Part shown: positions 1 through 64,000 of the stretch, in pieces
Layout of the letters: each line of letters opens with the position of its first letter
Position numbering within the stretch: position 1 is the first letter of the stretch
DNA from: Malus domestica
Lineage: Eukaryota; Streptophyta; Magnoliopsida; Rosales; Rosaceae
Direction: 5' to 3'
Assembly: GCF_042453785.1 (NCBI RefSeq)
Contig: NC_091668.1
Coordinates: forward strand, 30,629,501-30,693,500
Length of the DNA stretch: 64,000 nucleotides
Translations under genes and position numbers: made by a program
The notes under the pieces: model-generated
Told to the model about the DNA's origin: nothing
Databases searched by the model: none
What the model saw: the letters and a program-made list of their open reading frames with translations, nothing else

Positions 1-1132
1 CTAATTGAGGTACCACTAAAGTAGAGACGGTGGCCTTTGGGTGTAACAAACAAAATTAAAAACTCTTTGGCCCTTAAAGATTGAGGGGGAGTTATACATA
101 TATTCGATTCACGAATTTATGTTTATAATTGACATGGTTTATATATAAATTACTATTGAAATTAATTAATATTAAAATTGTTTACTTAATCCGTTGTAAA
201 AAAATAGATAAATAGTTCATAATACTTTACCGAATCTTAGTTTGTTGACTATATAATCTCATATTTTAATTCCATAAATAAGGAAAACTTATATAACGGG
301 AGAAGAAACCCGTGCAGTCTTTCAGAAAACTGAAACCCGAAGCTCAGGCAGTGTTACTCTGAAAACCCACGTTAGCTATCGTTTCAGTGTTGCAACAACT
401 CACTCTTGAGGTTAGGGTTCGTCTTTACCACGTCCTTTTCCCTCTCTGTTTAATTGGATTTTGTTCATTTGATCGTGGGTCTTGGGTTTTGGCTGTTTTG
501 GAATATTTTTCTTGGGTTTTCTGTTTTTCTTCCAAGTTTGTTAATTTCATAATTTTTGTTGAATTTTGTTGTCAAATTCATTCAGTTGGATGCATTTTAT
601 TGAATTGGTTTCTCTGTTTCTGTGATATACTTTGAATTGGATTGGGTTTGTTCAATTGTGCATGTTTCTTCAGTTCCTATTTTCTGCATTTGTCTAGAAT
701 ATTAGTGCAATAATATACTTGCAATTTACTTGAGAGTACAAGCGATATTCTACTCTAATCTACACTAAGGGGGGGAGTGTTTGAACCCGAGACATAGTGG
801 GTTAAAGAAGAAAGCCTTAATCTCTAGGGCAATCCACCACTTGCCACTTGCAGTGTACTCGAACATCCAAAGTTAAATCTGAAATGGAGTTTGAAAACTC
901 TTCAGTTCATTTCCCATACACTTTGCACTAGTTCCTTTTTGTTCTCTTTTAATTTTAGAATCGATTCTGCTTTACCGCTAGTTTTGTGATTTTTTGGTGT
1001 GCTGTTCTAATCTTGTGCTATATTACTGTGTTGTGGTAGTGAAATTTAAGCTCCTCTTAGTCCTAGTTTGGATTCGACTACCCTGTTTTGAGTCTGTCTC
1101 TGGCTCTCTCTGTGGAGTTTGGTGTCGTGGGG
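1..1132. other. Upstream/leader region of the first gene
   Basis: No separate gene is seen. The T-rich stretch from about 380 to 1130 looks like leader and first-intron sequence of the gene starting at 1133, but the transcription start and any leader intron cannot be fixed by eye. Around 740-850 a low-copy-looking segment with a G run resembles dispersed repeat ends seen elsewhere (for example near 4545-4575). Confidence 0.4.
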
Positions 1133-3699
1133 ATGGAGGCCATGGTGAAGAAGTATCAGCAGAGGTTCAGGAAGGTGAGGGATGAGATGGACAGCTGGGC
1201 CGTGCTTCAGTCTCGCTTGATTTCGCAGTTCAGGAACGCCTCCTCCATCGTCCAGAGGTTGCAGGTCTCGACCCCCCCCCCTTCTCATCCAATTGCTTTT
1301 TCCATATGCCACAGTAATTCTTTATCTATTATTTAAACAAACAAACAAACCCCACTAAAAACCATTTCTTAACATGCCTTTATTAATTTACAACTTGGGT
1401 TTCATTTCTTAATTTGGCTATGCTAATTTACAAGTTGTGTCTGTTTGTGTGTGTGTTTTTTTTTCTCAGGTGCTTCAAGATTCCAAGAATTACGGCTGTT
1501 TGAAAGATGTTGTCAGCATTGAAGAGGCACTACTGGCAAAGCAAATGGACTCGTTGCAAAACATCTTGCTCTCCATGAAGAAAACCATGTAATTTTCCTC
1601 TTTTTATTTCTCTCTTTCTTTCTTGTAATTGAAATTTATTTATAGTAGCTAATTTTGTGTGAGCTACAATTGTATCCATTTTAGTCCTAAACCATGATAA
1701 TTCCAATTGAAAGCATAGCAGCCGGTGCTTATTTGCATATTAATTATTGTTAGTAGTCATTTTATAGATTAGAGTGCATCCGGCGTGTTGTGTGACCGTT
1801 GTAGGCCACTAAAGCTCAAGGGAAAATTTTATAGGACGGCAATAAGGCCGGCGATGCTGTATGGCACAGAATGTTGGGCGGTGAAGCATCAACACGTACA
1901 CAAAATGGGTTTGGACATGTGCAAAGAAGGCCTACTGACGCTTCGGTTCGAAGATGTGACTACGGGATAGAGGTTCAGGGCCGAAGGGGTAGAGGAAGAC
2001 CTAGGAAGACTTTGGAAGAGACCTTAAGAAAAGACTTAGAGTACTTGGATCTAACGGAGGACATGACACAAAACCGAGCGCAATGGCGTTCTAGGATTCA
2101 TATAGCCGACCCCACTTAGTGGGAAAAGGCTTTGTTGTTGTTGTTGTTGTTGTAGTCATTTTATAGATTAGTATTTCAATTTTTATAATGATTATTTAGC
2201 ATTTTTTAGGTGGAAAACGGGGGAAATTTTTTGAATTTCTGTTATTAATTTCAGGGAAGAGTTTCATGTTATTGTATTGTCTCTCGGGAAGATTCATCGC
2301 GATGGTGGGCAGATGGCAAAAGGCGGTGGTTCTAGTCAGTTGAGTGTAAAACAACTGCAGCAACGAGTTGGTGTAAAACCCAGTCTTGCGGATTGCTTGG
2401 ATGGGCTTATGCTTCTTCAGGACATGCATTGCTCTGAGTATGCAACTTTTATATGTCTTAAATGATAAATTGTTGTGTGTTAGCTTTGAGATATCAAATC
2501 TGGTATTGCCAGATTTCATTCCTATAAATTCGGCGACTTAGTGGTAATTAGGTGTTCTAGAAAGTTCATCTAAATTCTTGCAAAAGTATCTGGTCCTCTC
2601 CTGCACACGCACGCACACACACGCATATGCACACGCCCACTCCCACGCGCACGCACACACGCACCAATGTAACTAAACCTTTTTTTCTAGTTATATATGG
2701 GTCGACACTCGACATCACGTTAACCTAGTTTGTGAATATTTTTCTTTTTTCCCCTTCCGTTATCAGGTACCTTTTGAAGTCATCATTGGTTACAGGTACA
2801 GCACTCTCACAACTTACCTTGAAACCCAGGTGTGCGAAGTACTTATCTTCTGACCGTAACTGATATTTTACCTTCCTGATTGTTTAGGAACTTGATCCTT
2901 TCGAATGTGAAGAGAGTCTGTTCTAGTTTGGAAGGTGTTATGTAATACAACTTACTCTTATTCTTCTTTAACGTATAACATCGAGGGAGAATGAACTGTT
3001 AATACCAAAAGCCATCTATTTTGAGATTCTACTCCCTTGCTGGCACCCTTTTTTTATTTATCTACTTGTTTCTATAACTTGAATTTCTCATTTTCTGAGC
3101 TTCGACTCTATCTTTTCCGGGCAGGGGTTTTGGGTGCTGAGATTAGCAGACTGAACCATATTTCAACCTCCAGTGTGCTATAACCTTTTATTTTACGGTT
3201 ACACATCTACTATAAATTTGATACAGTTTGGAGCTTAGGTGCAATCTGCAGATGTGCCAGCCATTTCTTATCGTGGTTATATTTCCGCATATTTCTTTCT
3301 TCTTTAAGAATTAAGTTTATGTACTTGATGTTCGTTCATCAATTTCCCAGTGCCAGCAATTTGGGTGCGCTCCAGCAGCTCTTGGTTGATCAGCCTAACA
3401 TCCCCAGGGAGGAAGGTAAGATACCAATCATCTATAACCTTCGTGATCCCATCATCCATGTGATTAAAACATCCTGATTTCTATTTATCTCATTATGTTT
3501 TCTCGTCTATAATTATTTACTTTGTGTATTTGTCCTTTCCATATTGTTTATTTTTTTACGTAGTCGTCATTTCTTTCAACTTTAACTCATGACACTGAAG
3601 TACTAAAATCATGCTCTCAGAGTCTCACTGGTACCTTTTCTTTTTCTTTTTGCAGTCCAATTCATCTTCGATATCATATTTGCCGAAGACATTTGTTGA
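1133..3699 (+). CDS. Conserved plant protein, At5g43822-like (201 aa, 6 exons)
   Basis: Exons by frame and splice consensus: 1133-1264, 1470-1588, 2255-2437, 2767-2829, 3351-3415, 3656-3699; they join in phase to 202 codons including the stop. The protein begins [20 protein letters not shown] and continues with helical, charged sequence. A central [15 protein letters not shown] motif and a C-terminal [10 protein letters not shown] tail follow. I recognise it as the family annotated in Arabidopsis as uncharacterised protein At5g43822; its biochemical role is not known to me. There is no signal peptide or membrane segment, and the heptad-like N-terminus suggests a coiled coil. The ATG at 1133 is chosen because it starts the conserved MEAM sequence; the frame is open further upstream without a conserved start. 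Intron 2 holds a LINE fragment and intron 3 a CA/CG-rich microsatellite, neither touching a splice site. Confidence 0.85.
1754..2171 (+). mobile_element. 5'-truncated RTE-type LINE with 19-bp target duplication
   Basis: The body (1773-2152) encodes the C-terminal end of an RTE-type LINE protein: a [20 protein letters not shown] segment, then [10 protein letters not shown] and [16 protein letters not shown], then a (TTG)n tail at about 2132-2152. It is flanked by a perfect direct repeat, tagtcattttatagattag, at 1754-1772 and 2153-2171: the target-site duplication. Compared with the second copy at 53.1-53.5 kb it lacks about 135 bp inside, with ATGG shared at the joint. It lies in intron 2 of the At5g43822-like gene in the same orientation. 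The perfect duplication implies a fairly recent insertion. Confidence 0.9.
2602..2664. repeat. CA/CG-rich microsatellite
   Basis: Impure cacacgcacg-type tandem repeat in intron 3 of the first gene. Confidence 0.8.
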
Positions 3700-3944
3700 C
3701 ATTCGCTGGAACATTGGCTGCAAGCTTTCCGAGCTCTGGACGAGAGCAGTTTGGAAAACAGAAACCTCTTGGTTTTGTTTTAATCGTGAGTGATGACAGT
3801 TGGATGCTTGTGCTCTGGTGCTGAGATTGAGAGAGGTGCCTGCAACATTTGATGCATATAAACGCAAAAGAGAGAGAACTCATTGCAAACTAGAATGTAC
3901 CAGTATATTCATGGAAGTGATGCAGCGGAAGGTGGGGATGTGGA

Positions 3945-4035
3945 AGGGATCCTCTTGAGACCTCACTGTCCGGAGCTCAAGAACCAGACAATCCGGACCA
4001 CTCATAATGAATCTGATGGTCCACATTAACTCATT
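3945..4035. repeat. Degenerate MITE-like segment (family of the 40.1-kb MITE)
   Basis: This stretch shares the order gggatc-rich end, tccggag, tccggacca with the left end of the MITE at 40141-40306. It is diverged and lacks a clear opposite end. Confidence 0.4.
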
Positions 4036-4113
4036 TCGCTGGTCTATCTCACACAAGTCAAAAGCTACGATCTCTCTTTCACACAAACTAAGGATAAGAA
4101 TTTCCTAATCCTT

Positions 4114-4264
4114 AGGCTTCAAACAGTAAGGTTTGGAGCAGCCTCTCCATAAATGGGGGTAAGGCTAGCCGACATTCACCTCTCCCAGACCCTGCGTAAA
4201 GCGGGAGCCTTGTGCACTGGGTACGACCTTTTTTTTTTTTAGGCTTCAAACAGTAAAGTTTGGA
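4114..4264 (+). mobile_element. 5'-truncated Au-like SINE with 24-bp target duplication
   Basis: The 3' part of the same SINE found complete at 62.7 kb lies at 4138-4240: ctctccataaatgggggt, then gggagccttgtgcactgg, ending in a T run. Direct repeats starting aggcttcaaacagtaa flank it at 4114-4137 and 4241-4264 with one mismatch, so it is a genuine truncated retroposition event. It lacks the tRNA-like head with the pol III boxes. Confidence 0.85.
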
Positions 4265-5388
4265 GGGGATTCAAATTCGAGAATTAAGTGCCATTTGAGA
4301 ATTACTGTTGCAGTTTAACCTATATAAACTTTGGAGTAAAAATATAAAGATTTCACTGGGATTCTATGCCCCCCATTGACAGAAATGAAAGTATATTGAT
4401 TTTTTAAGACAAACATTCTAAACTACAACTGATTCGAACCTGAATGCAAAAGAGCGAACACATTGCTATGACAAAAAAAAACCTTGAGTCACTTCTCTTA
4501 GTTTGTAATATCTTGATTATTCAAGTCGGAATTTTCTTTTGATACAACGATATTCTACAAGGGGGGAATTCTACTGTACGAGTTAGGACTTTGAAATACG
4601 CATCTTCCACTTTGATTCCCGGAGCTCACTGACCATACTTCGATCCGACGCCAGTCACTCTTGACTCTCCTACATCGCGGCAAAACAAAACAAAATAAAT
4701 TTTAATTAAGGACATTACTTTCCCATTAACAAAAGAATATTTAAGCACATTGCTAAGTTTTCTCTTTCCATTACAAGACTTAAAACATCTACAAAATCTA
4801 AACTACATATTAATAAAAAAAATTTTGTCAACAAAAAGAAAGGAAAAAAACCAAAAATTAACATGTCAACGAAACTTAAAAAAAAAAAAAACCAAAATAG
4901 AAGTTAGGGGCAATATAGTAAATTAAACAATTTAAAAAAAAAAATTTCAAAGCTCACAGCTAGGTAACCATATCAATTGCCACAATTTTCTCTTTCACGT
5001 TTTTTATCCAAATAAAATAAACTTTTAGTAACGAAATAATTGTCAAAAAGCAGTCACTAAAGATGTGAGAAACCTCTTCAGCAACGAAAAATCGTTTGAA
5101 GGTTGCCACAAAAAAGCTTTAGCTTTTAAATTTCATCTTTTTAGTATCATCTAATCATGTTGTGCACTCTTATTTGTTTATTTAAAATTTAAATTTATTC
5201 TCACTTTTACACATCAACCATACTTTATGGCTTCGTCACCCTTCGAGTGTCGGCGAGCACATCGTGTTCCGAACAGACACATGAACATTCCAGGTTAGAA
5301 AGTGTCAATTCAGTAAACATAATTTTTAATATTTTAAAAGTACATGCATAACATATGCATGTCTACAATTACTAGTATAGCACTAAAG
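4265..5388. other. Intergenic AT-rich spacer
   Basis: No gene is supported. The part at about 4890-5060 is related to 23790-23960 (see repeats); the rest is A/T-rich with no coding signal. Confidence 0.6.
4885..5065. repeat. Dispersed unnamed repeat, copy 1
   Basis: It shares caatatagtaaattaaac, aaagctcacagc and aataaaataaactt in the same order and spacing with 23790-23925, so the two are copies of one diverged element of unknown class. Confidence 0.55.
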
Positions 5389-5389
5389 A

Positions 5390-6726
5390 TGTATTCATGA
5401 ATTTACCCCTTGAACTTGTAAGGATTGACCAATTTATCCTCTCAACTTTAATTTTGGCCAATTTCCTTCCTCAACTCTTATAATTAGTCAATTTGCACTA
5501 TACTGTTAATTTTTTTTAATTTTCCATCTATTCTTCTGTTAAGTAGGTCACGTGCTATCCACATGACTACCTTTAAAGGGCAAAAAAGTCATTTCCCTAC
5601 ACCTTCCATCTACTTCCTTTTGACCCACACTTTGTACTCCCCGGATTCTTCTCTGTTAGAGAAGCATCTCAGTTCTTTAACTCCCAAGACTGCCCTTCAA
5701 TCACCACACTCCCCGATGATGGCGTGGACTCCGACGAATCAGACGACAGCCACATGATTGAGGAGTGGATGGTACTCTCTCTCTCGCTCTCTTATTTTTT
5801 CAATTTCTTCAAATTGTTACTGAAATTAGTTACCGAACCAGGTCCGTGAAGCAAGGCCTTGAAGATTTTCACTCCGGAAAGGATTCTGGGTCGGATCTCA
5901 CCAAGCTTCTATCCGATTGCATCGCCGAGGACAATACTCAGTACAGGGACGACATCAGATTTCTCAAGATTTGGTTCCTCCATGTATGTATTAATACACT
6001 CCCTTTCTAATTTCTGACATTTTTTTCATACATTTTGCTTGTGTATTTTTTATGGGTCAATTTATTTTTATTACTTTCAATTTTGGTTTTTGTTTAGTTA
6101 CTTTGATTATGTTAATAAATATCAAATTTGGTACATTTTTTGGGTTAAAATTTTGAGGGGGTTGTTTGTCAATGTGATTGATATGAAACATTAATTACTT
6201 GTCTTTGTGGATTTGCAGATGGATACCAGTGAAGATTTCGAAAGCGTTTTTCTGGAAATGTTGCACAGGGAGATTTGTGTTGGCCACTCTTTGCTTTATG
6301 TCTGGTACGCGACCTTTCTCGAAGCCAAAGAGAAATTGGACCTCGACCAGTAGCGACGCAGCTACTACACCCCAGAAGTAAACGAGCTCAGATCTCTCCC
6401 GCTGTTTCTTTTGGTGTTCGCCGGAAAATCGTGCCGGTGGAGCACCTGTGGAACCTGCACCGGCTCGGCTTGGAGAAAAGCTCGGCTTGAAGAAAAGGAG
6501 GAAGAAGAGAAAGTTCAAAGAAAAGGAAGAAGACAGGGAAAATGACTTTTTTGGCTTTAAAGGCAGTCATGCGAATAACAGAAAAATAGATGAAAAATTA
6601 AAAAATTTAACAGTAGGATGTAAATTGATTAATTATGAGAATTGAAGGGAGAAATTGGCTAAAATTAAATTGATCGGGGGAAATTAACCAATTTTTACAA
6701 GTTCAAAGGGTAAATTATTGAATACC
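5390..6726 (+). mobile_element. Pack-MULE-like DNA transposon with long inverted ends
   Basis: The left end (about 5390-5627) and right end (about 6511-6726) are inverted copies of each other over roughly 230 bp: ttgaacttgtaaggattg on the left is matched by the complement of atttttacaagttcaa on the right. The similarity runs on through the ctttaaag...aaaaaagtcat blocks. The interior encodes no transposase but carries a piece of a host gene with an intron (see 5842-6353). Long inverted ends around captured genic DNA are the hallmark of Mutator-like Pack-MULEs. Flanks resemble each other over cactaaa...attca, but a clean 9-bp target duplication was not established, so the superfamily is inferred. 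Confidence 0.7.
5842..6353 (+). pseudogene. Captured fragment of a BUB1/Mad3-type spindle-checkpoint gene
   Basis: Two exons, 5842-5983 and 6219-6353, flank an intact GT-AG intron. Joined in frame they read KQGLEDFHSGKDSGSDLTKL, then YRDDIRFLKIWFLHMDTSED, then EICVGHSLLYVWYATFLEAK, ending at a TAG after LDLDQ. This matches the N-terminal TPR-like Mad3/BUB1 region I of plant BUB1/BUBR1-family proteins (YRND..RFLKIWF and HSLLY.WYA.FLEAK are typical). Only about 90 residues of a protein usually several hundred long are present, with no kinase domain. It lies between the inverted ends of a Pack-MULE-like element. The upstream block 5655-5768 is also open (LPDDGVDSDESDDSHMIEEW) and may come from another source; I do not recognise it. 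Confidence 0.7.
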
Positions 6727-6970
6727 GAAATACTAATAAGAACACTAAAATGTTATTCACTCAAACAGAAGTAAACATTCTTCAACTGAAGATAATATAA
6801 AATAGAAAGAAAACCCGACACACGGAGACACGTGTCACCAACCAACTTGACAGAAGAGAAAAATGTAAATTGAAAATTAGATAGTGTATGGATAAAAGAA
6901 GTATAAGGACATGCATACCGGTCAAAGGGTCAGCCTTCTATATGATCAAAACATTCAGTATTATTCACCA

Positions 6971-6999
6971 ACTCTCTCTCTCTCTCTCTCTCTCTCTCC
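6971..6999. repeat. (TC)n microsatellite
   Basis: Uninterrupted dinucleotide run in the 5' leader of the glucosylceramidase gene. Confidence 0.9.
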
Positions 7000-7067
7000 T
7001 GTAATCTGCGGGAGTTTGCTGTCTCTGTGAACCCAGTTGGTTGGAGTTGCAGTCTGATAACTGTCAG
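7000..7067 (+). other. Probable 5'-UTR exon of the glucosylceramidase gene
   Basis: Leader-like sequence ends in a strong donor, ctgtcag followed by gtatgaatt at 7068. The matching acceptor ttaatacag at 8337 lies five bases before the ATG at 8343, giving a leader intron of about 1.27 kb (7068-8337). The transcription start is not fixed. Confidence 0.55.
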
Positions 7068-7194
7068 GTATGAATTATTTACACCAGTTGATATTTTTGT
7101 TGGGTGAGTGAGATCAGATGAATATGCAGTGAAATCATCAAAATTTCTCTTCTTGTCGTGACATAAGTTCTAATACATATTGTGACTGCGTAAA

Positions 7195-7375
7195 TGTAGA
7201 GATAGATTAGGAATCTTTTGAGATCTAGAAGATTTTTTCTAATAGATTTTGTATTACTTGGAGAACAAGTTTCTCTCATCTTTATTACTATAAATAAAGG
7301 CACGAGTAATTCCTCAAGCCTATTCTCCACCCTCTTCCTCTTCATGCCGCACCATCTCAGTTAAATATAGGTCAC
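7195..7375. repeat. LTR-like fragment, copy 1 (related to 44.97 kb)
   Basis: It shares attaggaatctt, agaagat, ttgtatta.ttggagaacaag and aaataaaggcac with 44965-45130, including a TATA-like tataaataaa. The layout resembles the promoter part of an LTR retroelement. Element ends were not found; it is a short relic within the leader intron. Confidence 0.45.
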
Positions 7376-8342
7376 AACATTTCTTTATTTTTTTATTTTT
7401 TATTTTTGTTTGTTTCGCGAATTGGGTTTTGTTTCACTTGTGTGTTGTTGTTTTGTTTTAAAATTTAAGGTTGTCTGAATTGTAAATGTCAATAATCCTG
7501 CGGAATCAGAAAGCAATATGTTGGAAAAATATGGACTGACGTGCGACGCAGCTATACCGAAAATATTTCATAAAATAAGAATACGAAACGGGGATTAAAA
7601 TATGACTAGTTATAATTAATATTACATATATTAAAAACAATACTTTAAATTTATAATATGACAAAATGCTCGTGTTCATCGAATTCATTCACTAAACATA
7701 ATAGTTAAACACAAGATTCAAGTCTCAATGGTCTCAAGTCTCTGTTTCTATTTTCTCCTCAACTTCATTGTCGTCGTTAGGAAAGATCACGACCTCTAAT
7801 TGGAGAGAAAGAGGACTAAAGAGTAGGTCAGAAAACTTCAGGTTTTAGAAGTTTCAATATTTACGAAATTGCCTCAAAATTTCTTTTACATATACAAAAA
7901 GCCCTTGTCGTGTCTTGACCGTGTCTGAAGTCTAAACCGTATTTGGGGCGTGTTTGAGGCGTGTCAGGGTATCTGCCACTCTGACATTTCGGGGTTTCGG
8001 AGTGTCCGTGCAACATAAGCATTGCAAAGTGATTAATGTGAGTCCTACAGTGATTCAAAGCATGACTATCTGGGTTACCACTATAATTTTGATAATCTTG
8101 CAGAGAATTCTCTCAAATCATATGCAGTAGTTTTGTTTATTTGGTAGATGAGAGGATGGAAAAGGGCATTCTCTTTAGTTACCAACTTATCGGAGTAAAA
8201 TGGTAGCTGTAATTTCAATACTTGGGTTGATGTTCTTAACTCCCAGTAAACTGATGGAAAATGATAAGAGGAAGAACATTATTAATTAACATTGTAACTG
8301 CGTTCTGCGCGATTAAGTAATGTTTTGTTTAATACAGGAAGT

Positions 8343-15144
<6,802 letters not shown>

Positions 15145-15418
15145 GTGAAATTTCTACCCATATATAACAATATCAAATCTCGATTTTGTAATAAATTGAT
15201 GTATATACCACGGTGATGTTGGACATTCACTAAGAAAACCAATTTGGTTAGAAGTGGTTATTTGTTTCTATTTTTAGAAACGACATTCTAAACTACTATA
15301 ATCTATTAATCCGCAGGGACAGAATTCGAACTTGAGAGAAATGAACGGCAAGAAATTCAGTGTCTCAATAGCCATTCTTTGTTCTGTCTGAGCAAACACG
15401 AATTAGATTGTAGTTTCT

Positions 15419-15428
15419 GCCACGTGGC
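15419..15428. promoter_or_regulatory. G-box / ABRE-type palindrome
   Basis: The palindrome GCCACGTGGC has a perfect CACGTG core, about 460 bp before the TATA box of the kinase gene. Such cores bind bZIP and bHLH factors; a role in abscisic-acid response of this gene is inference. Confidence 0.55.
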
Positions 15429-15880
15429 AGGTACCCATAGGACTCGAGGGCGTTCCACAAGGCTAGGATGGCCAACCGTTTTTTTCCTCCCCCATCAGAC
15501 TTCATAAAAATTCCAAATTCCTCCTCAAATTTTCATTTCCTTTTCCTGGCCATAATTTTGTATCTGGGAAAAAGGAGATCATCAAAGTTTTCTGCTTTGT
15601 AAAAACTTCAGGAGAAATCTCCTGCTGCTAGAGCGGTTTTCCGTGCGAAGGGGAAACCGCTCTACCATCATTATAGTTTTTTCTTGCACTTTGTTTAATT
15701 TCTTTGGAAACTCTGATTACCATCAAAGTAAGAGAGTAATTCTGTCATTTAAGTTTCAGTTTAATCCTAAAAATAACTCCTTGTTTTGTTTATGTTTCCG
15801 ATTTTGATTCAATCTGGAACTGTTGGCAAGTTTTTTTTCCATCAACCTGTTTTCTTTTTTTCCCTTTTTTTCAAATCCTC

Positions 15881-15888
15881 TATAAATA
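15881..15888 (+). promoter_or_regulatory. TATA box of the MAPKKK gene
   Basis: TATAAATA lies 125 bases before the ATG at 16006, predicting a transcription start near 15912 and a leader of roughly 90 bases. Confidence 0.6.
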
Positions 15889-16005
15889 CATCGGTCTTCG
15901 ATATCATACAATTCATGGTGTTTTTCTCTGCATGCTTTTAGAGGCACCAGAAGCATCATGTTTTGAGTTGGGTATTCTTGCCCGATTCAAAATATCAAAG
16001 AAGAA

Positions 16006-17058
16006 ATGGCTGCGAATCCTGATCAGTGCACATCTCCTCTGCCGGGTGAGTGGATGAAGGGAAAAATGGTCGGTTCTGGTTCTTATGGGAGTGTTCATCT
16101 GGCCATGAACAAAGCCACAGGAGCGCTTTTCGTTGTGAAATCTGCTCAGTCTAGGGATGGAGCTGAGGCTCTTGAGAACGAGGTTAAGATTCTCGAGAGT
16201 ACGAATTCCCCACATGTTGTTAAATGTATGGGGAGGGAAAATGGTGAAGGGAAATGCACTAATGTGTTCATGGAGTACATGGCAGGGGGTAGTTTGTCAG
16301 ATGTGATGCAGATATTTGGCGGGGCGTTGGAGGAAGAAGTGGTTCGGTTGTACACAAGGGAGATTCTTCACGGCCTCAAGTATCTTCATGAAAGTGGGAT
16401 TGTGCATTGTGACCTCAAGTGCAGCAATGTGCTCTTGGGATCCTCCGGGAATGTCAAGTTGGCGGATTTTGGCTTCGCAAGGAGGCTAAAGGCCTCAAAG
16501 GCTGACGGGGTTTCAGTGCAGCACTCTTTGCAATGTATTGGCGGGACTCCATTGTGGATGGCTCCTGAAGTTTTGAGAAACGAAGGGCTAGATTTTGCCT
16601 CGGATATCTGGTCATTGGGATGCACGGTGATTGAAATGGTTACCGGGAGGCCTCCTTGGGGCAATGAGATTTGGAATCCGGTTGCTGCTGTTTTGAAGAT
16701 TGCTTGTGGCAATGAGAAGCCTCAGTTCCCGCAAAAGCTTTCGGATGAAGGGTTGGATTTCTTAGCAAGGTGCTTGGAGAGAGACCCCAAAAGGAGGTGG
16801 TCTGCTAAGGAGTTGCTCAACCATCCATTTGTGTCTGGAAACTCAATGCAATTTTCAAGAAATGGTGCGGTCTACTCACCAGCGAGCACATTAGACATTG
16901 GACTTTACGAAGAGGGTTCTGATTGTTCAGATCAGGGATTTGAGAGCTGCGATCGTGATGAGTTCCCCAGCAGCCCAAGTAGAAACCCTTTTTCAAGAAG
17001 GCAGCAGATATCTGAGAATCACTTGGAGTCGTCAGGAAATTGGATTACTGTTAGGTAA
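16006..17058 (+). CDS. MAPKKK (MEKK-like) serine/threonine kinase, intronless, 350 aa
   Basis: This is a single-exon kinase. The glycine-rich loop GSGSYGSV is at residues 23-30, the ATP-binding Lys45 lies in VVKS, the catalytic loop HCDLKCSN starts at His134 (Asp136), DFG is at 154-156, and GTPLWMAPE ends at Glu188. The kinase domain fills residues 17-275 and is followed by a Ser/acid-rich tail of about 75 residues (PSSPSRNPFSRR). The HCD in place of HRD and the small intronless form with an N-terminal kinase domain are typical of the plant MAPKKK13-21 group, which feeds MAPKK-MAPK cascades, several members being ABA- or stress-induced. The exact paralogue is not resolved. The ATG is preceded in frame by stops and sits 125 bases after a TATA box. 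All catalytic residues are present. Confidence 0.9.
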   Translation: MAANPDQCTSPLPGEWMKGKMVGSGSYGSVHLAMNKATGALFVVKSAQSRDGAEALENEVKILESTNSPHVVKCMGRENGEGKCTNVFMEYMAGGSLSDVMQIFGGALEEEVVRLYTREILHGLKYLHESGIVHCDLKCSNVLLGSSGNVKLADFGFARRLKASKADGVSVQHSLQCIGGTPLWMAPEVLRNEGLDFASDIWSLGCTVIEMVTGRPPWGNEIWNPVAAVLKIACGNEKPQFPQKLSDEGLDFLARCLERDPKRRWSAKELLNHPFVSGNSMQFSRNGAVYSPASTLDIGLYEEGSDCSDQGFESCDRDEFPSSPSRNPFSRRQQISENHLESSGNWITVR

Positions 17059-17912
17059 ATGATTACGAGATAACATCGCCACAGCGGAAGAAGTAAAACA
17101 CAATTTGTACATGATCAGAATTTTGTGAAAATATGTAGAGACAGCTAGCCAGTAGAAAAAGACAGGTTGTCTGTTTTTCCATGATAGTTATTTTTGTGGA
17201 GGTATCTCCTGTCTTTGTTTGTACACCCATAGATTTGCAAGCAAAATATTCAGTTTAATTTCAATCACTCTTCATGTAACTTGCTCTCAGCCGTCTTCCA
17301 ATCGGTTTGATTCCACAAAATGAGAGCTGTAGGAAATTATAATCATAAACAAACACGATGTATATGAATTTTGTTCCATTCCAACATAAACATTTTGTGT
17401 TGCTTAATTTCGAAACAGTTTGTGTTGTAAACAAAGAATTTGAATGCATTGTTCAGAATTTCTTCCTGCTCACAGTTCCTTCTCGTCTCGTCTCTTTTAG
17501 TTAAAAGAAAGAATTCAAGTTTCATGAAGTCATAAAATTTCTTGTCAAATATGACGCCAACTAGTTTTTGGGCTCTTCACAAATAAGTCCATCCAGTCTC
17601 CCTTTCATAGTCGAAAACAGTTCAAGGAATCGGTATAAAAAAACTTAATCGCCAAACTTAAACTGTTATTGAACTCAGTGTTAACAGTTGATATGTGAGT
17701 ATATCATATGCTCAAACTCTTCCACTATATATCCAGCAAATAGTTACAAAAATCATTATTTATGAGCATGAATACACGAAACAAGCATCGTTCGATCAAG
17801 TTCAAATAAGAAGAGGTACTACTACTTATATGAAGATTTATTTAAAGAAATCCTTCCCCCAAAAATAGACCACTAATTCACTATCTTGACAGGCACAGGA
17901 AGCAGTGCTTAG
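17059..17912. other. Tail-to-tail spacer between the kinase and CHCH genes
   Basis: It holds the 3'-UTR sequence of both convergent genes; no further gene or clear repeat is seen. Confidence 0.6.
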
Positions 17913-19290
17913 TTAAGCACTCAACATGCCGGAGTTGTTCTTGCACTCGTACAGCTTATCCATGTACCACTGACACTTGCTGATATCACTTACAAACTCG
18001 TCGATGCACTGCACAAAGGTGTTCATATAATAATTTCCCCAAAAAAAACCCAAAGGTCATCGTATAAGTAGTTTTCAGGTTCCAAAAAAAAAAAAAAAAA
18101 AAAAAGTGAAAACGAAATGATTATCAAACAGTCCCTGACTTTCACAATAAAAAACCCAAAGGTCATCGTATAAGTAGTTTTCAGGTTCAAAAAAAAAAGT
18201 GAAAACGAAATGATTATCAAACAGTCCCTGACTTTCACAATAAATCTTGGGGAAAATAATAAAAGGAAAAGGATTGCATACATCTTGAAATGCCTTGGAG
18301 TGATTACTGCAGGCATCTGAACCACTGATACTGCTAGTGCTAGCCATGGTTTCTAGTACTGGTGCAGCAGCAGGACGAGCAGGAACCGCAGGAGTAGGAG
18401 AAGCAGCAGCGGCAGCTTCATTTAGAATAGTGACGCGGCGAGGACCCATCAAAGCATCCACAGCCCTGTGTGCCACGGCATCTCCAATCCCCAAAGCCAT
18501 ACCTGCATGCAACAAGACCAATTCGAATGATTGTATTTTATAATGTACAATAATTATAAGCAACCAAACGAACAAAAACATTATCTATCCACGTACTTAC
18601 GTACCCTGAACAAATCCTGAAAACATAGATCCACCACGGCCAGTCGGAGCTGGAGCTGGAGATGGAGAGCAACGAGCTTCATAAACTGCATGGCAACACA
18701 TAACAATCCAATTATAGGTGGAAAGGAGAACATTGCATCAGCCGGTTCTGATGTACTTTTAAAATGACTAAAACCGCTTTTAGAGGATTACTTGAAAGTC
18801 TTGATTATGGATGTAAAACTATTTAGAAAACTTTTTGCAGTTATGCATGAGTAAGATGATATAGGAAGGATTTTGATATGATATGTGTGGCACTTCTATG
18901 AATTATGATGAACCTCGCTTCCTTCATTACTTGAAGAAATTGGCTTCCTTCATTACTTGAAGAAATTCGTTTGGAGATACATCTCTATAAAGTGCTTTTA
19001 TTGGAAGCGCTTCTAATCAGGTTTGACAAAAAAAGTTAAAAAGTGCTTTTGAGTTCTAGAAAAGTACTTCAAATGCTTTCTAGGAAGCAAAATTTCAATG
19101 TGCTTTTAATTGTAGTGCTTTTAATAAAAGTGTTTATGAGCAGAAGTGCTTTTGAAAGAAGCAGTTTGAAACACGTCCGATAATATATGTTTCACAAGTA
19201 CGTACAAGGCTGAGGGGGAGGGTTGCGTGCTGGTGCATGACGACGGGGAGCTGCGCGGGCAGATCGACCTCGTGAGCTTCGGCGAGGCAT
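17913..19290 (-). CDS. Twin CX9C (CHCH domain) mitochondrial-type protein, 160 aa, 4 exons
   Basis: Exons on the minus strand: 19206-19290, 18605-18685, 18282-18502, 17913-18008; phases agree, giving 160 residues. The N-terminus is Arg/Ala/Pro-rich (MPRRSSRGRSARAAPRRHAP), as in imported mitochondrial proteins. A Gly-rich middle carries the conserved AVAHRAVDALMGPR segment. The C-terminal CHCH domain has two CX9C motifs, CSNHSKAFQDC (split by the last intron) and CQWYMDKLYEC. This is the CHCHD2/CHCHD10/Mic17-like family, intermembrane-space proteins oxidised through Mia40 and linked to respiratory-chain and cristae function. The first exon-2 donor could also be read at gtaagt ten bases away, but only the chosen one keeps the conserved GMALGIGDAVAHRA frame. 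Intron 3 contains a tandem duplication. Confidence 0.87.
18047..18243. repeat. Tandem duplication of about 100 bp inside the last CHCH intron
   Basis: The block from aaacccaaaggtcatcg through agtccctgactttcacaata occurs twice, at about 18047-18149 and 18151-18243. The copies differ mainly in the length of an internal A run (about 21 versus 9). Confidence 0.85.
18760..19170. repeat. Degenerate hAT-MITE-like sequence in CHCH intron 1
   Basis: Repeated aagtgctttt and agcacttt-like words in both orientations (near 18775, 18990, 19045, 19110, 19145) are typical of non-autonomous hAT remnants in plant introns. Ends are not resolved. Confidence 0.4.
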
Positions 19291-19744
19291 GGAAGCAAGC
19301 AAATTGGCGAATATCTGGAAGAAGAGGTTTTTACTCGATGTAGTTCCAGGTGCTTTTTTTGTGTTTTGACGTGTGTGTATATATATACACACACGATCAG
19401 AGCTAACTTTTTGTCCAAGTTTTATTTTTTGGTGGAGTCGGAAACTTGTCAAAGAGAAGGGTCATTCAGAAATGCCCTCCCAGCCGAAATGGCTGGAGAT
19501 TGTTAAGTTTTCTGGATTATATGGATCATTTCCTTTTCCTTTAAAAAAAAATAATAATCAAACTGGATTATGGATCAGTCCGGTTGATTGTTTATCCGAA
19601 TTTTAAGAAATTCCTTGCACGTATAAAAAGAGCATGCATGTTGCGTTGTACAAGAAGAAAATTGGTCAGTCTCTAGTGTAAAGAACGAGAATAATTTGTA
19701 TGATACGATTATACAATTATGCCTTTTTGATAGTGTTTAGTATC
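19291..19744. other. Promoter side of the CHCH gene
   Basis: No gene is supported. An alternating TA/CA stretch (gtgtgtatatatatacacacac) lies at about 19370-19394. Confidence 0.5.
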
Positions 19745-20024
19745 AATAGTGTTGGAAAATAAAAGGGAAAGTATTTTAGGATTTGATTTAATTAGTGATT
19801 TTATATGATTTAATTAAGGTTTTGATATGACTTGATTTGATCTAGGTTTCCTTGTCTTGTAGACAAAGGATTATTTTGATTTATTTTCTAGTATTGCTCA
19901 TTTGTAATCTTATAAATACCTCCTTATGGAGAAGAATAAATAAAATTATTGAAGTAGTATTTTGAGAAATGTGAGATTGTAGAGATTTTTTATTTATCCT
20001 AAACCCTTTATTTTCAACTAATAG
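19745..20024. mobile_element. Solo LTR (Copia-like), with 5-bp target duplication
   Basis: Sequence 19750-20019 begins TGTTGGAAAATAAA and ends TTTATTTTCAACT. It contains a TATA-type tataaatacc and an aataaa signal, as in an LTR. The flanking 5-mers aatag at 19745-19749 and 20020-20024 match. The terminal bases are of the same type as those of the miniature LTR element at 20680-21837. No internal region is present, so it is a solo LTR left by recombination. Confidence 0.75.
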
Positions 20025-20031
20025 TACATGA

Positions 20032-20198
20032 GAGAAATGCTAAGGAGACTTTCAAAAGTGTGACTCTCCATGAATTTTATGTACCTCATGTTTTTAACAT
20101 AATGTTTTATGATGTTAACATGGGAATTGACGTTAAATTGTGAGGTGGCAGAAATTCCACGGAGAATCCACTTTGAGAGAGTCCCCTTAGTATTTCTC
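20032..20198. mobile_element. MITE with about 30-bp inverted ends
   Basis: The left end gagaaatgctaaggagact and the complement of the right end (gagaaatactaaggggact) match over about 30 bp, and a further internal foldback gives a 167-bp element. It lies eight bases after the solo-LTR duplication. No coding sequence is present. Confidence 0.7.
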
Positions 20199-20679
20199 AA
20201 TACAAGGATATGTGTTCGTTTCTCTCTTAGTCATTTTATTGGCACGTGTTAGATTTATTTATTTAATTAATAAATATATCCACCCAAATTAGGAGTTGGA
20301 TTGGAATGATATCTCTAAACAATATCTTTTTTTTTCCTTTTTGAGAAACTGAAAAATAGCATTATCAGGGCCGAAGCCAAAGAGTTACATAAGACCACCA
20401 TAGACCAACCAACATCAACACAACGAGAGAAAGGTAGAAAGCTAAGACTCGGAACCTACCCCAAGTCACCTTAATCTCATTCAAAAAAATAAAACTAGGT
20501 TAGAGAACAAGGGAGGTCATCCTTGTTTAAAGAGTTGATAACAAATTAGTTATGAACTCGTTATCTTCAAAATTTGAACTCAAAAACTCTTACTTAGTTA
20601 CAATTAAAGAAGAACAGCATTTGAAAAATGCAAGCGCATCCAAAACTGTGTTAATTGAGTTAAGCGATGATGGTGGGGG
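20199..20679. other. Gene-poor spacer
   Basis: No gene is supported; a possible old retroelement 3' end around 20330-20480 is not assignable. Confidence 0.4.
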
Positions 20680-21837
20680 TGTTGGAATATATTAGTATTT
20701 TAGGTATTATTTTGTTTGAGTTTTCTTATAAGTTTAGTTTGGGTATAGCCTGTTAGCATTAGGGTTAGGGTTAGTTTATTATAAATAGAGTGCTTTGTTA
20801 TTCATTAGAAAAAAAAGTTAGTCACAATGTAGCCTATTAGGGTTTTGTAGTCTTTCCGGCATTCTCGTTTGTTTAATAATATTCTTATTATTTTGTTAGT
20901 CTCGTTCGTTGCGCACTCTGATATTCAACTTGGTATCAGAGCGGGTTCGATCCTTAGGGTTCAATCCGTTCTCGTTGGTATCAATTTGTTTGTATCAGTT
21001 TTGTTTCCGTCATCTTCCGTTGTTTGTGTTTTCGTTTTAGATTTGTTAGTTGGTATTGATTGTTTGCAAGAAAAAAAAAAGAAAATAGAGAGGATCTTGC
21101 TGCTGCTGTTTGTTTGCACAGAAGAAAAAAAGAAAAAAAGAAAGGTTCTGCTGTTTGTTCGCATGAAAGAAAAAAAAAATGGGAAGGAAGGAAATGATAG
21201 AAAAAACAAAGCAAAAAGAGAAGGAAAAAGAAAAACAATTGTTTGCTGTTAGTTTAAACAAAAAATAAATGGTTATCCTATTATGAGGTCTTTGTTTTGA
21301 AGTTTGGGTATCTGCTGTTGCCGTTCGCAATGAATTCTCAAGTTGCTAGAATATTTTTGACGTTGTTCATTTGTTGGTACAATTGAAATATGGAAATCTC
21401 GTTCGTTTAGTGACGGGTTCTCTCCATACTCTCAACACTAGCCAGTTTGAACCAGAACCAGCTTGCCAGTCAAGTCAAGAATCAAGTCAAGTCAAGTTTG
21501 CATGTCTGTCAGTCCGCCTAATGGATTCAGTCCGCATCTGCTTGTTTGCAAACTCATGTCGTATACCGCCATGAGTTGGATGGGGGGTGTTGGAATATAT
21601 TAGTATTTTAGGTATTATTTTGTTTGAGTTTTCTTATAAGTTTAGTTTGGGTATAGCCTGTTAGCATTAGGGTTAGGGTTAGTTTATTATAAATAGAGTG
21701 TTTTGTTATTCATTAGAAAAAAAGCTAGTCACAATGTAGCCTATTAGGGTTTTGTAGTCGTTCCGGCATTCTCGTTTGTTTAATAATATTCTTATTATTT
21801 TGTTAGTTTCGTTCGTTGCGCACTCTGATATTCAACT
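20680..21837 (+). mobile_element. Miniature LTR retrotransposon (TRIM-like)
   Basis: A direct repeat of about 250 bp (20680-20930 and 21588-21837) begins TGTTGGAATA and ends ATTCAACT. TGGTATCAGAGC, complementary to the 3' end of initiator Met-tRNA, follows the left LTR at 20931-20942. A G-rich polypurine tract (ggatgggggg) ends right before the second LTR. The roughly 657-bp interior has no gag or pol, so the element is non-autonomous. Each LTR has a tataaatag promoter-like motif. The LTRs differ by about five changes over 250 bp, suggesting a young insertion, well under a few million years. No matching 5-bp flanks were found. Confidence 0.82.
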
Positions 21838-23020
21838 GAAGATGTAAACGATGAAGTTATGGCACCTGCACCAGATTTGAATGGTGGTAGACTGATTGAG
21901 TAGTTAGGGTTATTCTTTTCAATTCTTTTTCTTCTCTTTAATGTAAATTAGTGTAAACAAATATCGCATCTAAAAAAAATCCAAATAGATTCCAAGCAAG
22001 CACTCTGATTGATTTTTGGGTCAAGAAGTGATTGCACAAGTCGAATTTGGAAGTGGGGAGGCCATGATTAAAAAGTTGCATTAACGCGAAAATGATGGCA
22101 TGTGTTTGTTGGCCATGATTAAAAAACCACGAGTGGATATAATAATCATTTATGCAAAGGGATTAGTTGGTTTCGGCAGTTCATTTTTTTCGAGATCGAG
22201 AAGACTCACATAAGCATTTTAACCTCTTTTAATAACCATCGTGTATTCACATGCGTTAAGAATCAAACTTGGGAAATAGCATGTGAAACATGTGTTTGGA
22301 ATTCGTCCCAAACCACTAGATATGATAATGATTTCACATATTTGATAATCAAAACAAATTAAAATCATTAGTTGGTTTACCTTAATGTTTCGATAAACAA
22401 AAAAAAAAAAGTTATACATAGGATGATGGTTCATGCCCAATTGGAATTCATGTAATATCTTTTGTTTTGTATTCGTTTTTTTATAAATAAAATGATATGT
22501 TTACATTAAGGGGTGGAGAATTTGAGCTAAGTAGACAATGATAACCATAATAGTTTTGTGTGGATCTTGTCATCCACGGAAGTTAAATTTAAGACATTTT
22601 ATTTGTAATTGAATATGTATATGTGTATGACTGGACCATAGTGCTAAATAATTATTAATAATTGTTTTGTTTAGAGAATTTCATGTCATCCCAACTTAAT
22701 GAAGTTTTCAATTTCAATGTTAATGTAGATAAGATGATCCCATGTCATTCATTGGCTAACTTGTTTATTAAGCATGTGATATTTGTTCAAGTTCACTCCT
22801 TTATATCAAACTAAAATTATGATACAAAAAATTACATTATTCACACTTCTTACCAACAAAAATATAATTGCTTCTTTGCTTCATTTGTACTATAGTTTAT
22901 GATTGCTCAAATCCCTACCACTTATTCTCAGGTTCGATTTTTATAGATAGTGAGCTCAATACTCAATTATGGTTGGTCAACCAGAAAGATTTTCAATGTT
23001 TTCAAAACACGGGACGACAG
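21838..23020. other. Gene-poor spacer
   Basis: AT-rich, with no ORF of family character. A short open stretch right after the LTR element (EDVNDEVMAPAPDLNGGRLI, ending in a stop) is unassigned. Confidence 0.5.
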
Positions 23021-23110
23021 AACACCACATGTTATTATACAATTAGAGGAAAGTTTTTTTTTTCTTTTTTTTCCCCAATGTCCTCTAATTGTTTAAGGAC
23101 ATGTGGTGTT
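23021..23110. repeat. Near-perfect foldback, two 30-bp arms
   Basis: Arms 23021-23050 and 23081-23110 are inverted copies: aacaccacatgt and acaattagagga on the left, tcctctaattgt and acatgtggtgtt on the right, separated by an equal central mismatch. The loop is 30 bp of T-rich sequence. It may be a tiny MITE or a hairpin-forming locus. Confidence 0.75.
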
Positions 23111-24478
23111 TCCCCTTATTCCGAGCATTAAAATATCGTTATATTAAAATAAAACTGTAACACGTGAATTCTCAATTAATTTTGTATCAGTTAAAATATA
23201 TAGTTTTATAGCAACTAACTTAATTTTTTGGACTAAAATGCCAAATTTTTCTTCGACTTCCTTTTAATAATAATTCTCTTTCTAAATCGAATTCTTTATG
23301 CACGTTTCTTTTAATTCTGGGAAAACAGAAAAGAGAATGACACTTGTTGGCAAGGTAAGGCGAGTAGAAGTGTAAAGCTAGACGAGCGAGTAGAAGTTTG
23401 GCAAGTGGTGCCGCGTTTTCCTTCCCACAGCAAACATTCCCGCGTATAAAAGCACTTTCTCGCGGCGTACGATTCGGCTTCCAAGTCTTTCCACTCATCA
23501 TTTCTTCAATTTAATCAAATTTATAATTAATTAATAAGATTTTTTAACAACAAAAACTCATATCTAACTTTTTTTTGTTAACAGGAGTGAGTGGCTCAGT
23601 CTAACAGTGTTTAGTAATAATGTGGTTTAAATTTGTCTTGGTAAGAATCGAATCTGAAACTTTTCACTTACAAGTAAAAAAAATAATATTAGACCGTAAT
23701 ACTAAATGGTCATATCTAACTACTTATTAACAAAATTTTAACGGTAAAGAAATTGTAAAAATAAAAAATAAAATAATGACAATATAGTAAATTAAACACA
23801 AAATAATATTACTAATTTTTTTTTTTAAAAGCTCACAGCCGAATAATATCAGTAGCCTATTTTTTTTTCTTCCACATATTTATCTTAAATAAAATAAACT
23901 TGTAGTAATGAAATAGTATTGAGAAACAATTATAAAAAATACGAACATTTTCTCGTTTTAAAATAATCATAGAAAAATTTTAACGGCTATTTTATATTTT
24001 AATATTTTCGCAATTGTTTTTAAACTTTAAATGCACATGGCTTGCATGTGTACAATTCTTATTTTAATTTAATTTATACCCACTTCCTTGTCTCTTCTTC
24101 TCCTCTCTTCCAATACAATAATTAATTCCAATTATTTATTTGTTTATTTATTTATTTATCGGTCCTCTGTCTCCGTCTGTGTCTCCCTTTTCTGTCTGCT
24201 TCTTCACTGGGTTTTGATTCGAAAAGTGAAGGCGCTGGGTGTTTTGCTTCTGGGATATCGACACCGCTTCATAAGGCTGGCACGCGTGTCTTTTGGCATA
24301 TTACTGTATACTGTTTATTTGGGTGTCCAAAGACTCCATCTTTTTCTTCCCAATTCCTTTCTTTACTTTCAGACTTTGTGTTGCAAAATCCAAGACCCAA
24401 ACAACTTGTCCTTTCAACTTCTTCTTCTTCTTCTTCCTCTTCCTCTTCTTTTCAGAGTTCCCTAAAGTTGCTGCACAA
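23111..24478. other. Spacer and promoter of the DUF707 gene
   Basis: The segment 23790-23960 is the second copy of the repeat at 4885-5065. The part from 24080 on is CT-rich leader-like sequence with a (TTC)n run at about 24419-24440. No other gene is seen. Confidence 0.5.
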
Positions 24479-24495
24479 ATGATCAACCCTGTAAG

Positions 24496-24542
<47 letters not shown>

Positions 24543-27500
24543 TGATTCTACTTAACTGTGAGTTTTTGAGACGGAGTTGTGATTCTCTTGGATTAAAGTT
24601 GTAGGCTTGCAGCACATTAACTTGAAAAGTTACTGGGGATCGCGAGAGTTGTATTGCTATATTGAAATTGACAATGTTTGGGGGAAACTTACGGTTTCTT
24701 GTCTTTTAACTGCCTAGAGTTGAAAATAATTTCTTGGGCTAAGAAATGAATTCTTTTGCATCGATTTTATTTCGGATTATGGAAGAATGTTTATGAATAG
24801 CTGCGCAGTGAAATGTCTCCTATTTTCGTTCTTACTTCATCTGCTAACGACCCCCATGAAGGCTTGATGGGATCAAATGTGATACAATGTGACTAACATT
24901 TATGACTAGTTTCCTCATTGTTTTTGTCAGGCCGCTGCGCTGTCGGACCCGAAGAATAGGTCATTCTACTGCAGTCTCTTCCTTGTAGCTTCTTTGATCT
25001 GCGGGGCTTACTTCATCGGTGGTGCAACCATTGCTCACGAGTACAAGGAAGTATGTCTGTTTTTTTGGTTCTTCAAGTTGTGTGCACCTTTTACTTTTGT
25101 TCTGCAGATTCTGTATTACCTTTTATCAATTAAATGGTCCCGGAAATCTTTCTTGCAGAAATTAACAAGATGGAAAGTGGTCTACAATAGGCAGAATACA
25201 AATTTTCATACGTGCAGGGTTTGCATCTTACCGGGAATATTAAGTGTGTTTTTTTTTTTATGGCATCTGAAGTTACTTCTATTGCTGAATTTGTTTTCCT
25301 TTTCATCTTCAGAATCGTTGCCAACCTTCAGGGAGTGAGGCATTACCGGAAGGAATTATTGCCAAAACATCGGACTTGGAACCGCTGCCTCTATGGGGTT
25401 CATCTGTGAAAAATGTATGCGAGGCTATGGCGAGTTTTACTTGAATACTAGATTCATTCCATTTATGAAACTATATAGTTCTTTCTTGTTAATTGATAAA
25501 TGATAATGCATACTTATCCTTTGTATGAGAAGCACGGGTTCATGTTGCTAAGTAGTTTTTTATCCCCTGTCTTCCGTCTGTCTTTTATGTATCATTTAAC
25601 TAAGTCGAGAGCATATTAGTATGTTGGAAGCATCTTAACTGGATTGACATGTTTTGTTAAACTTTACATGGTCCTAAAGCTAGTGAAATTTGTTTTCTTT
25701 GACATCTGTCTGAAGTCCTGAACATTGTTTTATTATAAGTTTCATCGCCAATGTAATGCAGGTTGTTGTTTACAAAAATGGTAATTTCAAATGTAAAGAC
25801 ATAGCTCTAAAATGAAATGAACTGTTGCAGGTCCCTTTTTTCTCTAGGATATTGGCGGGTGTATACTATCGACGTACTTATTACTCATTCATTTTGGTAA
25901 CGTACCTTGGTTTTAGATGCAAACTCTCATCATACCTTGCTTAGCAACCTCCGATAAAAGGCCCCGATTGATAATTATTCATTTTTTTAGTTTTAGTTTT
26001 CACTTTCTGTGATTGAGATATGAGGGACGGATATGGGGAAAATGAGGGATGAAGAAGAATGATGGGATGAGAGGGAAAGAAATAAAGAAGCATGAATGTA
26101 AACAATTCTTTAAAGTTAAAACAACTTAGCATTTGTTTTGTATGCCTTTTGCATTTGTTCTACATATCTACCAGCTTAAAATGGTTTTGCTTGACTGGTT
26201 GTTTCCTGAACAAAATTGCTTGTGGCATCTACTGTCCTATTAAATTAAACATGCTCTTGCATCTGTTTGCTTTGATGCAAATCATTCTCAATAGACTGCA
26301 AAATATTGAGAGGGTTAGGGGTAAGAGGAGCGAAAAGGGTTTTCCATGAGATGGGAAATGAAAATAATAGCCCCATAGAAATTTCTTTGGGACTTTTTGT
26401 ACAAATAAGAATGTTTGAAATTTCTAGTTTAGGGACATAAATTCTTGCTTCCACCTGGTTCATTCCTATTAATATTTGTTATCTACAATGGTATACAATA
26501 AAATGTGTTTCTGCGCATATATATTTCTTTTATTCTTTTAGGGTGTTCATACTGCCTAAAATTTGCAAAATTCTTGTTTCAGGAAAACTCAAAACCTTCT
26601 AAGAGCTTGCTGGCAATTGCAGTTGGAATAAGGCAGAAAGAAATAGTGGACAAAATTGTCAAAAAGGTAGTGATATAATTGGCTCATACCCTTCACATTA
26701 CAATATTCTATCCATATTATGATAAACATCTGCTGTTGTATTGCAGTTTCTATCAAGTGATTTCGTTGTTATGCTTTTTCATTATGATGGTGCGGTGGAT
26801 AAATGGAGGGATTTACCTTGGAGTGATCGTGCCATACACGTGTCTGTGATGAATCAAACAAAATGGTAAATGTTATTCTCTCACATGGTCACTTGAACTG
26901 TAGCTAGTTACCTTTGGGCAGGAATACTCTATACATTTGTGGATAACATTTTAATGAAACATATTGTATGATGACATAGGTGGTTCGCCAAACGTTTCCT
27001 GCATCCAGATATAGTTTCCGAGTACAAATATATTTTTCTTTGGGATGAGGACCTTGGAGTTGAGAATTTTAACCCAAAACGGTAACCAATGGCATTTTTT
27101 ATTTTTTTAGAATAATCTTGGAATTGTGAGCACCTATGCATGCGTTTACACTTTACAAATGCCAAATGAAAACTAAATAAGAGCCCTCCATTCACAAATA
27201 TTAAAATATATGTTTATTTTCAATTATAAACTGGGTGCAGAGCTATTGTAGCAACTGGAATATGAAATGTTGTAATCAAGTCATTCAGTAGTAATGTTTC
27301 ACAGATAAGAAAATAGAAAACCGATTTGATATCACGTAGAGACGTAATGCATTGTGTTTGGAACATGTCCTGCAGTTATGTATCCATTATTCAGGAAGAG
27401 GGACTTGAAATATCACAGCCAGCACTTGATCCTGACAAGTCAGAGGTGTATCATCCAATCACTGCACGTGTGAAGAAATCAAAAGTGCACAGGTCAGTGT

Positions 27501-30284
27501 AGTATATTTTCTTGAATGTGGATTTCCTGTGGTAACTTCACTGTCTAATATACGTAGAGACCAATGTAGTTTAGGACTCTTAGTCCTTGGGTTCCATCCT
27601 TGGTTTAAACGTTATGCCAATCTCTAAATACATTGTTTGAAAGTTGAGGAACAAGAATGCCAAATGCTGATTGGGGTTTTGTTAATAAAAATTCCACTTT
27701 TTACCCATCCGTATCTTCATTCAGAAACTAAATTTCCTACTTGAATTATATATGTAATGTACTTCAGCTCAGCTAGGCTAACACACACAAAAGCATTATT
27801 GTTAAACTCTTCGAAGAAAAGTTGTTGAGCAACACGTCACTCTTTGTAACACTCTAGGAATTGTATAGGAAAGTCAATGATCTTCTGAAACGAGGCCTCA
27901 TCCTGTATTTACTTATTCCATGAAACACTTGTAGGATTCTGGATTATATGTAGCTCACTATTGTCTTACTGCCCCATGTAAAAGCCCACAGACTACCCAT
28001 AACTAACAGCTAGAAGCTAATATTAACTAATCTAACTGCTCCTTCCCTATTGGTTAAAATCTTTGACATGGTCTACTGACTTGTTTTTTGCTTCCTTGGT
28101 AGATGACAGAGTATGAAACTTTGAACCGTTAGATTAATTTATTGTCACAGTTCCCTATAGGACCAAGGAGTATCATTTCTACTCTCTTGCTGCAACATAC
28201 TAGATAAGGCATCAGGTTTACTTGAGGCTAAGTTATTTCATTCAACAAGTCAATAAAATTTAAACCCCTTAGGAGAAATGGCTGTTTTCTTGTCAGTGTA
28301 GAGAGAAATTTGTATTTCCTTGAATACGCACCAAATCTTAGTGCTCTGTAGTACAGTAACAGCTATTGTCATAAGACCGCTTTTAAATATTGTAGCACAC
28401 TTTCTTTAGTTTAAAGTTGGGTGATATGTTGAATTCAATGAGTTCAGTGACGGGATGGATATTGTAGGACCTCTCCATTTTGGTTACCTGCATTGGCTTA
28501 GACCAAGACTGGCCCGATGGGTAATCATTGTGCAATTTCTGTGTAATTATCTAGTATACATAAATTTCATTTGGAGTTTTGTAGAGGGAGAACTGCGGTT
28601 GAATTGAGAGGAATGGCCAAACCATATATATTTGCTTTGTGTTCTTGTACTGTTGCTTTCTGTTCTCTTACTGTTGCTATGGTTTCTTTCATCAATTGCT
28701 TTCTGGCATAGCAACCATTTTGGGGTTTTATATAAACTTGTACTTCTCTTATTATAAATTTTCTTTTCGTCAATTTGGGATATCAAAACATACATAGAAT
28801 TGAGTTTGATCCATCTTCGCCTAATTTTTCAACAGAAGGTTTCATAAGTATAAAGGCAGTGCAAGGTGTGACGACCATAGTTCTGCTCCTCCTTGTGCAG
28901 GGTAAGAAACTTCCTATCCGCTATTTTCTGTGTTGTAACTCGGATAAAGTACTTTTCTGAATAGTTTCCTTTCGGGTGTTTGGTATGTTCTGTTATAACA
29001 GTTGGGTGGAAATGATGGCACCTGTATTCTCAAGATCTGCATGGCAATGTGTATGGTACATGATCCAGGTACATAATCCTTACTAAACCAATACCAACCA
29101 CCTTCACAGTGTGTTTACTTATTTTTGGTAGCGTACAACTATTTACGACATTATATAGATGAGTATGTGAAAATAGATTTCATCATTTATGCCCGCCAAA
29201 TTTTTCATTAATGGTGACGCTGAATGATCCATGTAATTTAAACACAACAGAATACCTTGTAGTAGAAACAACCATTAAACGCAAAAGAATATTTTGGAGA
29301 ATTTGTACTATTTGTAAGGAACTTTCTGGTGATTATTTATTATTCCTACAGAATGATCTGGTCCATGCATGGGGCCTGGATGTGCAGCTTGGTTATTGTG
29401 CACAAGTAAATTTTCCTGCCTTGTAGCTTTGTTTTTATTCTCTTGGTTATTGTGCACACGTACTTTGTGATAACCGAACTTTATGTTTCAGGGAGATCGA
29501 ACACAAAACGTTGGTGTGGTTGACTCAGAGTATATAGTTCATCTTGGTCTTTCTACGCTCGGTGTCTCAGATGGCAATAAGGCAAGCATCATGGCATCTT
29601 GGGTCGTTTAACTATTTAAAATAGTAACGTTGAAGAATTGTCTTGATTGTTATTCCATACATCTATAGCAGATGCAACATCATTAGTGTGAAATACTTGG
29701 ATTGATGCAATATGCAGTTTCTAAACATTTCAAACATGATTATTTATTTTGTTCTAGCAGGATAAGTTCGTCTATGTTCTTGACGTTTCATATCATTCTC
29801 TGACCTCTTTCTCTTTTCCTTCTGTTCACTTGCATAGGTGACTAATGGCCCGGATCCTTCTCAGAAAGGGGACTCGAAAGCATTGGTGTGTTCTGCATAT
29901 TTTTCTCTATTTTCTTTTTCGTTCAATGTATTAGATTATTTATTGACCTATAACGTGAGTTCTGATGTGAGTTCATTATTTGTAATTTCAGGCACCATCT
30001 TCCTCGGATAAAGTCAATGATCGATCTAAAGTAAGCATTCTTAAACTGCTGTCCTGTTAAAATCGTGTATTTCTCCTCCGTGCACACCCATACGCATTTG
30101 TAGACGATGTAAACATTTTATCAATTCATATACATTGCTTGCAACTACTTATCTGGCGAATGCTATTTGTTGGCAGGTTAGGATGCAGTCCTTTATTGAC
30201 ATGCAGATCTTTAAGGAAAGATGGAGTGCTGCAGTAAAGGAGGATAAATGTTGGGTTGACCCATATCAACTATCAACAAACTGA
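24479..30284 (+). CDS. DUF707 family membrane-anchored protein (395 aa, 15 exons)
   Basis: Exons: 24479-24490, 24931-25050, 25159-25218, 25313-25414, 26583-26666, 26747-26865, 26980-27081, 27376-27492, 28836-28901, 29002-29068, 29352-29405, 29492-29581, 29838-29885, 29992-30030, 30177-30284, all in phase. The first exon codes only MINP, ending in a strong donor. A signal-anchor helix lies at about residues 16-37 (SLFLVASLICGAYFIGG). The rest is the DUF707 domain: LLAIAVGIRQKEIVDKIVKK, FVVMLFHYDGAVD, FLWDEDLGVENF, WCVW-type and GLDVQLGYCAQGDR motifs. Plant members are often labelled lysine-ketoglutarate reductase trans-splicing related; no reaction is established, but the layout resembles a Golgi type II glycosyltransferase (inference). 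Intron 12 uses a GC donor (29582). A decayed relative lies at 43.6-44.9 kb. Confidence 0.9.
24500..24538. repeat. (CT)n microsatellite next to the first DUF707 donor
   Basis: About 19 CT units start ten bases after the exon 1 donor at 24491. Confidence 0.9.
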
Positions 30285-30925
30285 AGCGAGCGTAAATTAT
30301 ATTTATAGGACATCCATCGCGCAAAATGCAAGGTCGATGGCCATCCTTGTGCAGACAACAGAAGTCACTGAAGCGTAACTGTGCATACATTTAGGCTTTA
30401 GCTTGTGAGGATATATATCGCAAGCGATGTATAAATTTTCGTGGTGACGCAAATTCATATCAAACAGCTGACGACAAACATTTCAAGACCGACATGGAAG
30501 CTGTGATGTGAAATTGACTCACCAATGTTGCATAGCTGGTGCCTGGTGAGACAATGCATTGTTGTACTCCAGGCAGGAAAGACAGGACCGGCTTTCGTGT
30601 TTGTGATTGTATCATCCGTTCATTGTAAATTTCATTTCGATGTGTGAAGACCGATTGATTTATTGATTGTTGATAACCTGTGTAAGGCCGTTCGGAATAA
30701 TATTTAGAGTGAAGGAGGTTTAGAGCTTCTGTTTTGTTCTGCGAATTCGCTGTCTGTTTGTTGTTAGTTTATCTCAATTAAAATGCAGATATAAGATTGC
30801 ATCTCAATGCCGAATGACGTGATTATGATATACAGAAAAAAATCTTTAGGGGCACGTAACGTCTGTGATAATAAATGGCTCTCGCACACGCGGGAGGCTG
30901 GTAATGACTAAAGGATCCCTCCTGC
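30285..30925. other. 3' region of the DUF707 gene
   Basis: 3'-UTR and flank. The segments 30318-30390 and 30418-30500 are the ones recognisably copied in the 44.6-44.9 kb pseudogene, which supports their being transcribed 3'-UTR. Confidence 0.5.
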
Positions 30926-31205
30926 TCCAAACTTTCTGAAGATAAATTTTGATGGGTATGTTATAAATAATCATGCAGCCGCGGGTTTCGTTGTTAGAGA
31001 TGCATTTTGGTTCTCCGATTGTTGCGGGGACTAGAAACTTGGGTGGTACTAGATACCGGTTGGCGGTTGCGAAAGTTGCAGCAGGGTGACTCCAAACTTG
31101 TCATTGACACAGTTAGACTCGATCTCTTGGTGGACGTGTTTTAGGGAGACGAATTTCCTAACGGATGCCATTACTAATGCGTACCATTCTGTTGATGAGC
31201 CAACT
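30926..31205 (+). pseudogene. Decayed RNase H-like (RVT_3) domain fragment of a LINE-type element
   Basis: Readable pieces include KINFDGYVINNHAAAGFVVR, then an ARNLGGT piece, then a DSKLVID-like segment and an FLTDAITNAYHSVDEP-like tail. These are the ordered landmarks of the RNase H-like domain at the end of plant L1-type LINEs. The frame is interrupted several times and no RT region precedes it. Confidence 0.6.
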
Positions 31206-31302
31206 TTAAAAGTTATAATAACTTTAACCGTTTAATCAAATTTTAATAGTCCGAATCCCCGGACTTAGTGGATTAGGAGGAAGGGATCCCAGAAATCTAG
31301 CC
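31203..31302. repeat. Partial copy of the 40.1-kb MITE family
   Basis: It shares aacttagtgaattaggagga-like sequence (here cggacttagtggattaggagg) and the ...taaccgtttaatcaaat... portion with the right half of the MITE at 40141-40306; the opposite end is missing. Confidence 0.55.
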
Positions 31303-31939
31303 GGCCATTGAAGTGGTGGCATCCCATACGCTGGTGACTCGTGCATTGCAGAATTTTTGTGCAATAGATCAACATAAATGGAGCTGATAGCAAGAACAGT
31401 TGAAATCAATCTCTTCCAAGGAAACAAGCAACAGGTACGGCTAGTTATATAAAAACCACCACATATATAGATGTCTTGTGTGTATACATTACAAAAACCA
31501 CATGCCAACATCGACTTTAGCAACCGGAAAAATGTTTCCAACACTTCGACAAAAGCACGGAACAACAGATTGGGTTTTCCGGTCCTTTATTGGCTCTACT
31601 CGATACTGCAACTAGATATATACCTATACTTAGATGAGAAAGTTGCAGTACGAGAAACCCCCAAGTTCTCGAGGGTTTTAAACGTCTAACAAGTCCGGCG
31701 GATAAACACCCAGCCAAACATAACGAAGCTTATCTATTTGCCCAGGAACTGTGTAAACCAATCCCCACCCCACCCACGCCACCCCTAAACACAGACTTGG
31801 GATGTAACATATTATCAGTCATATAAACATCTAACACGTCCAAAAGATAAAAAGAGCAACTAAACTTGGAAAGAAGCTTTCACCTAAACAGCGTAACTCC
31901 AACAGGTAGACTGGAGCAGTCAACATAAGAAAGCCCACT
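31303..31939. other. Spacer and 3'-UTR of the EIN3-like gene
   Basis: No gene signal is seen; the right part is probably the 3'-UTR of the minus-strand EIN3-like gene. Confidence 0.5.
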
Positions 31940-33817
31940 TCATGGGAACCAGGGAGATGCATCTTGGTTCACCGGCGGGTCCATAGCATTATAACCAACG
32001 TGCGCCAAGTGAAAGGGGGAGTCAAATCTTATGTCGACATCTTCGCTGGAATTGTTTCCAAATGGAGACTCAAATGCCATCAACTGATCAAACTGAACTT
32101 CCGGGGATGAAAAGCCTGGATGAAGCATAAGCATGGGGGATGGTTCCGACATGTTCATGTTGCGTCCTATGTCCACGCCGTGACCAAACAAGTTATCATT
32201 CATTGGAAATTGATAGTTCGCCTGCTGCTGATTGCGATCATCTATAACATTAAGGTTTCCAGGATTGCAGTTCTTGTTCTGCTGAATATTACTATCATAG
32301 AATGACATAAGCTCCGATATCATTTTCTGCCCATCCTCAGCAACTCCAAGTCCTGAAGCATCAAACCTACCTGACTGGTTCACTGGTTGTTGAATTCCAA
32401 GTCCCGAATCATCAAACATACTTGACTGGTTCACTGGTTGATTTGCTGGTGTAGGTTGTTGAGCAATGGGTAGAGAGAAGCCCACAGGTGTCTCATTGTG
32501 AAGCTGAAAGCTTGACATTCCAAGCACTTGTGAAGAATTACTCCGGTGTGGACAATTCAACTGATGATTGTTTCTTGCAGTTATGTCAAGAAAGCCTAGG
32601 CGATAATCATGATACGGGCACTGCAGATATTCGCAGGTGTAAACCTTCTGATTTAACATCATTTGTGGCTCTTCAGCCAGCTGCTTCCTCTTTTGACCAA
32701 AATCGGAGTTGATCTCAATAAGCTCTCTCTTAATCTGAGGTCCCAGCCTCTCTCTTTGTCCAGTGGCTCCAATGTTGAAGTGATTAACAAGAGGTTTGCA
32801 ATCCTCTATTTCAACATTTTCGTCATCATCAACCCCTTCGACATCATAATCACTAGTTCCACTGATTGCTAGAGAGTCATTCCCACCAGCAAATGGAGGT
32901 GGACATCTATCAGGATATAGCCTCCGGGCCAAAGCTTCCTCCTGGTTTAAAATGGCTAGCCAAGTGGCACTCTCCTTAGCAGTCATTTTGTCCTGCAAAC
33001 ATTTAGACTGACAAACAAGCTTGCGGATCTTGGCAATATCTGGGGACATGTGCTTTATCACAGCCGTGAGAACACCAACCTTCCAAGCCTTCTTCAGATC
33101 ATGAGGCTTCTTGTATGGGGGAGGACCCTGATCCTTGGGCAGATTTAGTTGAGGCCACCATTCCTCATTACCAGTAGGCCACCAAGGTGGGGCAACACCC
33201 TTCTCCAACGGGAAACGTCTTTGGGGTGGATTGCAGTGCTGCATCAAAGCTGACAAAAGTGAACCAAGAGTGGTGTCTTGGAGCTCCTGCAAGGTGTGAG
33301 GAGTGGAGGCCACCGCACTGAAGTGTTCATTCTTCCCAGGGATTGAATGATCCGCCTGATACTTAGAAATGGCAGCTGGGCCATTACGATCAAATCTTAC
33401 TTTTTCCTTCCACCATGCTCTCAGATTGTCAGAAGCGCCACTCACTGGTTTTCCTTTTTCAGGGATAATTCCATAAACAAAACCTTGAGCTTTGCAAACT
33501 TCCATCATTTTCAGCATATATTTCAGGATTCCATCTTGTGCCCGTGACATCTTCTTCCTCCGAGCTTGTTCCTGTGATTGACGCTGTCTTGCATTGTCAA
33601 CTCCTTCCTTTCCCTTAGTTTGTTCTTTCAGCCTCTTCAATAGCATTCTATCTCTCCACATCCTCTTCTCGAGCTCATCAACATCCATTTCTTCATCACT
33701 ATAATCCTCCTCTGCTGTCGCCTCTGGTTCATGCTCTGGAGCTGCATCCCCTTCCCCAGATGGAGCAGAAAGAAAGTCAAGATTATCACAGAAGCCCAAC
33801 TCCTCAAAGATCCCCAT
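31940..33817 (-). CDS. EIL1: EIN3/EIL ethylene-signalling transcription factor (625 aa, intronless CDS)
   Basis: The reading frame opens with [19 protein letters not shown], the invariant EIN3/EIL start. An acidic patch ([20 protein letters not shown], residues 36-55) and a basic helix KRLKEQ come next. The conserved DNA-binding core follows from about residue 80 ([36 protein letters not shown] at 135-150; a PPWWPTG.EEWW proline-rich block). The C-terminal part is Gln/Asn-rich activating sequence. The length matches EIN3/EIL1 (about 600-630). In ethylene signalling these nuclear proteins are stabilised through EIN2 and degraded by EBF1/2 F-box proteins, and switch on ERF genes. Which of EIN3 or EIL1 it is cannot be told here. 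A 17-residue tandem repeat lies in the activation region (32342-32441). Confidence 0.95.
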
Positions 33818-35243
33818 TTAGCACTGACACAAACCACGTCAACTTCTCCGCCCTTCTCTCTTTTCTTTTCTTTTCTTTTTTTCCAAACTTCTCTGCCCTT
33901 CTCTCTCTCTGTAGAAGATTTCCAATCTTGTGCACAGTTATTAGCTTTAAAATTTCTGAGAGCCAAGGTTCACCAAGAAAGGATAAATCCTGAAAGTAAA
34001 GAAAATCAAATTTTCTGCAAAAGAAATAAATTTCAAATAACTCAGTTAATACCACAATTTTAGCAGATCATAGATCAGGTACATTGAACTAGCAAGTAAT
34101 GACTTAAATTCGATGAAAGTAAAACCCAGGGAAAGTACATAATTTCATAAATACAATTAATCACAAACATAAAAAGTAGCACAATAAATTAGTCGAAACT
34201 GCTACCATAAATTAGAAGGGTATCAAACCCGCAACTAATTCAAGCAAGCAAACAAAGAAACGTAACGGAACTCCTTGTTTTCACATACAAAATGAAAAAG
34301 AAAAAGAAAATAAAAGAACCAAAGATAATCCCAACACATGGACATCATCACTACAAGAATATCCGAGAAAAAAAAGAAGAAGAAAACAACAAAAAGAAGA
34401 TAAATATATCCACCAGCATCACGAAAATCAAAAGGTATTAGCAATAAAAACCAAATTTAAGTTACACGTAATACCCTGCAACTGCGAACGGACTAAAGCT
34501 GAACGAACAGAGCCAAGCACCTCCAGATCTACCATCTTCCAGATTCATTTTCTTTACAATAACACGTTATTAACGAGCATTGACAGAACCGAGTTTCCGG
34601 TCTTTTATTATTGTTTACACAAACTGACATATAGCTTATAACGCCGGTTTACAGCAAATATACCACCTATCTAAGCAACATGATTCACTTATTAATCCGT
34701 TTTCATCATTTAATATAAACCCAGAAATTGCGAGTAGCCGTCTTTTCGGATCTAAACGTTGTTTACGCATCAATCAATCCAGATCCAAACATATCATTTC
34801 CAAATTTTGCAAAACCAAATATTAAAACACAACAAAAAAAACCCCGGAAATAAAAATCAAACCGAAATTTAAAAAATATGGTAAACAGCAAGAAACACCA
34901 AACAAAACCCAGATAGAATCCATTACATATACTTGCAAATGAATAAGAGAGGAACCCTAGAGTGTAAGATACGGCAGTAGCACACAGATCAACCATCAAA
35001 AACCTTGAAAAGTCACTGAATTGAGAACAAATATATTTATTTATTAATTATGCAGACAAGAACAGATTAACCTAAACAATAAACAGAACAATCAGAAATG
35101 AAACAACTAGTTTTTATTTAAAAAAATTCAAAAAAAAAAAAAGAGTAGAAAATTAAGGTACCTGATTGATTGAAATCATGAGCTGGTAGGATGCATTGAA
35201 GCTCCTCAAGCACTCTCTGATTGTTCACAGAGAGAAAGAAGAG

Positions 35244-35274
<31 letters not shown>

Positions 35275-35275
35275 A
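33818..35275 (-). other. 5' leader with intron of the EIN3-like gene
   Basis: On the minus strand a donor (caatcaatcag, then gtacc) ends a leader exon at 35162. An acceptor (tttactttcag) precedes 33989, giving an intron of 33990-35161, about 1.17 kb. Leader introns are usual in EIN3/EIL genes. The first leader exon includes a 30-plus T/A homopolymer at about 35247-35274. Confidence 0.55.
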
Positions 35276-35589
35276 GTCAGAGGAGAGAGAAGAAGAAACG
35301 AGAGAAGATAAAATGTTGGCTGGATAGCCCCAAGGGACAAGGATATGAAGTCTAAGCATCAGTGGACTTATTTAACTAGGGTTAGGTTAGCTTTTAACCG
35401 TGGTTAAGGTGTGGGGTAAACTCTTGGGTTACGTGTTACTTTGACATCATTTATACTATCCATCCTATATGTGAAATTAAATTATTTTCTTTTTATAATT
35501 TCTGTCTTATATTTTAAGTTTTACACATACAAAAATGCATATGAATTAAGAATGGAAGCAACGTGCCACCAAGAAGCCTTACGTATTGA
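35276..35589. other. Promoter side of the EIN3-like gene
   Basis: No gene or assignable repeat is seen. Confidence 0.4.
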
Positions 35590-35757
35590 TAGATTTTTTA
35601 ATGTGATCGGAACACGAGATTGTATAGCACGTGTTACTATACAAATAATGAGATATGTGTGTTAAAAAATTAATAATTTAAAAAATATAATTTTCCACCG
35701 CTTATATGAAAACATGTGGTGTACCAGCCGTGTTCTGATCACAATAAAAAATTTCTC
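35590..35757. mobile_element. MITE, first of a tandem pair
   Basis: The ends agattttttaatgtgatcgg and, inverted, the complement of ctgatcacaataaaaaattt match over about 26 bp. The interior is AT-rich with acgtgttactatacaaat. It is followed 23 bp later by a diverged copy in the same orientation. Confidence 0.65.
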
Positions 35758-35779
35758 TTACGCAAGGTCTATTGTCGAA

Positions 35780-35945
35780 GAGATTTTTCAGTATGACTGG
35801 AATACGGAGTCGTACATCACGTGTCACTATACAAATTGTGGGATATATGTGTTAAAAAGTTAATAACTTTCAAAATAAAACTTTCTACCATTTATATAAA
35901 AACACGCACACTCGTGTGTGTTCCGGTCAAAATGAAAAATTTTCT
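35780..35945. mobile_element. MITE, second of a tandem pair
   Basis: Same layout as 35590-35757: left end agatttttcagtatgactgg, right end gtgttccggtcaaaatg, interior cacgtgtcactatacaaat and ggatatatgtgttaaaaag. It is diverged from copy 1, so the pairing is old. Confidence 0.62.
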
Positions 35946-35984
35946 CCTATCATCGGTGCTATCCTGGAAATTGTGAAAATTAGG

Positions 35985-36165
35985 CTAAACCTGAGCTATC
36001 CTCTAGAATCAAGTCTGCCACTAAGTTTGGTGGTTCCTCAAACCACATCATTTCCTGCTGAACATCGAGACTTGCACTGCAACCCTGTGCGTCGCCTGGT
36101 TTGCTTCCCGTCGGACATGGCAGAAATCATATTGAGGGAACTCTTGAACAAAAGCTCAAACATCG
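35985..36165 (-). pseudogene. LINE RNase H-like C-terminus, unit A
   Basis: On the minus strand the sequence reads FCHVRREANQATHRVA. A shift of frame later comes WFEEPPNLVADLILEDS and a stop codon. This is the characteristic C-terminal end of RNase H-like domains in plant LINE polyproteins (HVRREAN..AH.LA... WFEEPP.....L..D). The roughly 100-codon plus-strand frame over it is a shadow. Confidence 0.6.
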
Positions 36166-37497
36166 TTAATGATTGGCCCCAGCAAAGAGTAATCCTCCCC
36201 GTTTATTTCATTGCAGCAATGGTGGCAAGGGAGCCTTCGTCGAAGATCACAACATTCTATTTATTTAATTGCAGTGATGGTGTTTTTTAGTTTGAAGATT
36301 TGGACAGATTGGAAGGGTCGCACCAATCATTAATTAATTACAATAAATGTTTTAAAACAATAAAAATTAGCATAACGTATTTAATAATGAATTAAAAAAT
36401 TATTTGAAGGTACTGTCAAAACCATTGTTGCTGCCTTAATACTGATTTGAACATTTTGACATTCATTTAGAGATATTTTAATTGACTTTATTTTTCTTTG
36501 TGTGGGTCGGGTTTGACTTTGAACTTACTTTGAAGGTTTCACTTAGATTTTTTCTTTTTTCCCTTTTCCTCGTCAAATGATAGTCATTTAATAGAATTTG
36601 AATATAAATTGTTTACATCATTTCACTAATAATTTATTGGGGAAATTGCGTAGATTTTATCGAAATGTTCTTTTAACTGAGACACGTATCATTATTCAGT
36701 AGATTACAATGTTTTGCTTGATGTCTCCTTATTGCTTTGTAGCTTTAGCACTTTATACTTTGAAGTGACACTAATGTGTCTTTTTTGTATTATTTATGCC
36801 ATGTGATGTTATTGGGTAATGATGAAGCCATAGAGGAGGTGCGTCCACACCTCTAGTAGTTGAAATCAACTTTTAAGAGTGAGAATATGTGCCTCTGGTT
36901 TCTTTGAACCTAGACAAAAACTTGCAATATCGTTTGTTGTTGGGCTGTGCAACACCTGCTACTGCTCGCACCAACCTACCATACTCAACACCCACTACCA
37001 TTGTTTTAAAAATCCTCGTTAGTGCCGTCTAGGCGTTAGGTTGCTGGCTACCACCCCGATTAGTTTCTAATTGTTTGAAAATTAATAAAGTGCGTTTAGA
37101 TCCGCTTAGGCGTCCGCCTAACCCGCATAGGTCGACACTCTCACTTAAACAAAAAAATAGATAACTTTCATTTTACATTTTTTTTTAACAAAAGATAAGA
37201 GGCTTGTTGAATACTTGGATGAATACTCATTATATGTTTATTCCCCACGTTTTCAGTATGTTTAATACATATTATTTTTTGTTGCAATTTATATATCTAA
37301 GACATATTCTAACTCTTGGAGTAAAACTCAAATTTTAGTTTCTAAACATCCCCCAACTTACTCCAACCCTTAGAGTAAATATGAGTTTTAACCAAGAACT
37401 CATTTATGAAGCAAATTTAAGCCATAATTGCCCCTGCCCACCATATATTAATGGTCCAAATTCCAACGGCTATCCTAGAAATGGTGAAAATTAGGCT

Positions 37498-37675
37498 AAA
37501 CCTGAGCTATCCTCTAGAATCAAGTCTACCACTAAGTTTGGTGGTTCCTCAAACCACATCAATTCTTGCTGAACACCGAGACCTGCACTACAACCCTGTG
37601 CGCCGCCTGGTTTGCTTCCCGTCGGACATGGCAGAAATCATACTGAGGGAACTCTTGAACAAGAGCTCAAACATG
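37498..37675 (-). pseudogene. LINE RNase H-like C-terminus, unit B
   Basis: Second copy of the fragment in unit A, with the same order of motifs on the minus strand. Confidence 0.58.
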
Positions 37676-38990
37676 TTAATGATTGGCCCCATCAAAAAGA
37701 GTAATCATCCCTGTTTATTTCATTGCAGCAATGGTGGCAAGGGAGCATCCGTGGAAGATCACAACATTCTGTTTATTTCATTGCAGCGATGGTGTTTTTT
37801 AGTTTGAAGAATTGGACGGATTGGAAGGGTCGCACCAATCACTAATTAATTACAATAAATGTTTTAAAACAATAAAAATTAGCATAACGTATTTAATAAT
37901 GAATTAAAAAAATTATTTGAAGGTGCTGTCAAATTTGACGACAAGGGTGAGAGCTGTCATTCCATATCATGCCACGTCGGATTTGGCTTCTCGGTTGGAA
38001 ACCATTGTTGCTATCTTTTATGACTGTTAATGCTGATTTGAACATTTTGAGACATCTCATTTAGAGATATTTTAACTGACTTTATTTTTATTTGCGTGGG
38101 TCGGGTCAAACTTACTTTGAAGGTTTCACTTAGATTTTTTTCTTTTTCCCGTTTCCTCGTCAAATGATTGTCGTTTAATAGAATTTGAATAGAAATTGTT
38201 TACATCATTTCACTAATAACTTATTGGGGAAATTACGTAAGATTTTATCGAAATATTCTTTTAACTGAGACCCATATCATTATTCAGTAGATTACAATGT
38301 TTTACTTGATGTCTCCTTGTTGCTTTATAGTTTTAGCACTTTATACTTTGAAATGACACTAATGTGTCTTTTTGTATTATTTATGCCATGTGATGTTATT
38401 AGGCAATGATGAAGCCATAGAGGAGGTGCGTCCACACCTCTAGTAGTTGAAATCAACTTTTGAGAGTGAGAATATGTCCCTCTGGTTTCTTTGAACCTAG
38501 ACAAAAACTTGCAATGTCGTTTGTTGTTGGGCTGCGCAACACCCACGGTTGCTCGCACCAACCTGCCATACTCAACACCCACGACCATTGTTTTGAAAAT
38601 CCTCGCTAGTACCGTCTAGGCGTTAGGTTGCTGATTACCACCCTGATTAGTTTCTAGACGTTTAAAAATTAATAAAGTGCGCCTAGATCCGCTTAGGCGT
38701 CTGTCTAACCTACATAGGTCGCAACTCTCACTTAGTCAGAAAATAGATAACTTTCATTTTGCATTTTTTTTTTAACAAAAGATAAGAGGCTTGTTGAATA
38801 CTCATTATATGTTTATTCCCAATGTTTTTAGTATGTTTTAATATATATTATTGTTTGTTTTGCAATTTATATATCCTAAGACATACTCCAACCCTTTGAG
38901 TAAAACTCAAATTTTAGGTTCTAAATCTCCCCCAACTAGCTCCAACCCTTAAAGCAAATATGAATTTTAACCCAAAACTTATTTCTCAAG

Positions 38991-39991
38991 TTCCTTTTTT
39001 TCAATTTGACCTTGCATCGCTGTTAATTTGTTTGTTGCAATTTGTTTTACGCAAATTTGAAGAAATGCCTAGAGAAAAGAAAGAAGAAGAGAGGGGAAAA
39101 AAACAAGGTAAAAGGAAGAGGAAAAAACTCGGCTGTTTGCTTGTGAAGCCCACACAGGTGACAGGTTAGTTTGTGAAGCCCACATAGGTAAGAAGTAAAA
39201 ATTTGTTGGCTTTCAGTTTTTAAGGCCCACGCAAAGGTTTATGTTGTTTAGGCGTTGTTGGCATCTGTAACAATTACCTAAGTGTTTGGATTGTGGCGTT
39301 ATGTATGTGATAAATTGAACATTTTAGTTTGCTTCTCCCAATTTTATTTTTAAGATTTTAATCGTGTAGATCTCATGAATCTTCCAATTCAACTTGGCAA
39401 TTATATTTATGATATGAAAATGTATAGTGAGTATTCATCAGTAAAAGAAATTAGTGATTTTTAAAGGACTTGGTGAAGACTGGGAGGTGTGCAAGATAAA
39501 AGTTAGTGTATTAGTTTCTTACTTAAGTTTTTGTGGTACTAGTTTTGGCCGCTTTGGTGGATAAAGCGTTTTATATTATGAATATTGTGAAAACACTCAT
39601 GTGTAACGAAATGAGAGATTGCTGGTGAGTGATAGCATGGTTAAGTGATGGAGAGAGATCTTTTTCTTTTTATTGATAATGAACTTATTATGCAATATTT
39701 TGATTACATGAAACATCGCAAACAACAATATGACTTGTTTGTATTGATAAATAAATGATATTAATATTGTCTATTATCTAAAAGGTTTTGCTTGCCTCCA
39801 TTTTTTATGGAACCTTTTACCCCCGACAATTTCTAGTCGTTCATGTGACAATTTAGCGAGAATATTAACAATTTTATACGGAACAACTAAAATGATTTAA
39901 GGTAGACAAATGGAAGGACTAGTTATATTGATTTTCATTGTCATGGAATAGAGTGAGGAGTAAAGTCAATCTCATGAACTATTTTGATTAA
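38991..39991. other. Gene-poor spacer
   Basis: No gene is supported; AT-rich with no clear element. Confidence 0.5.
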
Positions 39992-40369
39992 GAGCTCAAT
40001 TGGAAGTGTTTTTAGAATAACTAAAAACGTTTTTAATGAAAATATTTTTGAAACAAAAAATCCAAGCAGATTTCAAAAAAGCACTTAAAGTGCTTCTTGT
40101 AAGAAGAAAGTGCTTATTATGCTTTTGAAACCTGGAAAGGGATCATCTTCGAACCCCTTCGTCCTAATCCACCAAGTCCGGAGATCCGGACCATTGAAAA
40201 TTGATCCACCGGCTAAAGTTATTATGGGTATCTGTTTGTAGCCATTTGATCAAATGATCCGGATTCTCGAACTTAGTGAATTAGGAGGAAGGAATCGGGA
40301 GATGATCACCCAAAATTAATCCATTAAAAACGTTCTCAATTATTTTAAAATAACTTCTAAACCAGCCCT
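39992..40369. mobile_element. Older hAT-like MITE split by a second MITE
   Basis: The left arm (39992-40045) and right arm (about 40310-40369) are inverted copies: gagctcaattggaagtg against the complement of cttctaaaccagccc, and ctaaaaacgtttttaatg against cattaaaaacgttctc. The interval contains the complete MITE 40141-40306, so the outer element was hit by the inner one. Confidence 0.55.
40141..40306. mobile_element. 166-bp MITE with about 50-bp inverted ends
   Basis: The left end gatcatcttcgaaccccttc and the right end (complement gatcatctcccgattccttc) match imperfectly over about 50 bp to tccgga. Related pieces are at 3945-4035 and 31203-31302. No coding capacity. Confidence 0.75.
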
Positions 40370-40633
40370 AAAAAGCCTTCTTATCTAGTATTTCAACAGT
40401 CTGATTTCAATCAAACGGTGCAAGAACTCCCAAAATAAAACCCTTCAAAAAGCCCACTCATAGAGCTCACAGAGATTTCTCCAAATTCCAAAACGAACCC
40501 AAACAAACCAACTATTTACTCTTATCTCCCTCCTCCTCTTCTTCTTCCCACTCTGCAACTCAAACACCATTTCTTGGTCCGTACACGATGAAGTGAGTTG
40601 GGTCGGGTCCTCATTCAATGCCCGAAGAAGAAG

Positions 40634-43351
40634 ATGATGAGAAAACCCATGGCCGTCATCTGCCACCCACCTGAACCCTTCCTCTTCCTCCTCCTCAAAC
40701 CCTTCTCTTCCATTTCCTCCGCCGCCGCCGCTCCTCTTCCCCTCTCCAACGAACCGCACGATCTATCCTCCCAGCTCTTCGCTATTCTATCCCGCCCCAA
40801 TTGGCAGCGCCACCCTTCCCTTAAGCAACTAGCCCCCTCCATATCCCCTTCCCATGTCTCCTCCGTCTTCGCTCTCAACCTCGACCCCCGAACCGCCCTC
40901 GCTTTCTTCAACTGGATAGCTCTTAAACCCGGATACAAGCACACCGTCCATTGCCACTCTTCTCTCCTCAACATTCTCCTCCCCAATGGGTTTCTCCAGG
41001 TCGCTGAAAAGATCCGAATTTCCATGATTAAGGCTTCCAGTTCCCCTCAAGATGCCCTTTTCGTGCTCAAGTTTTTGCGGGAGTTGAATGGCGCTGGAGA
41101 GTTCGAGTTCAAGCTCACCCTCAGGTGCTACAATTTTCTTCTTATGTCATTGTCTAAGTTTTCCCTGCTTCAAGATTTGAAAGCTTTGTATTTGGAGATG
41201 TTAGACGATATGGTTTCTCCAAATCTGCATACTTTTAATACCATGATCAATGCTTACTGTAAAGTGGGTAATGTGGCTGAGGCAGACTTGTATTTCAGTA
41301 GGATAGGGCAGGCGGGTTTCCACCCCGATACATTTACCTACACTTCTTTGATACTGGGGCATTGTAGGAATAAGGATGTGGATAGTGGTTACAGGGTTTT
41401 TAAGCTAATGCCGCAAAAGGGTTGTCAAAGAAATGAAGTTTCCTATACTAATTTGATACATGGGTTTTGCGAGGCTGATCGGATTGATGAGGCTTTAAAG
41501 TTGTTTTCTCAAATGGGGGAGGATGATTGTTTTCCAACTGTGCGGACATACACAGTTCTTATTTGCGCCTTGTGTAAATTGGGAAGGAAATTAGAAGCTA
41601 TGAATCTGTTCAAAGAGATGACGGACAAGGGTTGTGAACCAAATGTTCATACTTATACCGTGCTCATTGATAGCATGTGCAAGGAAAATAAGCTTGACGA
41701 GGCACGAAACTTGCTGAACAAGATGTTGCAGAAAAGGTTGGTTCCTAATGTTGTCACGTACAACGCAATGATTGATGGGTACTGCAAGGAGGGAGCAGTT
41801 GAGGCTGCACTTGGTATTTTGGCTTTGATGGAATCGAGTAATTGTTATCCAAATGCTCGGACATACAATGAATTGATTTGTGGGTTTTGTAAAAGGAAAA
41901 ATATACACCAGGCAATGGCATTGCTTGGTAAGATGCTTGATCGGAAACTCTCACCAAGCCTATATACATACAACTCATTAATCCATGGGCAGTGTAAAAT
42001 GGGTCATTTTGAGAGTGCTTACAGGTTGCTTAATTTGATGAAAGAAAGTGGTTTGGTTCCTGACCGATGGTCTTACAGTTCTCTCATAGACGCTCTCTGT
42101 AAGAGGGGCAGACTGGAAGAAGCTCATGCCCTGTTTGATTCTCTCAATGAGAAAGGCATAAAGTCAAATGATGTGATCTTTACTTCTTTGATTGACGGTT
42201 ATTGCAAGGTTGGGAAAATCGATGATGCCCATTCTTTGTTTGATAGAATGCTTGCAGAAGACTGTTTGCCGAACTCATTCACATACAATACCTTGATAGA
42301 TGTGTTGTGCAAAGAAGAAAGACTGGAGGAAGCGTTTTCACTGGTGGAAAAGATGTTAAGTATTGGCGTCAAAGCTACAACACATACTTATACAATTCTA
42401 ATTAAACAAATGTTGAAGGAAGGGGACTTTGACCATGCTCGTAGGCTTTTAAACCAGATGGTTAGTTCTGGTAATCAACCTGACCTGTTTACTTACACTA
42501 CCTTTATTCATGCATATTGCGGCATAGGAAATGTAGAAGAGGCAGAGAAATTGATGATGAAGATGAATGAAGAAGGAATTATAGCAGATTCGTTGACTTA
42601 CACATTGCTAATTGATGGATATGGACGTATGAGATTAATTGATTGTGCATTTGATGTTCTTAAGCGCATGTTTGATTCTTGTTGTGATCCTTCGCATTAT
42701 ACATATTCCTTTCTGATCAAACATCTTTCGAATGAAAAGTTGACAGAGACAAATAATAATATGGTGGGAATTGATTTGTTCTCAAAAGTCTCCTTAATTG
42801 ATATTAGTGATGTGTGGAAGACAATGGATTTTGACATTGCTTTAGAGCTCTTTGAAAAAATGGCTGGACATGGTTGTGCACCCAGTACCAACACTTATGA
42901 AAAACTTATAGTAGGTCTTTGCAAAGAGAGGCGCTTGGAAGTAGCCCAGAGGTTATACAGTCATATGAGAGAGAGGAAAATTTCTTCAAGTGAGAATATT
43001 TATAATTCTCTTCTTAACTGTTGCTGTACATTGCAAAAGTATGGAGAGGCAGCAACCTTGGTGGATGCGATGATTAAGGATGGTTATTTACCGACACTGG
43101 AGTCCTCCACGATGCTTGTATGCGGGCTTCTTGATGAAGAGAAGACTGAGAAGGCAAAAGCAATTTTTCGTACTTTGCTTCTTTGCGAATATAATCACGA
43201 TGAAGTAGCTTGGAAAGTTCTCTTTGATGGTTTACTTAAGAGGGGTTTTGTCAATATATGCTCTGAGCTCATAAGCATCATGGAGAAAATGGGTTGCCAG
43301 CTTCATCCTCAGACATATTCAATGTTGATTGAGGGAATGGATGGTCCATAA
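40634..43351 (+). CDS. P-class pentatricopeptide repeat protein, At5g65560-like (905 aa, intronless)
   Basis: About 20 PPR motifs run from roughly residue 170 to the C-terminus, each with the fifth-residue pattern of TYNxLIxGxCK (for example TFNTMINAYCKVGNVAEADL, VVTYNAMIDGYCKEG, SFTYNTLIDVLCKEERLEEA). There are no E, DYW or SMR domains, so it is P class. Such proteins bind organelle RNAs and affect stability, splicing or translation. The first 60 residues are rich in Ser/Ala/Pro with few acids, fitting a mitochondrial presequence; the closest family I recognise is At5g65560, annotated mitochondrial. The first ATG of the frame is 40634 (MMRKPM); the frame is open upstream but without an ATG. 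The motif between residues about 700 and 760 is widened by a non-PPR insert (NNNMVGIDLFSKVSL). Confidence 0.92.
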   Translation: MMRKPMAVICHPPEPFLFLLLKPFSSISSAAAAPLPLSNEPHDLSSQLFAILSRPNWQRHPSLKQLAPSISPSHVSSVFALNLDPRTALAFFNWIALKPGYKHTVHCHSSLLNILLPNGFLQVAEKIRISMIKASSSPQDALFVLKFLRELNGAGEFEFKLTLRCYNFLLMSLSKFSLLQDLKALYLEMLDDMVSPNLHTFNTMINAYCKVGNVAEADLYFSRIGQAGFHPDTFTYTSLILGHCRNKDVDSGYRVFKLMPQKGCQRNEVSYTNLIHGFCEADRIDEALKLFSQMGEDDCFPTVRTYTVLICALCKLGRKLEAMNLFKEMTDKGCEPNVHTYTVLIDSMCKENKLDEARNLLNKMLQKRLVPNVVTYNAMIDGYCKEGAVEAALGILALMESSNCYPNARTYNELICGFCKRKNIHQAMALLGKMLDRKLSPSLYTYNSLIHGQCKMGHFESAYRLLNLMKESGLVPDRWSYSSLIDALCKRGRLEEAHALFDSLNEKGIKSNDVIFTSLIDGYCKVGKIDDAHSLFDRMLAEDCLPNSFTYNTLIDVLCKEERLEEAFSLVEKMLSIGVKATTHTYTILIKQMLKEGDFDHARRLLNQMVSSGNQPDLFTYTTFIHAYCGIGNVEEAEKLMMKMNEEGIIADSLTYTLLIDGYGRMRLIDCAFDVLKRMFDSCCDPSHYTYSFLIKHLSNEKLTETNNNMVGIDLFSKVSLIDISDVWKTMDFDIALELFEKMAGHGCAPSTNTYEKLIVGLCKERRLEVAQRLYSHMRERKISSSENIYNSLLNCCCTLQKYGEAATLVDAMIKDGYLPTLESSTMLVCGLLDEEKTEKAKAIFRTLLLCEYNHDEVAWKVLFDGLLKRGFVNICSELISIMEKMGCQLHPQTYSMLIEGMDGP

Positions 43352-43585
43352 AAATGTTGGTTTCTGGTATTTAATTCTTTATCTGTGAGCACTACTACGA
43401 GCGGAAGTGATTTTGAAACATTATATTCCCAGAGATCTGTGTAAGCATTATGCATTGTGAATACTGAACGTTTACACAATAAAATGCTACAAAAGCTCGT
43501 TATTGATGTCTCAGGAGAATATGATACTGGATTTGTAGTCTTTGCAGTCTTTATTTGCGCTGTGAATATGCAGTCTCTTCAGCAA

Positions 43586-44880
43586 GTACAATATGTTTCT
43601 CTGGGACGAGGACCTTGCCATTGATGATTTTGACTCAAAATGGTAAGTATAACTTGTACACTTTGGTAGAATGATTTTGGCATCTCTGTGGTGATTGCTG
43701 ATATATTTCACTGTTTTGGCTGATTTGATGTTTTAGATTAACGATACATGAAATATTCACAGATTTATGCATACTTATTTCTTGCTCACTAGGGTTTAAC
43801 TGCAAATTGGGAATTGGAAATATTAGAATGTTATGATTTGTTTAATGTTGGTGCCCATGAAGTTAAGGTGGAATGTCAAATTACAGTTTCAAAGCCATTC
43901 AATTAACGGTTTATATAGAAGAAAATTGGGCACTGGCCTGATACGACACAGAGAGAAATGTTATGTACACAAAGACATGATAGATCTCCCACATAAAAAA
44001 AAAAAGTACACTCAAATGCACCATCTTAGTTTTTCCAAAATTATCTCACATTTGATCATCCTATTCCTTGTTAGGCCAAAATAAAGAAGGGGATACTGAA
44101 AGATGTTTGATGTATAAAAAGATGGGGAAAGTTCAAATCCTTTGCTGCTTGAGTGTCGACTTCACTGTGCTTGGCAAAGATTGTTTGGGAGATAAGTGAT
44201 TGCTTATTTTGTGCTGGAAGGATGAGCTCAGCTTTGGGCCTGATGTTCGATGTTGACCAAAAAAAGCTTTGGCGCTGATGTTCGGTGTTGTTCACCCTTC
44301 ATTCCATCTATCCATTTGCACAGGTGAGTAATGCCCTACCTCCTTAGAAAAAGATTCAAAAACATGAGTGTGTTTGATTTCTTTGTACATATGTTTTATT
44401 GCATGTACAATGGATTCAATAAACGTCTCGGTCCCTTTAAAGTCAATAGGAGGCCAAAAGTAAGCCTCAATGTTTCATTTTCTTCCACTGCAACAACTTA
44501 TATAGTGAGTGTGACTTATCTGCTTGTTAGGATGCTGATCTTGTATTGCAATGAAGATCCTGTGCTGTAAAAGGAGTTATCAGTGTTTGGTTGCTACATG
44601 TATATGCCAACCATATTAGCAAACCAAATGCAAGAACGCAAGGTCGGCGGGTGGCCATTCTTATACTCATCGGAAAACAGAAATCAGTACTGGATGGCTG
44701 TGATTGTGCGTGCAGATTATCCGGTGCAGAACCAACCAGCTGAGCTGGGGGAGCTTGGACGGAAGTGCTGGTATTTACTCGATCGACAGCCTTGCTGACA
44801 TGATATATCTCAAACAGTGTATAGCATTTTCTGGTGATTTCAAACAGCAGATGACAAATATTTCAAGTCTGATGAACAAT
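43586..44880 (+). pseudogene. Scattered remains of a second DUF707 gene copy
   Basis: Ordered matches to the gene at 24479-30284 and its 3' flank: 43586-43641 (MFLWDEDLAIDDFDSKW, followed by a donor-like gtaagt) is exon 7; 44310-44345 corresponds to the intron 12 acceptor and start of exon 13; 44626-44715 matches the 3'-UTR at 30318-30390; 44798-44878 (tttcaaacagcagatgacaa) matches 30450-30500. Exons 8-12 and 14-15 are absent or unrecognisable. Because intron-exon borders and 3'-UTR are both kept, this derives from a DNA-level duplication and not from a spliced mRNA. It is non-functional. Confidence 0.7.
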
Positions 44881-44964
44881 TAATTTACGGTTTATTGTAT
44901 TCTTGTGTTAAATTCCCACGTAGCAATCCCGTTTAAAATGATTGTTCCCTTGAGGACGTATGAT

Positions 44965-45130
44965 TGTTGTTTAGGTAAATTAGGAATCTTTCGGGATGTA
45001 GAAGATCTTTTCTATTATCCTTGTATTATTTGGAGAGCAAGTTATTCTCTCTTCCTTAATAAATAAAGGCACAAGACTAGATGTATAACTCATGAAACCT
45101 TTCTTCATCTCTTATCTTCGCCGTACTTTC
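44965..45130. repeat. LTR-like fragment, copy 2 (related to 7.2 kb)
   Basis: It matches 7195-7375: taggaatctt, agaagatc, ttgtattatttggagagcaa, aataaataaaggcac. It has TATA-like and CT-rich leader-like features of an LTR; ends are unresolved. Confidence 0.45.
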
Positions 45131-45759
45131 TCTCTCTCTAAATTTTGGCCCTAAACCCTAAAGCCCACTGAAGTAATAATTGATTATAGTTAATTTGAGA
45201 GTCTCTTTGTCCAAAAGTTATACGATAGGCTCACACAAATGCAAGAGCAAAAATATCTATGAAATGATGCTTTTGAATTAAGACATGACTTTTTTTTAAC
45301 AATAAAATGATATTTTTATTTATTTATTTATTTACTGGCTGGCTTTCAAGGAAGGAGATCATGAATATCAGGATCCGAATCCTAATTTAATATATATGGA
45401 AATATGTAATCCTAGTACTACCATATTAGTTTTCGATTAAAATCTGTTTAAATATGGTATCTTTTTATATATTGTGCATAATATCTCTTAAAAAGTGCAA
45501 AGTAAAAGCTTGTAGCTCAGGTCAACTCTTTTTTTTTTCTCTGTCTGCGTTAATGGCATAATCCATGTATTTCCTGTGAAGATACTCAGAATTAGTGCTT
45601 AATTAGTTTACCTTAATCATTTCTTAACACTATTTTTCTCTCTCGTATTTGTGTTTCATAGACTACAAGAGTGATCATGATCATATCATAAACTACTAAT
45701 CTCTCCTTAATTTTTTTCATCATTTCTGTTAATCTCGTCTCGTTCTTACGTATGTGTTC
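45131..45759. other. Promoter region of the exostosin-like gene
   Basis: AT-rich, with a (TTTA)n run at 45317-45331; no other gene. A short upstream ATG at 45752 overlaps the main start (see findings). Confidence 0.5.
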
Positions 45760-47463
45760 ATGATCTCGACACTGATGAACAAGCAGCAGCAGCTGCTTTT
45801 CATGGAGAAATCATCCGTTGCAGGAAAATGCCATAAACAACTTGGGTTTGCACTAATCACTTCGTTTCTTTCGTTCTTCGTATTGATTTTATTCAACTTT
45901 TCGGATCTAAGTGCGGGAAGAAATAATACTCGTGGAATCACCTTTCTCATCAACAACTTTGGCAATGTTATTTTCGACCAACGACCTCATTCTACCTCTC
46001 TTCCTCTCAATGGAACGCTTAATGCCACAAACTCTAGTACTACCACTCTTCCTCTCAATGGAACGCTTAACGCTCAAGCACAATCTTCCGGCCGCGTGAC
46101 AAAAGCGCCAGTACAACCAATATCTGATGAGATTGAGAAGAAAAACGCTGGTTTTGATTCTGATTCGTGCTCGGGAAGGTATGTTTATGTTTATGATCTT
46201 CCTAAGAGGTTCAACCAGGACCTGCTCAAGAATTGCCATTCACTTATGAAATGGACTGATATGTGCCCCCACTTATCAAACATGGGACTTGGTCCTAAAA
46301 TTCACAGTTCTACGGGAAAACTAGTGGGAAATGGTTGGTTTGCTACAAACCAGTTTTCTTTGGGAGTTATTTTCCACAACAGGATGAAGCAGTACCAGTG
46401 TTTAACCAATGATTCGTCCTTGGCCTCTGCGGTTTTTGTACCCTTTTATGCCGGCCTTGATGTGGGACGATACCTCTGGGACTGCAACACGTCGGTGAGA
46501 GATGCTTCTCCTCTCGAATTGGTGAAGTGGCTTTCGCGTAGACCCGAATGGAAAACAATGTGGGGGAGAGACCATTTCATAGTCGGAGGGAGGATTGGTT
46601 GGGATTTCAGGAGGAAAACAGACGATGACTCTGACTGGGGTTCCAAGCTTATGCTTTTGCCGGAAACCAAGAACATGACGATGTTGTCGATTGAGGCGAG
46701 CTGTTGGAACAATGACCACGCGATACCATATCCGACATACTTCCATCCCTCAAAGGACAGCGAAGTGTTTGAGTGGCAGAGAAGAATGAGGAAGCGAAAA
46801 AGGCGGCATCTCTTCTCTTTTGCCGGTGCTCCGAGACCTGATCTCAAAATCCGGGATTTGATCATAGATCAATGCAAGTCTTCGTCCAAATGCAAACTTG
46901 TTGGTTGTTACAAAGGTGCAATTAGGTGTGATGACCCCCTAAATGTGATGGAGGCGTTCCAAGGGTCCGTGTTTTGCCTGCAGCCTCCGGGGGACTCGTA
47001 CACTCGGCGATCAACATTTGATTCCATCTTGGCAGGCTGCATTCCAGTTTTCTTCCATCCGGGTTCGGCTTATGCACAGTACTTGTGGCACTTCCCCAAC
47101 GACCCATCTAAATATTCCGTGTTCATATCAGAAAACGATATCAAGGATAAAAAGGCAATCATCAACAAGATGTTGCTTCGAATTCCGAAGCATCAGGTGG
47201 CGGCAATGAGAGAGGAAGTCATACGATTGATTCCGAAAGTAATATATGCAGATCCAAGGGCACCTAGATTAAACACAGTTGAAGATGCATTTGACATAGC
47301 AGTAAAAGGAGTGCTTGACAAAGTAGACAAAACTAGGAAGGACATGAAAGAGGGCAAAGATCCTGGCAATGCTTTCTGGGAAATAAACCCTGCAAAATTC
47401 GACATGCCTAAGCTCGCGAAAGAGGGAGAGAAAAATACAAACAGAAGTATAACGAGTGTTTAG
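45760..47463 (+). CDS. GT47 exostosin-family glycosyltransferase, MUR3/xyloglucan galactosyltransferase-like (567 aa)
   Basis: Intronless. A short cytosolic N-terminus is followed by a signal-anchor helix at about residues 29-49 (LGFALITSFLSFFVLILFNF), a variable stem with several N-glycosylation sequons, and then the exostosin domain. That domain carries RYVYVYDLPKRFN, GWFATNQFSLGVIFHNRMKQ, CLTNDSSLASAVFVPFYAGL, RPEWKTMWGRDHF, WDFRR, FSFAGAPRPD, QPPGDSYTRRSTFDSILAGC and PVFFHPGSAYAQYLWH. These are the landmarks of MUR3/KATAMARI1-type Golgi enzymes that add galactose to xyloglucan side chains using UDP-Gal. Which acceptor position it uses cannot be told. The ATG at 45760 is used; a second in-frame ATG at 45775 is also possible. 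The stem contains a 16-residue tandem repeat (SLPLNGTLNA.. / TLPLNGTLNA..). Confidence 0.9.
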   Translation: MISTLMNKQQQLLFMEKSSVAGKCHKQLGFALITSFLSFFVLILFNFSDLSAGRNNTRGITFLINNFGNVIFDQRPHSTSLPLNGTLNATNSSTTTLPLNGTLNAQAQSSGRVTKAPVQPISDEIEKKNAGFDSDSCSGRYVYVYDLPKRFNQDLLKNCHSLMKWTDMCPHLSNMGLGPKIHSSTGKLVGNGWFATNQFSLGVIFHNRMKQYQCLTNDSSLASAVFVPFYAGLDVGRYLWDCNTSVRDASPLELVKWLSRRPEWKTMWGRDHFIVGGRIGWDFRRKTDDDSDWGSKLMLLPETKNMTMLSIEASCWNNDHAIPYPTYFHPSKDSEVFEWQRRMRKRKRRHLFSFAGAPRPDLKIRDLIIDQCKSSSKCKLVGCYKGAIRCDDPLNVMEAFQGSVFCLQPPGDSYTRRSTFDSILAGCIPVFFHPGSAYAQYLWHFPNDPSKYSVFISENDIKDKKAIINKMLLRIPKHQVAAMREEVIRLIPKVIYADPRAPRLNTVEDAFDIAVKGVLDKVDKTRKDMKEGKDPGNAFWEINPAKFDMPKLAKEGEKNTNRSITSV

Positions 47464-48099
47464 TGTGTTTCCGTTTATTAATCTTAGACGCATCAACTCT
47501 TTGAATCCCAAACATTTCACTTGTTTATATTTCGTTCACTTTGAACCTCATTGATTTGTAACCTGTAAGCAACAATCGCGTTATGTGTCATATCTGTCAG
47601 GCTAATATAAATCAACAAGAAAACAATGAATTCTATCTAAGACAGAGTCAGGAAATGAGACACGAGTCAAAGTTTGAAGACCGAAAGTGAAGAAAAATAA
47701 TCCAAAGATTAAAAAGCAATTAACTAACAAAAAGGTTTAGGATTTAGTACAATATCGATCGAAAGCACTTGCTAGGGTATCCAAATCTAGAGTTGCACAT
47801 TGGACTCAAAACTTTTGGCTGAGAGTATCAGTACAATGTAGGAACTTTCTCTACGTTCGTATAGTATCTTCCTGTCCTAATTGGATACAACAAAAGAATG
47901 TAGAGCGATGAATGATTACCTTTATCCGCCAGTCGTGTAAGAAGATCTCAGTAGTGATATCAAGGTCCTTAGCGTGAGCCGGCATACATTAGATTACATT
48001 GTTGGCAAACCTGTCACCAGTTCAGAACTTCAGGACCTTGGTTTCCACACCAGCATTTAGCTACGGGGGCCAATAAATCAAACCTTACAGCGAGCCAAT
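47464..48099. other. Tail-to-tail spacer
   Basis: Convergent 3' ends of the exostosin and MBOAT genes; no further gene or repeat is seen. Confidence 0.55.
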
Positions 48100-51000
48100 T
48101 TAGCTGCTACTTTGCTTTGCATCACGGATGTGGAACATAAGCTGCAAGATATGCAACTTCAGACCACTCATAGAAATAGCAGACACACAACAACCATGAT
48201 ATACATACAATTGTATGCTTATGTTTTTATAAAATGTTCAGGGTTTAGGGTTTATATCAGAAACAAAATTGAACGAAAGCCTGAAACATCATTTTGGTAC
48301 AAGATAAATATAAGCCCAGAATATATAAGAAAATATCTGAACTCCTACGACTAGGCCTACATATACATCTAGTCATTTGTTCCACTACATTTAGGCATTA
48401 ATAGCGAAGAAATCGTAAATTTACTATAAAATACAAAACTTATGCATTTTTCATCTAAAAACATATCCACATCGTGCCTTAACTCTGTGAAACTAATTCT
48501 AAAAGGCGATATATTTAAACTGTACCCTTATAGATATAAGCAGATCATTGTGAAATTACCTTTGTCCCTACATAAAATGTCAAAAGCATGCCAGCCAAAA
48601 CGGGGAGTCCTGTACAAAGAAAATCATCAGTCCCTCAGAAGCAGCATTGTATAAGGATAACAAGGAACCTGAGGACATGAAATTTTAAATTACCTTCTCG
48701 TTTAAGGAATTGAGAAATCAACCAACTAATCCCAGATGGTCCAATAACAAAACCAACAAGGTTTGCTACCTGCATAAACATTGGATTTAATGAAAATTGG
48801 AGGCAGATTCTAAAAATAAACAGTAGAAGGATTAGCACTTTAATTGAATCCTCGTATTGTTAGCATTTATGCATTCTTGTAAACACATAAGGTGATTTAC
48901 CGTATCAGTTTGGCAGATTCATATAACATGATACGTTTTTAAGTGCTAAGTACACTAATACCAGTGGGATGCACAAAAGAACCCTCACAAAAAATGTTAG
49001 GCCTACACTATGCTCTTTAAACGCATAAGATTCAATAAAAACTGTCACTGTAAAAAGGCCTTAAGCAGCTTGAATCATTTAGCCTTTCAAAAGAGAAAAG
49101 TCAAACAGCTTTTCCGAAGGGTAGGAAAAAACTCCTAAATGTTTAAACCCGACAAGGTAGAGAGTTTCAGATACGTAAACATCATCAAATTAGTCTCAAA
49201 AAACCAATCAGCCAGCAAAAAGGCCTTATTACTACTTCCTTTTCACTCAAGTAATTTTTTAAAACCTTCCTAGTGGAACTAGGAATTTAATCATCTGATT
49301 TTACTTTAAAGATCCAGAGAACCATTCTATAAACATGCAAATATCAAAAGTCAATACAGCATCAACAGGAATACAAAAATAATTATGATTGGTATATGCT
49401 TTAGTCAATTACAGGATACTGACCATGAGGCAAGTGATCGTGATTGCACCAGCAACCGCGCTAAGTTCACGAACAACAAACTCACCATGTGTACTCTTAA
49501 ACTGACAAAAAATACATGACAAAATCGAAATTGTTATGCCTTGTCAGATAAAAGAGAGAAGATAAAGGTTGATATGCTCCTCTTCTCTTCCTCTCACTCC
49601 CCTTCTCATCAAACAAGCTTCGTATATATTTAAGTATCTTTTAATGGAATGAACTAGAACAAGAGAAATCACAAGGCAAAAGGGGTTGTGGAGCAAGCTT
49701 GTGATTTTCTTCCAAAAGCTTCAAAGTACAAGATAAGTCCTCGATGTTTTCCCCTAAGGGTTGAAAACCTCTTATCCTTGAGCACCAATATTCTCCCTCA
49801 CTCCATCAAGTGGCCATAATAAGCGAAAACAAATCTATTTTTTTGATGTCTATAAGATGGTCTTTCAAACTCCTATGATATTCAAAGACACATGAATCCG
49901 AACAAGATTTTTGAGAAATTTTCCTATATCTTGATGTTCCAAAATTCTGTGCTATATATCTCAACCTAATCAGCTAACGTGATTAAACCAAACAGGGGGA
50001 ATAGGGGGAAGAAGTTTCTGAAAAATTTGAACCTTTGGTGCTTTCTAAACAGGGAAAAAACACACACCCAGTGACTTCAAGAGGCAATGCGGCAGAAAAG
50101 GAAATCTGGGGGCTAAAGTGGACATGGGCCAAAATTCAGGGGCAGGCATGGAGCCTGTCACAAGAGTGGTTGGGCTACAAGTTGACAAAATTCTTTTTTA
50201 CCTCACTTATAGTTCTAATGCCACAACTCATATCCACTACAACATCCGAGTATACATTCTCAGCAGTATCCCATTTAAAAACTAGGGGATGTCCTTGTTC
50301 AGGGGTGCAGCACTGAATACCTTCAAGCCAACAACAGCTAACTGATTGGCTATATGGGAGGTACGAGAATTGGAATGATCATCCTCCTATAAATTAAACC
50401 AAACAAAAGAAAAACAGCAAATGTAGAATAGGAACAAAGAGGCCACCTGAAATGCATTGGTTGCTGATTTCAGTATCATTTCCGGAATAAAGAATAAGCA
50501 TGTCAGCCATGCCCATGAAAGAAGCTTCCTAATGACAAAGACAGAAATTAAGATAGAGTAAGGAACAAGTTTCAATAATGCTCTACGCGCATTTGACGGA
50601 AAGCTAAGATGTATTCAAGAAGAAAAATTCAAAAGCAGCAACAAGTACCATTCTAGATCATGCCAAATGGCAACAAATGTGAATACAACCCATACATTGA
50701 GAAGCTTTCTCTGAGTGCCCCCAAGAGGAATGTACAAATACCTATTGTTTTCAGTTCCCAAACAAACAAGTCAGGGATAGAAAAAGGATTACATGAGAAA
50801 ATAAAAAGCATAACAGGTTGAAAGTTTCACCTCACAAGCCATTTGTTGTAGGAAGCATGCCAGTTTTTCCAAAAAGTTTCCAAGTTGTAGCAATTATTTA
50901 TACACCTCGGCATATTCTCCGGGACCTCAATGCCACATATCTGCAGCAATTAGAAAAGTCATTGTCCCACAGCAAAACAATATTAATCCTTAAAGCTTGT

Positions 51001-54000
51001 TAAACCACAGTGCAAATCACGTTTACAACTAATTTACAGTAGACGGACAACCCAGCAGTAAACGCCAAAGTTCAGAAGAAATGGAAATAAAAATTTATTT
51101 ACATATACACACCAGTGACCAGAACCGGAAATAGCGCCATATCAGAAAAAACTTCAGCCACATGAACATTAAGACCTGCACCATCATAAGAAAGTAAATC
51201 ACCTTGACCTAAGCCAAAACAAATCCATGAAGTCACCTAACAAATAGAATGGAGATCCAAACAAAGTGAAAGGAAAATACTAAAAGACCCAATTTAAAAA
51301 AGGGTCATATAAAATTTCACCAAAAAAATTATTAAATCCAGGTAAAGTGACCCATTAAAATTACTTTGTGGCAGACTGCAGAGTGTACGAGTATGGTGAG
51401 GAACGATAATACTTACACAAGCAATTCTTACATCATATCTATGAGGAATGTAAAGATAACAATTTAATGTTTGATACTATTACAAATGAACTTCTTACAA
51501 ATAACAATTTGAGGACTGTTTTTAACTAGTAATAGCTAACTCTCTCATGCGGTTTTCTTTGTCCAAAGAAGCTTATCAATATCATGTATTTTAAGATATA
51601 TTCATTATTTTTTATATTCTCATAAATAGGAACTATCAAATTATTCAACATTTAGTCCATGCACAGAGTCTAAGGTGCGTGTGTCTTTTGTATTTTCTGG
51701 AATCAAATACTACATTACCGCCTCAAATGAAAAGTAAATTATGTTGCTTCACAGTGTACTTTCAATCATATAAAAAGCTTGAGATATTGAAATTCTAATC
51801 ATCAAAGACGTTGATACTGTAAAGATCATCTCTTACCCCATATCCAATAATAAACACATCCATAGGATGTAACTCTTTCCACATGCCACTAATAGGTACA
51901 GCAAAAGAGAACTTAGTTAATACAGTATCCAAAAGATAGAATACACACATGCATTGGTCGCTCACATACACAGTACATGGTGTACCTTTAACTAGAGACT
52001 CACCTGATTGCAAACGCATTGTAATAGAAAAGATGTGTCATTAGTTCCATCAGAAGAAGACTGAACACCCAGCGCAAACCATACCAAGCAATGTCTTTAG
52101 CTGAAAAGTTATTTTGAGGAACATCCAACTGAAAATATTTCAATAAAGTCAAATACTGAGGCTCTGCAGTAACATACAAGTACGGACTATCCTCTCTAAC
52201 GATATGGGAAGCACATCCAGTGCACTTGACAATCCAGAAATGACCAAATATTTCAAATTATTTAAAAAACAAAACAGTACGAATATTGAAAGTGACAGAC
52301 CTGTGAGGCAAATGCATTGAAGCTAACAATTGGCCCAGTAAGATAAAGAGGTGCATACACCAAATAAGCAAGGTATGTTGTAAAGGCATACTTGTCATGC
52401 TGGACACCTCTCTCCTGGGTATAACAAACACATTTATGAACACATGGAAAATCCATTTGGATGAAAGTTGATTTACGGATCCATCAAATGCAATAATAGT
52501 ATAATACTAAACTTGTCCTTAAGTAGAATGCATAATAAGCTAACCTGTAAAACATGATAACAAGTTTTCCCTGATTTACAAATATTGCAGCGCTGAATGT
52601 GTTTCTGCATACAAGAACAAGAAGCATCACCACTTTGTAAATAGATAAAGCGCACAGTATTAAATCCTTTACAATAATCTGCGTACATGAATAAGCAGTG
52701 AAAATCCATCAGAAAGAACCAGGAATCACCAAGATTTGCAGTAAAAGGTTTACGGTAAACCAAATAGGGTTGCTGAAATATGTTAATGGATACTGGTACA
52801 TGAATTGGCCTAAGAATTTGTTGTTAATACTAGACTAAATGCTGTTAATATGGTAATTGGCAAGCCTGTGAAGGACAATGTTAAAGTACCATTGAGTGTA
52901 ACCACAGAAAACTAACAAGATGTCAACTTCAAAAGCAAGCTGCAGAGCAAGAACATTGAAAAAATGCAGGGTTGAGTGATGTGAAAGTAATAACCACTCT
53001 TGACTCTCATCCATAGAATCAGCTGGAAAGAAAAATACCATAAAGTTCTAGAGCAATAAGTAACACATGCTCGTTATTCTTTCAGGCCACAATCATAGGG
53101 GGGCGTAGGAAGTCAAACAAGTTTGGCATACAACAACAACAACAACAACAACAACAAAGCCTTTTCCCACTAAGTGGGGTCGGCTATATGAATCCTAGAA
53201 CGCCATTGCGCTCGGTTCTGTGTCATGTCCTCCGTTAGATCCAAGTACTCTAAGTCTTTTCTTAGGGTCTCTTCAAAAGTTTTCCTAGGTCTTCCTCTAC
53301 CCCTTCGGCCCTGAACCTCTGTCCCGTAACCACATCTTCGAACCGGAGCGTCAGTAGACCTTCTTTGCACATGTCCAAACCATCGTAACCGATTTTCTCT
53401 CATCTTTCCTTCAATTTCGGCTACTCCTACTTTACCTCGGATATCCTCATTCCTAATCTTATCCTTTCTCGTGTGCCCACACATCCAACGAAGCATCCTC
53501 ATCTCCGCTACACCCATTTTACAAAAAAAATTAATCTCCTGAGACCATCTCCAACCCTTGGGTTAAAATCTAAAATTTTTAGCCCATAAAATTTAGGTTT
53601 TAACCCAGAAACAGTTTTTCTCCTCCAACCCTTTTGGGTTAAATATTCAGCCCAAGATTATTAAAGAATGAATTTAGGATAATTTCTTTCTTAAAGTAAC
53701 TTTAAAAAAAATAAAATTATGTAGATTATCCTAATTTAATTTTATGAACATTTTAACCTAAAAATATTTAGATTATGATAAATATTGAAAAATCACTAAA
53801 CCGACACCATGAAACTCGTGAAACACTACGAAAGAATATGAAACACATAAAATAATTTTTTTAATTACTTTAGTCGTTAAATTTAAATTTGGACCATTAG
53901 ATATTTTTTTTACCGTTGGATTTGATCAAATTAGATCTTAATCGTTGGATTCAATTAATTTATAAATATAAAACTAAAAAAATATACATATATGATGGGC

Positions 54001-57000
54001 CAGCCCCACTAACCCAGGGGGGAATTCTAGGCTAAATTTGCCCCAGAAATGAGTTTTGAGTTTTAACTGATATTTGGCCCAAGGGTTGGAGCAAGTTGGG
54101 GTAAGTTTGGAACCTAAAATTTGAGTTTTACTCCAAGGGTTGGAGTAGGTCTGAAAAGGTTTTGATGTATTAATTACACGGTGTATTTTAGGTCCATTGT
54201 TTTGGAGTCTCACATTCAAATGTCCTTAAGTCTCTTATTGTCACATGATTAGGTGTTGTGAATTGTGTCTTTCAGAATTTATAGTGTATTAGCTGTGAGG
54301 CTAGACTTTTTTTTTCTAATTTCTATTGTAGAGAATCCAATACACCAATAGTTTTTGCCAAAGGCCAGAGAGTGAGTCCAGATCACTCTTTTCTTCCTTT
54401 CTCTTACTATTGTCCTGCATCACCACCATTACCAGAAGCCTTGGAAGGTTTGAAACATCATTTCCATGCAGATACGGTGACAAAATAATCTTATAGCACA
54501 CAAACTAGACAAAAAGGGGGAGGGACACAAACAGAGAAGAGAGCATACAGATCACAGCTCAAAGGAACACAAATACCTTATGGTCAAAACGAGAATCACG
54601 ATGTGCCCAATGGTAATCATAACCAAAGCTTATCATCCTCAAAACAACTGTCACAAACAACCAGAATTAGAGAAAAAAACACCATATAATAGAATCACAA
54701 ATATATACTAATGTACAATAGCAGGTTGCAGCATTACTCATTGTGCTTTGTGAATCCGTTCTTTTTTTTTTCTATTAACTTCCATTCCTATTATCTCAAT
54801 TGAAAGCTTTTACTTATTTCTATTCATGCAATTACTGAAATAAGAATATAGGTACATTGAACTCATCTCCCAACTAGTCATCTCTCCACTGCCTACCTCA
54901 TAACTTAATTGGGGGCACCAAAACCACAATTTTACACCAGCAGACACGGAAGAGATCCTTAATTACCAAATACACCCATAACTCCTTGAAACGACTCAAA
55001 GTTTCAAACATATTCATCCACCATTTTGGTTCTCATATAACAATCCTTATTCCTTACACACACACACACTTGACCTATCATCCACAAAGCTCCAATCTGT
55101 GGCATTGTGGGTCTGCTCCAAGCTGCAGTAATCATGAAATAAGTTGGCTGTATTTGGTAATTATGCAAACCTGTCTCTGCAGTCTGAGAACCCACTTCCA
55201 AGCTGTTCCAAGCAGCCACTTATTTCATGTCCATCTTTTAATATCTAAGATTATTCAACTATTAGAGGATTCTCATACTGTAGAGATGGGTTCTTTTGGT
55301 ATGTCATTCGATTCTCAGAAAGTTGGCTGCTTGTTCTGTCTCACAGATCATACTGGTAAACCCATCTGGGTATTTTGTAGGATTGCATATATAGATTTGT
55401 GTCTACATAGGTATAGAAGTATTTGACGAAATGTCATATATATAAAATTAAAGCATAATCATGAAAGTATGATAACTGGAATTAATCCGTCAAACCAATA
55501 ATGAGGAAAGCACAATACCAAAGTTAAAGCAAATGTGCCATCTAAAGGTGCCCCGAAAGTTGTCCAAATATGCCCAGCGTTGCCTACATAATAATATGCA
55601 GAACCAGTAAGCAGATATATCACAATTTATTTGTTAAGTACCCAAAGAAGCGCTAACTAGCCTAGCCTAGCCAACAAAACTCACCCAATTATGGAGAATG
55701 AATATCCTTCATAAACACGATTGCACAGAAGAAAGAATATGTTGAAAATCCATAATACAAAAGGGAAATATTTTGTTCGTGCAAATATCTGCAAAAACAC
55801 AAGTCCAGTAATGTATGGCAAGAATTCAAAACTGTAGCGCATAACTCTGACAAAGAAAGAAACAAAATGAGCTCTTCGAGTAGACTCAAAACAGTAGCCC
55901 ATATGATTAATCTGATAAAGCATACAATAACACAGTTTGCAATTATAAAATCAAATTTTAGGGGGGAAAATAGAATATTTTCATCAAACCTAACTGTCAA
56001 AGTTACCCTGCACCATTAATTTCACATGCATAAACAGTTAACATTTGAAACACAATGTGGGACAATGCAGAGCTTTTAACTCCTAGAAGCACAAAGCATA
56101 TGGTGGAATAAAGTGCACAAACTATCAACTGCTACGCCAACAATACATAGAAATCAAGTTTTGACCTTCTTCAGTCTCAATATGTTCCAAAACAAATTCT
56201 TCACATGAAATCATGTTGTTTTGGAAGCTGGCCAATATTTTTTATGTATCATAACACATACTTTAAGACTAAAGGTTCATGTAGGACCTGTATATATCAG
56301 AAAACCAACCTAACTGAAGGAAAATACTTCAACATAAATATAAAGAGAAAAACACTAATGATAATGGTGATAAAAGAAGGGAACTATTATTGGCACTCCA
56401 AAAATCGAACTGTGAACTCCTCATAAGAGTATTTTTCTTTCTAAATACATAAAGTTTGAAGTGCACATTTAGATTTTTGGAGTGCCACTAACAATTCCCT
56501 AAAAGAAAATGCATTGCATTGTGCATCCAAGCATGAATGGAGCTCACCTTTACCAAGAGAAAATTCATTGAAGCGATTGAGAGGACAAATAGAATGCTTG
56601 CAGAAACAATGAAAGTCAGAGAACAGCACCTCCTCAGAAAGAGCATAAAATCCAAGTATTGTTATGAAGGTAAGACATACCAGGCTCCATGCAGATATGC
56701 TAGGTATGTGAAAGAAATCAAAATCCAAATAATGGACATCCCTCTCGCTTTTAAATGAAAGCTTGTCCTCAAAAAATTAGCGATCAACGTGAACATTGTG
56801 AAAACAACGGTAAGAATTGGTAAATTTCCTCGAAAGTTTCTCCATTGAGCATCAGAAACATCCTAAGCAGAAAAAGACAGGTGCTTTTCAGGTAAGAACA
56901 GGTATATCAGAGAATAGAATTTGTTTAGTTTTTTGAGTTTTCAGTACATCCAATGTTTTTCACACCATGGCACTGCAGTAACTCAACACACGAACAAGAG

Positions 57001-57838
57001 TCACATAGAGAAACAGAGCAATGTTTCTAGTATTTAAATGATAACTTCTGCCATCATATACACATTTTAAGTCACTACAATTCCATTAGTGATAACTTCT
57101 GCCTCAATCTAATTCACATTTTCAGCATTAATCTGCTCCTATCCCCTATTTTCCAAACCATTATTTTCTATGATAATTGTGAAGGAATAGAATTTACGTA
57201 CATACGTGCATCATATACACATATATCTTCAAACACCATGCCATTTGAATGGCAACACTAGCCCTTCGGGCAACACACTAAATTTTGTCAAACTCCCATG
57301 TTTAGCCAGCTCAAAACTCAAGAGCTGAACGTTAATCCCTAAAACCCGACTCCACAGTCCACACCATAAAACAACGAATCAAAAACTTAAAACACTGAAG
57401 TAAGACAGCAGCGTGTCACAGTCCGCTTCGGAATTTACAAATACACACACAGAGTTAACAACAGCAGATCATTGTCCCAACTATCTAAACCAGAATTTCG
57501 AGTGTTATCATTGAAATAAAACTGAATTTATAAAGAGAAAACAGAAATGAATGAAATTGAAAGAAGAAACCCACATTGAGGCGAGGAGGAATGAGCCATC
57601 CAGGACGCAAACCGAAAAGCTTAGCATGATGATCTGCGTATCAGAAAAATGGACATTCAATTTTCAATTAATAAATAAATAAACAAATAAACAAATAACC
57701 AAAAGGAAAAAGAAGAAGAAAAGAGATTAAGAAATGGATGATACCGCGAGAGATTTGGAGGGATCGATGGATGATGTAGGCGTAGAAAGCAGCTGCGTAG
57801 AGAATCAGAAATCCCACCTCTCCTTTCAACAACTTCAT
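48100..57838 (-). CDS. MBOAT-family acyltransferase, GUP1/HHAT-like (520 aa, 19 exons)
   Basis: Minus-strand exons: 57745-57838, 57575-57633, 56681-56862, 56548-56596, 55685-55788, 55519-55583, 54577-54647, 52545-52604, 52301-52414, 52004-52128, 51837-51888, 51113-51175, 50831-50940, 50649-50741, 50447-50528, 49424-49495, 48694-48769, 48560-48609, 48100-48141; phases close to 520 residues. It starts MKLLKGEVGFLILYAAAFYA and has about ten hydrophobic segments, as expected of an ER multi-pass enzyme. MBOAT landmarks: YAPLYLTGPIVSFNAF, ENMPRCINNCYNLETFWKNW, RYLYIPLGG, and the catalytic His410 in FVAIWHDLEW. Yeast GUP1 remodels GPI-anchor lipids and HHAT acylates proteins; the plant substrate is not established. 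Intron 7 (52605-54576) holds a LINE fragment and a MITE. It is head-to-head with TFB1. Confidence 0.9.
53131..53520 (-). mobile_element. 5'-truncated RTE-type LINE, second copy
   Basis: On the minus strand it encodes [50 protein letters not shown] and [16 protein letters not shown], then ends in a (TTG)n tail (53131-53157 as CAA repeats). The 115-codon frame is still open. It is longer internally than the copy at 1773-2152. It inserted in an MBOAT intron in gene orientation. No clear target duplication was found. Confidence 0.88.
53541..54152. mobile_element. About 610-bp MITE-like element with long diverged inverted ends
   Basis: The left end gagaccatctccaaccctt and the right end (complement agacctactccaaccctt) are inverted; subterminal ctccaacccttgggttaaa motifs recur on both sides. 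The same terminal sequence, ccaacccttagagtaaatat, is found at about 37304-37450 and 38877-38990, showing a repeat family. It lies in MBOAT intron 7, immediately after the LINE fragment. Confidence 0.65.
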
Positions 57839-58460
57839 AGCTCTTCCTGCTGCTTCTGCTTCCTCTCTCTCTCCTGAATTTCAAACTTTGATTTTGTTGT
57901 GTGGGTTGTTCTTGGTGACCAACGACACCATCTCTCTCACTTCGTCTCTGCTCTCTCTCTCTCTGCTTCTGACGAAAGGGACAGTTTGGTTGAAGACTCT
58001 CCTGCCACCTATAACAAAAGAGATCTAATAATACCAATAATTACAAGTCTGCCACTATTTCCACTACCAGAAGTTCGGAAATTCCTACAAATATTTCACT
58101 TCCATTTACGCGCCCAAGTCCCAATCTTGGCAGCGAAGATTCGTTCTTTACGTATTGGGTGGGTGTGTCTAGCAAATAAATGGGTTTGCTTAAATAGACC
58201 TTCCTCTTCCTACTTCAATAGGACAACAGTCGCTCACACAGACACAAAGAAAAGAGGAAGGAGCTTGGGAGAGAGTGAGCCTCTCCATCGGTCCGTACAA
58301 ATGCGCGCCGTTTATATCTGCAACAACCCTAAGACCTTAACAACAACTCTAACCCCTAATCCGATTTCTTAGATTTTGACAATTTTGATTGATCGATTCG
58401 AAATTCTTTTGATTTTTTTGAGAAATCGTGTGCCCACCAATCGCGAACAAGAAGAAGAAG
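57839..58460. promoter_or_regulatory. Divergent promoter shared by MBOAT (-) and TFB1 (+) genes
   Basis: Only 622 bases separate the two start codons, so leaders and promoters of both genes must share this interval. It is CT-rich on both flanks (TC runs near 57950-57968) and has telo-box-like aaccctaa words near 58322-58330. No TATA box is obvious, fitting two broadly expressed housekeeping genes. Confidence 0.6.
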
Positions 58461-61400
58461 ATGTCTTCTTCATCGTCCTCGTCGTCGAGGCGAGTGGTGA
58501 AGCGTGCACAATACAAGGATGCAGCAAGATTAAAGAACCCTGGCATTCTCGGCGTTTTAACTATGGTACCCAACATTTGCTTATTTCTTCCATTTTCCCC
58601 TCATTAAATTCCATTGCTTTTCGTGTTTGAACAATGTATTCTGCAAACATTTTGTATATTCTACAATTGCTAATTTGCAGTTATCGTTAAGATTTATGGG
58701 ATTAAGGACATAGTTCAAACTTTCTTTAACAATCAAGGACATAGTTCATGTGGATAGCTTGCAAATCATGCACCAACAGTTGGTTTGTACTAATGAGTTT
58801 TGTCATTGGTTGTAAGGATAAATTTGCTAAGTTTTGAGCTAAGTTAAAGTTTTTTTCCGGGGTCTATATGTCAAACTTCCTTAAATATGCGACTGCCGGA
58901 TTGCATTTGTTTAATGTTGTTTTGGCGAATATGTTGGTCTGGGCAGGTTGAGAACAAGTTTGTGTTCAAGCCAAACGATCCCACGTCTATCCAAACCCTT
59001 GATGTGGAGTTTAGACATATTAAAGGTACTCCTATTGGCAACGGATTCGTTTCTTTGAAGTAAGCACCTTGTCTACCATTTTCACCTGTTTCTTTGAAAA
59101 AGTCTTAGTAAGCCAAACTAAAAGACCATCTCTTTACTAATGTTGATATTCAACCATTCAATTTCTCTGGATTACATGCTCACTATTCGAGTTATAAATA
59201 TATAATTCCCTTTTTTTATTCTTGCTCATGAACTTTCAGGTCACAAAAACACTAAGGAGGGATCCAAGCAAGCACCTTTGCTTAATCTCAGCAGCAGTCG
59301 TGAGGTTTTCTTTTAGTTGTAATTTATGTTACATCCTACCACTAGTTTAGAGCTAGTCTAATCCAGCTTCTTATTCTTTCCTGACTGGATTTCTGCAACT
59401 GTGATGCCCCAGGTTAAAAGTTACATTTTTGAGTTTCAAAGTTTTCCCGATCTTCATGAATGCCGTGATTTTGTAGGTAAATCCCAATCACATCCAGAAC
59501 ATGTATGAAATTCTATGTTGATTGTGTTCAAAGGCTTATTTTCACATTCTTCTTTTGCTCTATATTGCTTGCTGTTGGTATAAATGTCTTGTGTGGACCG
59601 CCTTTACTGGAATGGATTGCATCGTAAGAGACAGCCAGTAGCCATTGTATTTCTTTAGAAACCACTCAATTACTCATTTGTCTACAAATCTAACATTCTG
59701 CTGATGTAATTCGACTTCTTTTTTAGTTGAATTTTGAGAGTTTTCCATGCAAATACTGCTTGTAGCTGTGACCGTGTGAGGGGTGTTTTAATGCCTTTAC
59801 CTTTTCAGTTATCTACAAGATTCTAAATAACATTTAGTGCCAACCGTTGTTTTTTTGTGCCACTGCTTTCCTTACAAGCTTTGTTGCACTAAAATTTTGT
59901 TTAAATTGTATTATTTTTTTTAAATTATTTGACTTTTGTCTTGTGTGTTTTAGTTAATTATTTTCTCTTAGATTGTGCTATTTGGTGTGTTTGAATAGCC
60001 AATGCCCTATCTAAGGCTTCAGAAGCTGCAAAAACTGGTCCTAAAAAAGTTGGAGTTACATTGCCTGATGAACAACTCAGTGCAGCGGAAATGGAGCTCC
60101 GTATGAAGCTATTGCAAGAAGACAGGTTACTTTGTCTCCTCCCTATCAGATAGAAAACATCAGCATTTCACATTTTGTAGTGCCTTGGAATAGTTTAAAA
60201 TCAATTTTTGTTTCCTTATGGAGATGTATTATTTTTAATATTTCTTGGTTGAACTATAATTTGGGTTGTAACTTTCATCTTAATGCAACTCTCAGCAGGA
60301 AAGAATCAGGATACCACACCCGTTCTACAAGTTCACATGTTTTTATTTTCTATTTATACCATAGTAGATATTATATTTTTCTAGTCGTAGACTTTTGCCC
60401 AGAATAAACTACTAAAGATTGTGAATGACAAAGTCTAATGATAGCTATTTAGGAATCAGGACAATACACACCATCAAGTTTGCCGGTCGTTTTAGTACTC
60501 TATGTACTTCTATGATAGTTGATAAGTTTTACGTTTTCCTAGTAATAACTAGTAATAACTTTCCCCTAGAATCAACTTTTAATGAAAAATGTTGAAATAA
60601 ATCTAATGACAGCCAGTGAAGAATAACAAAAGCACACACCATCAACTCGTGGATTATAAGTTCCCACCTGTTTTTCTAGTCATATGCATTCCCCTAAAAT
60701 GAATTAATAACAGTTAATGTTGACATAGTTTAATGCAGATTCTGATTAGTTTGATTCCTACCATTGATAGGTACAACTCATACTCACACAAAGACCAAAT
60801 CTGGATGGCCTCCACTTTCAAAGTGCTTCAGTCCCTTCCCTTTTCAGTATCAGACTGCTGAATTCAAACATTTGGTTGCTTTCTTGTCTTTTCTGCCAAC
60901 AATTTGGTGCCGTGGCGTTCTGTACTGCCATTTCCTGGTACAAGCAGTCCACCAAAAAAACCAGAAAAATAAAACATAAAAAAAACCAACAAAAGCAACT
61001 CTGCATGAACAAAAATACCCAACTATCATGCTGCCTTGTTTTGTCTACAAGTTATTTTCTTTTGCCTTTGTTTTCTAGGTGGAAATTAGGACAGTAAGCA
61101 TAGTTTTGTAATTTATGTTTATGATGAGCTGAGGTTTTGAGAAGGTGGGTTACTTGCTATTTCTTGTTACTAGATTGTTCGCTTCTGAGCTTTCCGCATA
61201 TAACTGCTGTTTTATGTCACTTAATTTTACTCTTCACAGTGAACTGCAGAAACTTCATATGCAGTTTGTAATCAGTGGTGTTTTGACAGAATCTGAGTTC
61301 TGGGCAACTAGGAAGGTTAGATACCGTAACGAAGACAGATTCTTGATCATGTTTGGAAAGTTGTGTTTACTTTTTCTTTTCAACTGCAAGCCTATACATA

Positions 61401-64000
61401 GTGTTGGTTCCCCTCCCCACCCACAGTGCTACACTGACAATTGAAACAAATTTTAGCCGAAAGTGTATAGTTGTTATTGTGACATGTCTGCCTTCCAAAA
61501 TTTATTGCAGAAGTTGCTTGATGGAGAGAGCCATACAAAGCCAAAACAACGGGTTGGTTTTAAAAATTCAATGATTTTGGACACCAAACCTACAAGTGAC
61601 GGTCGGGTAGAACATTGAACTCTCTCTGATCTTATGATTCATTTGTTTCTTCTTGCCAATAGTTACTTTGGTTGCTTGTAGAGTTGGCACCTCCTTGATG
61701 ACATTTAATAAAACTATTTTGTGGATGTTAAAGGATTCCTTTACTTATCCATAACTTTTTTATCTCATCAACTTAGTGGTTTGGAAACTAATTTTTTTGT
61801 TTTGTTTTGTTTTGGGAATTATCCAGATGAACAAGGTTACGTTTAATTTCACTCCAGAGATTAAATATCAGGCATATTTCTCCACGTTTCACTTCTTCTT
61901 TGAGATAATACTTCTTTCATTTTCAACAAACGCAAGTACTCTGAACGAGAGTTTGGTTATCCATCTTGGAAAGCTTTCTTTGGCGCTTATGCTTAAGTTT
62001 TGTTACACTCCTTTTCAGATCTTTGCTCTCAAACCGGCTGTTCACCAGGCATTTCTTGAACTAGTGCCCAGTAAGGTAGTGAGGATATCCAAACAATTCC
62101 TTACATAATCAGACACTTTTCCATGGTAGCTATAAGTTGAGAATTGAGAAGTTTTCTATTTGCTTTCTTACTTAGCCCAAATCATGTTTTTCTAGCTTTT
62201 CCTGTTTGTAATTCCAGATGACAGCAAAAGACTTCTGGACAAAATATTTCAGAGCTGAATTCCTTCACAGTACAAAGAATGCTGCTGCAATTGCGGCAGA
62301 AGCTGCTGAGGATGAGGAACTGGCAATTTTTTTAAAGGAGGATGAAATATTGGCAAGGGAAGCTCATCAGAAGGTGCTCTTAAAATTTTTTTTTTCTTCA
62401 CCCTAAAAGTTTTGGTATACCCTGGATGCTTCCAGTGCATTTGTTTATATTCTTATTTTTATGCCTTTATTTTTTTGCAGATTCGACAGGTTGATCCAAC
62501 TTTGGATATGGAAGCTGACCAAGGGGATGATTATACACATCTTCCTGTATGTTTTCTAAACCGATCTTCAGTCTTTTATTCTAGTAGCCTCTATCTTATA
62601 CTAAAAGCAGTCTTCTAATTTTCCTGATACCCCCAAATTTAAAGGTGGTTGTCATATGATTTGCAGTTATAGATATGGCACATTGGAGAAACATTCCTCA
62701 GTGGTTCCTGTATTTTATATTCTGAATACGCACTTGGTGCGATGGCAAGTGCCTTCGCCCATGAGCGGTAGGTCTCGGGTTCGAGACTTGGGAGCAGCCT
62801 CTCCATAAATGGGGGTAAGGCTAGCCGACATTCACCTCTCCCAGACCCTGCGTAAAGCGGGAGCCTTGTGCACTGGGTACGACCTTAAGACCTATCATGC
62901 TTAACGTCTCTAGGGATGCCATAAAGTTGATTTCATTTTAACCGTTTCTGATCTGGTTGATATGTTTTAAAAATCAGGATCATGGGATCTTTCGTGATGG
63001 TAGCAAGGACATCACTGAACTACAGAATGAGCAATACAGGAGGACTTTATCACAAGACCTTAACAGGCAAGGGGCTGTTGTTCTTCAAGGCAGAACTGTT
63101 GGTTAGAGTTTCTCCTGAATCTATTCTATTTTCTTTTCTATGATTAATAAATGTTGTAAGCTGCTTCTATCTACTTGTATATTAGTATAGTGATTTTGAT
63201 GTTTTTTGATGAACCGGCTGAGCTATATTTACATTTATAATTTAGTGATAACTTTGATTTGTGAACCTGACTGCAGATGGGGATTTAGAAGATCCAAATA
63301 ATGTTGCAGAGGCACTTATGCGGTCAAGACAGGATTAGCGTTGTCCTTTGTTTCCCCCTTTGGTTTATCCATTGGGATTTTCTGTCCATGCTTCCTCCCC
63401 TCAATATTTCCTCTTTTGTCTGATGGCAAGTCAGGATCTGTGCTTAACTTTCGCCGGATGTTTTGGCAGAGCCTGATGAGAGTGCTGTGCAGGAGAGACT
63501 TGATAGGATTACTCGGATGAATGAGATAGATGACCTTCGAGAACCTCGCGATCATCGTGTTGCTCAATTATGTATTAAGGTTCACTTTGACATAATTCTT
63601 CCAAAGGGCCAACAGTTTTAATGCAGAAGTTGCACACTCCTATTGTTTTCTTCTGACTCAGGAGATTTTTCATGTGTCCTGAATACAGGATCCTCGAGAC
63701 TACTTTGACACGCAACAAGCCAATGCACTTAAAGCTTTGGATGACTCACGAATAGGAACGGAACAAAAAAAATGCAGCATGACTACTGAGGAAGCATATG
63801 GCTCCTTGAAGGAGTCTATATCTAAAATTAAGAGCATTGGATTGAAAAATTCCACTGTTGCACCAGAAATTGCTCTTATGGTAATATAGTCTTAGTGGCA
63901 GGTCTTTTTTCTAGATATGACATGTATAGTTATAAAATTGTATACTTCAATTGCCAGAAAGTTTTACTGCCCATTTCTGCGGTATAGGTTCTTAATGGAC
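58461..64000 (+). CDS. TFB1-1: TFIIH core subunit TFB1 (p62 homologue), 3' end cut by window
   Basis: Exons: 58461-58565, 58947-59025, 59240-59304, 59413-59476, 59999-60125, 61240-61315, 61511-61606, 61827-61871, 62019-62075, 62218-62373, 62481-62546, 62978-63101, 63277-63333, 63470-63579, 63689-63880, 63988-64000 and beyond; about 477 codons are present. The N-terminal PH-like domain includes KNPGILGVLTMVENKFVFKP and the C-terminal part of that domain SYIFEFQSFPDLHECRDFV. BSD domains follow (ELQKLHMQFVISGVLTESEF; MTAKDFWTKYFRAEFLHS). TFB1 is a structural subunit of TFIIH, acting in RNA polymerase II promoter opening and nucleotide excision repair in the nucleus. Intron 8 has a GC donor and the exon 13 donor is non-consensus (see findings); otherwise the frame is clean. 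The protein would be about 600 residues, so the last quarter is missing here. Confidence 0.88.
62731..62887 (+). mobile_element. Full-length-looking Au-like SINE in TFB1 intron 11
   Basis: A tRNA-derived head carries an A-box-like gcgatggcaagtgcc and a B box gggttcgagact. The body agcagcctctccataaatgg, gctagccgacattcacctct, gggagccttgtgcactgggt follows, ending cgacctt. It shares its body almost unchanged with the truncated copy at 4138-4240. The family matches my memory of the angiosperm Au SINE. No clear target duplication. Confidence 0.75.

Follow-up and report, generated by a model that had tools for sequence, protein, structure and literature searches.

A Pack-MULE-like element of Malus domestica with GATL and BUB1 gene fragments, and related cargo inside hAT-type elements

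Introduction

Pack-MULEs, which Jiang et al. reportedly described in 2004 and which are said to occur in rice and other plants, are the reference for the class of element considered here. Like them, an element that we analyzed in the apple genome is non-autonomous, bears long terminal inverted repeats (TIRs) of a family with 9-bp target duplications, and holds intron-bearing fragments from more than one host gene. It differs from them in that this particular copy has an eroded duplication and in that hAT-type elements hold part of the same cargo.

Two further systems are close. hAT Pack-TYPE elements are treated by Gisby and Catoni (2022; PMC8903248), and two apple copies, on C6 and at L013, resemble these in their hAT-like ends, exact 8-bp duplications, and HHO host sequence; unlike them, the hAT element here holds a nested Pack-MULE remnant, so that some of the gene pieces in its cargo were not captured by the hAT element itself. 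PMC8277862 sets out the gap-filling and FoSTeST models. As in the Pack-TIRs formed in that way, filler from another chromosome is joined at microhomology in the apple element, whereas, in contrast to those animal Pack-TIRs, the filler here would have entered an element that already bore a gene fragment. A limited literature search (Pack-MULE, apple, Pack-TYPE/hAT capture, nesting, and small RNA) yielded no mention of this element in the accessible portions of the texts and no paper on a Pack-MULE with BUB1; in the main text of PMC11197308, on Rosaceae, the one mention of Pack-MULEs found stands within the reference list.

The element lies at positions 5388 to 6728 of the window, as we call the whole 64,000-nucleotide stretch that was analyzed (C8:30629501-30693500), and the genome searched comprises 651 Mb in 19 contigs. 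We are confident that it is a Pack-MULE-type member of the Mutator group, non-autonomous and built stepwise. It offers a clean case of stepwise gene-fragment capture: the sisters free of BUB1, both parents, the joins, and the homeologous site without the insertion all occur in one genome, and the order of events can therefore be read. The notable part of the finding is a relay of the cargo across transposon superfamilies.

Results and Discussion

The left TIR spans 5388-5598 on the forward strand and the right TIR 6535-6728 on the reverse strand, the latter placed by arm pairing and family ends. Ungapped, the arms pair over 134 nt at 77% identity (5391-5524 with 6592-6725) and over 46 nt at 74% (5553-5598 with 6535-6580); aligned with gaps, they are identical in 174 of 212 columns (82%). 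An initial annotation, made from the letters of the window alone, had described inverted ends bracketing a gene piece, and both pairings bear this out. Its borders, 5390 and 6726, located the element, but each end lies about two bases further out, at 5388 and 6728, because family ends read GAG before GTATTC (the left end of this copy has GAT before GTATTC, where the family usually starts with GAG followed by GTATTCATCAATTTACCC). The TIR, about 200 bp long, belongs to a dispersed family whose ends are common to many other elements. A 21-base family end has 199 genome sites with at most two mismatches, against 0 for a reversed control pattern, and searching the genome's DNA with the complete element yielded at least 135 matches, a lower bound from the 40 of 288 candidates that were scored.

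Between the TIRs, positions 5770-6338 (forward strand) are a capture from the BUB1 kinase gene of C17, comprising intron 1 (5772-5841), exon 2 (5842-5983), intron 2 (5984-6218), and part of exon 3 (6219-6338). Identity with the C17 gene is 93% over 583 columns, both introns included; taken with the 199 end sites against none for the control, this is more than chance would give. The peptide of the two exons matches Pfam Mad3_BUB1_I (PF08311) with an E value of 8.4e-15 (55.2 bits, cut-off 31.4), and so the BUB1/Mad3 fragment proposed in the initial annotation stands on both the domain match and the C17 alignment. Of the GT-AG introns, that annotation had recognized the one at 5984-6218, which is indeed intron 2 of the C17 gene, and had missed intron 1; two introns are kept, not one. 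Their retention implies that capture took place at the DNA level, as had been suggested. The parent, read by eye, is apparently complete, with its ATG at about C17:28869776, its stop at about 28874045, and the downstream exons in place; it reads MDSDTTPLHDPLLPWLW (by eye), and one 53-aa exon matches Pfam Pkinase (E 1e-5, under the curated cut-off).

The remaining cargo, 5656-5772 and 6339-6469, derives from an intronless 358-codon gene on C15 (2067684-2068760; Pfam Glyco_transf_8, E 3.3e-47), which we take to be a galacturonosyltransferase-like (GATL) gene, as we do its fragments. Fragment 1 (5656-5759, forward strand) is 92% identical to this GT8 gene and is matched at 88% by a paralogue on C8, probably homeologous to the C15 gene. 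Fragment 1b (5760-5772, forward strand, GAGGAGTGGATGG) comes, by eye, from a point in the GATL gene about 570 bp downstream and is joined to fragment 1 through a shared ATT (also by eye), a join that the C6 copy repeats. Fragment 2 (6339-6469, forward strand, aligned at 6339-6371 and 6382-6469 with small deletions) starts about 40 to 55 bp upstream of the end of fragment 1b in the GATL gene. The second open block noted initially at 5655-5768, with the suggestion that it might be a second captured source, is thus rightly seen as such. Its bare 38-aa translation gave no match in a Pfam search. Given the HHO sequence close by on C6, we had first read 5656-5759 as an HHO/NIGT1 exon; that reading was rejected, as the match to the C15 gene shows GATL.

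The captured BUB1 stretch, about 570 bp of C17 genomic sequence from the start of intron 1 to the middle of exon 3, sits between two GATL pieces. At the left join, which reads GGATGG followed by TACTCTC, the three bases TGG are common to GATL and BUB1; at the right join, BUB1 sequence runs to about 6338, GATL returns from 6339 on, and at most one base is shared. Three sisters with the same TIR (C11 at 3.9 Mb, C3, and C15 at 40.7 Mb) carry fragment 1 of GATL and are free of BUB1, and GATL sequence also occurs at one place on C10. Because such BUB1-free GATL sisters exist, GATL was probably captured before BUB1; loss of BUB1 from the sisters could in principle reverse this order. A break or a stalled fork in a GATL element may have been repaired with BUB1 copied in, and template switching at short homologies could have been the route of entry. 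The chimera would then have been brought to the window by a MULE transposase acting in trans.

This GATL-BUB1 join is found again on C6 (L010, 3801-5132), at 89% identity to the window over 615 columns. This copy lacks the left MULE end and retains a shortened stub of the right one, with the 21-base family end present without mismatch at C6:17313705. It is embedded in sequence that we presume to be HHO/NIGT1-like, for which a gene at C16:3.20 Mb, with a Myb domain by Pfam, is the likely parent. The whole lies in a hAT-type element flanked on both sides by an exact 8-bp duplication (CCACCACC), beside CAGGG and CCCTG ends. Outside the window and the gene itself, the BUB1 piece is found in at least seven places, namely C6, C11 (L013), C9 (L014), C5 (L015), C2 (two), and C15 (L018); one of the C2 places is L016, and the other, at 2.91 Mb, is known only by hit coordinates, which span the same stretch. 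Further copies share the HHO flank, and L013 to L016 and L018 retain a 42-bp MULE end stub, which, as on C6, sits where BUB1 meets HHO. In L018, a BUB1-piece copy, two MULE end sequences lie 93 bp apart (C15:3071868 and 3071961).

The C11 copy (L013, 2774-4486; C11:8671773-8673485) is a complete hAT element with an exact 8-bp duplication (CCATTAAC), a piece of BUB1 intron 2 and exon 3, and the 42-bp MULE end, so that two hAT copies carrying the BUB1 piece, this one and C6, have exact duplications. To judge from the pattern of hits, C5, C1 (two), C4, and C14 carry HHO elements that lack both GATL and BUB1. Two of them were aligned, and both are of hAT type with exact 8-bp duplications: L063 (C5:35.63 Mb, ATGTGAGG) and L065 (C1:28.76 Mb, GTTGAGGT). 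In a scan for hAT ends, 7 of 10 loci have a recognizable right end, and for four of these seven (C6, L013, L063, and L065) there is an exact upstream 8-mer beside CAGG; for the other three (L015, L016, and L052), no matching left end was found.

At least eight BUB1 fragments lie scattered through this one genome, in two unrelated vehicles. That captured host exons were relayed between DNA-transposon superfamilies, as a two-gene Pack-MULE cassette nested in a gene-carrying hAT element that then dispersed it, is well supported. A sister copy of the chimera would have jumped into an HHO-carrying hAT element, the nested chimera on C6 would have lost its left MULE end, and hAT transposase may then have moved and multiplied it. 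The opposite direction, in which the chimera was first assembled in a hAT element and then picked up by a MULE, could draw on the larger number of BUB1-piece places on the hAT/HHO side than in MULEs, but it is improbable: a MULE end stub directly follows BUB1 in C6 and five other copies, the HHO backbone occurs without GATL and BUB1, and GATL is present in three other TIR-bearing MULEs. Together these three observations point to a direction from MULE to hAT. One captured exon set occurs in two superfamilies through nesting, and this makes counts of "capture" per superfamily ambiguous, for the hAT copies may hold their BUB1 piece without a capture of their own. The lesson for annotators is that neither PF08311-positive stretch, at C6:17.31 Mb or in the window, is a gene; both are transposon cargo.

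The assignment of the ends to MULEs rests on the family. We compared the nine bases directly outside the terminal three (usually GAG) in 17 complete end pairs, a set from which L012, L021, L023, L024, L028, and the B-type L013 to L016 and L018 were left out, having no clear outer-end pair. Eight of the 17 pairs are perfect and 12 match in at least 8 of 9 positions, while three reach only 4 to 5 of 9; none of the mismatched control pairs reaches 8 of 9. At a length of nine, the matched share is 0.856, whereas 1,000 shuffles average 0.411 and reach 0.575 at most; at no other length between 3 and 14 does the share exceed the shuffle maximum. The target duplication of the TIR family is therefore 9 bp long. 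Long TIRs fit MULEs, and hAT target duplications measure 8 bp, as in the C6 type; the 9-bp duplications and long TIRs point to the MULE superfamily. The inverted ends recur in other MULEs of this 9-bp family, and with these shared TIRs, the family duplications, and the captured host genes, the Pack-MULE reading first proposed for the locus is supported. MULE target duplications are given as 8 to 11 bp in PMC3903597.

It is very unlikely that the ends belong to a different TIR superfamily, given the family-wide 9-bp duplications, where a hAT element would give 8 bp, and the long TIRs; the point in favor of such an assignment is that no MULE transposase was tied to the ends among the TIR and MULE-domain places compared. 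The element has 18 stop-to-stop frames of at least 40 aa, none of them long, and a Pfam scan of 10 of the 18 for a transposase of its own returned only Mad3_BUB1_I, below threshold, in one exon. The search for an autonomous partner set 108 TIR places against 150 places with MULE domains (100 of 199 end sites and 150 of 482 domain candidates covered), and the nearest pair is 62 kb apart. In L023 (C16:1.78 Mb), two copies of this family's TIR enclose a stretch of 2.8 kb (2697-5486), and a Pfam scan that covered 10 of the 20 frames listed for it found no transposase. That stretch contains a C-terminal aconitase fragment (Pfam Aconitase_C, E 3.9e-9) and is probably another gene-carrying member of the family.

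In the window copy itself, the possible left and right copies of the duplication (5379-5387, AGCACTAAA, and 6729-6737, AATACTAAT; unstranded) agree in 6 of 9 positions. With three mismatches the duplication is worn, and because 8% of mismatched control pairs also reach 6 of 9, its support at this site is only suggestive. It falls below the standard of a study of coding MULEs, in which at most two mismatches were allowed (PMC3903597).

We also considered whether the element may function as a chimeric gene or give rise to small RNAs acting on BUB1, which appears very improbable. Introns 1 and 2 keep their GT-AG ends, the element and the BUB1 locus have 11 exact matches of at least 21 nt in common, the longest being 122 nt (6191-6312, the end of intron 2 and most of captured exon 3), the BUB1 piece has at least seven other dispersed copies, and the genic MULEs of rice have 24-nt small RNAs mapping to them, according to PMC4858842. 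Against a functional gene, in the predicted message spliced at 5771/5842 and 5983/6219 a stop interrupts the BUB1 frame a few codons ahead of exon 2, and of the chimera's ATG-started frames the longest (MDTSEDF...) has 44 codons. For these two reasons, a new chimeric protein is unlikely. Nor do the exon sites change more slowly than the intron sites: about 10 of 265 exon sites and about 11 of 302 intron sites differ from the parent, and because these counts are similar, the captured BUB1 exons show no constraint. The corrected distance K between the window piece and its C17 parent is 0.038 (571 sites), which at usual plant rates would presumably correspond to a few million years; we assign no date. 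Through these exact matches, any small RNAs that the element may yield could in principle base-pair with transcripts of BUB1. The boldest form of this idea, that the relayed BUB1 copies, identical to the gene over as many as 122 nt, might feed small RNAs that touch the checkpoint gene, has in our view a very small chance of being right.

Downstream of the element, at 6907-15144, lies a gene with a GH116 catalytic region (Pfam, E 2.8e-106), which we take to be GBA2-like. The homeologous region of C15 aligns with the window at 4700-4754 and again from 6907 on, and between these anchors the window has 2,153 bp versus 393 bp on C15. Once the element is removed in silico, the flanks align across the site; the empty C15 site aligns loosely near a CACTAAA motif, and because the C15 alignment is patchy, the insertion site is placed only roughly. 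By this alignment, the homeologous C15 promoter is shown to be without the element. About 0.2 kb separate the element from the stretch downstream that is conserved with the 5' end of the GH116 homeologue. The element is most likely an inert passenger, and any effect that it has would be a local one on the GH116 promoter. The C15 region also holds a second, tandem copy of the 5' part of the gene (L058 and L060).

The empty site bears, too, on whether the BUB1 piece belongs to a local gene. It is not the 5' end of one, a doubt that the initial annotation had raised, for GATL and then the right TIR follow 6338, and the downstream exons are on C17. That it might be a decayed or truncated local BUB1 paralogue with accidental inverted repeats would suit the preserved introns and order, as in a segmental duplicate, but is almost certainly wrong, since no further BUB1 match is found after 6341 inside the element, GATL lies on both sides of BUB1 within the TIRs, the identical GATL-BUB1 join is present on C6, and the element is absent from the homeologous site. 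Among the element's DNA matches (40 of 288 candidates scored), none falls at the other PF08311 loci (C6 at 0.29 Mb, C1, and C7).

The surroundings hold other features. In the 5' part of the GH116 gene, 7153-7379 and 7573-8017 are two dispersed repeats, each with at least several to a few dozen genome matches (40 of 810 candidates scored). Upstream of the element, 4132-4240 resembles what we take to be a tRNA-derived SINE, with GGGTACGACC and a T run as its ends. Beyond the GH116 gene, a 363-codon open frame at 15967-17058 reads by eye as an intronless protein kinase of MAPKKK-like type.
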